From contig JAJYZF010000001.1 in assembly GCA_021800165.1 (NCBI GenBank), positions 1 to 64,000 of the forward strand: DNA of 64,000 nucleotides, read 5' to 3'. Below the pieces are notes generated by a model. The model was not told the DNA's origin and searched no databases. It saw nothing but the letters and a program-made list of their open reading frames with translations. Positions 1 through 64,000 of the stretch are shown here, one piece after another; position 1 is the stretch's first letter; the number at the start of each line of letters is the position of its first letter. The stretch comes from Planctomycetota bacterium. GTDB lineage: Bacteria; Planctomycetota; Phycisphaerae; WQYP01. The position numbers and the translations under genes are program-made.

Positions 1-364
1 TACTCTTGAGTCTTCCCTAGGCACTTTGGCTCTCTTTTTTCCAGCCAGAGCCTGCAAAGCCCCGGCGGCCATCGGAATTTGTTCCGGGCCATTGTCAGGA
101 CCGTAACTTTCAGATGACACTTCAACCATAGTCAGAAATTGGAAGATGGAAAGTAAAACAGCGAAAAAATGTGGGAAAATGTTGAAATCGCCGATGCCAT
201 GGCAATTTATGATGTATTATAGGGCTTGTTGCCCAGGGGCTAAGGCGAACTCCAAACGCTCCGGCAGCCCGCGCAGGCAGGCCGCAGGGTCCGCGCGCAG
301 GCGAAAGCAGGACTTACGGGCCGCGGTCCTTTACTTTGGAGTGTTTCCTTGGCAAACTAGCTAT
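1..364. other. Non-coding region upstream of pyrD
   Basis: No gene could be supported here. The pyrD reading frame stays open back to 146, but the added residues look nothing like the family. The stretch contains one copy of a dispersed repeat (117-157) that recurs near 43.3 kb. A promoter for pyrD is expected, but no convincing -35/-10 pair was identified. Confidence 0.5.
117..157 (+). repeat. Dispersed repeat, copy A (partner at 43275-43316)
   Basis: The core ATAGTCAGAAAT(t/c)GG(a/c)AGATGGAAA(g/a)TAAA (128-157) matches 43287-43316 at 27 of 30 positions. Weaker similarity extends about 12 bases further upstream. It lies about 210 bases before the pyrD start. Its function is unknown; it could be a shared leader or promoter element or a remnant of a mobile repeat. 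Confidence 0.55.
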
Positions 365-1339
365 ATGTCAACTACAACCATCGAATCCAGTGCACCCGCC
401 ACCGCCCCGAACCCCGATCTCTCGGTAAACCTTAAGAACTTGCGGATGGCCAACCCGGTCATGACGGCCTCCGGCACGTGCGGCTATGCGGATGAATATG
501 CCGGCTTTGCCGACTTATCCAAACTCGGCGCATTTGTCACCAAATCCATCAGTAAACTGCCGCGGCCCGGCAACGAAAGTTACCGGGTGGTCGAAACCCG
601 TGCCGGAATGCTTAACGCCATTGGCCTGGCCAATATCGGCTTGGAACGGTTCTTGGCGGAAAAGATTCCCATTCTGGAGAAAATGGGGGTACCGGTGATC
701 GTGAATGTTCCTGGTTGGAGCCTGGACGATTATGGCGATGTGGCGGAAACGCTGGATCAACAAGTGCCGGTCGTGGCGGGAATTGAGCTTAATGTCAGTT
801 GTCCGAATGTGAAAAGTGGCCTTTCTTTCGGGACGGATCCGGTGCGCCTGGCGGAGCTGGTGGCACAGGTGCGGCGGCGCGTAAAGCGCTGCACGCTTAT
901 CGTGAAACTTTCGCCGAATGTTACCGATATCGCCCTGACCGCCCGCGCTGCAGTGGAGGCCGGGGCGGATTGTTTATCGCTGGTCAATACATTCACGGCG
1001 ATGGTGGTGGATATTGAAAAGGGGCGACCGGTATTGGCCAACGGCACCGGTGGTTTAAGCGGCCCGGCAATAAAGCCGATTGCAGTGTATATGGTCCATC
1101 GGGTATACAGCGCGGTGGCCAAGGCCCACAACATTCCATTGATTGGCATGGGCGGTATTCAAACCTGGCAGGATGCGGCGGAGTTTATTTTGGCGGGGGC
1201 ATCGGCGGTGGCCGTGGGAACAGCCTTGTTTATTGATCCATCCATTCCGCAGCAGATTGTGGAGGGTTTGGGCGGTTACCTGCGGCGCAGGGGGAAGGGT
1301 TCTTTGCGGGAAATCGTGGGCACACTGGCGATGGAGTAG
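365..1339 (+). CDS. pyrD: Dihydroorotate dehydrogenase, class 1 (PyrD)
   Basis: Oxidises dihydroorotate to orotate, the fourth step of de novo UMP synthesis, using FMN in the cytoplasm. The 324-residue product has the class 1 active-site signature NVSCPN (143-148, with Cys146 as the expected catalytic base). It also has a C-terminal phosphate/FMN-binding stretch, GMGGI (261-265) followed by AVAVGTALF. A Cys base rather than Ser places it in class 1 (probably 1B, which needs a PyrK partner; none is in the window). The ORF track starts at 146. The ATG at 365 was preferred because family homology begins just after it and the upstream residues are low-complexity and basic. The gene stands alone and converges with the secreted-protein operon. 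Confidence 0.93.
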   Translation: MSTTTIESSAPATAPNPDLSVNLKNLRMANPVMTASGTCGYADEYAGFADLSKLGAFVTKSISKLPRPGNESYRVVETRAGMLNAIGLANIGLERFLAEKIPILEKMGVPVIVNVPGWSLDDYGDVAETLDQQVPVVAGIELNVSCPNVKSGLSFGTDPVRLAELVAQVRRRVKRCTLIVKLSPNVTDIALTARAAVEAGADCLSLVNTFTAMVVDIEKGRPVLANGTGGLSGPAIKPIAVYMVHRVYSAVAKAHNIPLIGMGGIQTWQDAAEFILAGASAVAVGTALFIDPSIPQQIVEGLGGYLRRRGKGSLREIVGTLAME

Positions 1340-1437
1340 GTCCTGGAAGCCGTTGGGGCCAGCGCCCGGGGTGCCGGCCCGGGTAGAGTGTAAGGCGGCT
1401 GGTCTGAAGCGGGATTGGTTTGGTGATCTCCCTAAAC

Positions 1438-1609
1438 TCGACTTTTGCCGTTTTTCAGAGGCGTAAATGGTCGCATCCTCTGGAATTCGCGATTGCAGGG
1501 CGAGTTTTTGCACATCCCGTGTTTTGTACGGGTGTGCAGAACTTCCGGGCCATCTTCAATGGCCTGTGCAATCACGCCTTGGGGTTCCTCCGAAATCGGC
1601 AAAAGTCGA
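1438..1609. repeat. Inverted-repeat-bounded element with internal hairpin
   Basis: A perfect 13-base arm, TCGACTTTTGCCG (1438-1450), is repeated inverted at 1597-1609; similarity extends a few bases inward past a small gap. Between the arms, TGCACATCCCGT (1509-1520) pairs with ACGGGTGTGCA (1528-1538), leaving one bulge. The element fills most of the gap between the convergent ends of pyrD and the 935-residue gene. It could be a bidirectional terminator, a structured RNA or a MITE-like remnant. Confidence 0.5.
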
Positions 1610-1611
1610 CC

Positions 1612-4419
1612 TTACCGTGGTACCGGCAGGTGGCGGAAATTAAAAGGCAATTTGACCAGCAAAGTGCGCGTAAAAAAGCGGATGTTGGCGCGGGCGGGCT
1701 TGCCGCCGGCAACATTGATGGTATACCGGTAATAGCCCCAGCCGCGGCTGAGCACTGGGCCGCCGGCATGGGCGATGATATGTAAAAAGTGGCCGTGGGC
1801 GCTGTACAGCCGTAGTTCCCGGCCGGCAAAAAGGTCGTTGGTAAAGCGCTGTTCAATGGGAATCTGGTCCAGAGCCAGCCAATGGTTGGTTTTTCCGTGG
1901 TAAAAGAAACCTTGGATTGAGCTGATGTGCAGGGGTATTTGCCATCCGCCGGGAATTTTTTTGAACGTGCCGAAGACGATATTCATGCCCTGATCCTGAA
2001 TTGCGGCGTGGCCGAAGCCCAGATTGTTGATGTGCAGTGTTTGGATGTCGCTGGATAGATAAACGCGTACTGCTCCACGCAGGGCCATAACTGCGGTCTG
2101 CGGCGGTGGCCAATGCAGCGCGAGCTTCAGCGGAAACACCGCATCTGCCGGCGTCTGCGGGTAGGCGTTTTGGGCGTTTTTGACGGCGGCGGTCAGCAAC
2201 ACCTTGCCATGGGCGTCGGCGAGGGTTTCGGTGGCCTGCAAGGGGCCGACTTGCTCCAGAATCTGGTTTTTCGTCGGTGCCCAAAGGGCAAAAAAGTAAG
2301 CCTGAAACGCCCGCTTTTTGTTGGCCGGATCCACGTGAACCAGCCACAGGTGCTGATATCTGCGAATGGATGCTATTGCCACGACCCCGGCTCCGTGCAT
2401 TTGAATGGGAACATGAGCACCAAAGAGATTGTCAGAGCCGAACGTAAGCTGGTAGTTATTATACGGATTGCCCGTGGGGCCGATGTGGGTCAGATGTGAT
2501 ATCCGCCGGAGTACCCGCCAAAATGGCTGTCGTCGGACGTTGCACGTGGCCAGCAGCATTGGCGGCAGTTGGCCGACGTGCGCGATGAGGCCGGCCTGCA
2601 AGCACAATCGGCGGATCACTCTTTGGACGGTGGGGTGTGGCAATTGCAGCGTCACCAGCGGGCCACGCAGGATGTTGGCGGTTGCGATGCCATCGACGGT
2701 GGAGACCAGCCGGGCGCGAAATGCTCGGTTGCGGGCCATGCGTATGGCCTGGCGAAGGGCGGGAATAGCCGCCGTGCCCAGGCTGATCAAGTACCGACGA
2801 GCTGCAATCCGGCGCTGGGCATTGGCACTGTTGAGTTGGCCAACCCATTGGGCGATGGTATCAGCGGCGGCGGAAGGTCCGGGGTTCTTGAGGGTGTGGG
2901 TTGGCATTATCAGGCTGGCTGGTCCGGGACGGGGAGGATGAACCGGTTTGGGTACCGCAGCCCCCTTCAAAGCGCCGCCACAACCCTTGGGAAGCAGGAC
3001 GTTGTGGAACACAAACGGCACGCGCACGTGAATAAAACGGGCGGGAACCTTAACCCACGCCGTCACGGGCAACCCGCCGCGGACGTGAATGATATAGCTC
3101 CAGTTAGGCCCCTTGAATTGCCGGCCAACGCGGCAGGAAAGTCTGCGGCCGCCGGAGCCGTTGAAGCCCACGACTCCGCCGATGTCAGGGCCGAAAATAA
3201 GGGATTCTCCAAAAGGCAGCGCGTGGAGTATTCCTGCGGTCGTCGGCGATTGCAGTGCGTCGGCGGTAGCCCAAACCGAGACGCGAATGTGGCAGCGACT
3301 GATGCGCGGATTAAGCGGATCAACCACCACATCCGTGGGCTTGCCGATGGCGACGTGCAGGCCATGCAGGTTCAGCGTGGCCTTGCCGGATTCCAGGTTG
3401 GAAACGCGTCGGATCCGCGGAGCTATGTCCAGCGCCATTTGGATTTCCCCTGCCAGCACCGCTAGCTTGGTGGCGTGTGGCGAAGGCCAATGGAGCCGCG
3501 GTGCAAACGAAAACTCGTCGTGGGAATTGCTCTGATAGCAGTATTGCGATACAGTCGATGCCAGTAGCGATTTCCCGCGGTTATCCAGGGCTTGCGTAAG
3601 CTGGACCGGTCCGACTTGCTCAACGGCCGTGCCTCCCGGTGCCCAAAGCCCCATCACACCGACGCTAAAGCCGCCGCTGGTGCGTTGGCCGGCGGGTGCG
3701 CTGAAGGTTGCGGTTTCTCCGCCGGAGGATGATTGTACCGCCAGCAGCAACGCGCCTTTACAGTAGACGGGGGTACGTTTGGCCAAGGTGCCGTGCCGAC
3801 AAAAGTTCAATAATCCTGCAGGGACGTAAAAATCGTTGCCACAAGGGCTTGCGCCCATCACATAGGCAATCCGCTGAATCACTTTCCAAAACGGCTGGCG
3901 CTGCACGTGGATGCTTAATCGCCGGGTGGTCCATTGCAGTTGGGTGCCGGCAAACTGCGCCGTCAGGCCCGCCTGCAGACACAGCCGTTGGAGGATGATA
4001 CGCAGCGGAGCGTGGACGAGCTTTAGGGTTACCAAGGGTCCACGGATGGTGTTAGCTTGGGCGATGGCACTGAGCACGTCTCGCATATCCCAACGCATCT
4101 GGGGTGTAGTCCAACCCACCAACGCTGTTTTAAGCGGAGCTACGGCGGCAGTGCCGGCGGCGATCAAGTGCTGTTTGGCTTGGCGACGGATGGCGGCGTG
4201 TGGGCTGCTGAGCCGGCGTATCCAGCCGGCGATTTGCTTGGGCGTTAACGTCGCTTGAGGCCGCGGCAACATGATAATGGCTGGTGGTCGGGAAGCCGCA
4301 GCCATGGCTGGCACAGCGCGAGGCTGCGTGGCTCCGGAAGCTCGCACCGTCGGCCAAGCGGCAAGCAGGCATGCCACAGCGACAATGGTGGCCCCGGGTT
4401 GTAAATCCGCAATTCGCAT
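1612..4419 (-). CDS. Secreted protein with two tandem HEAT/STN-like modules
   Basis: A 935-residue exported protein of unknown function. An N-terminal signal peptide (hydrophobic stretch about 9-28) is followed by two copies of one module, at about 60-478 and 518-935. Each has a helical HEAT-like segment, an RGPLVTL block (126-132 and 585-591), an LCLQAGL helix and an RQPFW motif (174-178 and 630-634). Then come a shared LWAP...VGP.Q segment and a beta-rich tail ending in a VPF/LPF-type motif. The RGPLVTL and RQPFW spacing resembles the STN fold at the N-terminus of secretins; that is inference. It is the last gene of a minus-strand operon of three paralogues, and AAGGAG stands 8 bases before the ATG. 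The internal duplication implies a recent gene fusion or module copying. Confidence 0.75.
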   Translation of the reverse strand: MRIADLQPGATIVAVACLLAAWPTVRASGATQPRAVPAMAAASRPPAIIMLPRPQATLTPKQIAGWIRRLSSPHAAIRRQAKQHLIAAGTAAVAPLKTALVGWTTPQMRWDMRDVLSAIAQANTIRGPLVTLKLVHAPLRIILQRLCLQAGLTAQFAGTQLQWTTRRLSIHVQRQPFWKVIQRIAYVMGASPCGNDFYVPAGLLNFCRHGTLAKRTPVYCKGALLLAVQSSSGGETATFSAPAGQRTSGGFSVGVMGLWAPGGTAVEQVGPVQLTQALDNRGKSLLASTVSQYCYQSNSHDEFSFAPRLHWPSPHATKLAVLAGEIQMALDIAPRIRRVSNLESGKATLNLHGLHVAIGKPTDVVVDPLNPRISRCHIRVSVWATADALQSPTTAGILHALPFGESLIFGPDIGGVVGFNGSGGRRLSCRVGRQFKGPNWSYIIHVRGGLPVTAWVKVPARFIHVRVPFVFHNVLLPKGCGGALKGAAVPKPVHPPRPGPASLIMPTHTLKNPGPSAAADTIAQWVGQLNSANAQRRIAARRYLISLGTAAIPALRQAIRMARNRAFRARLVSTVDGIATANILRGPLVTLQLPHPTVQRVIRRLCLQAGLIAHVGQLPPMLLATCNVRRQPFWRVLRRISHLTHIGPTGNPYNNYQLTFGSDNLFGAHVPIQMHGAGVVAIASIRRYQHLWLVHVDPANKKRAFQAYFFALWAPTKNQILEQVGPLQATETLADAHGKVLLTAAVKNAQNAYPQTPADAVFPLKLALHWPPPQTAVMALRGAVRVYLSSDIQTLHINNLGFGHAAIQDQGMNIVFGTFKKIPGGWQIPLHISSIQGFFYHGKTNHWLALDQIPIEQRFTNDLFAGRELRLYSAHGHFLHIIAHAGGPVLSRGWGYYRYTINVAGGKPARANIRFFTRTLLVKLPFNFRHLPVPR

Positions 4420-4444
4420 TGGGTTTCTCCTTACGTGTTGACCA

Positions 4445-5833
4445 CTAACGCCGCAGCAAGATATGTTTGAATTTAAATGGAATGGTGATGATGGTGAGGT
4501 GCCGATAAAGTTTTACTTCCACGGTGTTGGGTTTGCCATTGCTAAAATAAAATGTGCTTTGGTAGTGCCCCAGATTACCGTATCCGCTACCACCCGTGTT
4601 GACCAGTAGCCGCCCATGGGAACTGCGAAAATGAAACGGGCTGGGGAAGATAGTGGCTAGTCGGGCTATCATCGCGGCCATGCGGCGTGATTTAGCCGTC
4701 TTGACCTGCACGGAGGTATTCATTACTTGCTTCCATGTGGTGCCAGCCAACGTGGGTCGGCTGAACTTAATAACTACGCCGCCAAAGTGGATGGATGCTT
4801 TGCCCGTGGCCAGATCGCGGCACCCTTTCACCTGCGGATCGGTGGCCACCGTCACTCTAAGGCGCGTTTGCAACAGGACAATGAATTTGGCCTCGGTGGA
4901 TGGCCGTCCCAAGGTGACCTGCCACGGAAAGCCAAATATTGGAGAGTTTATAACTTGGGTGCCGTAGGTCGAAGAGTTGATGGAGGAGGGTGCCGCTAAA
5001 ATTCTGTGTTGGTCGTCCAGAGCCAGGCGAACCATAAGTGGTGACGCTTCAAACAACACGTGCGGCGTGGGCACGTGGAGGCCGGAGTATTTAACTATTA
5101 GCTCACGATGGCCCTGGCCGCTGGTTTGCTGGCTTCCATAAACCGTTATTTGTCGGGCGGATCGGATGGCCATGGCGAAGGCACCATGAATAGCCACCAC
5201 CGATTTACGTGTGAAAATCCCGTGCCGGTCGAAGAAAAATCCGGGGGACGGGCCGTACTGCGCGTCTGTCGGGCCAACTCCCGTGGCCTTGGCGATACGC
5301 AGCAAAACCCTCCAGAACGGCTGCTGTTGTATGTGGATCTTCAGGCGTTGGGCGGCCCAGGTGGGATGGGGAGGAAAATAGGGATACATGCCTACCTCGT
5401 CGCACAGCACGCCAATGATGCTTTTCAGCGAAGCGTTTCTCGCCCGCACCGACACCAGCGGGCCGCGCAGGGCATCGGCGGTGTAGATGGCGTCGAGTGC
5501 GGCGCGCAGGCGTTGGCGCGCCGAGGCGGTGGGTGGCTTATGGAGCGCCTTTTTAATCGCTGGCACGGCGTCGTCGCCGGTAGCCACGAGAAGCTGTCTC
5601 GCGCGCGCTTGATCTGCGGCGTTACCGAGAGCCAAATCATGAATCCATGCGGAGATTTTAACTGCGTCCGGGGCGGGTGGCCGCGGCTTGGCCAGCATGA
5701 TAATGGATATCGGGCGCGGCGGGACGACGGGTTTCACCACGGTGACGGCGGCTCGCGCCAGTGGCAATGCCGCAGCGGTTAAACACGCCACAACCAACAC
5801 CGCGGCAGGGCCTTTCGCTTGCGCTATTGGCAT
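4445..5833 (-). CDS. Secreted single-module HEAT/STN-like paralogue
   Basis: 462 residues with a signal peptide (about 8-28, ending near ARA) and one copy of the module found in both neighbours. Visible are a helical segment with GDDAVPAIKKAL, then ALRGPLVSV, a LCDEVGM helix, IHIQQQPFWRVLLRIA and the terminal ITIPFKFKHILL. Family function is unknown. The protein is presumably periplasmic or surface-associated. The ATG at 5833 is preceded by AAGGAG with 8-9 bases spacing. The gene ends 26 bases before the 935-residue gene begins, so the two are almost certainly co-transcribed. It diverges more from the consensus than the others; for example, the LWAP block is not clearly kept. Confidence 0.72.
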   Translation of the reverse strand: MPIAQAKGPAAVLVVACLTAAALPLARAAVTVVKPVVPPRPISIIMLAKPRPPAPDAVKISAWIHDLALGNAADQARARQLLVATGDDAVPAIKKALHKPPTASARQRLRAALDAIYTADALRGPLVSVRARNASLKSIIGVLCDEVGMYPYFPPHPTWAAQRLKIHIQQQPFWRVLLRIAKATGVGPTDAQYGPSPGFFFDRHGIFTRKSVVAIHGAFAMAIRSARQITVYGSQQTSGQGHRELIVKYSGLHVPTPHVLFEASPLMVRLALDDQHRILAAPSSINSSTYGTQVINSPIFGFPWQVTLGRPSTEAKFIVLLQTRLRVTVATDPQVKGCRDLATGKASIHFGGVVIKFSRPTLAGTTWKQVMNTSVQVKTAKSRRMAAMIARLATIFPSPFHFRSSHGRLLVNTGGSGYGNLGHYQSTFYFSNGKPNTVEVKLYRHLTIITIPFKFKHILLRR

Positions 5834-5851
5834 CTGGATTCTCCTTATGGG

Positions 5852-7423
5852 TCACCGTTGTCGCGGCAGCGGCACGTTTTTCAAAACGAACGGCACGGTA
5901 AATTTTACCCTGGTTTGGCGATACAGCGCTATACGGGCGCGGACGGGCTTCCCGCCGCTGATTTCATAATCGTAGAAACCTTTCCAGTTGGCACGGTAAT
6001 AGCCGCCCGGCTGGTTGGTTGGGAGATATTTGCCGCTGGCGGAATAGAATTTAACCGCGGACATTTCCTCAAACTGCTGCGCCAGAGGGTCAGCCAGCCT
6101 GCGCTGGCGTTGGCTCGCTAAGCCGGAGTCCATGCGTACGCGCACTTTCCACCAGTGGAGGTCCGTTTGGCCTGGGGCGGGCGATTCCAAGATCGGCTTG
6201 CCAAATTGTATCTTCAAACCGTGCCAATATAACCGCGCTTTACCGGAGGGGATATTTTTGAGTTGATATTCCTGGCGGTCAAAACATAGCCGCACCGGAA
6301 AACGACCGCGCAAGGTGGAGAGCCTTGTGGCGGGGGGCGACGGGTGTTTTAGCCACACTCGGCAGTTGAAGGCAATCATTTGTCCGGAAGCCCGCCAGTC
6401 GCTGTTCCAGTTGGCTCGCCGCGGGAAGTCCGGCTTGGCCGGAAGAAGCAGTGATTGGCCGGTATTATCCACGGCCTGAGTGATCTGGAGGGGGCCAAAA
6501 TCAGTAAGCCGGTTGCCTGCGGGGCACCAGAGGACATTGACCAGCAAAAGCAGTCTTTTCTTGATTGGGGTGGAACCGGGAATCCGCGTTAGCCGCGGAC
6601 CGGTGTTTATGAGTACGTGCATCGCCCCAGGGCCGCCGCGACCTTGCCTAATCAACCGCGTCATTGGGTTTGACCAGGGCCACTGTGGAGCAATCACAAA
6701 GGCTCCTTGGATATCCACCGGCATGGGTGTGCCAAAGACACCTGGAACCATGGGCGGCTGGGCACCGATATGCAGTTCCGGTCCGGCAAAGCCATCCGGG
6801 GTGGGGCTAACGCCGGTGAGCTTGGCAATGCGCTGCAGGACTTGCCAGAATGGTTGGCGCTGCACGTTGATGCTGAGAAAGGTATGCCGGAAATAGGGTG
6901 GCGGCGGGCTCAGGCTTGCAAACATGGGGTAGAAATCCGGGCCGATTCCCACCGGAAGACATAGTTTGGTCAAGACCGTTTGCAGGGTCGCATTTTTTAG
7001 CTCCAGCGTTATCAAGGGGCCGCGCAGGGCATCCGCTTGGGCGATAGCGGCCAGGACGGCCCGCAACCGTTGGCGAATCAGCGGTAGTGTGGGTTGGGCC
7101 AGGGCGTGCCGCAGGGCGGGCAGCGCGGCATCACCGGCCACTATCAGGTGGTTTTGCGCGGCCGACACACCGGCAGGCGGCCCTTGGAAAATCACCCGAA
7201 TCCAAGCCGATAGTTGATTTCCGGTGGGCGTGGCTTGTGATGGCGCTGCGGGCATATTCAGGGTGAAGTGCTTGTTGGTAGGATAGGCCGGCTTTGGCGG
7301 CCAGTGCTGCATGGCCAACGACGCAACATAGGCTCCGGCCAGGAGCACCAACCCGCCAACAAAAACCGCCAGCACGCCCCAGCGAATTTTGGCCCGGCGT
7401 TCAACGGGTATGCGGTTCACCAT
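5852..7423 (-). CDS. Membrane-anchored or secreted HEAT/STN-like paralogue
   Basis: 523 residues. A hydrophobic N-terminal segment (GVLAVFVGGLVLLAGAYVA) acts as a signal anchor or uncleaved signal, followed by one module. The module shows a helical part, ALRGPLITL, LCLPVGI, SINVQRQPFWQVLQRIA, LWCPAGNRLTDFGPLQ and the terminal VKFTVPFVLKNVPLP. The start was moved from 7462 to the ATG at 7423 because GGAG lies 8 bases upstream of it, while the upstream ATG has no ribosome site. It is the first gene of the three-gene operon, 18 bases before the next. Function is unknown; the family appears lineage-restricted. No enzyme motif was found. Confidence 0.72.
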   Translation of the reverse strand: MVNRIPVERRAKIRWGVLAVFVGGLVLLAGAYVASLAMQHWPPKPAYPTNKHFTLNMPAAPSQATPTGNQLSAWIRVIFQGPPAGVSAAQNHLIVAGDAALPALRHALAQPTLPLIRQRLRAVLAAIAQADALRGPLITLELKNATLQTVLTKLCLPVGIGPDFYPMFASLSPPPPYFRHTFLSINVQRQPFWQVLQRIAKLTGVSPTPDGFAGPELHIGAQPPMVPGVFGTPMPVDIQGAFVIAPQWPWSNPMTRLIRQGRGGPGAMHVLINTGPRLTRIPGSTPIKKRLLLLVNVLWCPAGNRLTDFGPLQITQAVDNTGQSLLLPAKPDFPRRANWNSDWRASGQMIAFNCRVWLKHPSPPATRLSTLRGRFPVRLCFDRQEYQLKNIPSGKARLYWHGLKIQFGKPILESPAPGQTDLHWWKVRVRMDSGLASQRQRRLADPLAQQFEEMSAVKFYSASGKYLPTNQPGGYYRANWKGFYDYEISGGKPVRARIALYRQTRVKFTVPFVLKNVPLPRQR

Positions 7424-7710
7424 GGGTGTTCTCCGGAAAAATGCCAAGCCGCCTGATGCCATCTTTTACCATTCTATTTGACGCCCAGGCGGCCAGAAAG
7501 TTCCAGCGCACCGGTTGGGGAAATTAAGGCCGTCCGCCAGGGCCCGCAGCGTGTCGCCAGATCCGCGGGTGAGGGTCGGATGATTCACGACCTCCCACCA
7601 CACGGGGTACAGGCCGCAGCGTCGACTCGTTATAATCGTTTGCGGTGTCGAGCTCGGAAGCATTATTTTGTCCCGGCCATGGCGGCAGGCGCAGATGTAT
7701 AGGTGTTGCA

Positions 7711-8190
7711 GTGGCAGATATCAAAAGAAGAATTTTTCTAGCGCTGGTGGTAATAGCTCTGGAGGCCATGAGTCCGCTGGCGTGCGGTGCCCCACGAATT
7801 CTGCCCAGGCCGTTATTTGAGCCGCTGGCAGTGGTTATCCGCGACACCAGTCTTTCGCCGCCGCTTTCGTCCGTCGGCAGTATGTGCAAATGGGCATTTT
7901 GCGTGCGCTACCGGCTGCCAACGCACATTCGTCCGAAGGATCTGCATGTTGTTATCCGCTGGTCTGCGCGGTTGTGGTACAACCCGGACGTCAACGGGCC
8001 GCCGGCACCGGTTCCGCCCGCGATCTCGTCGGTACACTTGAGCCGGGCCAATGGGTCAACCATAATCGCATCGTTGCAAATAGGCTTACCGGGCGTTTTC
8101 GCGCTTGGTACGATATGTACTGTTACGCTAACGGACATCAAAACCGGGCAGGTCTGGCGTGGGGTGGCGGCAACGCTTCCGCCGGATTAG
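7711..8190 (+). CDS. Small exported protein of unknown function
   Basis: About 159 residues from a GTG at 7711. Starting there gives a clean signal peptide (positive IKRR, then FLALVVIALEAMSPLACG). The ORF track starts further upstream at 7645 without a plausible leader. The mature part looks beta-rich (short hydrophobic strands such as LHVVIRWSARLWY and TCTVTLTD), perhaps an Ig-like fold. No family was recognised. It is transcribed divergently from the three-paralogue operon. The start codon is a judgement. Confidence 0.5.
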   Translation: MADIKRRIFLALVVIALEAMSPLACGAPRILPRPLFEPLAVVIRDTSLSPPLSSVGSMCKWAFCVRYRLPTHIRPKDLHVVIRWSARLWYNPDVNGPPAPVPPAISSVHLSRANGSTIIASLQIGLPGVFALGTICTVTLTDIKTGQVWRGVAATLPPD

Positions 8191-8410
8191 GGAGCGTGCG
8201 GGAACCGCGATTGGGGTTCAGGTGTCCAACAGGTTTGGGTGCGCGGTTTGTAGCCAAACCTTAGCAGTGCCAACGACGGCGGTGTACAACTCTTGAGCGC
8301 TGGCGTCTTAGCAAGGACCGAGTATATGGTCAAAGTGCCAAGGTGGTAGCAGTGACTATGGTTGCATCCACCTTGGCGCATGTTCCGCCTGCCGCTGCGG
8401 TCATGTCGCA

Positions 8411-8617
8411 TCAATTGGCGGCAAACTCATCGCCCCAATGCACGTTTTTGCAATAATTGACCGTGCCGCTGTTATTTTTGGCCGCATGGGTTTGCACTTG
8501 AGCCTGGGCAGGCCGCAGCGCAGCGGATTGTTGTTGCGAGCTGCATCCTCCGGCTACGACCAGTATGGCCGCTATGGCCATCGTCGGCGACATTTTTATG
8601 ATGTTGTGCAATAACAT
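8411..8617 (-). CDS. Small lipoprotein of unknown function
   Basis: 68 residues. The start at 8617 is supported by an AGGGG ribosome site 6-7 bases upstream; the longer ORF to 8686 lacks one. A short hydrophobic stretch ends in the lipobox VVAGGC, so lipidation at the Cys and outer-membrane or periplasmic anchoring are expected. The mature part is only about 40 residues, rich in Gln and Ala, ending NVHWGDEFAAN. A similar small lipoprotein lies at 43439-43672. No function can be assigned. Confidence 0.6.
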   Translation of the reverse strand: MLLHNIIKMSPTMAIAAILVVAGGCSSQQQSAALRPAQAQVQTHAAKNNSGTVNYCKNVHWGDEFAAN

Positions 8618-8976
8618 GGAAACCCCTTTCAGAAAAACTGTCCAAACGGACCTGACCTGGAAGTTGCTGGAGCACGCGTCCGGCACAATTTTCCGTTACA
8701 TAGATGAAGGTCTTGTTTGGCGCCAGCGCTATTCATTATTGAATCCTTCATACGAACCTCACACCAACCTCACACTTTTACTATAGACCTTGGCTAGCAA
8801 TTATAAAAATATATGGTGGCTATATATGTTATGTTTATTAGTTATAGGTTGGGCCGAAAAAAATGGGCCGGAACTGCTTTTGCACACTTAAAGTTGGACT
8901 TGCCCGGCTATGGGCCATGAACGCCGCGGGGTGTAACTTTGGCCGCGAGTTCCAGCTCGGCTGTACCGCCATCGGG
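8618..8976. other. Intergenic region, AT-rich core
   Basis: No gene is supported. An AT-rich tract at about 8795-8860 stands out against the G+C-rich background. It probably holds the promoter of the minus-strand lipoprotein gene. ACCTCACAC occurs twice in close succession near 8756-8775. Nothing else was recognised. Confidence 0.4.
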
Positions 8977-10206
8977 TTAGGCGTTGGCTTTGGACAAATC
9001 GGGCGGCACTTCCGCCGCGGCAGACCCGCTGGCCGGAGGGTCTTGCGCCGGTGCCAGCGGGGCGTTGAAGCGCAGCCAACTGGAGCTTTCCGGGTCGTCC
9101 ATGGACAGGACCGTGTACTGGCAGCCGGGTGGAATCATATCCAGAAAATCCTGTTCGGAAGTTAAATTGACAATCATGTATTCCGCTCTGGTGCGCAGAA
9201 ATTCGGACTGCCCCGCGGGTTGTACCGTGGCGGCGGGGGAGACTTTGTCCAGATTCAGCAGGCCCAGCGTTTCCATCAGCGGATCGCGCTGGCCGCGGCC
9301 GGACCTGACAATGGTCGGGGTCATGTCTGCATACCCGGCCACGGATAATCCCACCGATAAATTGTCCATCAGGCCCGCGCAGATCAGCGCTGCGGCCAAC
9401 TCAATGGCGCGTTCGCACTGGGCCCGGCCATCGGTGAGCGTGCGCCAGGTTCGCAAGTCGAGCACCACAATCATGGTGGGCGGAGTATCAATGGTCATTT
9501 CCCGCACCACCATCTTGCCGGTGCGGGCTGTGCGCCGCCAGTGAATGGATCGGACGGAGTCGCCGGGATGATAATCACGCAGGCCGTAAAATTCGTCAAA
9601 GCCGCCGCGGGCCGAAGAAGTCACCGATCCACCGGCCGAGAAAGTGCGGGTTTGGGCCAGAAGTCGGCGGTTCAAAAGACCGATGCGCGGATAGACCACA
9701 ATGCGCTGGGGTGCCAGATAATGGATGGCCCGATTGACAAAGCCAAACGGAAAAGAGCAGCATATCCGCAATTCCCTTAGTTCCACCAACCCGCGGCCTT
9801 CCGGAACCAGGTGCGTCATCACCAAGGTGCTTTGCTGCGGGCCTAGATGCAGGCAATACCCCTCCGGTACGCGGCGCAGACGTCCGACCATGCGCGCTTC
9901 GGTCATACGGATTGCGCACGACGGCCACAATCGTTTGTGGTTGGTCAGCCGGTATTGCACGTCCGCCGCTTCGCCCACCACCGCATGGTCGCCGACCACC
10001 CGAACCACTTCCAGCTTTTTGAGCAGCACATTGCCCATGATGGCCGAAACCAAGATACTGCCGAGCACAATACCCAAGGCCCAGAAGAGCACATTGGTCT
10101 GGGAATTGACCGCCGCGATCAACACAAAAGCGGTTACGCCGGCGAAGACAAAGCCGATGGCGGTAAGCTCGTAATAAGTTTTACGGATTCGCAAGGAAAG
10201 TCCCAA
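8977..10206 (-). CDS. DUF58 family membrane protein, MoxR partner
   Basis: About 409 residues. Two N-terminal transmembrane helices (about 15-35 and 38-58) are followed by a soluble region with the DUF58 signature, FYGLRDYHPGDSVRSIHWR. A vWA-like segment follows (TMIVVLDLRTW). DUF58 proteins are encoded beside MoxR AAA+ ATPases and are thought to act with them in assembling or activating envelope or metal-dependent proteins; the substrate is unknown. The gene begins 32 bases after moxR ends, so the two form an operon. The ORF starts with TTG and no strong ribosome site is visible, so the true start could be slightly downstream. Confidence 0.85.
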   Translation of the reverse strand: MGLSLRIRKTYYELTAIGFVFAGVTAFVLIAAVNSQTNVLFWALGIVLGSILVSAIMGNVLLKKLEVVRVVGDHAVVGEAADVQYRLTNHKRLWPSCAIRMTEARMVGRLRRVPEGYCLHLGPQQSTLVMTHLVPEGRGLVELRELRICCSFPFGFVNRAIHYLAPQRIVVYPRIGLLNRRLLAQTRTFSAGGSVTSSARGGFDEFYGLRDYHPGDSVRSIHWRRTARTGKMVVREMTIDTPPTMIVVLDLRTWRTLTDGRAQCERAIELAAALICAGLMDNLSVGLSVAGYADMTPTIVRSGRGQRDPLMETLGLLNLDKVSPAATVQPAGQSEFLRTRAEYMIVNLTSEQDFLDMIPPGCQYTVLSMDDPESSSWLRFNAPLAPAQDPPASGSAAAEVPPDLSKANA

Positions 10207-10238
10207 TCACCAGATCGAACCGCACCGGCCGGTGCTGC

Positions 10239-11165
10239 TTACACCGGGCAGGGCACATTTTGAATAATCTCCTGGATGATGCGCGTGGCCGAGCTGACAT
10301 CGCCGTTGGCCATGTAGCTTTTGCTGATAACCCGATGCGCGCATACCGGTACGGCGAGCTGTTTGATGTCGTCGGGAATGACATAATCGCGCTGGTTCAC
10401 CATGGCCATGGCCTGCGATGCCTGCATCAGGGCCAAACTGCCCCGCGGCGAAATGCCGGTATGCAGAGCTTCGTGTTTGCGGGTTGCTTCCACAATATCC
10501 ATCATATATTCCAGCAGCAGCGGATCAATTTTGACCAGCGCGGATTGCCCCTGCAAGGCCCGCACTTCGTCCGCGGAGAGCACCGGATCCAGATGTTCCA
10601 GCAGCCGCCGGCCAGGCTGCTCGCGCAAAATCGCCAGTTCCTGATTGCGTTGCGGATAGCCCAGCTCAATGCGCAACAGGAAGCGGTCCAACTGATTTTC
10701 CGGCAGGAAGTACGTACCTTCAAACTCAAAGGGATTCTGGGTGGCCACCACCATAAAAGGCTGCGGCAACGGCATGGTCTGGCCATCCACGGAAATCGAA
10801 CCGTCGTTCATCGCTTCGAGCAAACTGCTTTGGGTGCGCGGGGTGGTGCGGTTGATTTCATCGGCCAGCACGATGTTGGCGAAAATAGGCCCGGGTTTGA
10901 AATCAAAAGCCTGTTTTTCCTGATTATAAATGGCCACGCCGACAATGTCCGCCGGCAGCAGGTCGGGGGTTAACTGAATGCGATTGAATTGACAACTGAT
11001 GCTGCGGGCCAAGGCCCGGGCCAAAACCGTTTTTCCCACCCCGGGAACATCTTCGATTAAAACGTGGCCGCGTCCGAGCAGGCCGACCATTAAATGATCA
11101 ATGGCTTCCTTTTTTCCGAAGAAGACCGATTCGATATTTCGCCGCAGCGGTTCAAGAGGATGCAT
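10239..11165 (-). CDS. MoxR family AAA+ ATPase
   Basis: 308 residues with Walker A EDVPGVGKT, Walker B IVLADEINR, sensor-1 region VVATQNPFEFEGTY and the C-terminal AAA lid. MoxR ATPases act as chaperones that help mature or activate protein complexes, typically together with DUF58 and vWA proteins; the DUF58 gene lies directly downstream. The length is typical of the family. The ATG at 11165 agrees with the usual family N-terminus. No transglutaminase or vWA genes, common further members of such loci, are adjacent, so this is a minimal two-gene version. Confidence 0.93.
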   Translation of the reverse strand: MHPLEPLRRNIESVFFGKKEAIDHLMVGLLGRGHVLIEDVPGVGKTVLARALARSISCQFNRIQLTPDLLPADIVGVAIYNQEKQAFDFKPGPIFANIVLADEINRTTPRTQSSLLEAMNDGSISVDGQTMPLPQPFMVVATQNPFEFEGTYFLPENQLDRFLLRIELGYPQRNQELAILREQPGRRLLEHLDPVLSADEVRALQGQSALVKIDPLLLEYMMDIVEATRKHEALHTGISPRGSLALMQASQAMAMVNQRDYVIPDDIKQLAVPVCAHRVISKSYMANGDVSSATRIIQEIIQNVPCPV

Positions 11166-11255
11166 GAGTAATCAAAGTCCGTTCACGTTGTATAACCACC
11201 GCCAATCCGGAGAAGGCCATTCTAATCGAATACCGGCTTGATGGGCAAGGATGGT

Positions 11256-11441
11256 GTTAGGGACCGGCCAAAAATAACTGCACACTTATCGGCTGGTTCT
11301 TTTGGCCGCTGGCGGCGTTGCTCGCTCCCTACAGACCCAGGGCCACGGTAGGCGCGCCCGTCGCGTCTTGCCGGCGGTAACAAAATCCAGACAAAGCTTC
11401 AGCGCCGTAAAATACGAATTTATTTTTGGCCGGTCCGTAAC
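11256..11441. repeat. Terminal-inverted-repeat element (MITE-like)
   Basis: GGACCGGCCAAAAATAA (11261-11277) is repeated perfectly inverted at 11420-11436. Adding the outer bases GTTA plus one mismatch gives 22-base arms (11256-11277 and 11420-11441). The 142 bases between contain no credible gene. It occupies most of the gap between moxR and the ASCH gene. Size and structure suit a small non-autonomous transposable element, but no target-site duplication is obvious. Confidence 0.5.
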
Positions 11442-11458
11442 CGTTGGCCTTGGTACGT

Positions 11459-12019
11459 TTATTTGTGCTCTGATGCAGGAGCCGCATTGTTACCCATACG
11501 GCTGAGCACCCACCTTTTCACTGCGTCGCGCTGGGAAGCTGTGGCCAGACCGGCAGATGTCGCGCTGGACCGAGCCGTTGCCTGGGCGGGTGGCGCGGCG
11601 GATGGCTCCGCCCCAGGGGTTGGAGTTGGCCGATGGTCGGCAACGGACCTGCTGGACTCTGCGGGACACGGTGGTGGAATGGTGGTGGTGGAGGTCGGCG
11701 AAGTGACCGGGGCGCTGGGCGGCCAGGGCCATTGAAAACAGACGCGAAAGAGTCGCTTGCCGGGAGGGATTACCGGATAAGACTGATGAATTTCGCTTAG
11801 CAGCTCCGAGAGTGTGGCAAAGCCATCGGCGATGGCGTCGTGCTGGGTCAAAGCATCCAGATGCGGCAATTCTTCAATGCCGGTAATTTTGAGCTTACCC
11901 AATCCGGGCGTGTAACTGATCTGGCCGACACGTACATGGGGCCGATCCCACAGGCGGATGGTCTGGCGTTTTTTGCCGGCGCGAACCAGGGCCACCAGAT
12001 GTTTTTTCAGCAGCAGCAT
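11459..12019 (-). CDS. ASCH domain protein
   Basis: About 186 residues. The first ~100 match the ASCH fold (related to PUA), a predicted RNA-binding domain linked to translation or RNA modification; the telling stretch is KKRQTIRLWDRPHVRVGQI. The C-terminal ~85 residues are Pro/Ala/Thr-rich and probably disordered. The start was placed at the ATG at 12019, where the domain begins; the ORF track uses a TTG at 12070 that overlaps the purL stop. The gene lies 44 bases downstream of purL and is probably co-transcribed with it. Precise role unknown. Confidence 0.7.
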   Translation of the reverse strand: MLLLKKHLVALVRAGKKRQTIRLWDRPHVRVGQISYTPGLGKLKITGIEELPHLDALTQHDAIADGFATLSELLSEIHQSYPVIPPGKRLFRVCFQWPWPPSAPVTSPTSTTTIPPPCPAESSRSVADHRPTPTPGAEPSAAPPAQATARSSATSAGLATASQRDAVKRWVLSRMGNNAAPASEHK

Positions 12020-12063
12020 AACATCAGGATAACCGCGGACCACCGAGGCGGTAAAGGGGTCCT

Positions 12064-15060
12064 TTACCAATCCAGCGGCTTGAGCCAGGCCTGCTTGAAG
12101 GTATCGACCGGTTCATCCAGCAACGCCGGCCCGGCGATGGAACGTATTTTCAACTGCGGCGATTCGGTCAAGGTACCCAGGACCCCAAACGGATGGGGCC
12201 GTAAGCCTTTTACCACCGCATCCAGATGCTCTGGTCTTATCTCCAGCAGGTAGCGCGTGGCGGATTCGGAAAATAAAATGGCGTCATCGGTCAGCCCATC
12301 TTCACGCGGCACGCCCGCCAGATCCACCTGCGCCCCCAGCCCGCCGGCAAAAAGCATCTCGGCCATGGCCACGGCCAAGCCGCCCTCGGAAAGGTCGTGG
12401 GCACTGCGCACCAGCCCCTGGCGGATGAGCTTGGCCAGAGCCTGATGCAGGGCTGGAGCCACGGTTAAATCGACGCGCGGCACGCCCGCTCCGGTATGGC
12501 CGTGAATATGCCAGTACATCGAGCCGCCCAATTCACGGCGTGTTCGGCCCAGCAAAAGCAGCAGGTTTCCCGGTTCCTTGGCATCCATGGTCAAAGCCCG
12601 GTCCACAAACGGCAGCACGCTTACAGCGCTGATCAATAATGTATAGGGGATACAGATGCGTTCACCGCGGTCGGTGATAAATTCGTTGGAAAGAGAATCT
12701 TTGCCGGAAATAAACGGTGTGCCGAAGGCCTTGGCTCCGTCGTAACAGGCCTGACAGGCGCGCACCAAGGCCCCCAGGTGCATGGGATCGGTGCATTTGG
12801 GCCAGCAGAAATTATCCAGTAGCGCGGTGTGGGCGGGATCGCCACCCACGCAGACGATATTGCGGATGGCTTCATCCATGCTGTTGAGTGCCATCTGATA
12901 CGGATCGATTTCGCCAAAGCGCATCTGACAACCCACCGCCAGCGCGACCCCGCGCGGACTCTCGGGCAGCGGCTGAAGTACCGCCGCGTCGCCGGGGCCA
13001 TCGCCGCGGAGGCCCACCAGGGGTTTGATGACCGTGGCACCCTGCACTTCATGATCGTATTGGCGAATGATCCAGTGCTTGCTGGCAATGGTGGGATGAG
13101 AAAGCAGGCGCACCATGGTGGCTACGTAGTCCCGTGGTGGGGCCAGGGCCGGGTCGTGGAGCAGTGGCTGCTGCCAGCAGGCCTTACGCACGGGCGTGGG
13201 CAGGCCATCATGAATAAAGCTCATATCCAGCAGGCCAACTGAATTTCCCTGGTAGTAGAGCGAGAGTTTGCTGCTGCCGTCAAATTCACCGATGTCGGTG
13301 GCCTGAACATCTTCCGCGGCGGCCAAAGCCAATAGCGCAGGTACGTGCCGCGGCGGTACCGCCAGCACCATGCGCTCCTGGGCTTCGCTGATCCAGATTT
13401 CCGCGTAAGAAAGGCCCTGATATTTGAGCGGCACTCGTTCCAGATGTACGGTGGCACCGGTGTGCTGGCCCATTTCGCCCACGGCGCTGGAGAGTCCACC
13501 CGCGCCACAGTCGGTAATGGCACCGAACAACGGTCCGTCGGCATGGTCGCGGGCCTGCAAAATCACATCCAGCACTTTTTTTTCCGTGATGGCGTTGCCG
13601 ATCTGCACCGCATGGCTGAATTCATCGGCGTGGGTGTTGGTCAGCACATCGCTGGAAAAAGTGGCACCATGAATACCGTCGCGACCGGTCCGGCCGCCTA
13701 GGACGATAATATGGTCGCCGGGCTGGGCGGCACCTTTGGCGGAAAACTCCCGCGGCATAAGCCCCAGCGTGCCGCAAAACACCAGCGGATTGCCAATGTA
13801 ACGCTGATCGAAAAATACGGCTCCGTTGACGGTGGGAATGCCCATCCGATTGCCGTAATCGCGCACCCCGGCCACCACGCGCTGGGCGGTGCGGCGGGGG
13901 TGAATTACGCCGTGCGGCACTTCCCGCGGCGGCGTGGTGGGATGGGCAAAACAGAAAATATCGGTGCAGGCAATGGGTTTGGCTCCCAGGCCGGTGCCGA
14001 TGACATCGCGGATGCACCCGCCGATGCCGGTGGCGGCCCCGCCATAAGGCTCGATGGCGGACGGGCGGTTGTGGGTTTCCACTTTCATGCACAGGGCGAA
14101 ATCCTCATCCAAGGCAATAACCCCGGCGTTATCCTTGAAAACGCTAAGTGTCCAGGGGAGATTCAGTTCGCTGGTAGCCCGAAAAATGGTGGATTTCACC
14201 AGATTGTCAAAAACAGTTTTTTCCGCTCCACCCGTGTGATGGTCGTGCCCGTTGTGGGCCGCGTCGGGCGCGGGGTGATGGATAAATTCCACCCGGCTTT
14301 TGAGCGTTTTATGAACGCAGTGTTCGCTCCAGCTTTGGGCGATGGTTTCCAGTTCCACATCGGTGGGCGGGCGGTCCAGGGATACAAAATAATCGCGGAT
14401 GGCCTGCATTTCGGCCAGATCCAGAAATAGATGTCCCCGGCGCGAGAGGCTTAAGAGTTCCTGATCGGTAAGCCCCTGCACGGGCACCTCCAGCTTCGCA
14501 AATTGATAGGGCCGCGCGCCGGGAAATTCCGCCGGAAAAAACGGTGCCAGATGAATCTGTTCTATGCTGTCGTTAGCCAGTACCGCCAGGGCAATTTGGT
14601 TGAGCGCTTCCTCGCCCGGCGGCGGCGTGAGGGTGTAACGTCTTCCGGTGAGCACCTGCACGGGCGGGCTTTCCTGGGCGCTAGTGCGCGGCAGGCCCAG
14701 CATATCCGCAATGGCCATTTCCGCACTGGCGGCCACGGGATCCATCACCCCGGGCTTAAGATGAACTTCCACGCCTGCGCCCGGCGAATGAGCGCCGATA
14801 CCGATGACCGGGTTTTCCGTTACCGGATCGGCAAATAAATGGTGCGCCAGGTGTTCCAGGTTGGCGGGGGTCAAAACCGCCTCATCCCCCGCCAGCAGAT
14901 ACACGCGGGCGGTATGCACGCTGGTGATGGCAGGATTTTGGCCATTGGCATCCGTGGTATGGGCGGCGCGCTGAAGTTGCTGAATTTCCGCCAGGATGGC
15001 CGCACCAGCGGGATCGTTGGAAAGGTCTTTGGAATGCACTTCGATACGAAAAACAGGCAT
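12064..15060 (-). CDS. purL: Phosphoribosylformylglycinamidine synthase PurL with fused PurS-like region
   Basis: Catalyses the ATP-dependent conversion of FGAR to FGAM in purine synthesis. The 998-residue protein starts at 15060, where AAAGGAGA lies 4-5 bases upstream; the ORF track begins 59 codons earlier. Residues about 1-175 look like two PurS-type half-domains (the second contains VEVHLKPGVMDP), normally encoded by a separate purS. The catalytic part has the PurL motifs ETHNRPSAIEPYGGAATGIGG and DCGAGGLSSAVGEMG, and a second AIRS-like half. There is no glutaminase domain, so a separate PurQ must supply ammonia. It lies just downstream of the rplL terminator, and the ASCH gene follows it. 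Confidence 0.94.
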   Translation of the reverse strand: MPVFRIEVHSKDLSNDPAGAAILAEIQQLQRAAHTTDANGQNPAITSVHTARVYLLAGDEAVLTPANLEHLAHHLFADPVTENPVIGIGAHSPGAGVEVHLKPGVMDPVAASAEMAIADMLGLPRTSAQESPPVQVLTGRRYTLTPPPGEEALNQIALAVLANDSIEQIHLAPFFPAEFPGARPYQFAKLEVPVQGLTDQELLSLSRRGHLFLDLAEMQAIRDYFVSLDRPPTDVELETIAQSWSEHCVHKTLKSRVEFIHHPAPDAAHNGHDHHTGGAEKTVFDNLVKSTIFRATSELNLPWTLSVFKDNAGVIALDEDFALCMKVETHNRPSAIEPYGGAATGIGGCIRDVIGTGLGAKPIACTDIFCFAHPTTPPREVPHGVIHPRRTAQRVVAGVRDYGNRMGIPTVNGAVFFDQRYIGNPLVFCGTLGLMPREFSAKGAAQPGDHIIVLGGRTGRDGIHGATFSSDVLTNTHADEFSHAVQIGNAITEKKVLDVILQARDHADGPLFGAITDCGAGGLSSAVGEMGQHTGATVHLERVPLKYQGLSYAEIWISEAQERMVLAVPPRHVPALLALAAAEDVQATDIGEFDGSSKLSLYYQGNSVGLLDMSFIHDGLPTPVRKACWQQPLLHDPALAPPRDYVATMVRLLSHPTIASKHWIIRQYDHEVQGATVIKPLVGLRGDGPGDAAVLQPLPESPRGVALAVGCQMRFGEIDPYQMALNSMDEAIRNIVCVGGDPAHTALLDNFCWPKCTDPMHLGALVRACQACYDGAKAFGTPFISGKDSLSNEFITDRGERICIPYTLLISAVSVLPFVDRALTMDAKEPGNLLLLLGRTRRELGGSMYWHIHGHTGAGVPRVDLTVAPALHQALAKLIRQGLVRSAHDLSEGGLAVAMAEMLFAGGLGAQVDLAGVPREDGLTDDAILFSESATRYLLEIRPEHLDAVVKGLRPHPFGVLGTLTESPQLKIRSIAGPALLDEPVDTFKQAWLKPLDW

Positions 15061-15190
15061 GAATCTCCTTTGGGAACAATGTGTGGTTCCACAGGCCAAG
15101 GCCACGGTTGGTCGCCGCATTGGCTGTGCGCCTATTATGCGCGAGATTGGCAATTTTCGCATGGGGCGGGGATCAATCCGCAAGCGCAGC

Positions 15191-15225
15191 AAAAAGGCGG
15201 GGCGCTGTGCAACAGCGGCCCCGCC
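15191..15225 (-). terminator. Rho-independent terminator of the rplA-rplJ-rplL operon
   Basis: Read on the minus strand, GGCGGGG...GCTGT pairs with ACAGC...CCCCGCC around a three-base loop, followed by TTTTT. It lies about 50 bases past the rplL stop and before purL. It separates the ribosomal operon from purL. Confidence 0.85.
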
Positions 15226-15274
15226 TGATGTTTGCATGGATTAACGGAAAACAGGAAGTCGAACCTGCCAGTGG

Positions 15275-15676
15275 TTACTGGAGTTCGACAGTTGCGCCTT
15301 CGGCTTCCAGCTCTTTCTTGAGCTTTTCAGCCTCGGCCTTTTCCACGCCGGTCTTAACGGTCTTGGGAGCGGCCTCCACCAGGTCCTTGGCTTCCTTAAG
15401 CCCCAGGCTGGTGGCGGTACGCACGACCTTGATGACCTGAATTTTCTTTTCGCCGGCGTTCTTGAGAATCACATCAAATGTGGTTTTCTCGGCGGCCGCG
15501 GGTGCGGCTCCGGCAGCACCGGCTCCGGCGGCGGGTGCGGCCATCATCACACCACCGGCGGCGGCCTCAATACCGTGCTTTTCCTTCAGGTACTCGCTAA
15601 GCGCACGGGCTTGCAGCAGCGAGAGGGCGACGATTTTGTCGCCAAGTTCAACGATTTCAGCAGCGAATTCTGCCAT
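15275..15676 (-). CDS. rplL: 50S ribosomal protein L7/L12
   Basis: 133 residues. The N-terminal dimerisation helices are followed by an Ala/Gly-rich hinge (about 42-62) and the conserved C-terminal domain that binds translation factors ([26 protein letters not shown]). It forms the mobile stalk on L10. The protein is slightly longer than most L7/L12, mainly in the hinge. The ATG at 15676 is preceded by AAGGAAAGG-like purines. It is the last gene of the operon and is followed by a strong terminator. Confidence 0.97.
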
Positions 15677-15799
15677 GGTAAAAACCTTTCCTTATCTGCT
15701 CGCGGCCATCAGCCAAGGCAACACGCCCCGTTTTAACTGCTCCAGGCAGGCTCATGACCAGCGAAAAACAAATCGCAACATTAAAATTCGGTCCGCTAT

Positions 15800-16336
15800 T
15801 TAAGCCGCGGCCGGGGCTTCCTTTTCCTTTTTCTCCGCCACCGCCTTGATCTGGCCGGCAATCTTGCGGCCCGGTCCGGCGAGTTGCCCGGCCAAGGTTC
15901 GCCCCGGCCCGGAAATCTGACTGGTGATCAACCCCAGAAGCTCGCGACGGTTGGGCATCTTGGCCAAGGCCTCGGTGGACTTTTTATCCAGCAATTTTCC
16001 TTCCACCAGCGAACCTTTGATGGTGAGTTTCTGGATATCCTTGGCCTGGGCGACTATTTCCTTGACCGTATCGACGATGGATTCGCCGCCGTAGATCAGG
16101 GCGTTGGTGCCGATCAGCAGACCGCTGGCCCCTTTAAGGCCGACATTGTCCAGGGCCTTGCTGCCAACCGTATTGGGGATAACGGTCATGCGAACCTGTT
16201 TGGCCCGCAATTTACTGCGCAGATGGTTGGTGTCGGTGGCGCTGATGCCGGCATAATCCACGATGACCACGCTATCTTGGCCGCGCAGACGTTTTTCCAA
16301 TTCGGCGGTGATCAGATTTTTTACACGTTTGCTCAT
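15800..16336 (-). CDS. rplJ: 50S ribosomal protein L10
   Basis: 178 residues, a usual length. L10 is the base of the ribosomal stalk and binds L7/L12 dimers through its C-terminal helix. Visible family features are VVIVDYAGISATDTNHLRSKLR near the N-terminus and the VKNTL-like VIPNTVGSKAL. The C-terminal 30 residues are Ala/Lys/Glu-rich. It lies 48 bases downstream of rplA and 123 bases upstream of rplL. No classical L10 leader could be recognised in the short rplA-rplJ gap. Confidence 0.96.
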   Translation of the reverse strand: MSKRVKNLITAELEKRLRGQDSVVIVDYAGISATDTNHLRSKLRAKQVRMTVIPNTVGSKALDNVGLKGASGLLIGTNALIYGGESIVDTVKEIVAQAKDIQKLTIKGSLVEGKLLDKKSTEALAKMPNRRELLGLITSQISGPGRTLAGQLAGPGRKIAGQIKAVAEKKEKEAPAAA

Positions 16337-16384
16337 GGTTTACCTCAAAGTAAGGCCCGCTACGGGCATGGTACCTTAGCCGAT

Positions 16385-17107
16385 TCAGGCTGGTTGTTCC
16401 GTGGTTTCCTCAACATTTAGATGGGCCACATCCAGGGGCAGACCCGGGCTCATGGTGCTGTGCAAAGTGACTTTGCGGACATATTGGCCTTTGGCGGTCG
16501 GGGGCTTGAGTCGGCGGATGGTGTTTAGAAACGCATGGACGTTCGCGGCCAGATCGGCGTCACTAAAGCTGACTTTGCCTACGGCTGCATGCACATTGCC
16601 GCCGGCATCATTACGAAATTCCACTTTGCCGGCGGTATATTCGCGGACGGCGGTGGCGACATCGGTGGTCACTGTTCCGGCCTTGGGGCTGGGCATTTTA
16701 CCCTGCGGGCCAAGTACTTTACCCAGGCGGCTGACCTTGGACATCAGGTCCGGCGTGGCAATGGCCACATCGAATTCCATCCAGCCGTCGTTGACTTTCT
16801 TAATAAGATCATCGGCTCCGGCATCAACGGCACCGGCGGCGGTGGCCGCAGCCACATTGTTGCCCTGCACAAAAGCGATAACGCGACGGGTTTTGCCGAT
16901 GCCTTTGGGCAGGCTGACCGAACCGCGAACCATTTGATCCGCCTGTTTGGGGTCGATGCCCAGATGCACGACAACATTCACCGTTTCGTCGAATTTGGTT
17001 TTCTTGAACTGCTTTAAGATCGGCAAGGCCTGTTCGACGGTCACCGGCTGCTTCGGCAGCAGTTTGGCATTTTCTTTGTAGCGCTTACCACGCAATTTTT
17101 GGGCCAT
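16385..17107 (-). CDS. rplA: 50S ribosomal protein L1
   Basis: 240 residues, normal for L1. It forms the L1 stalk that helps release deacylated tRNA, and in other bacteria it can repress its own operon. Characteristic stretches are GRVGKVLGPQGKMPSPK-like LGKVLGPQGKMPSPKAGTV and the C-terminal LRRLKPPTAKGQYVRKVTLHSTMSPG. The start at 17107 (MAQKLRGKRYKE) was chosen because the 104 residues the ORF track adds upstream are not L1-like. It is the first gene of rplA-rplJ-rplL; rplK, usually directly upstream, is absent here. Confidence 0.96.
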   Translation of the reverse strand: MAQKLRGKRYKENAKLLPKQPVTVEQALPILKQFKKTKFDETVNVVVHLGIDPKQADQMVRGSVSLPKGIGKTRRVIAFVQGNNVAAATAAGAVDAGADDLIKKVNDGWMEFDVAIATPDLMSKVSRLGKVLGPQGKMPSPKAGTVTTDVATAVREYTAGKVEFRNDAGGNVHAAVGKVSFSDADLAANVHAFLNTIRRLKPPTAKGQYVRKVTLHSTMSPGLPLDVAHLNVEETTEQPA

Positions 17108-17551
17108 GATGCACTCCTGTATGCCGCCCGGCCAATTCATGCCAGCAGGGCACGAAACGGGGCCAGACACGGTTCTGTGCTTAAAAGGTTCAGCGGCAAC
17201 AACAACAGGCACGGGAGAAGCTCCCGCAAGATAGACTGCCGGAAAAATCCGACCATCGCACCGGAACGGTTGAAGGTGTTCCGATGCGGGCCACACGCTT
17301 CGCCAATGGGTTTGGCGGGCAAGTGGCAGCCCATTTCGCCTGACGCAAGCCGCGTCCTTAAAGCTCCCACTATTCTGGTCCGTGGTCCGACCGCCTCTCG
17401 GCGAGGCTGGCAAGTACAATAACCGCGGCCGGGGACGGTGTCAAGCCCACAATCTCACGCATCGCCCATCGCCGCAGGGTGCCAGGCAAGCCTTGTCCGC
17501 GGTACGAAAATGTCATAGATCGTATGACTGTGATTTTGGACCGAGGACCGC
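17108..17551. other. Intergenic region upstream of rplA
   Basis: No gene is supported. It must contain the minus-strand promoter and leader of rplA-rplJ-rplL and the plus-strand promoter of the antitoxin gene. Several short G+C-rich inverted repeats are present, but no specific ribosomal-protein leader motif was recognised. Confidence 0.4.
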
Positions 17552-17998
17552 ATGAACAGCACGAAACAACCGGCGAAAAAGGCCCGGCGAATAAGCGCTG
17601 AAATTGCCCCCAAGGCGTACACAATGGTGGAGGAAATCTCCGCTATGACGGGCCAAAGCGTTTCCAGCGTGCTGCAACACTCCATCCAAAGTTATCACCA
17701 CGCCATGCCTGCCCGTCGGCGGGCACCGTGGAAGTTGCTGCGAGCGGTCGGACTGATCAACTCCGGTTCAGGCCATCGGCATTTGTCCGGCAACTACAAA
17801 CGCACGTTGTCGGCATCGCTGTTGCGCAAACATGGGGGCCGCAAAATACGGGATCGTTATGACCATTGCCGACACCGGCTTTTTTCTCCCGCAGAACCGA
17901 AAGGAATTCTTGCCGGGTCGCGATCATTTGTGAATTCCACCTCCAAACCGCAGATAAGCAAAATATACTTTGCTTATTTACGGCGTTTAGGAAGATAA
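17552..17998 (+). pseudogene. RHH antitoxin gene with a C-terminal frameshift
   Basis: The first ~95 residues look like a ribbon-helix-helix antitoxin of the type paired with PIN toxins. There is an N-terminal RRISAEIAPKAYTMVEEISAM RHH core and a C-terminal LSGNYKRTLSASLLRKHG segment, which in such antitoxins is close to the stop. Here the frame reads on for about 45 aberrant residues. Adding one G to the five-G run at about 17833-17837 would end the protein at a TGA forming a 4-base ATGA overlap with the toxin-like ATG at 17859. GAGG stands 6 bases before the start. Probably a decayed toxin-antitoxin locus; a sequencing error in the G run cannot be excluded. Confidence 0.6.
17859..17933 (+). 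pseudogene. Truncated PIN-type toxin remnant
   Basis: The 24-codon frame begins MTIADTGFFL, the typical start of PIN-domain toxins, in which the first Asp is a metal ligand. It then continues NRKE and stops at 17933. The remaining ~110 residues of a PIN domain, with the other acidic residues, are missing from all nearby frames. It follows the RHH antitoxin with what would have been an ATGA overlap. Too short to be functional. Confidence 0.5.
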
Positions 17999-18361
17999 GG
18001 GCTATTTCCGGGCGATTTTTCGCAGCCGTTGGGAGCGCGGCTGCGGCTCGCGCGACGGTTCCGGCTGTCCCGATTGTATCGGGATACCGCCGGCCCGAGG
18101 CCGGTATCGGGCGAGTCGGGGGTCGGGCGCGCGGGTGTGCCGTGGAATAACACCGCGACTGGAGGGCCTAGCCGGAGAATGCGCGGTGGGGCCTGTTGGG
18201 CAGTTGTTAGCGTGGCGGAACTTCCAAAGCCAAACTTGCCAGGGCAGCCGTTGGACCGGTATTATGCATACGCGGATGGCGAACACATCAACCTGGTCCG
18301 GCCTGCCAAGCGATCAGGGTCAGCCGAAGGGCCGCAGGCCATAAATTTGCTGGAGAAATGC
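17999..18361. other. Hairpin-rich intergenic region before hisI
   Basis: No gene is supported. CCCGAT-TGT-ATCGGG (18069-18083) forms a hairpin, and ATACC/GGTAT arms (18084-18107) enclose a second. They are followed by GCGAGTCGGGGGTCGGG (18111-18127), which recurs almost identically at 46314-46330 after another hairpin. Probably a small dispersed palindromic repeat. Confidence 0.4.
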
Positions 18362-18787
18362 ATGACTACATCGAAAAACGCCCGTGAACTGGGCAACGAA
18401 CTGGATTTGAAACTTGACGCGCAGGGCCTTTTTACCGTGGTTACCGTTGATGTCGATACCCATCAGGTATTGATGGTGGCGTTCATGAACCGTGAAGCGT
18501 TGAGCAAAACCATGGAAACGGGCAAGGCTACTTATTGGAGCCGTTCGCGGAACAAGTTCTGGGTGAAGGGGGAAGAAAGCGGCCACGTTCAGCAGGTGCA
18601 GGAAATTCTGGTGGATTGCGACCAGGATGCGCTGGTGCTGAAAGTTCGCCAGCAGGGCGTGGCCTGTCATAATGGTTATCGTTCCTGCTTTTATCGTCGG
18701 GTGTTGCCCACGGCCAATGGCGGCGGCAAAGCTTTGGAATTTATCGCCAAGCCGGAAATTGATCCCAAGGCCGTTTATCGGCACTAA
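18362..18787 (+). CDS. hisI: Phosphoribosyl-AMP cyclohydrolase
   Basis: Opens the adenine ring of PR-AMP, the third step of histidine synthesis; a zinc- and magnesium-dependent cytoplasmic enzyme. The 141-residue protein is the stand-alone HisI form without the HisE pyrophosphohydrolase domain. Signature residues are YWSRSRNKFW, KGEESGHVQQVQEI, the metal site in DCDQDALVLKV, and GVACHNGYRSCFYR with the zinc-binding cysteines. The start at 18362 (MTTSKNAREL) has GGAG about 7 bases upstream; the ORF track starts 111 codons earlier in non-homologous sequence. No other his genes are in the window. folE2 follows after 95 bases. Confidence 0.95.
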   Translation: MTTSKNARELGNELDLKLDAQGLFTVVTVDVDTHQVLMVAFMNREALSKTMETGKATYWSRSRNKFWVKGEESGHVQQVQEILVDCDQDALVLKVRQQGVACHNGYRSCFYRRVLPTANGGGKALEFIAKPEIDPKAVYRH

Positions 18788-18882
18788 TGGGTGGGGGGCG
18801 GCTATTTGCCTTTCCGCTGGAACAATCCTACGATTTGCCGGTGGCCGCGATTTGGCGTGGCCCACCAGGCTGGAGGATTTTT

Positions 18883-19734
18883 ATGATGGACGCCGGTTCC
18901 GGCAGCACCACGACAAGCGCCCAACAAGATGTTGCTCTGGCGGATGTGCAAGGGGCATCGGACCAGCGCAATGTGGCCATTGATAAAGTGGGTGTGCGCG
19001 CGGTGCGTTATCCGATCACGCTCAAGGAGCGCGGCGGCGGGGAACAATCTACTGTGGCCAGCATCAATTTGTATGTGTCGTTGCCGAAGCATAAAAAAGG
19101 TACGCACATGAGCCGGTTTCTGGAAATTCTCAATCGGCATCACCGCAGCATTACGCCAGCCCAGATTATCCCCATTCTCCACGAGATGAAAACCCGTCTG
19201 CTGGCGACCGATGCGCACATTCAAATGAGCTTTCCGTATTTCATCGAAAAGGCCGCGCCGGTCACCGGGGCCCGCGGCTTGATGGATTATTTATGTTCTT
19301 TTGAAGGCACCAGCAACGGAGCCGACGACTTCATTTTAGGGGTTAAGGTTCCCGCGACGTCGTTGTGTCCGTGCAGCAAGGAAATTTCGGCGTATGGTGC
19401 CCACAACCAGCGTTGCGAGATCACGGCGCGGGTGCGTTTCAAGGGGTTGTTGTGGATTGAAGATTTGGTAGCGATTATGGAAGGGGCGGCGAGTTCGCCG
19501 GTGTATGCGGTGCTGAAACGGCCGGATGAAAAATATGTGACCGAACGGGCTTATGAGAACCCGAAATTTGTGGAAGACATCATTCGCGATCTGGCCCTGG
19601 CGATGGAAAAAGAACCGCGGATCACCTGGTACAGCATCGAAAGTGAAAACTTTGAATCGATCCACAACCACAATGCCTACGCCCAGATCGAGCGGCAGAA
19701 GACGGATTCTGCCGTAGCGGGGCGCAAAAGGTAA
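18883..19734 (+). CDS. folE2: GTP cyclohydrolase IB (FolE2)
   Basis: Converts GTP to dihydroneopterin triphosphate, the entry step to folate (and queuosine in many bacteria). It is the metal-flexible alternative to FolE and is often used when zinc is scarce. The 283-residue product has the family core HHRSITPAQIIPILHEMKTR and the Cys-containing active-site stretch TSLCPCSKEISAYGAHNQRC. The start at 18883 is set by GGAGG 6 bases upstream of ATGATG. It sits between hisI and msrA. No Zur-like operator was recognised upstream. Confidence 0.94.
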   Translation: MMDAGSGSTTTSAQQDVALADVQGASDQRNVAIDKVGVRAVRYPITLKERGGGEQSTVASINLYVSLPKHKKGTHMSRFLEILNRHHRSITPAQIIPILHEMKTRLLATDAHIQMSFPYFIEKAAPVTGARGLMDYLCSFEGTSNGADDFILGVKVPATSLCPCSKEISAYGAHNQRCEITARVRFKGLLWIEDLVAIMEGAASSPVYAVLKRPDEKYVTERAYENPKFVEDIIRDLALAMEKEPRITWYSIESENFESIHNHNAYAQIERQKTDSAVAGRKR

Positions 19735-19789
19735 TCGTTGGCCAAGGCAAAAATGTACCTGACCCCTTTTATGCAGCGGAGCTTTTACC

Positions 19790-20326
19790 ATGGCCGATTT
19801 CGAACGGGCTGATTTTGGAGCGGGTTGCTTTTGGGGGGTGGAGGCCACCTTTCGGCAAGTGCCGGGGGTGGTTGATGTGGCCTGCGGTTACGAAGGTGGC
19901 CATTTGGAAAAGCCCACCTATGGCGAGGTTTGTACGGGCCGCACCGGCCATGCCGAAGTGGTGCAGGTGCTTTACGATCCGGCGCAGGTAAGCTACCAGC
20001 GGCTTTTGGAGGTATTTTTTGAAAATCACGATCCGACCACGCTGAATTCTCAGGGGCCGGACCATGGCACCCAATACCGCAGCGTGGTGTTTTATCACAA
20101 CGCGGAACAAAAAGGACTGGCGGAAGCGGAAAAGCAGCGTCGTGAAGCCGGCGGGCAGTACGCATCGGCGGTGGTGACCGCCATTGAACCCGCCGCGAGA
20201 TTCTATCGGGCCGAAGAGTATCACCAGCGTTATTTTGAACTGCGCGGCATCAGCCATTTATGTCATCTGGGAAATGGAAAAAAGCCCGGCCATGTCGCGC
20301 CACCCATCACGGCCAAGCAGATTTAA
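19790..20326 (+). CDS. msrA: Peptide methionine sulfoxide reductase A
   Basis: Reduces the S form of methionine sulfoxide in proteins and as free amino acid. 178 residues with the catalytic GAGCFWG motif at about 11-17 near the N-terminus, then [25 protein letters not shown] and HGTQYRS, all typical. No signal peptide, so cytoplasmic. GGAG lies about 9 bases before the ATG. msrB begins 28 bases downstream, so both stereoisomers of the damage are repaired from one operon. Confidence 0.97.
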
Positions 20327-20354
20327 TGTGGGCATCTTAAAAGGAGTTTACCCG

Positions 20355-20834
20355 ATGAGCGTTGATCCTAAGCCGCAGGCCGCGGCATCCGCCTGCAAGA
20401 CCGATGCGTCATCTTCGTGCGGCCGCACCCATTGGCAAAGCCGCAGCGATGCCCAGTGGCGGGCGATTCTTACCCCGGAACAATATCGCATCGCCCGCGA
20501 GGCCGGAACTGAAAGTCCTTTCACGGGCAAATATTGGAACACCAAGACACCGGGAACGTATCGCTGTGCGTGCTGCGGGCAGGATTTATTCGCCTCCGAG
20601 ACCAAGTTTAATTCGGGCACGGGCTGGCCGAGTTTCTATGCTCCCATCGCGGTCGAGGCGGTGACGGAGCATGTGGATGATGCCCACGGGATGGTACGTA
20701 CGGAAGTGCGCTGCGCCCGGTGCGCGGCTCATCTGGGGCACGTATTTCACGATGGTCCCGCCCCCACGCATCGCCGGTACTGTATGAATTCCGCATCGCT
20801 GGAACTGGTGGCGGGCGGGGAAAAGCGGTCTTGA
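20355..20834 (+). CDS. msrB: Peptide methionine sulfoxide reductase B
   Basis: Reduces the R form of methionine sulfoxide. The 159-residue product has two CxxC zinc pairs (CACC and CARC), GTGWPSF, the HLGHVF segment and the catalytic Cys in RYCMNSASL. The start at 20355 follows AAGGAG with 8-9 bases spacing; the ORF track begins inside msrA. The first ~28 residues are a Ser/Ala/Cys-containing extension ahead of the MsrB domain. Forms an operon with msrA. Confidence 0.97.
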
Positions 20835-20919
20835 TCGGGAGAGAACCGGTGCCCGGCCTGGTGGGCGTATTGCGGCGGACCGGCAGGGCGCTTCCGCGGA
20901 GGCGAGGATATCATCTGCC

Positions 20920-21762
20920 ATGCTGATTCGTTGCACATGTTTTAATGGCGTGGTGGTTTACCAGTCACCCCGGCTTTTGGAAATGGGTGTGAAGCACGCA
21001 TTTTCTACGCGGATCGGGGGTGTTTCGCGGCCGCCGTTTGATTCGCTGAACCTCGGCAACCCGATGGAGAGCGACTGCCAGGATAGCGCCGCCAACATCG
21101 GCGAAAATTACCGCCGACTGCTGGCCGGCGTGGGTCTGTCTGTGGCGGTGCGGGCGTGGGTGCGGCAGGTGCATGGGTGCGGCGTGGCGGTGCTGGAAGA
21201 AGCATCCCGTGGACGACCGGGGTTAACGCGGACCGACGAAGTCCCCCCGGACTTTCAGGGCACGTTGGCGGCGGATGCCATTATTTGCAGCCGAGAGAAT
21301 GTGGTGGCGACCATGCGCATTGCCGATTGTGTGCCGATACTGCTGGCGGCGGGCCGCGGACGGGTGGTGGCGGCGGTGCATGCCGGCTGGCGCGGGGTGG
21401 CGGGCAATGTGGTCGCAAGCACCATGGACAAGCTGGAGCAGATGGGCATTGCACCGGGCGAAGTGATTGCCGCCATTGGGCCGGCGATAGGGCGAGACTT
21501 TTTTATGGTGAACAGCGATGTGACCACGGCCTTGCTGCAGGCGGATCTGGCGGAAGCGATTGTGCATGATTCCGGCCGCCAGGATCGCGTGGACCTGAAC
21601 CTGGCGGTGCGGCGGCAATTGGCCCGGCGTGGGGTGGCCCAAATGGATTTTGGCGATTATTGTACGTATCGCGATAAAGAGGAATTCTTTTCGCATCGGC
21701 GGGAGTCCGGCCGCACCGGAAGAATGGCGGCGGTGATTGCGCCCACGTGCATCCACGGTTGA
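20920..21762 (+). CDS. pgeF: Purine nucleoside phosphorylase / laccase-domain protein (PgeF/YfiH family)
   Basis: 280 residues with the family motifs NLGNPMES, a His in VRQVHG, ADCVPILL, VHAGWRG, and the C-terminal FFSHRRESGRTGRM. These supply the His/Cys metal ligands. The family was first described as polyphenol oxidases; members act on purine nucleosides, and E. coli YfiH helps correct peptidoglycan precursors. Which applies here is unknown. It lies 85 bases downstream of msrB on the same strand and converges with the HAD gene. No signal peptide. Confidence 0.9.
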   Translation: MLIRCTCFNGVVVYQSPRLLEMGVKHAFSTRIGGVSRPPFDSLNLGNPMESDCQDSAANIGENYRRLLAGVGLSVAVRAWVRQVHGCGVAVLEEASRGRPGLTRTDEVPPDFQGTLAADAIICSRENVVATMRIADCVPILLAAGRGRVVAAVHAGWRGVAGNVVASTMDKLEQMGIAPGEVIAAIGPAIGRDFFMVNSDVTTALLQADLAEAIVHDSGRQDRVDLNLAVRRQLARRGVAQMDFGDYCTYRDKEEFFSHRRESGRTGRMAAVIAPTCIHG

Positions 21763-21846
21763 TGCCGGCGGCAGCGCGGTATTCAATGAGGACGTGGAGG
21801 TCGGTCAATTCGCGGGGCCATAGCGGCGGAACGCAGAAGGTTTCGT

Positions 21847-22554
21847 CTACAGTTGCAGCCAGAGCCGCAATTGCCCGGGTTGCAGATGGCTCAAATCGGG
21901 CAGGGCAAAATCCGCCCAGGTTTTTACCTTTTCCAGCGGGCTGGAGGTGGCCACGCCGAGGACGCGCAGGCCGGCATCGTGGGCGGCTGCGGCACCGCCG
22001 GCGGTATCTTCAATCACCAGGCTGCGAGCTTTATCCAATTCGCCATTGCCCTGCAATTGCAGGGTGTCAAAGGCCCGGCGGTATCCTTCGGGATCGGGCT
22101 TGCCATGGCGGACATCCTCGATGGCCACGATGGCCTGAAAAAGGTCTTGTAAATGAAAAGCGGCCAGAATGCGGAGAATTTCCACCCGTCTGGCTCCGGA
22201 ACATATCGCCAGCGGCACGTGCCATCCGGTGAGACTGGCCAGGGTACTGGTGACGCCGGCCAGCGGGGCGCTGATCTGGGAAAGCTCGGTGTCCATGATA
22301 TGGTCTTTGAGGGCACACAGCTCGTTGAGCAGCGGCTCGGAGGCATTTAGTCCGGCATCGCGCAAGATACAGGCAAAGCCTTCGCGATTGCCAAAGGCAA
22401 TGTAGCGCTGGTAGTAAGAGGCGGGGGCAATGCGCACGCGAGTGCCGAGCTTGTCGGCGAGGCGCAGCAGGGCTTCGTTGTAGGCGATAAGGTGCTGGGC
22501 TTCAGTGTCGGCGATGACGCCGTCAAAATCAAAAATCACGCAACTGCGGGCCAT
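21847..22554 (-). CDS. HAD family hydrolase, beta-phosphoglucomutase-like
   Basis: 235 residues with all four HAD motifs: DFDGVIADTE (about 9-18, Asp nucleophile and acid/base), CSGARR (motif II), KPDPEGYRRA (motif III Lys) and VIEDTAGGAAAAHDAG (motif IV). A helical cap lies between motifs I and II, subfamily I as in beta-phosphoglucomutase and phosphoglycolate phosphatase. The substrate is therefore a small phosphorylated metabolite, probably a sugar phosphate; specificity cannot be read from sequence. GGGG lies upstream of the ATG. It converges with pgeF. Confidence 0.88.
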   Translation of the reverse strand: MARSCVIFDFDGVIADTEAQHLIAYNEALLRLADKLGTRVRIAPASYYQRYIAFGNREGFACILRDAGLNASEPLLNELCALKDHIMDTELSQISAPLAGVTSTLASLTGWHVPLAICSGARRVEILRILAAFHLQDLFQAIVAIEDVRHGKPDPEGYRRAFDTLQLQGNGELDKARSLVIEDTAGGAAAAHDAGLRVLGVATSSPLEKVKTWADFALPDLSHLQPGQLRLWLQL

Positions 22555-22632
22555 GGTTTTATTTCCCCAAAGGGGCTTTTATAACCGCACAGTGCATTGA
22601 TGAAAACCCCGGAAACAGATTTGCCGGGTGCG

Positions 22633-23082
22633 TTAATGCCGGGTATTTCGGCGCGGGTGAATGACGATGGTGCCGACATCGGTCGATTCCCCGCTGGAAA
22701 CGTGAATGATCTTGCGCAGCCTGCCCATACCCACCCCGCGCAGCATGGCCAGAATGCGATACCTGCCAGCAGGTGCGTTATTGACGGTGAAGGTGCCGTC
22801 GTCGGCGGTGCGCGTGATGCCGGTAACCGCCCAGATGGTCTGGCCGGGCTGGATGTCTTTGAGTACGCGACCCAGTGGTTTATGCCGACTCACATTGCGG
22901 GGTATCTTGATCAACCGGACGATAGCGCCGGCCACCGCGTGGCCCCCGCTATCGACCACTTTGCCGGTGATGCCGCCGGTTGGTGCGGCATCTACGGCGG
23001 CCCGGCTAAGTGAAGCGGAGGCCGATAATCCCAAGGCCAGAGCCAATACGACCGCTAGGGTGGGGCTGGATAGAATACCCAT
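22633..23082 (-). CDS. Exported carboxypeptidase-regulatory-like domain protein
   Basis: 149 residues. A signal peptide (about 7-28, ending SRAA) is followed by one Ig-like domain of the carboxypeptidase-regulatory type. Its hallmark is ITGKVVDSGGHAVAGAIVRL, then DDGTFTVNNAPAGRYRILA. Such domains are common in secreted planctomycete proteins and probably serve in adhesion or complex assembly; there is no enzyme motif. The start at 23082 replaces the ORF-track start because the signal peptide begins there, with GGAG about 10 bases upstream. Confidence 0.75.
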   Translation of the reverse strand: MGILSSPTLAVVLALALGLSASASLSRAAVDAAPTGGITGKVVDSGGHAVAGAIVRLIKIPRNVSRHKPLGRVLKDIQPGQTIWAVTGITRTADDGTFTVNNAPAGRYRILAMLRGVGMGRLRKIIHVSSGESTDVGTIVIHPRRNTRH

Positions 23083-23286
23083 GATTGAACACTCCGAAAT
23101 TTTAAGATTGCAGGCGTCAACGAGGCCGGTCCCCAACGGCCGGTTTCACCTCGGACGGTCTTGCTGGGCCAAACGGATGCGGGCGGGTTTGGTTGCAAGC
23201 GGCGCGGGGGATGGATGCCAAGAGGATGGATGTGCCCTACAATTTGGCCCCGGGGTTTGACCTGGCGGAACGACCATGAGGAAACT

Positions 23287-24375
23287 ATGCGACCCAAGCT
23301 GGATAGTGATGTGTGGAATGGATGCCGGATATTGTTGGTCGTGGCCACGCTGCTTACAGCCGGCACGCTGGCGGGTTGCAGCGGCTATTGGGCGCGGCGG
23401 CAGGCGGCCCAGGCCTTGGCTCATTTATCACTGATTCGGACCGCCCATTACGCTATTTTCACCTCCATCCACAATGCCCGTGAGCGGAGGATGCTGGGTC
23501 AGGTGCTGGAGGCGGATTACGCCCGCTTTAAGCGTCTGGTGCCGGGGGCGACGCCGGCGCTGCCGCTGCACGGATACGTATTTGCCGATAGAACCCAGTG
23601 GGCAATGTACACGCGCCGGGCGCATCCGGTGCTGGCCCCCATTTATCTGCGGATTATCGCCGGTGGTTATACCCGGAAACGGGTTTTTGCGCTGTACCGC
23701 CTGACCCCATCGGAGATGTTTTCGGTGGCCGCGCACGAAGCCTGGCACCAGTTCAGCTATGCTTCGCTGAAGGATCATTTGCCGGCCTGGCTGGATGAAG
23801 GTTTGGCGTCGCAAAATGAGGCCATCGCCTGGCATGATGGCCAACCGGTGTTTGAACCCTGGCTTAATTATCCACGGTGGCATGCGCTAAAGCAGGCCGC
23901 CGCAGCCCGCCAATTATGGCCGCTGAAAAAAATCATCACCACCCAGGCGGGCTATGTGGTGACGCGCGGGCCGCAGCGCATTGCCACTTATTACGGACAG
24001 ATTTGGTCGCTGTCTTTATTTCTGGAACACAGCCGCTATCGTCCGCGGCTGCTGCGTTTGCTGGAGGCGGCGCGGCGGGGTCGCTTGACGCGCTTGCTGC
24101 GGCAGGCCGGCCTGACCGCGCAGGACATTGCCGCGGGCACGGTGAGCTGGAACCAGCGGGCCGGACCTATTTTCATGCGGGCTTATCTGACGCCAAAAAT
24201 CAGCACGCTGGATCATGCGTATAGAGCGTTTGTAAAGCGCCTGGTGTCCACCTGGCCGCCGCCGCAGGCGCGGCGGCGCTACCCCATTCATTGGTGGAAA
24301 GGTGCCGGCCCGCAGGATATTGCCACCGCGTTAAAACAGCAGACGCGGCTGAATCTGCTAACCGGCGGGCATTAA
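23287..24375 (+). CDS. Lipoprotein with gluzincin-type HExxH metallopeptidase motif
   Basis: 362 residues. The signal ends in the lipobox TLAGC, so the protein should be a lipoprotein. The motif AHEAWHQF (HExxH) lies mid-protein, and about 20 residues later LDEGLAS supplies a candidate third zinc ligand Glu. This arrangement fits the DUF1570/peptidase-MA-like gluzincin proteins common in planctomycetes. A protease role is inferred. The start at 23287 has GAGGAAA about 5 bases upstream; the ORF track starts 42 codons earlier. It converges with the 519-residue membrane gene. Confidence 0.72.
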   Translation: MRPKLDSDVWNGCRILLVVATLLTAGTLAGCSGYWARRQAAQALAHLSLIRTAHYAIFTSIHNARERRMLGQVLEADYARFKRLVPGATPALPLHGYVFADRTQWAMYTRRAHPVLAPIYLRIIAGGYTRKRVFALYRLTPSEMFSVAAHEAWHQFSYASLKDHLPAWLDEGLASQNEAIAWHDGQPVFEPWLNYPRWHALKQAAAARQLWPLKKIITTQAGYVVTRGPQRIATYYGQIWSLSLFLEHSRYRPRLLRLLEAARRGRLTRLLRQAGLTAQDIAAGTVSWNQRAGPIFMRAYLTPKISTLDHAYRAFVKRLVSTWPPPQARRRYPIHWWKGAGPQDIATALKQQTRLNLLTGGH

Positions 24376-24470
24376 GAACTTGACTTGGTGGGTGATGGGA
24401 GCCGGTGGCTGTGCTCGGCTGGCGAGATGGGAAGAAGCTCTCGCTGGTTCTTAAAACACGCGCGTGGGAG

Positions 24471-26030
24471 TTAGTGCCGGGCTGCGGTGGGGAGGAAATT
24501 GATGACGCGCAATGACGCCGGCAATTTGGGGGAAACCTCCAGAAGATAATTGTGGCTGGCCGAAAAATTCAGGGCAAACCAGCAGCGCAAGGCCACACGC
24601 ACAGCGGGCGGCTCATTTTGGGTCCACAAATTAAAGGCCATTTCATGGGTGGGATTGGTGAGAGGAAAGATCCGGCCGGCAACCATAAAGACACATCGGC
24701 GGGGATGCCATTGCAAGGCCCGCATGTGGGTTAGCCAGGAGGCGAAATGGTCGGGCGATGGACGGCGAGGCTGGGGCGGATGGAGTTGCACGTACGTGCA
24801 TAGTACCGGTTGTACGGCACCGGGCGGCAGGAAGAGTTCCAGCGAACCGCCGCGGCGCTGCAAGTTGATGCGCGCGTGCAGCGCGAACCACTGCCGGGCC
24901 GAGGCCACTAACGGCAGTGGCGGGAGCGGCCCGTTATGGGTCAGGTGCAAAGTTTGGCCACGGGGCGAGCCGGCCAGATCAAGCCGGCTTATGCGGGCAA
25001 GCTCTCCGGGCACGCATTGGCTGGTCCAGCGGCAACGGGCTAGAAATTGCGGCTCAGGCGGCGTTAGCCATAGCGTGGCGGCAGCGGCAAATAGCGCAAA
25101 GATCAGCACCAGCAGGCCCAGGCCGAGCCATGGACGGGGGCTTGCCAGGCGCGTGAGAAGAATCAGGATCAGTCCAACGGGAATACAAGCCCAAACCAGG
25201 ATGGTCCAGGTGTGGGGTGCGGCCAGCGGCGGCAGATGGGTTTGGCCGAGTCTCCAGATCACCAGGGGAAGCTCTTGGCGGCTTAAGCCCGATGGAGAGG
25301 GGGTCATCCAAAAATCTTTAGAATCTTGCAGCGGCTTCCAGAGTCCCGAAGACATTCGGGATTGAAACCGGCGTGGCGGCACGGCCCCGTGATAGATCAG
25401 CACGATGTTGGCTGAAAGCAGAGCCAAAACGCGCTTCAGGGGGAGGCTGCGCAGAGTGTGGGCGTTTAGCAGAAGATAGCGGCAGGCCGCCAAAGCCAAA
25501 ACGGGGGTGTGCAGCAATTGCCGCTGGGAAATGGGCATGGCGGCGAGCACCCGCGGCGTAAAGGCGTTGCCCAAGTTCGCCAGCCAATGGCGTGTTTGCG
25601 GGAAGGTGGCGATGGGGATTAAACCGTGGCCCACAGGGGGCCGGAAGACGGGAATGGTTGCGCGCCAGGTTTGGCCTGCCGGGGTGGCGATGGTCAAACG
25701 CACCGGCCAGGAACCGGCGGATAAATCATTGGGCTGTAAAAAGGGCAAGGGGAAGAGGGCGGCTTGTCGGCGAGATGAAAGGGTGCGGACGATGGCCGGG
25801 CCGCCACGGCCATCACGGATGCTGACGCGGCGGGGTTGGCCGCTGGTGGGCGGCAACAAGACGCGCAGGCAAGCCCATTGTCCCGCCCTGGGCGCGATGG
25901 GACAGGCCAAGCGGATGGTTGGACCATCGGGGTGGGCGGGCGCAGCGGCGTGGCTGTGGCCGGGGGTAAGACCCAGGAGCATGGGCCAGAGCAGCAGCGC
26001 GAGGCGGCGGCAGGTGCGAGGGAGCGGCAA
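24471..26030 (-). CDS. Predicted membrane protein with large extracytoplasmic domains
   Basis: About 519 residues. An N-terminal signal (LALLLWPMLLGL, ending SHAAA) and a large periplasmic region come first. Two adjacent transmembrane helices (TILVWACIPVGLILILLTRLA and LGLGLLVLIFALFAAAATLWL) lie at about 275-325, then a second beta-rich region. The layout recalls planctomycete proteins encoded near MoxR/vWA clusters, but no family was recognised. The ORF begins with TTG without a clear ribosome site, so the exact start is uncertain. Confidence 0.6.
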   Translation of the reverse strand: MPLPRTCRRLALLLWPMLLGLTPGHSHAAAPAHPDGPTIRLACPIAPRAGQWACLRVLLPPTSGQPRRVSIRDGRGGPAIVRTLSSRRQAALFPLPFLQPNDLSAGSWPVRLTIATPAGQTWRATIPVFRPPVGHGLIPIATFPQTRHWLANLGNAFTPRVLAAMPISQRQLLHTPVLALAACRYLLLNAHTLRSLPLKRVLALLSANIVLIYHGAVPPRRFQSRMSSGLWKPLQDSKDFWMTPSPSGLSRQELPLVIWRLGQTHLPPLAAPHTWTILVWACIPVGLILILLTRLASPRPWLGLGLLVLIFALFAAAATLWLTPPEPQFLARCRWTSQCVPGELARISRLDLAGSPRGQTLHLTHNGPLPPLPLVASARQWFALHARINLQRRGGSLELFLPPGAVQPVLCTYVQLHPPQPRRPSPDHFASWLTHMRALQWHPRRCVFMVAGRIFPLTNPTHEMAFNLWTQNEPPAVRVALRCWFALNFSASHNYLLEVSPKLPASLRVINFLPTAARH

Positions 26031-26162
26031 ACCGGAAAGTTGGTGTGCGGCGTTAATAGGATGGCACTCCGTAGGGCCGCGCCCTGACGATCAACGAGCG
26101 TCAAAGCGAAGATCAAGTCGGAGCCTGCGCAGAGTTGCCCTCACGGCCGGGCCGGGCCGGCG

Positions 26163-26465
26163 TTACTGCATGGTGGACCCGACATAAGGCAGCAGGCCGA
26201 GAAATCTGGCCCGTTTGATGGCGTCGGTAATCATGCGTTGTTCGAAGGCGGCAGCGCCGTTACGGGTGCGGGAAAGAATTTTTCCGTTGAGAGAAAGCAT
26301 CTTTTTTAAGGATTCCACATCCTTATAATCCACATAAACCTTGCCCAGGCTGCTGGTTTTAGCCACGCGCACGCGGGGACGTGAAAACGCTTGAAACCGC
26401 GGTTTGCGAGGGGCTGGTTTTCCGGATTTTCCAGAGGTCCGGCTGTTGGTTCTGCGAGGGGGCAT
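26163..26465 (-). CDS. rpsR: 30S ribosomal protein S18
   Basis: 100 residues. S18 binds the 30S platform with S6. Recognised by VDYKDVESLKKMLSLNGKILSRTRNG and the C-terminal AIKRARFLGLLPYV. An N-terminal extension of about 30 basic, Pro/Arg-rich residues makes it longer than the usual 75-80. The ATG at 26465 with AGG 5 bases upstream is preferred to the GTG two codons earlier. It lies 22 bases downstream of the ferredoxin gene rather than beside rpsF and rplI, an unusual context. Confidence 0.93.
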   Translation of the reverse strand: MPPRRTNSRTSGKSGKPAPRKPRFQAFSRPRVRVAKTSSLGKVYVDYKDVESLKKMLSLNGKILSRTRNGAAAFEQRMITDAIKRARFLGLLPYVGSTMQ

Positions 26466-26487
26466 AGGCACCTTTCATAACAGGGGA

Positions 26488-26751
26488 TTATTTTTTCTGG
26501 TAATGGGCGGCATTGATCTCGATGTACTTTTTCCATTCCGCCGGCACATCATCCACGGGGAAAATAGCCTTCACGGGACATTCATCCACACACAACCCGC
26601 AATCGATGCAGGTGTCGGGGTCGATATACAACTGGGTTTCCGGACCGAATTCCGTTTCATCCTTGCGTGGATGAATACAATCGACCGGACAAACCGCCAC
26701 ACACGCAGTGTCTTTAGTACCAATACACGGTTCGGCAATCACATGGGGCAT
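26488..26751 (-). CDS. fdxA: Ferredoxin, FdxA-type (two iron-sulfur clusters)
   Basis: 87 residues. The cysteine pattern has CIGTKDTACVAVCPVDCIHP near the N-terminus and a second CIDCGLCVDECP motif, as in 7Fe or 8Fe ferredoxins of the FdxA type. It is a soluble low-potential electron carrier. GGAG lies about 10 bases before the ATG. The gene is first in a two-gene unit with rpsR. An operator-like palindrome lies about 160 bases upstream, so it may be regulated. Confidence 0.92.
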   Translation of the reverse strand: MPHVIAEPCIGTKDTACVAVCPVDCIHPRKDETEFGPETQLYIDPDTCIDCGLCVDECPVKAIFPVDDVPAEWKKYIEINAAHYQKK

Positions 26752-27134
26752 ACGAGTTTAACTCCTTCGTCTATGCGGGGATATCCGTTGCCTGCGGGAA
26801 TCGCCGTCATCCTACGGGCAACTTACCGGTTCCCCCAAACCATTTATTATAAACAATGGGGCAGGAGATGCAAACCAGCGCTGGGGGGGAATGTGTTGTC
26901 AAGAAGTAGAAATGTCACCGTGACATTGATTCCCCGGCGGTGGGGCGGCCCCGCGTAGGCGCAGGGTGGCCTGATGAAAAACTCCTCGTGCGGTTCCTCC
27001 GCTCGCTGTTGCGCCGGAAAATGCCAATCGCCGCTGCGCGGAAAAGGTGCATCCCAAATTCTGGGCGGTCCAATTATACTCATCGGCGGTGCGGCTGGCC
27101 TTTGCCGCAGCGGAATCAATGGGCCTGTCCGGGT
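26752..27134. other. Intergenic region between fdxA and the KAP NTPase gene
   Basis: No gene is supported. It contains the promoter side of fdxA and the 3' side of the NTPase gene, which is also on the minus strand, plus the palindrome at 26911-26927. No clear terminator for the NTPase gene was found. Confidence 0.4.
26911..26927. promoter_or_regulatory. Operator-like perfect palindrome upstream of fdxA
   Basis: AATGTCAC-C-GTGACATT is a perfect 8+1+8 palindrome, typical in size of a dimeric repressor or activator site. It lies 160 bases upstream of the fdxA ATG and about 210 bases past the NTPase stop. The regulator is unknown. Confidence 0.45.
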
Positions 27135-29267
27135 TTAGGCTTGGGCAAAAAGGTTCCAGTTCGCTGCCGCACCATTTCCGACCAGGCCGCCGGGGCGACC
27201 GTTGCCGCCGCTCTCTCCGGCCTGCCTGTGGAGCATATTCCGGATAGATCGGGAAAATCCAAACCAGCAGCATTCTTCCAACTGCCTAGCGAGGTTACCG
27301 GGCAGAGTTGCTTGGCCCCCATGGACCGCGGATGGGTACGCTTGCTTGAGTTGCCGTGTGTGATTGCGGTGGAAACTCGTATTGTAAATATTATTTCCGC
27401 AGGCCCGGACGAATTGGTCCCACCGTTCCGGATAACAGGCCTCGACCAAACACGCCGCCAGCACGCTGTCGAAATCGACGCCGCCCTTAGCCCACGAATC
27501 AGACCAGCTCTGTTGGGCCGGGACCGTGGGTGGGCCTGCTCGGGCCAGGGTGGCGGCGATTTTGGTCCAACGCCGGTGCGCCTCGCGGAGCCCGTTGCGA
27601 AGTGTGCGCGGTGTGATGTAGATTGCGATGCCGTCCCGCGAATCATCGGTCAGAAATGAGTTGAGATATTCTTCCCGTTGCTGGTGGTCCAAGCCACAAT
27701 AATTGTTTGCGCTGTCCAGATCGGCGGCGTCAGGGATGATCTGCCGAACCATCCAGCTACGGAAGACACGCATGATCGGTTCCAGGTCCCCGTAGGCAAG
27801 GTGCTGGCCTGTCGTGAGGGAATATTGGCAGAGGCGGGGCACCGGTAAAAAGCCGGTAGCGGTTGCCCATTGCGTTCGCCGTTGCGTTACAATTTCTCCG
27901 ACTTCCTCTCTAAGCTGAAGGATCTCGCCCGGATGCAGTTCAGGAGCATCGGCGGGTTTGAAGCCCGCGTGGCCCCACCTCTTGTTGTAGGCCAGCCACT
28001 TTTTGATTTCTTCTGTTTCCGGAGGCCCTTTTTCGGCCGGGCTGGGCTCGGACCATGTCTGGGTCGACGTGCATATAACGTAGCCAAACCCGGGAAGTGT
28101 TTTTAATCGGTCGAGGAACCCTTGGAGGGTCTCACCGTGCGTTGCCCGTCTTTCGGCGCTGGTCACGCGGTCGTCGTCCTCAATGCAGACAATGACGCGG
28201 AGGCGGGCGCGAATGAGAAGTTCTGAAAGCGCCGGCAACCAAAAATTAAGCGGCGATGCAGAGATGCCGTGAAACGGATTCGCGAATGGTGTCGGTCCAA
28301 AAATGGCGTTGGCCACGCCCGCTGGCATGCCCAACATGGGAAGGATGTCGACGCGCTCCCTGACCGCGCCGAGGACTTCCTCCAATGCACCTCTTAATGC
28401 TCTTTGGGTGCTCGCGTATTCCCAGAGCGACACCCTGCAGAAGCGGAGTTCCACCCCCCCGGGAGGCCCGCCCGCCCCGGCGGTGCGCCCGGCTTCCTCC
28501 GCGAGCCGCAACAGCGTGGACTTGCCTGTGCCGCGTAGGCCGTTTAGGTGGACCGTGCCCGCCGACGATTCGTCCGTCATGGGCCGCAGAAGCTCCAACA
28601 GTCTTGCCGCTTTTCCTGCGGCGTCAAAGAGATCGTCCGAGGTGTTGGTGATGGGGTTCTCCGGTGCCGAAATCCATTCCAGCACACGCTGGATCCGTTG
28701 CGAGTCGGGAATGGGAGCCGCCCAAGGCGCGTTGGCGGCGGTGGTGGCTTGTCCGAGGCGGCTGAAATCCGGCCCGCTGTTGGCTATTCCGGGGGCTGGC
28801 TCGGCCGCGCTGGCTTTCGGAATTTCCGCCTCTTGGGGCGATTTCGGGGTTGGGGGCCGCCGCTGTGCCTGCCGGGCAAGGACCCTCGGCAGCGCCAGCG
28901 TCGCACCCACGAGGGCAAACGCCGCTGCCATCATGGCGGCCGCTAATCGGCCGGGCAGCCCGGTATTGGTCGGCAGGACGACGGTTGCCGCGACGAAGGC
29001 CAACACGCCTCCCAAAACCATGCACCAACTTGTTGGGGGTGGGTGCCTGAGGCTGTGCGGGTAAAGCGAGCCAAGGCTGGGCATCCGCGGCAGGTGACCC
29101 AACCAAAAAAGCAGCACCAGAGGAATAGGGGCGGCGGCCATGGAAAGTGCGTGGGGATTGCCGATTGCCCAGGCGAGCAGAAGCCCCGCCCCGGACGCAA
29201 CGCCCCCAATGCCCAATGACCAGAGCCATAACTCAGGCCCGACGCAAAAATTTCTGTTTTTTTTCAC
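27135..29267 (-). CDS. Membrane KAP-type P-loop NTPase
   Basis: 710 residues. Four hydrophobic segments within residues 12-130 form an N-terminal membrane region, followed by a Pro/Ala-rich linker and a P-loop domain with Walker A GLRGTGKST (243-251) and Walker B RVIVCIEDDDR (357-367). A very acidic Walker B ending in Asp-Arg is the KAP hallmark. Bacterial KAP ATPases are often found in defence islands; here no effector gene is adjacent. The GTG start at 29267 has GAGGAA 6 bases upstream. Neighbouring decayed toxin-antitoxin DNA supports an accessory origin. Function is inferred from architecture only. Confidence 0.75.
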   Translation of the reverse strand: MKKNRNFCVGPELWLWSLGIGGVASGAGLLLAWAIGNPHALSMAAAPIPLVLLFWLGHLPRMPSLGSLYPHSLRHPPPTSWCMVLGGVLAFVAATVVLPTNTGLPGRLAAAMMAAAFALVGATLALPRVLARQAQRRPPTPKSPQEAEIPKASAAEPAPGIANSGPDFSRLGQATTAANAPWAAPIPDSQRIQRVLEWISAPENPITNTSDDLFDAAGKAARLLELLRPMTDESSAGTVHLNGLRGTGKSTLLRLAEEAGRTAGAGGPPGGVELRFCRVSLWEYASTQRALRGALEEVLGAVRERVDILPMLGMPAGVANAIFGPTPFANPFHGISASPLNFWLPALSELLIRARLRVIVCIEDDDRVTSAERRATHGETLQGFLDRLKTLPGFGYVICTSTQTWSEPSPAEKGPPETEEIKKWLAYNKRWGHAGFKPADAPELHPGEILQLREEVGEIVTQRRTQWATATGFLPVPRLCQYSLTTGQHLAYGDLEPIMRVFRSWMVRQIIPDAADLDSANNYCGLDHQQREEYLNSFLTDDSRDGIAIYITPRTLRNGLREAHRRWTKIAATLARAGPPTVPAQQSWSDSWAKGGVDFDSVLAACLVEACYPERWDQFVRACGNNIYNTSFHRNHTRQLKQAYPSAVHGGQATLPGNLARQLEECCWFGFSRSIRNMLHRQAGESGGNGRPGGLVGNGAAANWNLFAQA

Positions 29268-29587
29268 GGCATTCCTCTTCCATAAGGATAACCAAGCGTG
29301 CCCGGACGGATTCGTCCAGGCAAACTGCTCCCTTTAATAATACCATGGTTCGCCGCTTGGGCGCCGTTGGTTTGGAATTATGGGGCGGTGACGGTGCGGC
29401 GGCCGGATTTTGTGGCAAGCGCCCGATTCTGCCCTTTTAGCCGCAGGCATCGTGCCGCGCCTAAAAGATGGGGCCTTCCACCCAACACACCACTCCACAA
29501 TCCGCCACAATTTATGTCCGCGACTCTGTGGCATTTTGTCCGGGCGATGGGGCCATAGTACAATGGTCATGGTCAACGGAGATTGCG
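29268..29587. other. Intergenic region between the KAP gene and the antitoxin
   Basis: No gene is supported in any frame. It holds the divergent promoters for the minus-strand NTPase gene and the plus-strand antitoxin gene. No repeats or terminators were recognised. Confidence 0.4.
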
Positions 29588-29821
29588 GTGAAGACGATAT
29601 CGGTCCGTGGGTGCCAGGCGCGATGCCTTGCGGTTATGGATGGCGTGCCAAGGCGCAGAGAAACGGTGGTTATCGCAAAACGCGACCAAGCCGGTGCCAA
29701 ACTCGTGGCGATCGGGCCGGAGGACGATGAGATTCTTCATTTTCTCCGCGGTCCAGGTGTAAGCGTCGGCGATGTTGTGGGGCCGGCGCTTTGGGCAAAA
29801 AAATGGGGCCATCGGAAGTGA
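29588..29821 (+). CDS. Phd/YefM-type antitoxin
   Basis: 77 residues from a GTG at 29588, with GGAG 7 bases upstream. The ORF track shows it only as the end of a longer frame. VKTISVR..QARCLAVMD, RRETVVIAKRDQAGAKLVAI and the late GDVVGPAL are the Phd/YefM antitoxin pattern, including the DNA-binding N-terminal fold. These proteins neutralise a cognate toxin and autoregulate their operon. The stop codon overlaps a GTG that begins a PIN-like stub, the usual layout of an antitoxin-toxin pair. The antitoxin frame is complete but appears to lack a functional partner. Confidence 0.72.
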   Translation: MKTISVRGCQARCLAVMDGVPRRRETVVIAKRDQAGAKLVAIGPEDDEILHFLRGPGVSVGDVVGPALWAKKWGHRK

Positions 29822-29934
29822 TTCTCGTGGATAGACACAGCGCGGCGGTCGGCGGTATGGATAACATAGAAGCATGGCCATCCGGCCATAAGCATTGGAC
29901 CTGGGACTGCGGGCGACTGACATGTTCAAATTAA
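29818..29934 (+). pseudogene. Truncated PIN-type toxin remnant after Phd antitoxin
   Basis: A GTG overlapping the antitoxin stop (GTGA) opens a 38-codon frame starting VILVDRHSA, close to the ILVDTHA start of PIN toxins and keeping the first Asp. The frame then loses similarity and stops at 29934, inside the start of the next gene. The rest of the PIN domain is absent. Interpreted as deletion of the toxin body. Confidence 0.5.
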
Positions 29935-31004
29935 GCGCCCAGCAGGGAACGGGTTTATCGCGCGAAGCGGTGGAGCTTAGCGTCGTTATTCCCAGTTTTA
30001 ATGGTCGGGCATTACTCGAGCAATGCCTGCCCACGCTGCACGTGGCGCTGGCCTGTGCCCAATGGACCAGGCAAACCGAGATTCTGGTGGTGGATGATCA
30101 TTCCACGGATGGTACGGAGGACTGGCTTAAGGCCCATCATCCGGCGGTACACGTGATTCGCAATGCCGGTGGCCGGGGCTTTGCCGCGGCGGCCAATGTG
30201 GGTTTGCGGGCCGCCGGCGGCGCATGGATCGCCCTGGTGAACAACGATGTGCTAATCGATGAGCAATGGCTGCGGGCGGTTAAGCGGCATTTTCAGGACG
30301 CTACGCTTGGTTCGGTGGCCACGCGGATGATGGTGGGGGGCCGGGCGGGTATGGTGGAATTTGCCGGTGGAGAATATACCACGGTTGGAATTCCCCTGCG
30401 GTTTGGCGAGGGTTGTCTGGTAGAGGAGGCGGCAATGATGCAGCCCCGTTTGTGCTTTTGGGGATGCGGGGCGACGGTGTTTTATCGCCGGGCGGCGCTG
30501 GCCCAAGTCGGCGGTGAACTCTATGAGCCACTGCAAGCCTACCAGGAAGATGTGGAACTGGGTTTTCGGCTGGCATTGGCGGGATGGAATTGTGTCTATG
30601 AACCAGAGGCGGCGGTGACCCATCTGGGCAGCGTTACTTATGGCCAAGCCTCGTTTCGTAAAAAGTTTAACAGTGCGCGCAATGCGGAAATCGTCTTTTT
30701 TTCCTGCATGCCCCGGCCACTGCTTTGGCGATACCTGCTGGGGCATATTCTGGCTTTGATGCCACAACTGGCGGGGCATATTATCCGGGGCAGCGGGTGG
30801 GGTTACGTGTGCGGCAAGGCGGCCTTTTTTCTGGCCCATATCCCCGCGACCGGGCGGCGGCGAAAATTTGTGCAAAGCCTGCGAAACGTAGACTCCGCCA
30901 CCTTAAGCGCAAAAATGCGAACGGGATGGCTTGCCGCGGTCCTGCGAACAGGGCTGGGGTGGAGCCGGCGGAAGCGGATCGAGGCGTCAGGCGCCCAAAA
31001 ATGA
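29922..31004 (+). CDS. Family 2 glycosyltransferase
   Basis: About 360 residues with a GT-A fold: SVVIPSFNGRALLEQCLPTL, the nucleotide-binding ILVVDDHSTDGT, the LVNNDVLID region containing the metal-binding acidic residues, and an acceptor-side QEDVELGFRLALAGWNCVYEP motif typical of rhamnosyl-type GT2 enzymes. A hydrophobic C-terminal part suggests membrane association. It probably transfers a sugar to a lipid-linked or surface polysaccharide. The ATG at 29922 was preferred to the TTG at 29895; neither has a strong ribosome site. It follows the toxin remnant directly. Confidence 0.85.
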   Translation: MFKLSAQQGTGLSREAVELSVVIPSFNGRALLEQCLPTLHVALACAQWTRQTEILVVDDHSTDGTEDWLKAHHPAVHVIRNAGGRGFAAAANVGLRAAGGAWIALVNNDVLIDEQWLRAVKRHFQDATLGSVATRMMVGGRAGMVEFAGGEYTTVGIPLRFGEGCLVEEAAMMQPRLCFWGCGATVFYRRAALAQVGGELYEPLQAYQEDVELGFRLALAGWNCVYEPEAAVTHLGSVTYGQASFRKKFNSARNAEIVFFSCMPRPLLWRYLLGHILALMPQLAGHIIRGSGWGYVCGKAAFFLAHIPATGRRRKFVQSLRNVDSATLSAKMRTGWLAAVLRTGLGWSRRKRIEASGAQK

Positions 31005-31014
31005 GCGTGAAGTG

Positions 31015-31527
31015 TTAAAAAAATTTCGCTATGAATCGCAGATAACCATACGGTCCATCGGCACGCGTATGCCGCTGAACAGATTTAGCAATTTTGCGCA
31101 AGGCCCGCTGCACGTCCCGCCGGGAATAATCGTTCAGGCTTAAACAGAGGCGCAGACCCGCTTGAATATCCGTGGCCACATCATCGGGTTCGGTATTGGC
31201 TTCCGGCTTTATGGCCAGGCGTTCGAGGGCCAGCAACACGCGGGCATCCATGAGATCGTGGGTTTCGCGTTCACGCTTTAGGATGGCTTCCTCAATGGCC
31301 ACACACAGCGGCATATATTCCTCTGAATCCGGAACCAAGGTGGAGGCCTCCACCCCTTGGCCGTAAAGTTCTATCATTGGCTTGACCACATGCTTGTGGG
31401 TTTGGCCGTCCAGAGGAACCTCCACCGTGGGTCCGCTTGGATCCTTGTAGGAAACCTTGAATGTAACGGAATCTTTGCCAGATTGGGCTTGGGCTTTGTT
31501 GAGCAAATCGCGGAGGGCCTGATCCAT
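31015..31527 (-). CDS. Conserved-looking protein of unknown function
   Basis: 170 residues, acidic and mostly helical, with no signal peptide or transmembrane segment. A beta segment with VTFKVSYKDPSGPTVEVPLDG comes first, then helical stretches such as MPLCVAIEEAILKRERETHDL. No known domain was recognised. The ATG at 31527 has AAAGG 8 bases upstream, and codon use resembles its neighbours. It converges with the glycosyltransferase with only 10 bases between the stops. Confidence 0.6.
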   Translation of the reverse strand: MDQALRDLLNKAQAQSGKDSVTFKVSYKDPSGPTVEVPLDGQTHKHVVKPMIELYGQGVEASTLVPDSEEYMPLCVAIEEAILKRERETHDLMDARVLLALERLAIKPEANTEPDDVATDIQAGLRLCLSLNDYSRRDVQRALRKIAKSVQRHTRADGPYGYLRFIAKFF

Positions 31528-31770
31528 GATGATAACCTTTCTGCCAGTCCATTGGCGGTGCGCGTACCAAAGTCAACCCCGGCACGACGCAATACCCGGG
31601 CCGTGACCATGGAAGAACACTACCGCGCAAGAAGATGTAATTCAATACTGCCGCGAGTTGCCGGGGCGGGTGCAATGGTGCTTGGCCGTGGTAGATGGCC
31701 GCAGCCAAGCTTGATCCGCGCGGGGTAGATCGCATGGGGCAAGGCGTTGGCGTTAGGGACTGCGCCGTCA

Positions 31771-32379
31771 TTACCGCCATGGGCCGCGATTCCACGGTCC
31801 GCGGCCAGGTCCACGGTGGATGGGGGCACCGCGCGGCGGATGCGGCAGCAGTCGCGGCTGCGGGCCGCGCCAGAAGCGGGCATGAAGGGGGGGACGACCG
31901 GCGTAATACCGCCAGCCAAAATGAGGATCATGGCAATAATAGACGTGCCGCACCGGATCGAAGTAAAACTCCATAGACAAGGGCGGCGTCACCACGGCGA
32001 CACCGGGTGGCGGGGGTGGGAGATAGACGGGTGGCGGGCCGGACCAGTACACGGCATTGGGCGGGGGCACGCCGGGACAATACTGCCATCCGGAGCCGGG
32101 ATAGTAACAATAATAAGCCTGTAATGCCGGATCATAATAGTATTGGTACGTATAAACGGGCTGAGGTTGCGGCGCGGTGACCACAACGCCGCCACGATGC
32201 CAGCGGCCATAATAATAGGCTCCACATCCGGCAGGCAGCATAGCGGCGACGGCCAAGGCAAGGCATAGCCCCGGTTGACGATACCGGCGAGCGGCATTTC
32301 CCAGTGTACCTGTGGCGTTACCGGAACAAGCAGCCGCGGGGAATGTCAGCAGCGATTTCATCAAGGCTTTTATCTTCAT
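31771..32379 (-). CDS. Tyr/Pro-rich lipoprotein
   Basis: 202 residues. A hydrophobic segment (LCLALAVAAML) ends in PAGC, a lipobox, though it lies about 30 residues further in than usual; a start nearer to it may be used. The mature part is very rich in Tyr, Pro, Gly and Trp, with two related segments (YYYDPALQAYYCYYPGSGWQ and FYFDPVRHVYYCHDPHFGW). These suggest a duplicated surface-exposed repeat. Function unknown; a cell-surface or matrix protein is plausible. Confidence 0.6.
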   Translation of the reverse strand: MKIKALMKSLLTFPAAACSGNATGTLGNAARRYRQPGLCLALAVAAMLPAGCGAYYYGRWHRGGVVVTAPQPQPVYTYQYYYDPALQAYYCYYPGSGWQYCPGVPPPNAVYWSGPPPVYLPPPPPGVAVVTPPLSMEFYFDPVRHVYYCHDPHFGWRYYAGRPPLHARFWRGPQPRLLPHPPRGAPIHRGPGRGPWNRGPWR

Positions 32380-32541
32380 AAATTTTCATCCTTGCAGGAC
32401 AGGTTCCCAAGGCTACGGTGGGCCGCCAAACGGGGGCTGCAACCGCCTTTAATTATATGGCTACACACCGACGGGAGGAGTTGGTTGCGGCTTTTGGGCA
32501 AAAAAATAATAGAATGGGTAGGGTTTCGGGTTGGCGTGGCG

Positions 32542-33447
32542 TCAGGTTGGAATTTTGGGGGCGGGCAGCCCGTCGGCGGCAGCCGGCTCGACATGCACGG
32601 TAATATCCATGCTTGGGTCTTGGCGTTCCACCGCCACTTCCACACTGGTGGCAATTTGATGGCCGGCTTCCATACTCATTTTCCGGTCCACGGTGATGGT
32701 GGCATCCACAAACCGACGGTTGCCGCTTTGTCTGGCCCGCACCCGGCGCACCTCCACCACACCGGGGACGGCTTTCATGCAGGCGGTCAGCGAGGCTTCC
32801 AGGCCGACGGGTGAATGATCCATTAAAATATCAATGGATTGGCGAGCCAGCGACAACGAGGCACCGACCATCACGACGGCCACAAAAATTGCCCCGACGG
32901 CATCCACATGGTCCCAGCGCGTGCCGCCGATGCGCACCGCCACCAAACTGGCCAATACCACCGAGGAAATGAGAAAATCCACCCCGAAATGCAGGGCATC
33001 GGCGCGCAGGGCCTGGCTTTCATATTTTTTTGCCGCGGCGGTGAGCAGACGGCTTCGCCACACATCGGTCAGCATGGCCGCGGCCACCACACCCATGGCG
33101 CAATAACTGGCCCAGTATCGGGTATCCGGCGTGGCGGGCGGGCCAAGCAGGGAATTGACGGCCGCCCAGCCGATCCAGAACGCGGTGAGTAAAAGCAAAA
33201 TGGATTCACCAAATGCCGACAGGCTTTCCACCTTGCCGTGGCCATAGTTATGACTGGCATCGGCGGGTCGATCGCTGATATGCAAGGCGACCCAGGTGAT
33301 GGCCGCAGCGGTGACATCCAGGGCGGAGTGCAACCCGTCGGAAAGCAGGGCCAGACTGCCGGTGAGGAGTCCGAAGATCAACTTCAGCAGCATCATGGCG
33401 ATGCTGGCAAAAATGGAGGCCTCGGCGATACGGTACTTGTCTGCCAT
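32542..33447 (-). CDS. Cation diffusion facilitator (CDF) metal exporter
   Basis: 301 residues. The transmembrane part of a CDF transporter contains HSALD (an HxxxD metal site), the HNYGHGKVESL motif and a second acidic metal site in DALHFGVDF, followed by a cytoplasmic ferredoxin-like C-terminal domain (about 210-295). These are proton-driven exporters of Zn, Fe, Co, Cd or Mn. The first site, with H and D ligands, suits zinc, but specificity is not certain. The ATG at 33447 begins just after the acyl-CoA synthetase gene ends (33501). Confidence 0.92.
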   Translation of the reverse strand: MADKYRIAEASIFASIAMMLLKLIFGLLTGSLALLSDGLHSALDVTAAAITWVALHISDRPADASHNYGHGKVESLSAFGESILLLLTAFWIGWAAVNSLLGPPATPDTRYWASYCAMGVVAAAMLTDVWRSRLLTAAAKKYESQALRADALHFGVDFLISSVVLASLVAVRIGGTRWDHVDAVGAIFVAVVMVGASLSLARQSIDILMDHSPVGLEASLTACMKAVPGVVEVRRVRARQSGNRRFVDATITVDRKMSMEAGHQIATSVEVAVERQDPSMDITVHVEPAAADGLPAPKIPT

Positions 33448-33500
33448 GAGGCAATTCTACGCCACCGGCCGAAAGGCGCAAAGTGCCGGGGAAGGGCGGG

Positions 33501-36257
33501 CTACGATGGTGCCAGGGCCAGCTTGGCCAAAACCAGATCGTCTTTGACTTTTTCGTTGAAAACAAATCCCGCGTGTCGGCAGAGAGAAAGCATTTCTTTG
33601 TTGGAAGAAAGGATTTCTGCACCCAGGTGGGTAAGCTTTTCCTGGCGGGCCACAGCAATCAATTGGCGCAGCAATTCGGTGCCGAGTCCCTGGTGCTGAT
33701 ATTCATCGGCAATGACCAGGGCAAAGCGGGCGTCGGTGGTATGGGGAATGCGGGATAAGCGGGCCACGCCCAGAATGACCGCCGGGCGGCCGGCGCTGGA
33801 GGGTTTCTCCATCACCAGGGCGATTTCCCGGTCATAATCATTGAAACATCGCCGGATGAGGCGTTCGTGGAGCACCCGGCTATCGTAGCTGATCATTCCC
33901 ATGTAGCGCTGATGCACGCTTTGGTCGGAAAGGTGGCGATGAAATTCGACCATCAAAGGTTCATCCTCCGGGCGAATCGGGCGCACGATCAGTGGACTTT
34001 CATCGCGGGCGGTGATACGGGTCATGTACTGACTGGGATAGGGCCGAATGGCGGTGCGCGGCAAAGTCGTGGCGGCGGTTTTGACATCCTGCAACACAAT
34101 GCGTGCATCCAGAGCCGTGATGCCCCGGCTCGAGACCAGCAGCGGGTTGATGTCGATTTCCTTGATGGCCAGATGTTCCACGATGAGTTGGCTGAAGCGG
34201 ACAATGACCTCTTCCAGTTTCACCAGATCCACCGGATCGCGGCCACGTACACCCTTGAGCGCGGTGTAAATGCGGGTTTGTTCCATCATGCGACGGGCCA
34301 GGGTGGTGTTGAGGGGGGGCAAAGCCAGGGCGCGATCGCGGAATACCTCCACGAGCTGGCCGCCGGTGCCAAAAAGTATCATCGGCCCCAACTGCAAATC
34401 GACGGTGCTGCCGAGGATGATTTCGTAGCCGTCATGGGCCACCATCTGCTGTACGGTGACCCCGTTAAACGCGGCCGGGCCGACCCGCCGCACCACGGAG
34501 GCATAGATCTGGTCGAAGGCCGCGCCCACATCCGCGGCGGATTTCAGGTTCAGCCGCACCCCATCGACTTCGGTTTTATGGGTGATGGAATGGGAATAAA
34601 GTTTTACGACCACGGGAAAACCGATGGCGGTGGCGGCGGCGATGGCGGCATCACGGGTGGTGGCGATGCGGGTGGCCACCACGGGTATGCCGTAAGCAAA
34701 GAGCAGCTCCTTGGCTTCCGGTTCGGTAAGCGTGGTGCGGCCGGCCTGGCGGGCCTGGGCAATGAGTTCTTCCACACGGGCACAGTCGCAGGAAGGATCG
34801 CCGGGGGTCGCGGCCAGCGCGGGCGTTTCGTAAATTCCCTTGAGGTTGTAGGCCCAGCGCCACATCAAGTTAAAGGTACGGGCGGCCAGGTCGGGGTAGG
34901 CAAAGGTGGGTATGCCGGCGGCGCTAAGGCGACGTACGCCGGCGGAAACTTCGGCCCCCCCCATCCAACTGGCCAGTACCGGCTTTTTCACGCCTTTGAC
35001 CTCATCGACCAGAGCCTCGGCGGTTCCGGTGGGATCGGTCATGGCCTGGGGGGTTAAAATGATGAGCAGTCCGTCGCTGTTGGGGTCGGATGCGGCGATT
35101 TTTATGGCTGCGGCATACCGTTTGGCATCGGCATCACCGAGAATATCAATGGGGTTTCCCTTGCTCCAATGGGCGGGCAGCAGGGCGTTTAATTGATCGC
35201 GCGTCTCGGGAGCCAAGGGGGCGAGTTCGCCTTGGCCCAGAATCAGTGCGTCGGTGGCCAATACCCCCGGGCCACCGGCGTTGGTGACCACGGTCAGCCG
35301 TTTGCCGGTCGGGCGGGGCTGCTTTCCCAATACCTCGGCCATGGAAAACAATTCCTGGATGGAATCCACCCGCAGAACACCGGCCCGGCGAAAAGCGGCT
35401 TCCATGGCATCGTCGGCTCCGGCCAGGGTACCGGTATGAGAAACGGCCGCCGCCGCCGCCGCCGCGGTGCGCCCTGCTTTGATGACAATAATCGGTTTGG
35501 AGATAGCCACTTCACGGGCGGCGGACAAAAATGACCGGGCGTCGCCGATACTTTCCATGTACAGGACGATGCTGCGGGTGAGAGGATCGTCGCCGAGATA
35601 ATCAATGAGATCTCCCCAGCCGACATCGACCATGGAACCAATGGAGATAAAAGCGCTGAATCCGACCTGTTCCTGGAGGCTCCAGTCCAGAACCGCGGTA
35701 CACAAAGCCCCGCTTTGGCTGATAAAACCGACCGAACCGGATTTCGCCATGGCATGGGCAAAAGTGGCGTTAAGCCCGGTGGGGGGCATCATGACTCCCA
35801 GGCAGTTTGGTCCGATGATGCGCACCTGATGCTGGCGGGCATTGGCCACCATGCGGCTCTCCAGGGCCAGTCCCTCGGGGCCGTTTTCCTTAAAACCGGC
35901 GGAAATAACAATCACATTTTTAATTCCGGCCTGGCCGCATTCGCTGATCAAGTCGGGAACGATCTGGGCGGGGGTGGTGATGACCGCCAGATCCGCCCGT
36001 ACCGGCAAATCGGCCACGCTGGGATAGGCCTTGATGCCCATAATGCTGGAGCGTTTCAAATTCACGGGCAATACCGCACCGCCAAAGGGCGTGGCGATGA
36101 GATTGCGCACCAAGGCCCGCCCCACACTGCCGGCCTTATCGGTCGCACCGATGACGGCTACGTTCTGCGGATGAAAAAAGGGTTCCAAGCCCCGCGGTCG
36201 CTGCCAGATATCATGGGCCGGATCTACAGTCAGATTTTTTAATTCGTCTTGAGCCAT
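33501..36257 (-). CDS. ADP-forming acyl-CoA synthetase fused to a GNAT acetyltransferase (Pat/PatZ-like)
   Basis: 918 residues. In order: CoA-binding domain (about 25-120, [17 protein letters not shown]), succinyl-CoA-ligase-like domains (about 150-470), ATP-grasp domain (about 510-720), and a C-terminal GNAT domain (about 750-915) with the acetyl-CoA loop [11 protein letters not shown]. The order matches protein lysine acetyltransferase Pat/PatZ, which acetylates and silences acetyl-CoA synthetase. Unlike classical Pat, the SHTGTLAG motif keeps the His that ADP-forming synthetases phosphorylate, so it may also be catalytically active. The ATG at 36257 fits the domain start. The CDF gene follows. 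Confidence 0.88.
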
Positions 36258-36389
36258 GCGTTTTTACTCCAACCAAGGGCAACCTTTTGCCCCTGCCTTA
36301 TCAAAATGCATGGTAGCGGCACGATGAATTCTCTCCTATCGGGGAAAACCCTAATTATCAATCAGATAAACACCGAGCCTTGCGGCGGA

Positions 36390-38213
36390 TCAGGGGCGCT
36401 GGAGCGTTACGAGATCCTGATGCACATGTCCGTCGAAAATGCGATCCAGGGTGATGATGGTTCGGCCGGTAGTGGTTGCGACATGGTTGAGGATGGTGGA
36501 ATAAGGCTTCATATAATCGCGGGTGAGGACATAGACATTTTTTCGCGGCGATCGGGCCACGGCCTCCAGCCGAGCCGGGCTGACGGTTGGCATGATCTCA
36601 TTGGCGTAATAGAGTACCCCCAGCCAGGGTTGATCCGGCGCGAGCGTATAAATAGTATGCCGATCAGCCAAACCGACCAGTTGCCGGGTTTCAATCCGGT
36701 ATGGGCTTACCTGATAGCCCGCTCCGGCAAAATAGGCCCAGTAAACCGTCAGCATCAAAATCCAGGTGCCCACGGCATAAGCCAAAAAAGCTCGGCCAAA
36801 GCGACGAGAAAATTCATCCCGCCACAGCCACACGCCGGTCAACACCAGCAAAATGGAGGTCAGCAGCCAGCCCCACCACCCCAGGACTTGCAAGGCGGGT
36901 TTGAGCATGGCGATGGATTCCATAAGCGTGTAATGTTCAGCCCAGGCCGGAGCGGCATGGGAAAACATGGTCAAGGGAATTAAGGCCCCCATCACCAGCC
37001 CGGCACCAGCGGTTAAAATGGCCTGCACGGCGAGCAGAATTCGCGATGGAAGTTCGAGCGGCCAGTCGCTTTTCAACCGGCAGAATTCCTGCCAGAGAGC
37101 CCCGATCAGCAGGGCCGCAAACGGAAACTGCTGGAGGGCGTAGCGCTGTTTTTTTTGATGCGGCAGCGTCAGCAGCAGCAGCCCCAGCACCAGCACCAGC
37201 CAAAACAGCAGGCGACCGCGTTTTTCGGAGGTGCTGGGTTGTGGATCGCCGCGGCTGGGTAGAAACGGCAGCAGCAACCCCGCCACCAGGGCCGGAGTCC
37301 AGGGATACACCCACCCCAGCATCGCCAGATAATACCAGTTGGTCTGCATGAAATGTGGGCCGGAGGCTGCGGCATAACGCACAAACTGTCGCGTCCAGAT
37401 CGCCCAGGCGTTGCCATGATATTCCAGCGCATAGCGCTGGGCGGCCAGGACCAGCCAGGGCATAAATACTACAATCGACGCCGTCAGGGCCACGCCCAGG
37501 CCCGCCCACACGCGCCAATTTTTCCGGTGGTAGGCCAGCAGCCACAAGCCAAAAGGCAGCAGCACATACATGGGGGGAACCGGCCCCTTGCTAAGCACCG
37601 ACAAGCCCAGCGCCGCACCGCCGACCATGGCCCAAAGCCACCAGCGCCGGCGCTGGACCATCAGCAGCAAAGCCCAAAAACCGATGGTGCAAAAAGCGGT
37701 GGCATAAATGTCGTAGGAAGCCAGGCGGGCCTGCCGGATAAACACCACCATGCCCGCCAGAGCAATGGCCGCAAATAAACCCACCCTCCGGTCACGCGAA
37801 GTGGCACAGCCTATGGCGTAGGTTGCCCAGCAGGTGAAAATTGCCAGCAGCACCGAGGGCAGGCGCACCACCCAGAGGTTGTCGGTGCCAAAAAGCCGTG
37901 CGGTGGCCGCGGGTATCCACACCGGAAGCGGGGGTTTAACCATTCGGGGCAAACCGCCCAGGGTGGGTAAGAGCCAGTGGTGGTCGCGAAACGCCTCGCG
38001 TACCGGAACTAAATTGAATAACTCCATCATGGCCCGGACTTCACCGGTGCCCAGGCAAACCAGAAACAGCGGCAAGGCATAGAGGGTAATCAGCACCAGG
38101 GCCAAAGCATCGCTGATACCGGCGGCACCAGATTCAAACAATTCGCCGGCACCGCTGGGGAGTTGGGCGTTAAGAGGCGTTGGGGTTGTGGGTGGGGTCT
38201 TGGGCTTCAGCAC
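36390..38213 (-). CDS. GT39/ArnT-like membrane glycosyltransferase
   Basis: About 607 residues, mostly hydrophobic with 11-13 predicted transmembrane helices. Like ArnT and PMT enzymes it uses a polyprenyl-phosphate sugar in the periplasm. The first-loop motif FRDHHWLLPTLGGLPRMVKPP resembles the acidic catalytic loop region of the family. It lies directly downstream of a dolichol-phosphate-mannose-synthase-like gene, the expected donor maker. The start is uncertain: a GTG at 38213 overlaps the upstream gene by 44 bases and has AGGAGG only 3 bases before it. Confidence 0.82.
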   Translation of the reverse strand: MLKPKTPPTTPTPLNAQLPSGAGELFESGAAGISDALALVLITLYALPLFLVCLGTGEVRAMMELFNLVPVREAFRDHHWLLPTLGGLPRMVKPPLPVWIPAATARLFGTDNLWVVRLPSVLLAIFTCWATYAIGCATSRDRRVGLFAAIALAGMVVFIRQARLASYDIYATAFCTIGFWALLLMVQRRRWWLWAMVGGAALGLSVLSKGPVPPMYVLLPFGLWLLAYHRKNWRVWAGLGVALTASIVVFMPWLVLAAQRYALEYHGNAWAIWTRQFVRYAAASGPHFMQTNWYYLAMLGWVYPWTPALVAGLLLPFLPSRGDPQPSTSEKRGRLLFWLVLVLGLLLLTLPHQKKQRYALQQFPFAALLIGALWQEFCRLKSDWPLELPSRILLAVQAILTAGAGLVMGALIPLTMFSHAAPAWAEHYTLMESIAMLKPALQVLGWWGWLLTSILLVLTGVWLWRDEFSRRFGRAFLAYAVGTWILMLTVYWAYFAGAGYQVSPYRIETRQLVGLADRHTIYTLAPDQPWLGVLYYANEIMPTVSPARLEAVARSPRKNVYVLTRDYMKPYSTILNHVATTTGRTIITLDRIFDGHVHQDLVTLQRP

Positions 38214-39288
38214 CGGCCTCCTGATAGAAAGGCTTATATTGGGGCAGCGGATCCGGCCGACCCGGCCGGCCCCGCCACATCCGCGCACCGCGACGGATTT
38301 CGCGCACAGTGTAAACGGGTTTGCGCTGGGCTTCAAAGTAAACGCGGGAGATCAATTCCGCCAGCAGGCCGGTGGAAAAGAAAAGCAGTGCCATCATAAA
38401 GAGCATCACCGCCAGAATCAGCAAAGGTCCGTGCTGGTGAATCAGGCTTTCGCCGGAGAGTTTGTCCACCAGCAGAAAAAGGCCCAGCAGCACCGCCGCC
38501 GCCATTTGCACCAACCCCACTTTGCCAAACAGATGCAGGGGACGGGTGAGGTAGCTGTTGAGAAATTTGATGGTGATTAAGTCCAGCAGCACGCGGAAAG
38601 TCCGCCCGATGCCATAATTGGAGGCCCGATACGGGGCATTGATGTTGCGGATGGGCAGCTCGGTGATTTCCGCCCCGGCCATGGCGGCCAGGGCCGGAAT
38701 AAAGCGGTGTGAATCGCCATAAAGATTCAGATGTTCGATCACTTCCCGGCGATAGGCCTTGAAGGTGGTGCCGAAATCGTGAATCTCCACCCCGGAGATT
38801 TTACGGATCAGCCAATTGGCCGTGGCGCTGGGAATGCGGCGCAGAAAAAAGCCGTCCACCCGCTTTTGCCGCCAGCCCGATACCACGTCGTAACCTTCCT
38901 CCAGTTTGGCCACAAATTTTGGTATTTCGACGGGGTCGTGTTGCAAATCACCGTCCATGGCCAGGATAATTTCGCCGCGTGCATGGTCAAAACCCGCCGC
39001 CAGCGCCGGCGTCTGGCCGAAATTCCGGCGCAGTTTTATCAGCAGCACCCGCGAATCCGTGGCTGCAATTTCCGCCAGACGCGAATAAGTTTCATCACGA
39101 CTGCCGTCATCGACAAAAATAATTTCATAGGGCCGCCCCAGCAAGGAGAGGTTTTTGGTTAGACCGGCATAGAGTTCGGCCACGGAATCCTGCTCGTTGT
39201 ACATGGGCACCACCATGGAACAATAGGGAATGGGCGCGGAGTTTTGCCAAGTGGTGGCGAGTTCAGAATTGGCATCAGCATCATTCAT
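38170..39288 (-). CDS. Polyprenyl-phosphate glycosyltransferase (DPM1/ArnC-like GT2)
   Basis: 372 residues. GT-A domain with VVPMYNEQDSVAELYAGL, EIIFVDDGSRDET, and AMDGDLQHDP carrying the metal-binding DxD. Two C-terminal transmembrane helices (about 265-285 and 300-325) anchor the active site at the inner membrane. It would move a sugar from a nucleotide donor onto undecaprenyl phosphate for the GT39 enzyme encoded next, whose start overlaps its end. The pair probably modifies lipid A, a surface polysaccharide or proteins. Confidence 0.88.
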   Translation of the reverse strand: MNDADANSELATTWQNSAPIPYCSMVVPMYNEQDSVAELYAGLTKNLSLLGRPYEIIFVDDGSRDETYSRLAEIAATDSRVLLIKLRRNFGQTPALAAGFDHARGEIILAMDGDLQHDPVEIPKFVAKLEEGYDVVSGWRQKRVDGFFLRRIPSATANWLIRKISGVEIHDFGTTFKAYRREVIEHLNLYGDSHRFIPALAAMAGAEITELPIRNINAPYRASNYGIGRTFRVLLDLITIKFLNSYLTRPLHLFGKVGLVQMAAAVLLGLFLLVDKLSGESLIHQHGPLLILAVMLFMMALLFFSTGLLAELISRVYFEAQRKPVYTVREIRRGARMWRGRPGRPDPLPQYKPFYQEAGAEAQDPTHNPNAS

Positions 39289-39961
39289 TTTTCATTTTGC
39301 CCGATGACCGCAATCCGAGAGTATACCGGACCGAACCGAATCGCGCAACGGCGCGAACAAAAAAATTTCCAAGGCGGCCAACGGTGTGTGTTGGGGGCGG
39401 TAAAAAATCATTTTAGATTCTCAATTGCCGCCCTGCCAAATGCCGATAACCACTTATCAAGGCGGGGCGGTGGTAGTCAGGCAACGGAATGCCTAACCTG
39501 GTGCAGCGCTTATGAAGGGGTAGCGGGCGTTTTTATCGGTCGTCGCAGAAGTTGGCGCGGTCGGGGTGCTGGGCTTGATGGCACCGAGGGTCATTGCCGC
39601 AGGCATTACGACTCAGCACAAAGCCCCGGCGAAAAGGCGGGCTGTGGCCGATGGTTGCAAAATTGCGGCTTTTTTGAACTCACGGCCCCAGGCGGAGTAT
39701 GAATATAAAGCGCGACTGTGCTGGGGTAAGCCTGGAACGCCGTTGGCCCCACGCCTTTGCAAGACCAACCGATGAGGGCTTGGAAACCGCACGACCGGCA
39801 ACGCCGGTGCGGAGTGCTTTAGAATTGGTGGCCGCGTGGCCGGCGAAAGTGGATGGAGCAAGTTTACTTTCGGTCGGCTGGCGTTTGGTTCGGTCATTAA
39901 AGAAGGTTACACTTGAAGAACACCTGCGATGAAACGGCGCAATACAAGGAGCTGAAACACG
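39289..39961. other. Long intergenic region (673 bases)
   Basis: Several ORFs of 70-150 codons appear in the track, but none has family features, a ribosome site or consistent codon use. No tRNA, SRP RNA or RNase P motif was recognised. The stretch probably contains degraded sequence plus the divergent promoters of the GT2 and amidase genes. Confidence 0.4.
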
Positions 39962-40915
39962 ATGGCATTAAAAAAAGTGGGCGATAACGCCGCGGAAATT
40001 GAAGCCGGGGCTTCCGGCCGGGCGGTGCCAACGCAAGGTATAAGCCTGTGGACGCCGGGCATGGCCAAAGGCGCACCGCGCCTAGGCCCGGTAACCCGGC
40101 GCGATTTTCTTTCCGGATTGGTATTGGCTGGTGCGGCGATGGGTTTGGCGGGTTGCACCACGCAAAATAAGGGGGTGTCTTCCGCCGTGGGGGAATTGCC
40201 GGATGGGATTCTGCCGGCGGATGCGGGTTCGGTGGGTGGTCCGGCGGATGTGGGCTATGCCCCGCCCGTGAATTTTCACATGAGCGCCTATCGGCCCCCC
40301 GTGCGCCAGCCGCTGCGCCCGGTCGGGGCGCTAGGCATTATTCCGCGGGTCGGCTGGACGACCATCGGTCCGAACATGCGCACCATTCAGCCGATGAACG
40401 GGGTGCGGCTGATTACCTTTCATCACACCGGCGATCCTACCCCGTTTTATGACGATTCTTATGCAGGCACCGCCCGCTATTGGGAAGCCATTCGCCAGTG
40501 GCAGCGCAGCCAGGGGTTTGAGGACATAGGCTATCACTTCGGGATCGACCGCGTGGGCCGCGTGTGGCAATTGCGCAAGCTGGAATACCGTGGGGAGCAT
40601 GTGCGCGATGGTTTTGCCCCGCCGCACTGGCTGGACCGCTACGTGCAATGGAAAAACGCTCCGACCCGTCCCATTCATGGCCGGTGGATCTGGAATGCCC
40701 ACAACATCGGCGTGGTTTCGGTGGGTAATTTTATGATTCAAACGCCCACGCCGGCGCAGTTGCATCGGATTGTCCATTTTGGAAGGGTGTTACGCAATTT
40801 ATATCAAATACCCATTTACCATTGCTATACCCACCAGGAACTGGTCTCCACGCTGTGCCCGGGTGCCCATTTGCAACCCTATATGGAATACATCCGCCGC
40901 ACCAATCAGCTTTAG
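39962..40915 (+). CDS. Tat-exported N-acetylmuramoyl-L-alanine amidase (amidase_2/PGRP fold)
   Basis: 317 residues. A twin-arginine signal (TRRDFL at 45-50) leads to LAGC (62-65), so it is probably a Tat-exported lipoprotein. The amidase_2 domain spans about 140-310: the zinc His in FHHTGD, then GYHFGIDRVGRVWQ, and the C-terminal H and C of HQELVSTLCPGAHL. It would cleave the amide bond between muramic acid and the stem peptide during wall turnover. AGGAG lies about 10 bases before the ATG. It is flanked by an aldo/keto reductase gene. Confidence 0.86.
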   Translation: MALKKVGDNAAEIEAGASGRAVPTQGISLWTPGMAKGAPRLGPVTRRDFLSGLVLAGAAMGLAGCTTQNKGVSSAVGELPDGILPADAGSVGGPADVGYAPPVNFHMSAYRPPVRQPLRPVGALGIIPRVGWTTIGPNMRTIQPMNGVRLITFHHTGDPTPFYDDSYAGTARYWEAIRQWQRSQGFEDIGYHFGIDRVGRVWQLRKLEYRGEHVRDGFAPPHWLDRYVQWKNAPTRPIHGRWIWNAHNIGVVSVGNFMIQTPTPAQLHRIVHFGRVLRNLYQIPIYHCYTHQELVSTLCPGAHLQPYMEYIRRTNQL

Positions 40916-41088
40916 TCAACCCGCGTCAGGCTTCTTAAACGGCTGGCCCCATTGAGGCACTTGGCGGTTGATCCACCGGGTGGCACTACGCGTCCGCCGA
41001 TGGACTTCCCTCCACGGTCTTCATCGGGTATCATCTGCATTGATGGTTGTGAATACAGTTTGGCGATCCATCTATAAAGGAGTTTTTT

Positions 41089-42060
41089 ATGCAGTACGCG
41101 CCGTTGGGAAGAACCGGTTTGCTGGTGAGCCAATTATGCCTGGGGACCATGAATTTCGGTCCGCACGCCACCGAGGCCCAGAGCTTTGCCGTCATGGACA
41201 AAGCTCTGGAACTGGGGCTGAACTTTTTTGATACCGCCGATGTTTATGGCTGGAAAAAAGGGGAAGGCGTTACCGAGCAGATTCTCGGCCAATGGTTCGC
41301 CCAGGGCGGCCGTCGCCGCGAACAGGTGATTCTGGCCACCAAAGTTTATGGCGAAATGGGCAATGCTAAATTTGACCGTGGGTTAAGCGCTGTACACATT
41401 CGCCGGGCGGCGGAAGAAAGTCTGCGGCGCTTAAAGACGGATCATATTGATTTATACCAGATGCATCATGTCGAACGCACCACGCCTTGGGATGAAATCT
41501 GGCAGGCCATGGAATTGCTGGTCGCCCAGGGTAAGGTGATTTACGTTGGATCCAGCAATTTCGCGGCCTGGGATATCGCCACCGCCAACCAGGTGGCGTC
41601 GCGGCGGCATTTTCTGGGCCTGGTCAGCGAGCAAAGCAAGTATTCGCTGGCCTGTCGCAGTATTGAATTGGAAGTGCTGCCGTGCTGTCGCCATTATGGG
41701 GTGGGCGTAATTCCGTGGAGTCCGCTGGACGGCGGCCTGCTCGGGGGTGTGTTGGGCGGGGCCAAAGAAGGCCGACGGGCCGCGGAAGGCATGCAGAAGC
41801 GCATTGCCGCTATCAGGCCGCAGTTGGAAAAATGGGAAGGTCTGTGCGCGGAGCTGGGCGAAAAGCCCGCGGATGTGGCTTTGGCGTGGCTGCTGGCCAA
41901 CCCGGTTATCACCAGCCCGATCATCGGCCCGCGCACCATGGAACAACTGACCGGAGCCATGCGGGCCTTGGAAATTAAACTGACTTCCGAAACGCTGCAG
42001 CGCATCGACGCGATATGGCCCGGCCCCGGCGGCGAAGCCCCCAAAGCGTATGCGTGGTAA
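41089..42060 (+). CDS. Aldo/keto reductase
   Basis: 323 residues. A TIM-barrel NADPH-dependent reductase with the catalytic tetrad visible: Asp and Tyr in FDTADVYG, Lys in LATKVYG, and His in YQMHHVE. The C-terminal NADP-binding portion (ITSPIIGPRTMEQL) is present. It resembles the YghZ/YdhF-type and bacterial voltage-channel-subunit-like members; the substrate is unknown. AAAGGAG lies 7-8 bases before the ATG. It stands alone on the plus strand after the amidase. Confidence 0.92.
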   Translation: MQYAPLGRTGLLVSQLCLGTMNFGPHATEAQSFAVMDKALELGLNFFDTADVYGWKKGEGVTEQILGQWFAQGGRRREQVILATKVYGEMGNAKFDRGLSAVHIRRAAEESLRRLKTDHIDLYQMHHVERTTPWDEIWQAMELLVAQGKVIYVGSSNFAAWDIATANQVASRRHFLGLVSEQSKYSLACRSIELEVLPCCRHYGVGVIPWSPLDGGLLGGVLGGAKEGRRAAEGMQKRIAAIRPQLEKWEGLCAELGEKPADVALAWLLANPVITSPIIGPRTMEQLTGAMRALEIKLTSETLQRIDAIWPGPGGEAPKAYAW

Positions 42061-42107
42061 AAGCGAAGATCCCAAAACCATCCATGGTGGCCGGCCGGCG
42101 GGGGCCT

Positions 42108-42142
42108 AAAAAAAGGCTCGCCCGGCAACGATCGCCGGGCGA
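42108..42142 (-). terminator. Rho-independent terminator of the PEP-CTERM gene
   Basis: Read on the minus strand, TCGCCCGGC pairs with GCCGGGCGA across a 7-base loop, then GCC and a run of seven Ts. It lies about 75 bases past the stop of the PEP-CTERM gene and also just beyond the aldo/keto reductase stop on the other strand. Confidence 0.85.
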
Positions 42143-42217
42143 ACCACACCTGCGTAACTTTCAACTGATCCAGAGCCGCGGCTGGGCCAATGTTGGCTCG
42201 GCGATGGCGGGCTGAAA

Positions 42218-42949
42218 TTAAGCCTTTCTCCGGCGGCCAACCAGCAATAAAGCGCCCAGGCCGCCCATGCCCAGCAATGTTAGTGCCGTGGGTTCCGGAA
42301 CCGCCGCCACCGAACTGTACCATACCACATTCACCGCGTCGTTACCATTGAGCTGAACCGTCAGATTGCTGCCCAGGGAATAAGGCGAGCCTAAAGCGCC
42401 CAAGTCAGCACTGGCCGTAGGCAGATAGGTGGACAAATCGAGCAGTGAGGTACCGCTGTTGAGGGTGTTGCTGGTCTGGGTGCCGGGTACCGCATTGCCC
42501 TGGACTACGCTTTCCGCCGTGACCACGTCCTTGGAGTTTTGGGTATCGGTCTGGGTCCAAGTAATCGTGCCGTGCGCGGTAACTTGAAGATTCGAACCGG
42601 TCGGGGCGGTAAAACCGTCATCGAGAAGGTTGATGGACAAGGTTTCCGCCGAGCTGGTCGTGTTTGTGATGTGGATCGACGAACCTACCTCCACCGCTTC
42701 GTTGGTCGAACTGGGGCTGTTGGAGGTGGCGGTGAAGTTGCTGATGCTAAACGAATTCACCGTCTCGGTGATCGGTCCAATCTGCAACGTGCCGGGAAGT
42801 GCGGGTGCCGCCGACGAGCCGGTCAGCATCAGCGATCCACCACCACCGCTGCTGGTGATGGTGGCGGTGAAACTGGCTTGTGCGGCTGATGCCGCAAGGA
42901 TGGAAGCGGCGGCCGCGGCCAAAGACAAACTGAGTTTCCTTGAGAACAT
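42218..42949 (-). CDS. PEP-CTERM sorted exported protein
   Basis: 243 residues. Signal peptide (about 5-25, ending AQAS) and a Ser/Thr/Gly-rich beta-type mature region. The C-terminal sorting signal is VPEPTALTLLG, then a hydrophobic helix and GRRRKA (about 217-243). PEP-CTERM proteins are processed by an exosortase and are linked to exopolysaccharide or biofilm matrix. No exosortase gene is in this window. The gene is monocistronic and ends in a strong terminator. Function of the mature protein unknown. Confidence 0.85.
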   Translation of the reverse strand: MFSRKLSLSLAAAAASILAASAAQASFTATITSSGGGGSLMLTGSSAAPALPGTLQIGPITETVNSFSISNFTATSNSPSSTNEAVEVGSSIHITNTTSSAETLSINLLDDGFTAPTGSNLQVTAHGTITWTQTDTQNSKDVVTAESVVQGNAVPGTQTSNTLNSGTSLLDLSTYLPTASADLGALGSPYSLGSNLTVQLNGNDAVNVVWYSSVAAVPEPTALTLLGMGGLGALLLVGRRRKA

Positions 42950-43438
42950 AAATTCTCCCTTTCAAGTAAACTGGTTCCACAAGAACCGGGACACAACATT
43001 GATGACCTGCCGATCAGCCACAAGCTGAAAGCGGCCAATTTTGCAACTATAGGGGCTGGTAGCGACAAAACATCCCCTCGCAGGCAGACCACACGGTCGC
43101 CGCGTTCATTGCTGCTACAAGCTCAAATTATTTCCCAAGAGGCCAAGTCTATCTCTAAACCTGCTTGAGCTCTCAGGCTACACCCTTTAAGTCTACCGCG
43201 ATCTTCAAGCGCGGCAGACCGACTCGATAAAGATTACGGGCTTCTGCGGCCACCCGGCCACGCCTGCAATCTTCATACTTAAAGCTATAGTCAGAAATCG
43301 GCAGATGGAAAATAAAGTGCTGAAAAATTTTTGTAATTCGCGTATACGAACCGCCAAGCCTTGGCCGGACAAAAAACCGGTACATTATCGGCCCCGACAG
43401 CGTCGTGCTTTTTCCGCGGGCAGGAAGAACTAATAACG
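42950..43438. other. Intergenic region with dispersed repeat copy B
   Basis: 489 bases without a supported gene. It contains the promoter side of the PEP-CTERM gene and, at 43275-43316, the second copy of the repeat seen upstream of pyrD. Downstream of the lipoprotein gene no terminator was recognised. Confidence 0.4.
43275..43316 (+). repeat. Dispersed repeat, copy B (partner at 117-157)
   Basis: Shares 27 of 30 positions with 128-157, in the same orientation, within ATAGTCAGAAAT(y)GG(m)AGATGGAAA(r)TAAA. Similarity continues upstream with one indel. Both copies are intergenic. Confidence 0.55.
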
Positions 43439-43672
43439 TCAATAGCCGCTGACGGCCGAGCCAATCGGAATGGGCATTTGATCTTGTTGGTGTTGCGACT
43501 GGGCGTTATTCCACACACTATGCTGCTCGCCCCAATAGAGGGATCGCTGGCTGGCCACGTCATCCTTTTGGGTAAAAAGCTCGCGTTCGCACCCGCCAAT
43601 ACCAGCCAACATCGGAATCAAAACGCCCAACGCCGCTGCCATCCGCAGGTTCGGATTTTTCGTGATCATCAT
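43439..43672 (-). CDS. Small lipoprotein of unknown function
   Basis: 77 residues. A hydrophobic stretch (MAAALGVLIPML) ends in the lipobox AGIGGC. The mature part is about 50 residues, Gln/Ser-rich, with paired aromatic residues (LYWGEQHSVWNN). It recalls the 68-residue lipoprotein at 8411-8617 in size and WGxx motif, though relationship is not proven. Function unknown. It lies downstream of the NHL protein gene on the same strand, separated by 152 bases. Confidence 0.62.
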   Translation of the reverse strand: MMITKNPNLRMAAALGVLIPMLAGIGGCERELFTQKDDVASQRSLYWGEQHSVWNNAQSQHQQDQMPIPIGSAVSGY

Positions 43673-43766
43673 GGCCGCATCTCCTGATTTCTGATGGCTT
43701 TAACGCCGCCGCCGCAGAAACATGCTCTGCATCATACAATGTTCGCATGGCCAAATAAAGCCGCGA

Positions 43767-43785
43767 GCTGGAGGATATCTCCAGC
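43767..43785 (-). terminator. Possible terminator after the NHL-repeat gene
   Basis: GCTGGAG-5 bases-CTCCAGC forms a 7-base stem about 40 bases past the stop of the NHL-repeat gene. Downstream on the minus strand only a broken T-rich stretch (TTTATTT) occurs about 8 bases later, so the call is tentative. Confidence 0.35.
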
Positions 43786-43824
43786 GCCAAGCCGATTTAT
43801 AGCTCCATGGTCGGACGGGCGGAT

Positions 43825-45849
43825 TCAAGGCTGCAGAAGCAGGACATGAGCACCATGGGCCGCCAGTGTCACCGGCACAATCCACCGCAAATGCGACGGC
43901 TGGCACACGGATCCATGGCCATCGGTACAATACGTATAAAATACGCCCACATGCCAGGAACCCGCCAACAGCTTGATCTGTTCCGGCCTGGGGCGGAAAA
44001 CAAAGTTGATGCGGGCATGTCCCTTGGGATCCAGAGATTGTTCCGTGAGAAGATGTGATCCATCGGTAATCCGCAGAGTTACAGGAATGCCTGGGGTTAA
44101 ATGGGTTTGCGGGGGCAGTTTCAGGTGGATTTGCAAGGTGATGGCCGACGAAGCTGTTAAAGTAACGGCCCGCTGGCCAATAGCCCCGATGCGGTGAAAT
44201 CTTTGCTGCGGCCGGTGGGAACGCGGCGCGGTCAGGCCCATGATGGCCAACTCATGCCAGCTTTTGGTTTTGGCATTTATCATCAAGATGCGCTGATTGT
44301 CGGTATCCGCCACAAAAATCCATCCATCGGCCACACTTAGCCCACCCGGTTCATAAAGTTCCAGCGGTCCGCCGGGCGTACCCGTTCCGGGGCGGCCGGT
44401 GCCCAGGAAGGTGCGGACCATGTGCGTGCGCAAGTTGATGGTGCGCAGCTTGTGGTTATACGTATCGGCCACCAGAAGGCGGCGGCCCAGCACCGCCACG
44501 CCCAGCGGATGCTCCAGCAGCGCCTGGCGGGCGGGACCATCACGATCGCCAAAAGTAAAAAGCCCGTGGCCGACCAGGGTGGAAACGCGCCGGGTTTGCA
44601 GGTTGATCACGCGAATGGCGCTATTTTCGCTGTCTGCAAAATACAGGTGGTTATGGTGCAGGCACAGGCCGGAGGGTTGGGCCAATTCCGCCGTAGCGCA
44701 AGGGCCATTTACCAATCCTTCCGCCCCGGTGCCGGCAAAGGCGCTGGCCTGGCGGGTTTGGAGATTCATTTTCCAGATCTGATGTTCGCCGGCCATGGCA
44801 ATATATACGGTGTGGCCCCGTGCGGCCAAGGCCCAGGGTGAATTAATTCCCTGGGCCGTTCCGACGCCGCCGCCTGTAAAATCAAAAGTTTCCTTGCCTG
44901 TACCCAAAATGGTGGAAACCCGCAGCGTATGGAGGTTTACCGCGCGGATCAGGTGGTTGTTGGTATCTGCCACGTACAGGGTGTTACCATCCAAGGCCAG
45001 GCCCTGGGGCTGGCGGAACTCGGCGTTGTGGGCCGGCCCGTCGATCGCACCGGCCCGCCCATTGCCGATAACCGCGATCAGCCGGGCGTGGCCCATGGCG
45101 TTGGGCCAACCGGCGATGACAATGCGATTATGATCGGTATCGGCGATGAAAAGGCGTCGGCCCCGCGCGTCGGCGAGCACCTTTCCCGGAAATAAAAGGC
45201 CACTGGCGGTGAGCATGGCATGTTGGCGGGGTAATTGCAGCGGGGCCGCGGCCAAGGTACCGTTGGCTTTATCGCGTTGCAGGGTTTTGGCAATGGCTTT
45301 TTCCAGCACCCGCCGGTTGCCTTCGCCCGCCACGGACCCCACGATGTGCCCGGACGCGCTCACGAGCACCAGGGTGGGCCAGCTATCCACACCATAGTCA
45401 TTCCAGATGCGCATGTGTTCATCGACGACGACGGGATGGTCAATGCCGTAGCGCAGCACCGCCTGGCGGATATTGTTCACCGTGCTTTCATTGGTGAACT
45501 TGGCGCTGTGGACGCCGATGATGATAAACGGCTGGCCCGCAAAGTGATGCTGCAAGAAATCCAGGCCGGGCAAAATATGGATACAGTTGATACATCCATA
45601 AGTCCAGAAATCCAGCAAAACCACCTGTCCCTTCAACTGATGCTGGAAACTCAGCGGCACCGGGGTATTGATCCAGGTGAAATCCGCGGGAAAGTCCGGA
45701 GCTTGCGGATGACCGACCGCAAGGTTGATTTGGCCGCGGGCCGGCGCATTTTGCCGGACCAGGAAAAAGGCCGACAAAATGAACCCCACCAGCAAGCCGG
45801 TGATGATAAAAGTCCTGGACCACCTGAAGTGCTGGCTTAATCTGGTCAT
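43825..45849 (-). CDS. NHLRC2-like protein: thioredoxin-fold domain plus NHL beta-propeller
   Basis: About 674 residues. An N-terminal membrane anchor or signal (ITGLLVGFILSAFFLV) leads to a thioredoxin-fold domain (about 50-175) with the CINC motif in FWTYGCINCIHILP. An NHL beta-propeller (about 215-530) has repeats such as LYVADTNNHLIRAV, and a C-terminal beta domain follows. This order matches animal NHLRC2, which also has a CINC motif. A redox or scaffold role outside the cytoplasm is likely. The start at 45849 (AAGGAG upstream) replaces the ORF-track start 29 codons earlier. Confidence 0.85.
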   Translation of the reverse strand: MTRLSQHFRWSRTFIITGLLVGFILSAFFLVRQNAPARGQINLAVGHPQAPDFPADFTWINTPVPLSFQHQLKGQVVLLDFWTYGCINCIHILPGLDFLQHHFAGQPFIIIGVHSAKFTNESTVNNIRQAVLRYGIDHPVVVDEHMRIWNDYGVDSWPTLVLVSASGHIVGSVAGEGNRRVLEKAIAKTLQRDKANGTLAAAPLQLPRQHAMLTASGLLFPGKVLADARGRRLFIADTDHNRIVIAGWPNAMGHARLIAVIGNGRAGAIDGPAHNAEFRQPQGLALDGNTLYVADTNNHLIRAVNLHTLRVSTILGTGKETFDFTGGGVGTAQGINSPWALAARGHTVYIAMAGEHQIWKMNLQTRQASAFAGTGAEGLVNGPCATAELAQPSGLCLHHNHLYFADSENSAIRVINLQTRRVSTLVGHGLFTFGDRDGPARQALLEHPLGVAVLGRRLLVADTYNHKLRTINLRTHMVRTFLGTGRPGTGTPGGPLELYEPGGLSVADGWIFVADTDNQRILMINAKTKSWHELAIMGLTAPRSHRPQQRFHRIGAIGQRAVTLTASSAITLQIHLKLPPQTHLTPGIPVTLRITDGSHLLTEQSLDPKGHARINFVFRPRPEQIKLLAGSWHVGVFYTYCTDGHGSVCQPSHLRWIVPVTLAAHGAHVLLLQP

Positions 45850-46009
45850 TGGTTGGTTCTCCTTGAAGCGGCTTTCGGCAACTACCCGATATGGCATCTT
45901 ACCCACCGATCCGGGTTTTGGCTGAATTCCCGGCACGCGCGGGCACGGAAACCTGTTATACTTACGTTATAGGCACCTTGGGATGAGAGTAAATGAAAGG
46001 CGGTATGGC

Positions 46010-46294
46010 ATGGGATGTTTTATTCTCTTGATCGGCGTTATCTGGCCGCGAATTACTCTGATCCTACTCTATTTATTCAGCACTTATCACCGAGCTTTCC
46101 AAACCGATTTGTGGCCGATTTTGGGTTTTTTCTTTTTGCCAACCACCACGCTGGGGTATGAATTGGCTAAAAACTGGGCTCCGGGCGGAGAGCTCAATGG
46201 TTTGTGGTGGCTGCTGCCGGCATTGGGACTGCTGCACGACCTTGGCCATACCGGTTGGGCCGCATCCCGCCGCAGCCAGGCGCGAAAGGGCTAG
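46010..46294 (+). CDS. Small integral membrane protein
   Basis: About 94 residues, with two or three transmembrane segments (FILLIGVIWPRITLILLYLF, LWPILGFFFLPTTTLGYEL, LNGLWWLLPALGLLHDLG). Similar small proteins occur next to unrelated genes in many bacteria; the function is unknown. The ORF track starts at 45983; the ATG at 46010 places the AAAGGCGG purine stretch nearer the usual spacing. It is divergent from the NHL gene. Confidence 0.6.
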   Translation: MGCFILLIGVIWPRITLILLYLFSTYHRAFQTDLWPILGFFFLPTTTLGYELAKNWAPGGELNGLWWLLPALGLLHDLGHTGWAASRRSQARKG

Positions 46295-46577
46295 GCAGCG
46301 CGGGCTGCGGCCCGCGAGTCGGGAGTCGGGAGTAACGGCGGCTGCGGATGCGCTAAACGCGGCGCGGCCAGCAGGCTGGCCGGCTTAGAAAGTTTTCGCG
46401 GGTTCGGTGCGGGCGTGGGGTTGCGGGTGGAGAGGCGAGACAAAACTTGCCAGGCTGCGTTATCATGGAAACCTTGCGCCGACGGGCGGGCCGCAGGGGC
46501 GGCATGGTCGGGGCAAGGCGGCGGGTTCGACCGGGCGGAAAAACAGGGCCGGCGAACCATTAAGGAGTGCCAGGAGA
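46295..46577. other. Hairpin and GAGTCGGG repeat upstream of the M16 pair
   Basis: CGCGGGC-TGCG-GCCCGCG (46299-46316) is a perfect 7-base-stem hairpin. It is followed by GCGAGTCGGGAGTCGGG (46314-46330), which matches 18111-18127 at 16 of 17 positions. No T-tract follows. The remainder is the upstream region of the M16 operon. Confidence 0.4.
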
Positions 46578-47858
46578 ATGTGTGCGACCCCAGGAAAAGC
46601 GGAAACCGCCGACACCTCGGCAACGGCCCAGCATCAGCATGTTCATCGGCTGGCCAATGGGCTTACCCTTTTGACGGAGAAGGTGCCCAATGTACGCTCG
46701 GCGACGATGATTTTGATGGTTCCGGCGGGTGCGGCGCTGGATCCGGCAACGGGTTTGGGCAGCGCCAATGTGCTTTCGGATTGGATTTTGCGGGGGGCCG
46801 GCAAGCGCAACTCGCGTGAGCTTTCCGAATATCTCGATGGGCTGGGCGTGCAGCGTGGAGCCGGGGCGGAAACCATTTTCATCCGCTTTGGGGCCAGTAT
46901 GCTGGGCCGCAACCTGGCCGCGGTGCTGGAGGTTTATGCCGAAATTGTACAGCGGCCGCAATTGCCGGAGTCGGGCTTTGGCCCGGCCCGGGATCTGGCG
47001 ATACAGCAGTTGGATGCCATTGAAGATGAACCGGCCCAGAAGCTAAGCATTTTGTTAAAAGCCCAGCACTTTCCGGATCCGCTGGGGCGGCCCACGGTAG
47101 GTAAGCGCGAGCACTTGCAGGCCCTGACGGCGGATCAACTGCGGGCGGATTTTCAAACACGCTTCACGCCGCAGGGGGCAATCTTGACGGTGGCCGGCGA
47201 CTGCGATTTTCAGCAGGTAACGGACCTGGTGGAAAAGCACTTCGGCGGGTGGCAAAACCCGCCGCGGCGTGCGACGGCGGCCAAGCCGGCACCGCGCGGC
47301 AGCTTACACATCACGCAGCCGACCAATCAGGTACAAATAGGACTGGCGATGGATTCGGTGCCGGAATCGCATGGGCAGAGCATCCTGATTAAGATGGCGG
47401 TGGGCGTATTGAGCGGGGGCATGGGAGCCAGACTGTTTTCGGAAATACGCGAAAAGCAGGGCTTGTGCTACAGCGTGCATGCCGGTTATCAAAGCAGCAA
47501 GGAGCAGGCGGCCATTCTGGGTTACGCGGGTACCGGTCCGGATCGGGCCCAGCGCACGCTGGATTCGTTTATGGTGGAACTTCAGCGGCTGGGCCAGGGC
47601 GTAACGGAAGAGGAGCTGGAAAGGGCACGTATCGGCATGAAAAGCCGCACCATCATGCAGGGGGAAAGCCCGGCCGCCCGGGCCGGGGCGTTGGCGCATG
47701 ATTTTTATCACTATGGCCGGCCGCGGACCCTCGAGGAATTGCGCGCCCGCATTGAAAGCGTGGCACTGGCGGATTTGAACGAGTATCTGGCGGTGAATCC
47801 ATTTGGCCCGGTGACGCTGGTAACCATTGGGCCTAATGCCCTTACGGTACCGGCCTGA
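46578..47858 (+). CDS. M16 family protein, catalytically degenerate subunit
   Basis: 426 residues with the M16 (pitrilysin/MPP) fold: HRLANGLTLLTEKVP at the start, an RGAGKRNSRELSEYLDGLG helix, and the later FSEIREKQGLCYSVHAGY motif. The zinc site HxxEH is lost: where the neighbour has HFLEH, this protein has NVLSD. In paired M16B enzymes one subunit supplies the zinc site and the other the Arg/Tyr substrate-binding motif; this is the second type. The start at 46578 follows AAGGAG...AGGAG. It is 49 bases upstream of the active subunit gene. Confidence 0.88.
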   Translation: MCATPGKAETADTSATAQHQHVHRLANGLTLLTEKVPNVRSATMILMVPAGAALDPATGLGSANVLSDWILRGAGKRNSRELSEYLDGLGVQRGAGAETIFIRFGASMLGRNLAAVLEVYAEIVQRPQLPESGFGPARDLAIQQLDAIEDEPAQKLSILLKAQHFPDPLGRPTVGKREHLQALTADQLRADFQTRFTPQGAILTVAGDCDFQQVTDLVEKHFGGWQNPPRRATAAKPAPRGSLHITQPTNQVQIGLAMDSVPESHGQSILIKMAVGVLSGGMGARLFSEIREKQGLCYSVHAGYQSSKEQAAILGYAGTGPDRAQRTLDSFMVELQRLGQGVTEEELERARIGMKSRTIMQGESPAARAGALAHDFYHYGRPRTLEELRARIESVALADLNEYLAVNPFGPVTLVTIGPNALTVPA

Positions 47859-47907
47859 GCGGTCGTTGCGGCCGAGGAAATGATGTTGGTTAGTCCGGGA
47901 GTTATAC

Positions 47908-49128
47908 ATGATGAGTTTCAAACAAGTGACGCTGCCCAATGGTCTGGATGTGATTGCCGAGGTGAATCCGCAGGCACAAAGCGCGGCGTTGGGGTTTATG
48001 GTAAAAACGGGAGCCAGGGATGAGCAGCCGGAGGTGGCCGGCGTTTCGCATTTTCTCGAGCACATGATGTTCAAGGGTACGCCACGGCGGTCGGCGGCGG
48101 ATGTTAACCGTGAATTTGACGCCATGGGAGCGAGCAACAACGCTTTTACCTCCAACGAGGTTACCTGCTATTGGGCGCATGTGCTGCCGGAGTTTTTGCC
48201 GCGGGCCTTGGATCTACTGGCGGATATGATGCGGCCGGCGCTGCGGATTGAAGATTTTGATATGGAAAAGAAGGTTATTTTAGAGGAAATATCGCTGTAT
48301 CTGGACCGTCCCACCCATGTGCTCTTCGAGGCGGTCATGGCGGATTATTTCGCCAGCCACGCCCTGGGCCAAAGCGTGCTGGGCAGCCGCGAATCCATCA
48401 CGGCCTTGGCGCAGCCGCAGATGCGGGAATATTTTGATGCGCATTATGGTCCGGGCAATATGGTGCTGGCGGCGGCCGGCAATGTGGACTGGGACCGGTT
48501 GGTGGGATGGATCGAAAAGGCGGCGGCGTCATGGCGGCATCTGGACATTCGGCGGGATTACACCGTGCCGCAGCCGCAGCCGCGCCGGCGCCACATTGTG
48601 GATGCGAAACTCAAGCGGCATTACATAGCGCTGATGTGCCCCGGCCCCAGCGCGCAGGACAAGCAGCGCCATGCGTGTCAGGTGTTGGCGGATGTCATCG
48701 GCGACCACGAAGGATCGCGGCTGTATTGGGCTTTGGTGGAGCCGGGACTGGCGGATGAAGCTGATTTTTCGTTTTATCCGCTGGATCGAACCGGAAGCTT
48801 TTTCGCGTATGCCTCGTGCGACCCGGCGCGCCGGGATCAGGTGGAGGACGTGCTGCTGGCGGAAATAAAGAAAGTCATTCAAGATGGTGTGACCGAGGCG
48901 GAAGTGCTGCGCAGCAAAAACAAAATTGAAACCGCGGCGGTGCTGCACGGGGAATTGCCGCTGGGGCGGATGCGTTCCATCTGCGCCCGCTGGACGTATA
49001 CGCATGAGTATCGTCGGCTGGAAGAGGAACTGGGGGAATTGGAGGCGGTTTCGGGGGCGGACATTCAGGAAGTATTGCGGCAATATCCATGTTCGCCGGT
49101 GACGATTACGACCCTGGGGCCGGAATAG
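47908..49128 (+). CDS. M16 family zinc peptidase, catalytic subunit
   Basis: 406 residues. The inverted zinc motif HFLEH is at 48-52 (with FKGTPRRSAADVNREFDAMG after it), and the distal zinc Glu lies in the VILEEI segment. It resembles processing-peptidase-like M16B enzymes that act on short extended peptides. There is no signal peptide, so it is either cytoplasmic or exported by an unrecognised route. It presumably forms a heterodimer with the upstream degenerate partner. Two ATG codons in a row open the frame. Confidence 0.92.
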   Translation: MMSFKQVTLPNGLDVIAEVNPQAQSAALGFMVKTGARDEQPEVAGVSHFLEHMMFKGTPRRSAADVNREFDAMGASNNAFTSNEVTCYWAHVLPEFLPRALDLLADMMRPALRIEDFDMEKKVILEEISLYLDRPTHVLFEAVMADYFASHALGQSVLGSRESITALAQPQMREYFDAHYGPGNMVLAAAGNVDWDRLVGWIEKAAASWRHLDIRRDYTVPQPQPRRRHIVDAKLKRHYIALMCPGPSAQDKQRHACQVLADVIGDHEGSRLYWALVEPGLADEADFSFYPLDRTGSFFAYASCDPARRDQVEDVLLAEIKKVIQDGVTEAEVLRSKNKIETAAVLHGELPLGRMRSICARWTYTHEYRRLEEELGELEAVSGADIQEVLRQYPCSPVTITTLGPE

Positions 49129-49194
49129 AATGGTAAGTCGGGGGCGGGTGGATATGATGGTCAAGGGCGTTGGATAATTTCAGGAGATCAGACG

Positions 49195-50379
49195 GTGGTC
49201 AAGACGGATGAAGTGTTGAAGCGGCTGGATGGGTTTTCGATAGAAATACCCTCGTGGGGATTCGCCGATACGGGCACGCGGTTTGGGAAATTTTTTCAGG
49301 ATGCGGCGGCGGCCACCATTGACGAGAAGTTCGCCGATGCCGGCCATGTACACGCTTTGACCGGGTGCTGCCCGACGGTGGCGGTGCATGTGTTGTGGGA
49401 TTTCAAGAAAGACCAATCGCCGCGCGAAGTAGCGGCTCTGGCCCGCAGGCACGGGGTGCGGGTGGGATCGATCAACCCCAATGTTTTTCAGGATCAGCAG
49501 TACAAATGGGGCAGCATTGCCAACCGCTCGGCGGACATACGCAAAATGGCCACGGACCATATCATTGAATCGGTACGTATCGGTCAGGCGGTGGGCAGCA
49601 ATGTGCTTTCGATCTGGCTGGGGGATGGCATGAATTACCCGGGGCAGGGCGACATTATCGCCCGCAAGCACTGGGTGGCGCAGGCCCTGAAAACAGTACA
49701 TGCCACCATGCCGGCGAAAATGACGATGCTGCTGGAATACAAACCGTTTGAACCAGCGTTTTACGCCACCGATATCGCGGATTGGGGCATGTCGCTGCTG
49801 CTGTGCAAGGCGGCGGGGAAACAGGCCCGGGTGCTGGTGGACACCGGACACCATTATCCATCGGTGAATATCGAACAGATTGTGGCGTGGCTGCTGGACG
49901 AAGGCATGTTGGGCGGCTTTCATTTCAATGACCGCAAGTATGCCGATGATGATCTGACCATGGGGTCCATTGACCCATACCAGACGTTCCGCATCTTCCA
50001 CGAAATAGAGAACCATCGGTTCCGCACGGGCAAGGACCCCGCCCTGGCGTACATGGTGGATCAGAGCCACAACCTCAAGCCGAAGATTGAAGCGATGCTG
50101 CAAACGGTGGATATGGCCCAGCAGCTTTATGCCAAGGCCTGTCTGGTGGACCGCAAAGCGCTGGCACTGGCCCAGGGGCGGGAAGATCTGGTAACCAGCG
50201 AGTCGATTGTGCGCGAGGCTTTTTTAACCGATGTACGACCGCTGCTGGCGCAGTGGCGCAAGGCCCACAAGCTGCCGATCGATACGATTGCGGCCCATCG
50301 CGAAAGCCGCTATGAGGCGCGCGCCGCTGCGGAAAGACGGGCTTGCCATGGGCCTAAGGCGGGCGGCGGTTATGCTTAG
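49195..50379 (+). CDS. rhaI: L-rhamnose isomerase (RhaI family)
   Basis: 394 residues. Interconverts L-rhamnose and L-rhamnulose, a metal-dependent TIM-barrel enzyme. Motifs with metal and sugar ligands are visible: LLEYKPFEPAFY (Glu), RVLVDTGHHYPS (Asp and His) and FHFNDRKYADDDLTMGSIDP (His and Asp residues). It fits the Pseudomonas stutzeri-type/TIGR02635 form rather than E. coli RhaA. The GTG at 49195 has AGGAGA 7 bases upstream. No kinase or aldolase partner is nearby, so rhamnose use cannot be concluded from this window alone. Confidence 0.88.
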   Translation: MVKTDEVLKRLDGFSIEIPSWGFADTGTRFGKFFQDAAAATIDEKFADAGHVHALTGCCPTVAVHVLWDFKKDQSPREVAALARRHGVRVGSINPNVFQDQQYKWGSIANRSADIRKMATDHIIESVRIGQAVGSNVLSIWLGDGMNYPGQGDIIARKHWVAQALKTVHATMPAKMTMLLEYKPFEPAFYATDIADWGMSLLLCKAAGKQARVLVDTGHHYPSVNIEQIVAWLLDEGMLGGFHFNDRKYADDDLTMGSIDPYQTFRIFHEIENHRFRTGKDPALAYMVDQSHNLKPKIEAMLQTVDMAQQLYAKACLVDRKALALAQGREDLVTSESIVREAFLTDVRPLLAQWRKAHKLPIDTIAAHRESRYEARAAAERRACHGPKAGGGYA

Positions 50380-50414
50380 GCGCGGGCCGCGAGGTCAAAA
50401 ATGATGGTGCAACC

Positions 50415-50780
50415 ATGATACCGGGCCAAGCGGATCTGAAACGGCGGCGTTTTCATGCCGGCCTGCTGGCGGCCTTGGCGCTGGTGCTGGCGGCCACCGG
50501 CTGCTTGGGCTTGGTTATTTTACAGGGATTGCCGCACCGAGAGGTCAATGAATTGGTGGAGGTGCTCGCGGCGGGCATTGGTGTGGTGCTGGCGGCGGGC
50601 GGGGTGATTGCCGGCCTCAATGCTGGTGGAACTAAATTGGATTGGCCGGGCCACCGGACGCTTGAATTTTACAGGGCCACCGCCCGCTGGTTGATGGCGA
50701 TGCTGCAACTGGCGGCCATGACGGCCATGATTTTGGTTGTTTATTACCGCGTGCTGGGGCATCCGCTGCCGCGGTTTTAG
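50415..50780 (+). CDS. Small membrane protein of unknown function
   Basis: 121 residues with about three transmembrane segments (LLAALALVLAATGCLGLVIL, LAAGIGVVLAAGGVIAGL, MLQLAAMTAMILVVYYRVL). The charged N-terminus suggests a signal anchor. No family was recognised. It starts 35 bases after rhaI and ends 20 bases before the nitroreductase gene, so it may belong to the same transcript. Confidence 0.55.
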   Translation: MIPGQADLKRRRFHAGLLAALALVLAATGCLGLVILQGLPHREVNELVEVLAAGIGVVLAAGGVIAGLNAGGTKLDWPGHRTLEFYRATARWLMAMLQLAAMTAMILVVYYRVLGHPLPRF

Positions 50781-50800
50781 AATTTGCAAGGGGTTTGGTC

Positions 50801-51385
50801 ATGCCAGCAGTCGCCAGAGTGTCGGATTTTCCGGTTGATCGGCAGTTTTTGGACCGGTGGTCGCCGCGGGCTTTTTCGCCGGAACCTTTGACACGAGCCC
50901 AGGTGCAAACGGTTTTGGAGGCGGCGCGCTGGGCACCATCGTCTTTTAACGAGCAGCCATGGTTATTTGTGTTTGCCCAGAGCGCTGCGGACCTGGCCAA
51001 ATTCCGGCCGCTGCTGATGGATCAAAATCGCGTGTGGGCGGATCAAGCTCCGGTATTGGTGCTGATTTTTGCCCGCCGGCATTTTGCGCACAACGGCAAG
51101 GCCAACCGGCACTACATGTTTGATGCCGGGGCGGCCTGGATGAGCCTGGCATTGCAAGCTCGGAGTTTAGGACTCTATGCCCATGCCATGGGTGGCTTTC
51201 ATCAAGACAAGGCGTACGAAACGCTGGGCGTTCCGGCGGACCGCTATGAGGCTCTGTGCGCAGTGGCGATCGGGCGGTATGGGGATGCGGGCGGGCTTCC
51301 GCCGGCGCTGGCGGAAAAGGAGTCGCCCGGGCCGCGCAAGGCACTGGCGGAGATCGCCCACGAGGGCGGCTATCGTGCCCAATAG
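50801..51385 (+). CDS. Nitroreductase family flavoprotein
   Basis: 194 residues. An FMN-dependent nitroreductase fold: RRAFSPEPL-like RWSPRAFSPEPLTR at the start, ARWAPSSFNEQPW (the FMN-contacting segment), a dimer-interface helix, and the late LCAVAIGRYGD. It would reduce a quinone, nitro compound or flavin with NAD(P)H; the natural substrate is unknown. The start at 50801 with AAGGGG about 8 bases upstream replaces the TTG used in the track. Confidence 0.9.
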   Translation: MPAVARVSDFPVDRQFLDRWSPRAFSPEPLTRAQVQTVLEAARWAPSSFNEQPWLFVFAQSAADLAKFRPLLMDQNRVWADQAPVLVLIFARRHFAHNGKANRHYMFDAGAAWMSLALQARSLGLYAHAMGGFHQDKAYETLGVPADRYEALCAVAIGRYGDAGGLPPALAEKESPGPRKALAEIAHEGGYRAQ

Positions 51386-51605
51386 GTGGGGATAAGAAGT
51401 TCCGGGGGCGGGGGGAGGCGGTAGTGTTTGCCGGCACGGGCGGGATGCAGCCGGGTATGGGGAAGCGTGCGGGTTTTGCTGAAGGTTGCCGGGGCTGAAA
51501 GTTGCCGGATTTTAAGCCGGCATGGGCGGATATGACTTTTCCGCGGGCCGGGGCGTATAATGTGGCGGTGCGGCGGTATTCTTTTCGCCTGAAGAGGTCA
51601 ATGGC

Positions 51606-53063
51606 ATGGCGCGTGTGGTCATACTGGGTGCGGGAATTGCGGGTCATACGGCGGCTTTGTTTGCGCGGCGGAGGCTGCCGCAGCCCCATCAGGTTATTGT
51701 GGTATCGCCTAAAGATATTTACAACTGGATTCCATCGAATATATGGGTAGGCGTGGGGGCCATGTCGTGCAACGAGGTGGTGGTACCGCTGCGGCCGGTG
51801 TATGCGAAAATGGACATCGATTTCGTGCAGGGTCGGGCGGTGGAAATTCATCCCGAAGGGACCGGGGCGGTGGGTACGCCGCGGGTTATCGTGGAAAACA
51901 CGGGGGAAGAGGCGACGGGTCAGCGGCGGGAAATCGGCTACGATTATCTGATTAACGCGACCGGCCCGAAGCTCAATTTTGCGGCCACGCCGGGGCTTGG
52001 TCCGGATGGTTTTACGCAATCGGTCTGCACGTATGAACATGCGGATAAGGCGGCGGGCGCATTTTTGGCGGCGGTGGAAGAGATGAAAAAGGGCCGGACA
52101 CAAACCCTGCTCATCGGCACGGGCCACGGGATGTGTACGTGCGAAGGAGCGGCGTTTGAGTTTGTGTTGAATGTGGAATTTGAACTCCGGCGGCACCAGG
52201 TGCGGGATAAGGCCCGCGTGGTGTTTATCAGCAATGAACCGGAATTGGGGGATTTTGGGGTCGGGGGTATGCACTTCAAACGCGGGGGTTACGTGGTAAG
52301 CAGCAAATTGTTTGCCGAATCGCTGTTTGTGGAACGGGGGGTGGAATGGATCACCGGGGCACACGTGCAGAAAGTGGAGGCGGGCAAGGCGTTTTATGAA
52401 ACCCTGGATGGGGAAAGCCATGAACTGGCCTTTGATTTTGCCATGCTGCTGCCCCCATTCACCGGCATCGGGATGAAGGCGTTGGATCGGGCGGGGCAGG
52501 ACATCACGGCGGACCTGTTTATGCCCAATGGCTTTATGAAGGTGGATGCGGATTACGCCAAAAAAGATTATGCCCAGTGGAAGGCCGCGGACTGGCCGAA
52601 AACCTATCGCAATCCGAAGTATGCCAACATATTTGCGGTGGGTATTGCCTTTGCGCCGCCGCACGCCATTACCCGTCCGCGTGTGAGCGCCAAGGGCACG
52701 CCGATTTCGCCGGCCCCACCGCGAACGGGCATGCCGTCGGCGATCATCGGCCGCGTGGTGGCCAACAATATCGCGGACCTGGTGCTGGGGCGAACCCAGC
52801 GCCAGCCGAAGACCGCTTCCATGGCGGCGTTGGGGGCGGCATGTGTGGCGTCGGCGGGGGCGAACTGGTGGTCGGGCACGGCTGCTTCCATGACCATGTA
52901 CCCCATTGTGCCGGATTTTGAGCGGTTTCCGGAATACGGTCGGGATTTGAAGTTTACGTTTGGCGACATTGGGTCCGCCGGCCATTGGATCAAAAAAATT
53001 CTCCACTACATGTTTATCTACAAGGCCAAGGCTTTGCCGATGTGGTGGATGATTCCGGAGTGA
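51606..53063 (+). CDS. SQR-like NAD(P)/FAD-dependent oxidoreductase
   Basis: 485 residues. N-terminal FAD motif ILGAGIAGH (6-14) and a second Rossmann segment at about 167-175 (LLIGTGHG). Cys141 in CTYEHADKA and Cys177/179 in GMCTCEG are placed where sulfide:quinone oxidoreductases keep redox cysteines. The C-terminal AALGAACVASAG is also typical of one SQR-like branch. Probably a peripheral membrane enzyme that passes electrons from sulfide or a related donor to quinone. A 46-residue gene follows 4 bases after its stop. Confidence 0.82.
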   Translation: MARVVILGAGIAGHTAALFARRRLPQPHQVIVVSPKDIYNWIPSNIWVGVGAMSCNEVVVPLRPVYAKMDIDFVQGRAVEIHPEGTGAVGTPRVIVENTGEEATGQRREIGYDYLINATGPKLNFAATPGLGPDGFTQSVCTYEHADKAAGAFLAAVEEMKKGRTQTLLIGTGHGMCTCEGAAFEFVLNVEFELRRHQVRDKARVVFISNEPELGDFGVGGMHFKRGGYVVSSKLFAESLFVERGVEWITGAHVQKVEAGKAFYETLDGESHELAFDFAMLLPPFTGIGMKALDRAGQDITADLFMPNGFMKVDADYAKKDYAQWKAADWPKTYRNPKYANIFAVGIAFAPPHAITRPRVSAKGTPISPAPPRTGMPSAIIGRVVANNIADLVLGRTQRQPKTASMAALGAACVASAGANWWSGTAASMTMYPIVPDFERFPEYGRDLKFTFGDIGSAGHWIKKILHYMFIYKAKALPMWWMIPE

Positions 53064-53067
53064 CATC

Positions 53068-53208
53068 ATGAGCGTGAACAAAACCGATCAGCAGGCGCCG
53101 TTACCCACGCCCAGTACGCGCTTCTTCCGCACGTTTGTGCCGTGGCAGTTGCTGAAATTTATTCTGATCAATTTGAAAATGATCCGCATGATACGGCGGT
53201 CGCATTAG
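53068..53208 (+). CDS. 46-residue protein coupled to the SQR-like gene
   Basis: Too short for the ORF track. The ATG at 53068 is 4 bases after the SQR stop, so the two are co-transcribed and probably translationally coupled. The N-terminal half is polar (SVNKTDQQAPLPTPST). The C-terminal half is a basic amphipathic or membrane-associated helix (WQLLKFILINLKMIRMIRR). It may help attach the flavoenzyme to the membrane; that role is inference. Codon use resembles its neighbour. Confidence 0.6.
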   Translation: MSVNKTDQQAPLPTPSTRFFRTFVPWQLLKFILINLKMIRMIRRSH

Positions 53209-53412
53209 GCCAGCGGCGGCGGCCAGATACCACCCCTGGGTGTTGCTGGTGGAAATGGAGATAAAAGCTGAATTGGCGTACATTTCACATCTGTGGGCAG
53301 CACCGTTGGCCAGGTCATTTTAAACCAGCACCGGCCAAGCGGCTTAAGGCGTGCGGCAAGGCAGTCGGTGTCTCCGCTTGACATTGCCATGTTAGAACCG
53401 TAGAATTGGTTT

Positions 53413-53826
53413 ATGAAGTCGTCCGCTGGAATTACGGTGTTGCTGCTCCTGCTGACATGCACGTGGTCATTGCACCGCGGCACCTGCGCAGCGGATACGG
53501 GCATGGCAGTGTCGCGGGCCACCGCCATCAGCGCCGGCGCTTCTTTGGCTGCAAAAGCCGAGGCGGGGATGCGGGGTTACGTGGGCGCAGCAGCGCGTCT
53601 TTCGCGCCCGTGCCATTGTCAGCCGAGGCCGCCGACAGTGGCTCTCCGGCCGGGCTTGACCGCACCCGCGCGCGACCCTGTGGCCGGGGCATTTCTTCAG
53701 TACCGCGTACTTCCATCGGCCTTGGTCATCTCCTGCGATAACCATTTTCACCACCACAACCGGCATTCTTTCCCAGATCGCAACCAAAGCACACTCACCT
53801 GGTTGCACTGCGCCCTGATCATTTGA
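53413..53826 (+). CDS. Small exported Cys/His-rich protein upstream of RND efflux operon
   Basis: 137 residues. A signal peptide (ITVLLLLLTCTWSLHRGTCA) is followed by an Ala-rich segment and a region with CHC (about 71-73), CDNHFHHHNRHS (about 109-120) and a final LHCALII. The metal-ligand density and position ahead of an efflux operon suggest a metal-binding periplasmic accessory protein. No known family (such as CusF) was recognised. No strong ribosome site is visible, so start and reality are moderately certain. Confidence 0.5.
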   Translation: MKSSAGITVLLLLLTCTWSLHRGTCAADTGMAVSRATAISAGASLAAKAEAGMRGYVGAAARLSRPCHCQPRPPTVALRPGLTAPARDPVAGAFLQYRVLPSALVISCDNHFHHHNRHSFPDRNQSTLTWLHCALII

Positions 53827-53961
53827 TGTTATTACTCTCGCCCCAGGCAGGCCCGCTACGCCAGGATGATGGCGTGTCCGGTCGCCTCCACCAACGCAAG
53901 AGTATCCGCAATTCGGGCGTTACGCCTCAATCGCAAGGCGAATTTGTAGAAAGGATGCAAA

Positions 53962-55401
53962 GTGAAGAAAACACCCGGCAAGTTGCCGTCGGCATACCCG
54001 TTTCCCCGACTTCTGCCGCTGCTGCTGACGCTGCTGCTGACGACGGGCTGCCAATCATACCACAGCAAGCCACTGAATTCGCGAACTGTGGCCCAGGCGT
54101 TGGCCACGCCGTCGTGGCACAAACTGCGTGTTGCGGTACAAGCAACCAGCTTGATCCAATTGCCCAAAACCATGCTCTCGCCCTCGCAGGGCCTGACACC
54201 GAACCGTGCAGCCGCGCTGGCGCTGATTCTCAATCCGTCATTGCGAGCTTTCCGCGACTTGCATGGCGAAGCCTCCGCCCAGCTTTTACAAGCTGGCATT
54301 CTTACCAATCCCCAACTCTCCGCCGACACGAATTTTGTCACTGGCGGCTTCCGCACCAATACCTTTAATGCCTATGGGGTGGGGGTGAGCTGGAATATTC
54401 GCCAACTGATTGATCGCCAAGCCCGCATCAGTGCCGCGCGTTACCAGGTGAAACAGGTGGATCTGGTGGTGGCATGGCGCGAATGGCAGATCGCTCAGGC
54501 GGCCCGACTGGCAGTTTACGCCATGGCCGCCGCCAAGACACAATTGCGAGAGGCCCTGCGTTCCCAGAGCGAGCTTGGCAAGGTCTACACCGTGGCGCGG
54601 CGCGCCAGCAAGCTGGGTCTGGTCACGCTTTTTGACCTTGGATTGGCGCTCCACGCGAGCCAGCAGGCGCAGGCCCTGGTGCTGGCATCCCAGCAGTCTC
54701 TGGCGGAAAGCCAGGTGGCTCTGGCCCAGGCCATGGGGCTGCCAGCGGGCACGACCTTCACCTTAAGTCCGTCCGTCCGGCTGCCGGTCACTTGTCGCTT
54801 GCCCAGCGTAGTGCTACTGGAAAAAAAGGTGGAGCGGCGGCGGCTTGATTTGCTGGCCCTGCACATGGGCTACCAGAGCCAGCAGGAGCGGTTGCGGGCC
54901 GCGGTGCTGCGGCAGTTTCCCAAGGTCGGCATCGGCTTTGTGCAGGCCAGCGACGCTAATAATGTCCACACCACCGGCTTTGGCGTGACCATCAACTTGC
55001 CCATTTTTGACCGTAACCAGGGCCGGATCGCGCAGGCCCGGGCGACGCGCCAGGCGATTTATGACGATTACATCGCGCGCGTGTTTGATGCCCGGGCGGA
55101 TATCGGTGCCGCAGCCGTGAACATCCGGGCGCTGCGGCGGCGCATCAGCCAAGCCCAGTCCGGTGCACGTCAATACAAACTCTTGGCCCAGCGCGAACGG
55201 CGCGGCCTGCGGACGCGGAACCTGGACATTGGGGTTTATGCGGCCGCCGTCGCGCAGGCGGAGCAGGCGCGGATCCAACTGGTAAAGTTGCGTTATCAAC
55301 TCGCCCGGAATCTCATCGCCTTGGAATTGGCTTCCGGCGATGCTCTGGCTAAACCACCTATGCGGCCGGTTGCCGCCGCAGCCTATGGAGAAACACGATG
55401 A
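53962..55401 (+). CDS. Outer-membrane efflux protein (TolC/CusC family)
   Basis: 479 residues. The signal ends in the lipobox TTGC, so it is a lipoprotein like CusC/OprM. The two OEP repeats have long helices (for example QQLIDRQARISAARYQVKQVD) and the second-half ARATRQAIYDDYIARV. It forms the outer-membrane channel of a tripartite pump. The GTG at 53962 has AAAGG 7 bases upstream. It overlaps the next gene by 4 bases (ATGA). Confidence 0.88.
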   Translation: MKKTPGKLPSAYPFPRLLPLLLTLLLTTGCQSYHSKPLNSRTVAQALATPSWHKLRVAVQATSLIQLPKTMLSPSQGLTPNRAAALALILNPSLRAFRDLHGEASAQLLQAGILTNPQLSADTNFVTGGFRTNTFNAYGVGVSWNIRQLIDRQARISAARYQVKQVDLVVAWREWQIAQAARLAVYAMAAAKTQLREALRSQSELGKVYTVARRASKLGLVTLFDLGLALHASQQAQALVLASQQSLAESQVALAQAMGLPAGTTFTLSPSVRLPVTCRLPSVVLLEKKVERRRLDLLALHMGYQSQQERLRAAVLRQFPKVGIGFVQASDANNVHTTGFGVTINLPIFDRNQGRIAQARATRQAIYDDYIARVFDARADIGAAAVNIRALRRRISQAQSGARQYKLLAQRERRGLRTRNLDIGVYAAAVAQAEQARIQLVKLRYQLARNLIALELASGDALAKPPMRPVAAAAYGETR

Positions 55402-56486
55402 AACGTTTTACCGGCTTTATGATTACTGTTCTGGCGCTGGCGGCGGGAATTGCCATCGGCTACGCCTTGGCGAGATGGGGAAAGCCATCCCGCGGCGGTG
55501 CCAGCGACGGCGGCACAAAGCATTCCAGCGCCGTGGCCAGCGTGCAAACCGTATCCATCCGCCTTGGAAAAATCACCCGAGCCGTCGGGGTTTACGGCAA
55601 AGTGACGGCGAATCGTGGATTGGAAAAAAGCGTTTCGGTGGCTTTTGAATCACGTGTGCTCAAGGTCTTCGTGATCGAGAATCAAAGAGTCAAGGCGGGC
55701 CAGCCTTTGCTGCAAATTCAGGCCAGCCCGGCGGAGCGTTTGAAGCTCGCCGAGGCGGCCAACGAGGTGCAGATTACCCAGGCCCAGCTACGCCTGACTC
55801 AAAGCAAATTCCATCTTCAATTGGCCACGCGCGCGGATCTGGCCACCGCCCGCCACGCCCTGGCCATCGCCTCCCTGAAACTCGCCCAACTGCGCCGCCT
55901 GGGAGTGGGAACCGTGACGACGCTGCGGGCCCCGGAGACGGCCACCGTGGCCGAGGTGGCCGCGATTCCCGGCGCGCTGGAACCACGCGGGACCCCGCTG
56001 GTGAATTTACTGTCCCAAAGCGCGATCATGGTGGTATTAAAGGTACTGCCGCCAGAGGTGCGGCACCTGCGCGTCGGGCAAAACCTTACGCTCTCCATCG
56101 CCACCCAGGACGCGGCCATCCATGAGATCGGAACCATCCGTATGATCGCCGGACGGGTTGATCCCCACAGCGGCTTTGTGAACGTGTATGTAACACCGCG
56201 TCAGGCGGCGAACCTGCTGATCGGCGACTACGCTTCCAGCAGGATACCCATCGCCGCAAGCATCGGATTCATCGTGCCACACTCGGCCGTGCTGCCGTGC
56301 CGTGAAGGCGAATGTCTGTTTACCGTGAAAGGCAGGCACGCCGTTGAGCACCTTGTGCGAAAAGGAGTGTCTAACGACCGCGAGGTGGAGGTGCTGGCAC
56401 CTAACTTGCGTGTCGGCGAGCCGGTGGTGATCAGGGGCAATGGGGTTCTGACCAATGGCATGACCGTCGTGGTGAGGAATAAATGA
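55398..56486 (+). CDS. RND efflux membrane fusion protein (HlyD/CusB family)
   Basis: 362 residues. An N-terminal anchor (FMITVLALAAGIAIGYAL) is followed by beta-barrel and lipoyl-like segments with the GKVTANRGLEKSVSVAFESRV and IENQRVKAGQPLLQI pattern, a helical hairpin, and the C-terminal membrane-proximal domain. It bridges the inner-membrane pump and the outer-membrane channel. It is translated from an ATGA overlap with the channel gene and overlaps the pump gene by 4 bases. Confidence 0.9.
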   Translation: MKRFTGFMITVLALAAGIAIGYALARWGKPSRGGASDGGTKHSSAVASVQTVSIRLGKITRAVGVYGKVTANRGLEKSVSVAFESRVLKVFVIENQRVKAGQPLLQIQASPAERLKLAEAANEVQITQAQLRLTQSKFHLQLATRADLATARHALAIASLKLAQLRRLGVGTVTTLRAPETATVAEVAAIPGALEPRGTPLVNLLSQSAIMVVLKVLPPEVRHLRVGQNLTLSIATQDAAIHEIGTIRMIAGRVDPHSGFVNVYVTPRQAANLLIGDYASSRIPIAASIGFIVPHSAVLPCREGECLFTVKGRHAVEHLVRKGVSNDREVEVLAPNLRVGEPVVIRGNGVLTNGMTVVVRNK

Positions 56487-59400
56487 TGAACTTTAATGAA
56501 TGGATTCACCAGCACACCCGCTCGGTGATTTTCGTGATGGTGGTACTGGCCTTGGCGGGCACGCTGGCCGCTTTTATTCTGCCGGTGTCGCTGTTTCCGC
56601 GGGCAAGTTGGCCGCGAATTGAGATAACCGTCAACTCCGGCGACCGCACGGCGAAGATCATCGCGGTGCAGGTAACGTATCCGGTGGAAAAGGCCATTCG
56701 CGCAATTTTGGGTGTGCAGCGGGTTACGTCGACCACCAGCCGCGGCACCGCGGATATTTACGCTGAATTCGGCTGGGGAAAAAACATGGTTCAATCGCTA
56801 CTGCTGGTGCAGTCGGCGGTCAACAATGTGTTGCCGTCTCTGCCGGCCGGCACCACCGCCGTGGTCCGACTGCGCAACCCGACGAATTATCAGGTGATCA
56901 GCTACAGCCTCACCTCTTCGCGGATATCGCCGTCGCGTTTGCGGCGTATTGCGCGGTACCAGATACGGCCGTTACTGCTGGGGATCAAGGGGGTGGCCAG
57001 AGTGGGAGTGGAAGGCGGACAAACCCGGGAATTTCACGTCGTGATAAACCCAGCCGAGCTGGCCGCCCACAAGCTCACCATCAACGACGTCACCCGCGCC
57101 GTGGCGGCCAACAATGTCTTCAAAACCGTCGGAAAAATGGAGGATCACGACAAGCTCTATCTCGTGGTGGCGGATTCGCGGTTTCACGATGCGCAACAAA
57201 TCGGTCGAATTGCGATCACCGCCGTTGGCGGCGGCATCGTGCATCTGCGCGACGTGGCCCACGTGGAGGCATCGTACGCGCCGGTCTGGACACGCGCCAC
57301 CGCCAACGGCCAACCTGCCGTGCTGGTTAACGTTTACGAGCAACCCAGCGGCAACACCGTCAAAATCATCAGCCAGACCCGCGCCGTGATCGCCCGGATC
57401 CAACACAAATTGCCCTCTGGTACCGTGGTTAACCTCTGGTACAACCAAGGCTCCATTCTCACGGAATCGGCGATCAGTGTCCGCGACGCGGTGCTGGTGG
57501 GGCTGGTGATGGCCGTGTTGGTGCTGCTGGTATTTTTGCGCAACTGGAAAATTACGATCCTGGCCACCCTGGTGGTTCCCGCCGCCCTGACCACGACGGT
57601 GTTGCTGCTGCACTTATTTAACATGAGCTTCAACATTATGACGCTCGGAGGGATGGCCGCGGCCGTCGGTTTGATTATCGACGATGCCATCGTGATGATC
57701 GAGCACATTATGCGCCGGGTTGGTGAGAGCGGCGGAACCTATCGCCAGAAGATCATCAGCGCCAGCGGTGAATTCACCCGTCCGCTGGCGGGTTCCTCCG
57801 CTTCGACCATCATCATCTTTGCGCCTTTGGCGTTCTGGTCGAGTCTGGTGGGGGAATTTTTCAAGGCGCTGTCGCTGACCATGGCGGCGGCGTTACTGGT
57901 GTCATTTCTCCTATCCTGGCTGGTGTTGCCGGTGCTGGCTACGAAAATGCTCAATGAAAGAGACGCCATACCTCATAAGCCGGGCTGGCTGACCCGCACC
58001 ATTCATTCCAGCTATGAATGGATGATGCGGCATCTGATTTCCCGGCCGGCGCTGGTGCTGTTGTTGATAGTCCCGGTGCTGGCGTTGGGCTATGTGGCCT
58101 ATCAGCATGTCGGCAGTGGCTTTATGCCGGACATGGATGAGGGCGGGTTTAGCATGTTTTACATCGCGCCATCCGGTGGATCGCTCACGCAAACCGATCA
58201 ACTGCTTCGCCAGGTGGGGCGAATCCTGCGGACCAACCCTTATGTGGCCACCTATTCGCGCCGCACCGGCATGCAGCTCGGCGGCAGCCTGACCGAGTCG
58301 TACAAGGGCGACTATTACGTGCAACTCAAGCCCTTCCCGCGGCCGCCGATTGAGGCGGTCATGGCCAGCATCGCGCGCGATATTCACCACCGGGTGCCGG
58401 GCCTTTACGTTGATCCCGAACAGCTCATGCAGGACCAGATTGGTGATCTGACCGCGGTACCGCAGCCGATCCGCGTGGAGATATTTTCCGACCACCAGAG
58501 CGTTCTGGACCGCCAGGCCCGCAAAGTGCTCGCGGCCATTGAAACCGTGCCGGGCGTGGCCGATGCCCGCAGTGGCGTGGTGCTGGCCGGCGATTCGCTG
58601 TATGTCAAAATCAACTCGGTGGCGGCCGCGATTCACGGCATGACGCCACAACGCGTCGCACGATTCATCCGGGAGTACGTTTACGGCGTGGTGGCCACCA
58701 CTATTCGGCGCGGGCCGCAGATGATCGGCGTAAGGGTTTGGGCACCGGCCGATGAACGGCGCACCGTCGCGGATCTGCAAAAGCTCCGACTGCGGGCACC
58801 AAACGGCCGGCAATTCGCCCTAGGCCAGGTCGCTCAGGTCCAGATCCGCTCTGGTGAGCAGGAAATCGATCACATCAACCTCAAGCGGATGATCGCGGTA
58901 ACAGCGCGAATTCACGGCCGGGATATGGGATCCACCATGGCCCAGGTAAAAAAAGTCCTGAATCGCCCGGGGCTGTTTCCCAAAGGCGTGTATTACCGGC
59001 TTGGCGGACTTTATCATCAGCAACAAATCGCCTTTCGCGGGCTGCTGGTGGTCATGCTCGGCGGCGTGCTGTTGGTGTTTTTGCTGCTGCTGTTTTTGTA
59101 TGAAAGCTTTGGCGCAGCGCTGGCCATGATGGTTATTCCGCTGCTGACGTTGGCGTGTGTATTCATCGGGCTGTGGCTCACCCACACCCAACTCAATATT
59201 TCCTCCATGATGGGCATGACGATGGTAGTGGGCATTGTTACAGAGGTAACTATTTTCTATTATTCGGAGTACCACGAACTGCGGGATCATGAGCACGGCA
59301 TGCGCCGGCTGATTCAGGCCGGCGTAAACCGGATGCGACCTATCGCCATGACCACCATCGCCGCCATTCTTGCCCTGTCGCCGTTGGCGCTGGTGCTAAG

Positions 59401-59518
59401 CCCCGGCGCGGCCATGCAACAACCGCTGGCCATTGCCATCATCAGCGGGCTCATGGTGCAAATGCCGCTGACCCTGCTGGTATTGCCGGTCCTGCTGGGA
59501 TTCCGGCATGAGCATTGA
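56483..59518 (+). CDS. RND family efflux pump, inner-membrane subunit
   Basis: 1011 residues with twelve predicted transmembrane helices and two large periplasmic loops. The TM4 segment AVGLIIDDAIVMIEHIMRR carries the two adjacent Asp of the proton relay. The first loop has LLLVQSAVNNVLPSLPAGT and the second has typical porter subdomains. It exports toxic compounds using the proton gradient. HME (metal) and HAE (drug) types were weighed. The DDA relay is drug-pump-like, while the Cys/His-rich protein upstream suggests metal, so the substrate is left open. It is the last gene of the operon. Confidence 0.92.
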   Translation: MMNFNEWIHQHTRSVIFVMVVLALAGTLAAFILPVSLFPRASWPRIEITVNSGDRTAKIIAVQVTYPVEKAIRAILGVQRVTSTTSRGTADIYAEFGWGKNMVQSLLLVQSAVNNVLPSLPAGTTAVVRLRNPTNYQVISYSLTSSRISPSRLRRIARYQIRPLLLGIKGVARVGVEGGQTREFHVVINPAELAAHKLTINDVTRAVAANNVFKTVGKMEDHDKLYLVVADSRFHDAQQIGRIAITAVGGGIVHLRDVAHVEASYAPVWTRATANGQPAVLVNVYEQPSGNTVKIISQTRAVIARIQHKLPSGTVVNLWYNQGSILTESAISVRDAVLVGLVMAVLVLLVFLRNWKITILATLVVPAALTTTVLLLHLFNMSFNIMTLGGMAAAVGLIIDDAIVMIEHIMRRVGESGGTYRQKIISASGEFTRPLAGSSASTIIIFAPLAFWSSLVGEFFKALSLTMAAALLVSFLLSWLVLPVLATKMLNERDAIPHKPGWLTRTIHSSYEWMMRHLISRPALVLLLIVPVLALGYVAYQHVGSGFMPDMDEGGFSMFYIAPSGGSLTQTDQLLRQVGRILRTNPYVATYSRRTGMQLGGSLTESYKGDYYVQLKPFPRPPIEAVMASIARDIHHRVPGLYVDPEQLMQDQIGDLTAVPQPIRVEIFSDHQSVLDRQARKVLAAIETVPGVADARSGVVLAGDSLYVKINSVAAAIHGMTPQRVARFIREYVYGVVATTIRRGPQMIGVRVWAPADERRTVADLQKLRLRAPNGRQFALGQVAQVQIRSGEQEIDHINLKRMIAVTARIHGRDMGSTMAQVKKVLNRPGLFPKGVYYRLGGLYHQQQIAFRGLLVVMLGGVLLVFLLLLFLYESFGAALAMMVIPLLTLACVFIGLWLTHTQLNISSMMGMTMVVGIVTEVTIFYYSEYHELRDHEHGMRRLIQAGVNRMRPIAMTTIAAILALSPLALVLSPGAAMQQPLAIAIISGLMVQMPLTLLVLPVLLGFRHEH

Positions 59519-59984
59519 TCGCACGCCAGGTGCGGTTTCCCACATTGAGTACGGGAATGACCCGCACATGAAGCAGGGACAGCGCGCCTGATCTGTGATT
59601 ATGCGCCGCCGCTGTGTCGGGTGTGGCGAAGGGCGGTTCTGGCGCATGCGTGATGTCTGCGGCGGCGTATGCCTATCGCCCGGAGCACCGGCACCGCGCC
59701 TCCACATCTTTTTCAGGATGGTTTCACTTCAAGTCGTCGAGGGGCTCTGTGATAATGTCGGCGGACGGCTACTTCTTATATGAACCGCCAAGGCGGATTT
59801 TCGGAACGTCTGGCCTCCATGGGACTCCATGGGATGGGAACTCTGGGCAGCCAGGGACGCAACCTCGATCGCGCCGGTTCGCCAAGCGCACCGTTGGCCA
59901 TGGTGTAAGATGGGATGGCGGTTGTGGTTCGTCGCAAACGACGTTGACCAGACTCATGGCCGTGCGATGGTGGGCTGTTGCCGT
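59519..59984. other. Intergenic region after the RND operon
   Basis: No supported gene. A 62-codon frame starting near 59595 has CxxC pairs (CVGCGE, CGGVC), but no ribosome site or homology was found. CCATGGGA occurs twice with 2 bases between, near 59817-59834. The sequence looks degraded. Confidence 0.4.
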
Positions 59985-61115
59985 TTACCCCAAATGTGAC
60001 CGCAGCCAGGCGAAAGCAAGCGCCTGCATCCGCGGGTCAAAACAGTGGGGTACGGGGAAAAACCGCCCCACATAATTTTGGGCGGCTGCGGCGCTGCGGT
60101 AATGCTGCCGCAGAACCTGATGCGCCGCCCGCATTCCGGAGAGAGGAAACAATTCATCACGCGAAGCATATTGCACCATCAACGGAGAGGGTGCCCGACA
60201 GGCGGCTAAGTCCGGCCAGTCGCCCACCCGACTTAGGCCCGGCGGCCAGAACATCCACGTATGGTATTTTACATGCGTATCCACCATCGGCTGGTAGCGG
60301 CTCATCATGCCCACAATAACCGTCGCATGAATGTGGTTGCAGGTGGCCTGCAGCAGCGCCGCGCGGCAGCCACCGCCCGAAAGCCCCACACAGCCGATGC
60401 GCTGCGCCGCGACATCATCCCGCGAGCGCAGATAGTTTACCGCCACGCGATCTTCATAACTTACCATCGCCGCCAACGTGGTGCCCAGCAGCGTGCAGTA
60501 CTTTTCCACCACGTGTTCATGTTCGGCGGCGGCCTGGTTGTACGTGCGAATTGCCGCCCGGGTGACGGGAAAGGTTTTCCGGTGGTGCTGGAGGGCCTTG
60601 GCACGTATCCACAGAGGCATGGCGGAAAGCGGGAAGCGCCGACTTCCCCAGAGAAACACGTCCGGCACCAGCACCACAAAGCCCTGTTCGGCCAAGGCAT
60701 TGGCGTAGGCCCGTCCGCCGTAGAACACGCGGCGAAAAGCCTGCAAAAATGGAGCCGGACCGCCCGGGCCATCCGCAATTTTCTCCTTGCCGTAGTATTT
60801 GAATCCGCCATGATCATGTAGGGCAACGATCGCCGGCAACCGCCGGCCGGGCGCGTGGCGGGGCCGCAGCAGCCAGGCGCGGGTGCGGGGGCCATAACCC
60901 ACCGACCAGGAGATCTCTTCACCGATGACGCGGGGCGTTTGCCATTGTGCATCAATCGTGGGAGCCTGGGGTTTTTCATCTCCGATGGAAAAATCCAACA
61001 CTTGGCGCACGATTCGTCGGGCGGTTGTTCCCGGCGGCAAAGACGGAAAAAGAGCATGGGCGGCTTTTGCGCCGGCCACCCAATCGCTGTATGGGCCGAG
61101 ATCCTGGTAAAGCAT
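59985..61115 (-). CDS. Alpha/beta hydrolase (esterase-like)
   Basis: About 376 residues with a serine nucleophile in GLSGGG, a candidate acid Asp in YASRDELFP and a His in FPVPHCFD near the C-terminus. The oxyanion-side motif ALHDHGGFK precedes it. The architecture resembles acetyl-xylan-esterase or dienelactone-hydrolase-type enzymes encoded by planctomycetes. No signal peptide was seen. The ATG at 61115 with AAGGA 9 bases upstream was preferred to the TTG one codon earlier. Substrate unknown. Confidence 0.8.
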   Translation of the reverse strand: MLYQDLGPYSDWVAGAKAAHALFPSLPPGTTARRIVRQVLDFSIGDEKPQAPTIDAQWQTPRVIGEEISWSVGYGPRTRAWLLRPRHAPGRRLPAIVALHDHGGFKYYGKEKIADGPGGPAPFLQAFRRVFYGGRAYANALAEQGFVVLVPDVFLWGSRRFPLSAMPLWIRAKALQHHRKTFPVTRAAIRTYNQAAAEHEHVVEKYCTLLGTTLAAMVSYEDRVAVNYLRSRDDVAAQRIGCVGLSGGGCRAALLQATCNHIHATVIVGMMSRYQPMVDTHVKYHTWMFWPPGLSRVGDWPDLAACRAPSPLMVQYASRDELFPLSGMRAAHQVLRQHYRSAAAAQNYVGRFFPVPHCFDPRMQALAFAWLRSHLG

Positions 61116-61563
61116 CAAAAACGTCCTTCAAGGTGCCCATGCCGGTGAAGAAAAGTTTTGACCCCTGGCGGGTCGCTTGATCGCACGGGCAAGCCGGGGC
61201 AATTGTAACCACTTGGCAAAGTGCATGTAAGGCCGCAAAAAACCCTGGGGCCGGCCTCCGCCTTCCGCCGGCTGCGGCACAATTGACGCTAATTGCCGTC
61301 GGTGCCGACGAGGCGGGGATGTTGGCGGCTCAAAGTCGATCGGCGACCCGCTTATCGTATACAATTCCGTCAATGATTAAAATAGAAACGCCCGCTGGCC
61401 GCAGCGGGATGGGCTAGATGAACAGGTTTGGAGTCGCCGTTTTTCATTGGGGATCCGCCTGAACGGAACCATCGCTGGCTTCGGCATGCACCAAGAAGAT
61501 AGCGGAGCGCTCACATTTCCAGGAATCTTCGGGTATTCTAACGGATCGAAAGGAACGCAGGCC
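61116..61563. other. Intergenic region before the ATPase/DUF4276 pair
   Basis: No gene is supported. A hairpin CCCGCTG-GCCG-CAGCGGG (61391-61408) lies in it; on the minus strand it is followed by a T-rich stretch. The ATPase frame extends upstream to 61447 but those residues are not family-like. Divergent promoters are expected. Confidence 0.4.
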
Positions 61564-62751
61564 ATGAAACTTGAATCTCTTAAGCTCAAGAACTTCAAGG
61601 CATTCAAAAATGCTGAGCTTAAAAATATTCCACGCATGTGCGTGCTGGTTGGAGCCAACGGCACCGGCAAGTCCACGCTGCTTAGTGTGTTTGGCTTCCT
61701 GAAGGATGCCCTTACCGACGATGTGCCCATCGCTCTTACCCGTCTTGGTGGCAGCCGCGGCTTTCAAGAAGTACGCAGCCGCAACGCCTCTGGCCCGATC
61801 GAAATTGAATTGAAATTTCGTCAGGAGGAGGGCTCGCCTTTAATAACCTATTCGCTCGCGATTGATGAGGTTGGCGGCAAGCCGTCAGTGGCGCGCGAAG
61901 TGCTCAAGTACCGCCGCGGCAGCAGGGGGAAGCCCTGGCATTTTCTGGATTTTGCCAACGGCGAAGGGACCGCTGTCACCAATGAGCCTGAAAGTGTAAC
62001 GACGGAAAGTGAACTCATCCGCGAAACCCAAACGCTTAAATCGCCCGATACGCTTGCCATCCGGGGTTTGGCGCAGTTCAAAAAGTTTCCGGCCGCGATG
62101 GCTTTGGGTGAGCTTATATCCAACTGGCATATCTCCGATTTTCATATCCAGCGGGCCAGGCCCGAGCAGGAGGCCGGCCACGCCGAACATCTCTCCAAGG
62201 AAGGAGAAAATTTGGCCTTGGTGACAGAGTTTCTCTACAAGCGTCATCGGGATGTTTTTGATAAGATTATTGATCGCCTCAAACATCGCGTTCCGGGCGT
62301 TACTCAAGTGGACGCAAAGACCACCGAAGAAGGGCGGGTTCTATTACGGTTTATGGATGGAGCCTTCACCGACCCTTTTCTCGCTCGCCACGTTTCGGAT
62401 GGAACCATCAAGATGCTGGCGTACCTCATCATCCTTTACGATCCTAAGCCACATCCTCTGCTGTGCGTCGAGGAGCCCGAAAACCATTTATACCCAACGC
62501 TACTGGCGGAGCTAGCCGAGGAGTTCCGGGACTATGCGCGCCGAGGCGGGCAGGTTTTTATCTCAACACATTCTCCGGACTTTCTCAATGCATGCCGGCT
62601 TGAAGAGGTTTTCTGGCTGGTAAAGGACCAAGGATATACATTCGTCAAACGTGCCTCCGCCGACCAGCAAATCGTGGATTACGTGAGTGCCGGTGATAAG
62701 CTGGGTTACCTTTGGAAGCAGAGCTTTTTCGAAGGGGCAGCCCCGCAATGA
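61564..62751 (+). CDS. ABC/OLD-like AAA ATPase of a predicted defence pair
   Basis: 395 residues. An ABC-type ATPase of the AAA_21/OLD kind: Walker A GANGTGKS (30-37), an SDGTIKMLAYL signature-like stretch, Walker B LLCVEEPENHLYP, and a His-switch THSPDF. OLD and PARIS (AriA) ATPases sense phage and control a nuclease partner. Here a DUF4276 gene overlaps by 4 bases, exactly the layout of such two-gene systems. The ATG at 61564 has AAAGG upstream. An exact match to a named system cannot be claimed from sequence alone. Confidence 0.82.
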   Translation: MKLESLKLKNFKAFKNAELKNIPRMCVLVGANGTGKSTLLSVFGFLKDALTDDVPIALTRLGGSRGFQEVRSRNASGPIEIELKFRQEEGSPLITYSLAIDEVGGKPSVAREVLKYRRGSRGKPWHFLDFANGEGTAVTNEPESVTTESELIRETQTLKSPDTLAIRGLAQFKKFPAAMALGELISNWHISDFHIQRARPEQEAGHAEHLSKEGENLALVTEFLYKRHRDVFDKIIDRLKHRVPGVTQVDAKTTEEGRVLLRFMDGAFTDPFLARHVSDGTIKMLAYLIILYDPKPHPLLCVEEPENHLYPTLLAELAEEFRDYARRGGQVFISTHSPDFLNACRLEEVFWLVKDQGYTFVKRASADQQIVDYVSAGDKLGYLWKQSFFEGAAPQ

Positions 62752-63317
62752 GCGAACTGGTCTTTCTGCTGGAAGAGCAATCCGCCCGCGCGATGCTTAT
62801 GGGCCTTCTGCCACGCCTGTTGCCGGGAAACATCAACGTGCGGTACATCGTTTTCGAGGGCAAGAGTGACCTGGAAGGCCAGATGGTTCGCCGCTTGCGA
62901 GGGTACCGATCATCTGGCGCTCGATTCGTAATCCTGCGTGATCAGGATTCGGGCAATTGCAAGGAGGTTAAAGCCTCGCTGGTCGAAAAATGCCAACAGG
63001 CCGGGCGAAGCGCACTGGTTCGCATCGCCTGCCACGAGTTGGAAAGTTGGTACCTGGCCGATTTGGCCGCCGTTGGAAAGGGCCTGGACATTCCCAACCT
63101 CGCGCAGAAGCAGACCAAGGCGAAGTATCGGCGGCCGGATTCGCTGGCCAACGCCTGCCAAGAGTTGGAAAAGCTCACCCAGGGGTGCTATCAAACTGTC
63201 AGTGGTTCGCGCGCAATAGGCCCCCATCTTGACATCGACAGTCGCCGATCTGGAAGCTTCGCGGTGTTTGTTGACGGGATCGGGGAGATCGCGGCTCAGT
63301 TGGCAGGGCCAGGTTGA
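62748..63317 (+). CDS. DUF4276 TOPRIM-like protein, partner of the ATPase
   Basis: 189 residues. A Glu at the end of the first strand (LVFLLEE) and DQD at 65-67 in LRDQDSGN are placed like the acidic residues of TOPRIM nucleases. CHELESWYL (95-103), YRRPDS and the late SGSFAVFV are the DUF4276 pattern. By analogy with OLD-family nucleases and AriB of PARIS it is the likely effector, probably cutting nucleic acid on activation. It starts inside the stop of the ATPase gene (ATGA), so the pair is translationally coupled. Confidence 0.78.
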   Translation: MSELVFLLEEQSARAMLMGLLPRLLPGNINVRYIVFEGKSDLEGQMVRRLRGYRSSGARFVILRDQDSGNCKEVKASLVEKCQQAGRSALVRIACHELESWYLADLAAVGKGLDIPNLAQKQTKAKYRRPDSLANACQELEKLTQGCYQTVSGSRAIGPHLDIDSRRSGSFAVFVDGIGEIAAQLAGPG

Positions 63318-63768
63318 GCAGGTCTATGAGCCCGTCCAAGTAGTCGGCAATAAACGTGGTACGTCCTTTTAACACAAAGACTTACCTATTTTTACAATAA
63401 AATACTTAAGTCATTATTCTACATGAAGTTACGACTTTTGCCTGGCATTACTTGGACAGGCTTCCAGGGCAGTAGCGCGGGGCTGTTCGCCCTCCCTCGC
63501 CCCATTGTTAGCCCGCCCATTTATTGCGGGGGCGAAAATGGCCCCATTTAGCAGTCGCTTTCGTGGTGAACCGCCAACCGCCAGCGGGGAAATCTCAAAG
63601 CTGTGGTGGCGTTGTATTTTCACATCTGTGAATATGTCTTGTGGTCCAACCTCGTCGGCCTGATTTGGTAAAATGATATTAGAGGCCGTGGGTTCCTGGT
63701 GCCACTCGTTCGCATCTCGCAACGCGGGCTCGCGAGGCTCGGCCGTGTATTTAAAAAAGGACGTATAC
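63318..63768. other. AT-rich intergenic region
   Basis: No gene is supported. A clearly AT-rich stretch at about 63375-63425 contrasts with the flanks and may hold the promoter of the gene at 63769 or mark foreign DNA. An antisense frame of 115 codons (63429-63776) has no family features. Confidence 0.4.
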
Positions 63769-64000
63769 ATGAACACATGTGGACATACTCAAACCGAACG
63801 GAAGACTGCCGATTACCTGGTTCGGCACCTTCCAGAAATTATTAACAAGCACCCCGGCAGTGATGTCTTTTTTGAATCTGACGAGACGGGAGCCATCATC
63901 CAGCACACGTATGACGATGCGGTCGCTAAGGATTGGCAGCCGCGCAACGGGCCTTGTACAGTTCCGCAAATTTCAGATTATGTTTTCCTGGAGGATGGAA
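63769..64000 (+). CDS. Partial gene running off the right edge, unknown function
   Basis: An ATG at 63769 with GGA about 7-8 bases upstream opens a frame of at least 77 codons with no stop before the window ends, so the track did not list it. The product is soluble, acidic and His-containing (RKTADYLVRHLPEIINKHPGS). No family was recognised. Being next to the predicted defence pair it may be accessory too. Incomplete at its 3' end. Confidence 0.5.
   Translation, partial: MNTCGHTQTERKTADYLVRHLPEIINKHPGSDVFFESDETGAIIQHTYDDAVAKDWQPRNGPCTVPQISDYVFLEDG

Follow-up and report, generated by a model that had tools for sequence, protein, structure and literature searches.

An OLD-type ATPase and a DUF4276 protein with a predicted TOPRIM-like fold form a HEC-01 candidate defense pair in a planctomycete genome

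Two overlapping genes lie at the end of the window (by which we mean the whole 64,000-nucleotide stretch analyzed, contig C7:1-64000 of a fragmented 4.37-Mb planctomycete genome). Judged by sequence, they add a member to HEC-01, a candidate family that is already catalogued, and do not represent a new kind of system; they probably constitute a two-gene anti-phage (or anti-mobile-element) defense module, in which an ABC ATPase would gate a predicted TOPRIM nuclease. Using the HEC-01 models of PADLOC-DB 2.0.0, the ATPase scored 645 bits to PDLC04144 across residues 1-395 of 395, and the DUF4276 protein 269 bits to PDLC04143 across residues 1-185. The best PADLOC matches of the ATPase other than HEC-01 were AriA (113 bits), AbiLi (90), NsnB (88), and MAD3 (82); the DUF4276 protein had no PADLOC match outside the HEC-01 models. 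The A/B labels of PDLC04143 and PDLC04144 in this release are swapped with respect to the other HEC-01 models, the ATPase being B and the DUF4276 protein A.

HEC stands for Hma-embedded candidate; the HECs were published as guilt-by-embedding systems, and activity has been shown for some of them, e.g., HEC-06. A search of the available papers found the term DUF4276 nowhere, and the defense system HEC-01 in a single bacterial paper, as an annotation made by a tool; no experimental characterization of this catalogued candidate was found there. According to a 2026 paper, TOPRIM-linked OLD-ABC operons were first described by Krishnan 2020, in an ABC-ATPase classification. A preliminary description of this DNA had proposed an antiphage pair of an ATPase and a TOPRIM protein, possibly a variant not yet characterized, and had recommended a PADLOC search. 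That search returned the full-length HEC-01 matches just given, and the proposed novelty was thus only half right: the combination was already in PADLOC-DB, although an experimental characterization was not found. The remainder of the proposal, namely an OLD-type ATPase, a TOPRIM-like partner, an accessory site, and defense or prophage contexts, held up.

Table 1. Positions of the gene pair, its conserved motifs, and the surrounding variable region in the window.
Feature	Position	Strand	Evidence
OLD/PtuA-type ABC ATPase, 395 aa (PADLOC HEC-01 ATPase component)	61564..62751	+	AAA_21, PDLC04144, AlphaFold2, Foldseek
Walker A GANGTGKS, residues 30-37	61651..61674	+	G30, N32, G33, G35, and K36 invariant, 44 homologues
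ABC signature-like motif VSDGTIK, residues 277-283	62392..62412	+	S278, D279, G280, and T281 invariant
Walker B LLCVEE, residues 299-304	62458..62475	+	L299 and E304 invariant; E303 nearly so
H-loop His336	62569..62571	+	H336, S337, and P338 invariant
ATGA stop/start overlap of the ATPase and DUF4276 genes	62748..62751	+	4-base overlap kept in 31/45 relatives
DUF4276 protein, 189 aa, predicted TOPRIM-fold nuclease (PADLOC HEC-01 partner)	62748..63317	+	PF14103, PDLC04143, AlphaFold2, 6nk8, profile match
Glu9-Glu10, end of strand 1 (TOPRIM acidic residue position)	62772..62777	+	invariant; aligned to 'EG' of OLD TOPRIM
Asp65-x-Asp67, end of strand 3 (TOPRIM DxD)	62940..62948	+	invariant; aligned to DxD of OLD TOPRIM
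HELESW motif, residues 96-101	63033..63050	+	E97, L98, E99, and S100 invariant; aligned to OLD TOPRIM 'TLE' region
Variable region, ~7.8 kb, part inside the window, running on to contig position 68,964	61131..64000		alignment breakpoints

The anatomy of the pair is summarized in Table 1. A TTG codon 117 bases upstream would lengthen the ATPase ORF, but the ATG at 61564 is preferred because homologues align from it. The ATGA overlap between the two genes probably reflects translational coupling. The preliminary description had given both ORFs with their coordinates, the overlap, and the numbering of D65 and D67, all of them exactly. In Pfam, the ATPase matched AAA_21 with 121 bits (cut-off 27; E 1e-34), and its partner matched DUF4276 (PF14103) with 37.3 against a cut-off of 30.2 (E 4.4e-9). 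The Walker A, signature, and Walker B motifs and the H-loop histidine of the ATPase are invariant or nearly so across its homologues, and on that sequence evidence a working ATPase is expected. Its AlphaFold2 model has a pLDDT of 89.6, and Foldseek places it with PtuA (from retron and Septu complexes), Rad50/SMC heads, and the T. scotoductus OLD protein (TsOLD), with E-values of ~1e-13 to 5e-11.

The DUF4276 protein is predicted, from its modeled structure, to have a TOPRIM-like fold and is a candidate metal-dependent nuclease. Searches of the PDB by sequence, using either the single protein or a profile, yielded no match, and consequently only fold and profile comparisons are informative. AlphaFold2, run with a homologue alignment, gave a model with a mean pLDDT of 95.9 and the order b1-a-b2-a-b3-a-b4 (strands at residues 3-8, 30-35, 58-65, and 89-94, with helices between); an acidic residue follows strand 1 and the DxD follows strand 3. 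Such a beta/alpha order, with acidic residues ending strands 1 and 3, is the TOPRIM arrangement. The first-ranked Foldseek match in the PDB, of moderate strength (probability 1.00, E 2.6e-3, TM 0.48), was 6nk8, which comprises the TOPRIM domain in the C-terminal region of BpOLD, the OLD protein from B. pseudomallei; all other PDB matches were weaker by E-value. Aligned to a profile of OLD-like TOPRIM domains drawn from related genomes (an earlier run used a slightly different set), DUF4276 scored 24.1, whereas the maximum in 200 column-shuffled controls was 20.5, and the two profiles are in register at E9/E10, at the DxD, and at the HELESW/TLE region. The hhalign probability was low, 7-10%, despite a score above that of 200/200 shuffles, and this profile match is taken as support for the relationship, not as proof of it. 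Invariant residues among 44 aligned DUF4276 proteins include E9, E10, S12, G38, D41, D65, D67, K75, R92, E97, E99, S100, D105, D131, and S168; E97 and E99 could possibly serve as further metal ligands. The Glu...DxD pattern to which the preliminary description drew attention is therefore retained by the homologues at E9/E10 and D65/D67. That description had also named a second protein without a TOPRIM fold as an outcome that would speak against its proposal; the AlphaFold2 model is instead TOPRIM-like and, among PDB entries, matches the TOPRIM domain of an OLD protein best.

A search of 84,980 species genomes for relatives of the DUF4276 protein yielded 45 loci, scattered over Planctomycetota, Verrucomicrobia, Proteobacteria, Campylobacterales, Clostridia-type Firmicutes, Bacteroidales, Elusimicrobia, Nitrospinota, and others. 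The pairing is obligate among these relatives: the ATPase gene lies directly upstream of the DUF4276 gene and on the same strand at all 45, an arrangement that is therefore not due to chance. Both frames are near full length at 39 of the loci, the others being broken or cut by contig ends. The identities of the two proteins are correlated across pairs (Spearman 0.75), and the ATPase and DUF4276 genes thus mostly travel together. There are individual departures from this pattern. At two loci from the UBA6015 MAG (L006 and L009), the ATPases are only 62% identical but the DUF4276 proteins are 85% identical, and almost identical over the C-terminal half, which, from sequence, suggests recombination within the nuclease gene or else an assembly artifact. 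In Pararhodospirillum oryzae (L039:6850-8585), the DUF4276 protein is 47% identical to that of the window but the ATPase only 33%, possibly a sign of partner exchange. The Pseudomonas plasmid pGLE121P3 (L071, 7995-9954) carries, in a region of conjugation genes, a related ATPase (37%), after which comes a 220 amino acid protein in which BLAST detected no similarity to the DUF4276 protein of the window (P0002).

The distribution of the pair is patchy. DUF4276 proteins of the window's profile were found in 21 of 294 genomes of the phylum, and the pair was absent from 4/4 same-genus genomes, not all of them complete. Near-orthologues (71-90%) of the pair occur in four genomes belonging to other genera of the family (G009, G017, G022, and G024), and there is one additional fragment at a contig edge. 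Only six of 5,426 complete E. coli genomes carry the pair, and patchiness is thus not attributable only to MAG incompleteness. The source genome itself contains two more pairs of an ATPase and a DUF4276-like protein, both of divergent subfamilies, at C219:789-2742 (L078) and C197:10467-12217 (L049); the ATPase on C219 is 43% identical to that of the window.

The preliminary description had regarded this end of the window as accessory-looking, and the pair indeed lies inside the ~7.8-kb stretch that does not align to three same-genus genomes. The alignment breaks off at 61,130 and is picked up again at 68,964, and the flanks are conserved in all three, with a hydrolase gene (59985-61118) on one side and rplQ/rpoA on the other. 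The variable region is defined by its breakpoints only, as the two flanks fall on different contigs in the same-genus genomes. A small ORF and several unassigned ORFs lie 3' of the pair, followed by the ribosomal alpha/spc operon, whose genes we take from their sequences to be rplQ, rpoA, rpsK, rpsM, map, adk, secY, and so on. The nearest neighbors of the window pair had no Pfam match and no clear defense match, and there are no Hma genes at the locus. Elsewhere in the variable region (C7 66780-68575; L048:6781-8576), two overlapping genes resemble an AbiE-like pair by eye, the second being nucleotidyltransferase-like; neither had a Pfam match. A stretch of 43-46 bases at C7 64379-64424, also inside the variable region, is matched twice near the hydrolase gene in one same-genus genome (L077) and, judged by sequence, may be a dispersed short repeat. 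Upstream of the region, a three-gene operon (window 53962-59518) is, judged by its sequence, an ordinary efflux system, made up of a CzcA-like RND pump with its periplasmic adaptor and outer-membrane efflux protein.

The genes adjoining the relatives differ from locus to locus. At L036, an HmaC gene (1595 bits over 1-943) lies directly downstream, overlapping the pair at its end; on the upstream side the contig breaks off before any HmaA or HmaB gene could come into view. A DrmD-like SNF2 helicase gene precedes the pair and a type III methylase gene follows it at L005, a type III methylase gene directly overlaps the pair at L010, and Cas3 is among the neighbors at L041. Several homologues adjoin ordinary metabolic genes (RsgA, glycosyltransferase, oxidoreductase, and MurB). 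Since the neighbors vary and include such ordinary genes, the pair is judged to be mobile and not bound to one pathway. The preliminary description had allowed that consistent embedding of homologous pairs in a non-defense pathway would count against it; the contexts are varied and include defense genes, prophages, and plasmids. A scan of 132 neighbor proteins matched 146 PADLOC families, corresponding to at least ~10 distinct proteins by reading of the table, whereas 0/38 of the window's own proteins matched; the latter is a small control from a single genome, and the enrichment for defense genes is suggestive only.

Mobile elements carry the pair as well. It occurs on plasmid pSYSM of Synechocystis PCC 6803, where it stands among toxin-antitoxin genes and a phosphorothioation-associated methyltransferase gene, and on a conjugative plasmid of Pseudanabaena. 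In an IMG/VR contig (L099), it lies between a phage repressor gene and an integrase gene, together with tail genes and a P2-type replication endonuclease gene; the order repressor, pair, integrase recurs in Yersinia alsatica. All three of the E. coli carriers inspected (of the six found) have the pair between the cI repressor and integrase genes of P2-like prophages, at two chromosomal sites; one such copy is at 3276628-3278375 of NZ_CP024141.1. Sequence similar to the E. coli prophage query was present in ~1,130 genomes, but nearly all of the matches listed comprised the integrase alone, and the pair is therefore rare, exchangeable cargo. No DUF4276 relative was found at E<=1e-3 in the phage genome collection. 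The cI-integrase interval of P2-related Vibrionaceae phages is a hotspot containing RM, Septu, and PARIS systems (Rousset et al. 2022; PMC9122126), and the corresponding position of the pair in E. coli prophages is the strongest context argument for a role in defense.

How the pair would act is suggested mainly by PARIS, in which hexameric AriA sequesters the TOPRIM tRNase AriB until it senses a phage protein and lets AriB go (PMC12409363). By analogy, we would expect the ATPase to be the sensor and gate, which dimerizes or oligomerizes, senses a sign of infection, and controls its DUF4276 partner. The latter would be an active two-metal TOPRIM nuclease using Glu9/Glu10, Asp65, Asp67, and perhaps Glu97/Glu99. 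Once triggered, this protein would be set free or activated and would cut nucleic acid; from this scheme we infer that the pair defends abortively, the most likely outcome being a stop in growth or death of the infected cell, as with PARIS. Because the separately encoded TOPRIM protein of PARIS is a tRNase, we lean slightly toward RNA (tRNA) rather than DNA as the substrate.

The main competitor is a variant of the defense reading and compatible with it: the pair may be a split, two-subunit DNA nuclease of the OLD/Gabija kind, gated by its ATPase and directed at incoming DNA, and not an abortive tRNase. The nearest structure to the DUF4276 model is the TOPRIM domain of a DNA nuclease, OLD, but the putative nuclease is encoded apart from the ATPase as a small protein of its own, like that of PARIS, and there is no helicase gene that regularly accompanies the pair; we consider this version quite possible though not the favored one. 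More tentatively, and with some doubt, DUF4276 proteins might make up a TOPRIM effector family of their own, differing from AriB and OLD in substrate or trigger (e.g., another RNA target), held by the OLD-type ATPase and forming the effector half of a widely transferred abortive system for P2-like inter-phage competition. A different kind of explanation is addiction, similar to that of toxin-antitoxin systems, or plasmid or prophage maintenance: the ATPase would restrain a toxic TOPRIM nuclease, and the advantage would be retention of the element. Overlapping genes, carriage on plasmids and prophages, the company kept on pSYSM, and the Pfam label of AAA_21 ('putative AbiEii toxin, Type IV TA system') are all in keeping with this explanation, but most copies were found on contigs without a mobile flag, the ATPase resembles known sensors in its large size and strong conservation, and one copy overlaps HmaC. 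We judge addiction to be improbable as the main function, but addiction and defense are not exclusive and both could hold. A housekeeping role in DNA repair or RNA processing, apart from any conflict, has in its favor the RecF/Rad50-like N-terminus of the ATPase but is scarcely credible for a pair so patchy in the phylum, the genus, and E. coli, scattered over distant phyla, and carried by prophages and plasmids.

The defense reading thus provides a specific mechanistic hypothesis for the HEC-01 candidate, with DUF4276 as a TOPRIM nuclease under the control of an OLD-type ATPase. The planctomycete copy by itself is only one more member of the family; the additions made here are structural support for the view that DUF4276 is a TOPRIM nuclease and the presence of E. 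coli copies in P2-like prophages, which are readily testable.

Among known systems, PARIS shares with the pair a two-gene organization, an ABC/OLD-type ATPase with a separate TOPRIM nuclease, and a home in P2/P4-type prophage hotspots. The partner here is, however, a DUF4276 protein, with no AriB or DUF4435 match at E<=1, and the ATPase has 395 amino acids as against 464 in the AriA chains of the PDB and is far closer to HEC-01 than to AriA (645 versus 113 bits). OLD class 1 proteins and Gabija (GajA) combine the same ATPase and TOPRIM folds, and the DUF4276 model finds its best PDB match in the TOPRIM domain of an OLD protein, but the pair is two genes and not one chain, no GajB-like helicase neighbor was seen, and the DUF4276 protein had no PF20469 match at E<=1. 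With the NCBIfam models for MADS, the ATPase resembles MAD3 (119 bits) and the DUF4276 protein weakly resembles MAD4 (12.6 bits), both far below the curated cut-offs of 420 and 160. AbiL is counted among the ABC ATPase plus TOPRIM systems in the AriB paper (PMC12409363), and the ATPase matches AbiLi (90 bits), whereas its partner had no AbiLii match at E<=1 and no RloB match. PtuA of Septu and retrons is the closest PDB fold to the ATPase, but the partners of PtuA are HNH nucleases (PtuB) and not TOPRIM/DUF4276 proteins. Only HEC-01 differed from the pair in no feature that could be compared: both proteins match over their full length, the two genes are adjacent, and one relative (L036) overlaps HmaC.
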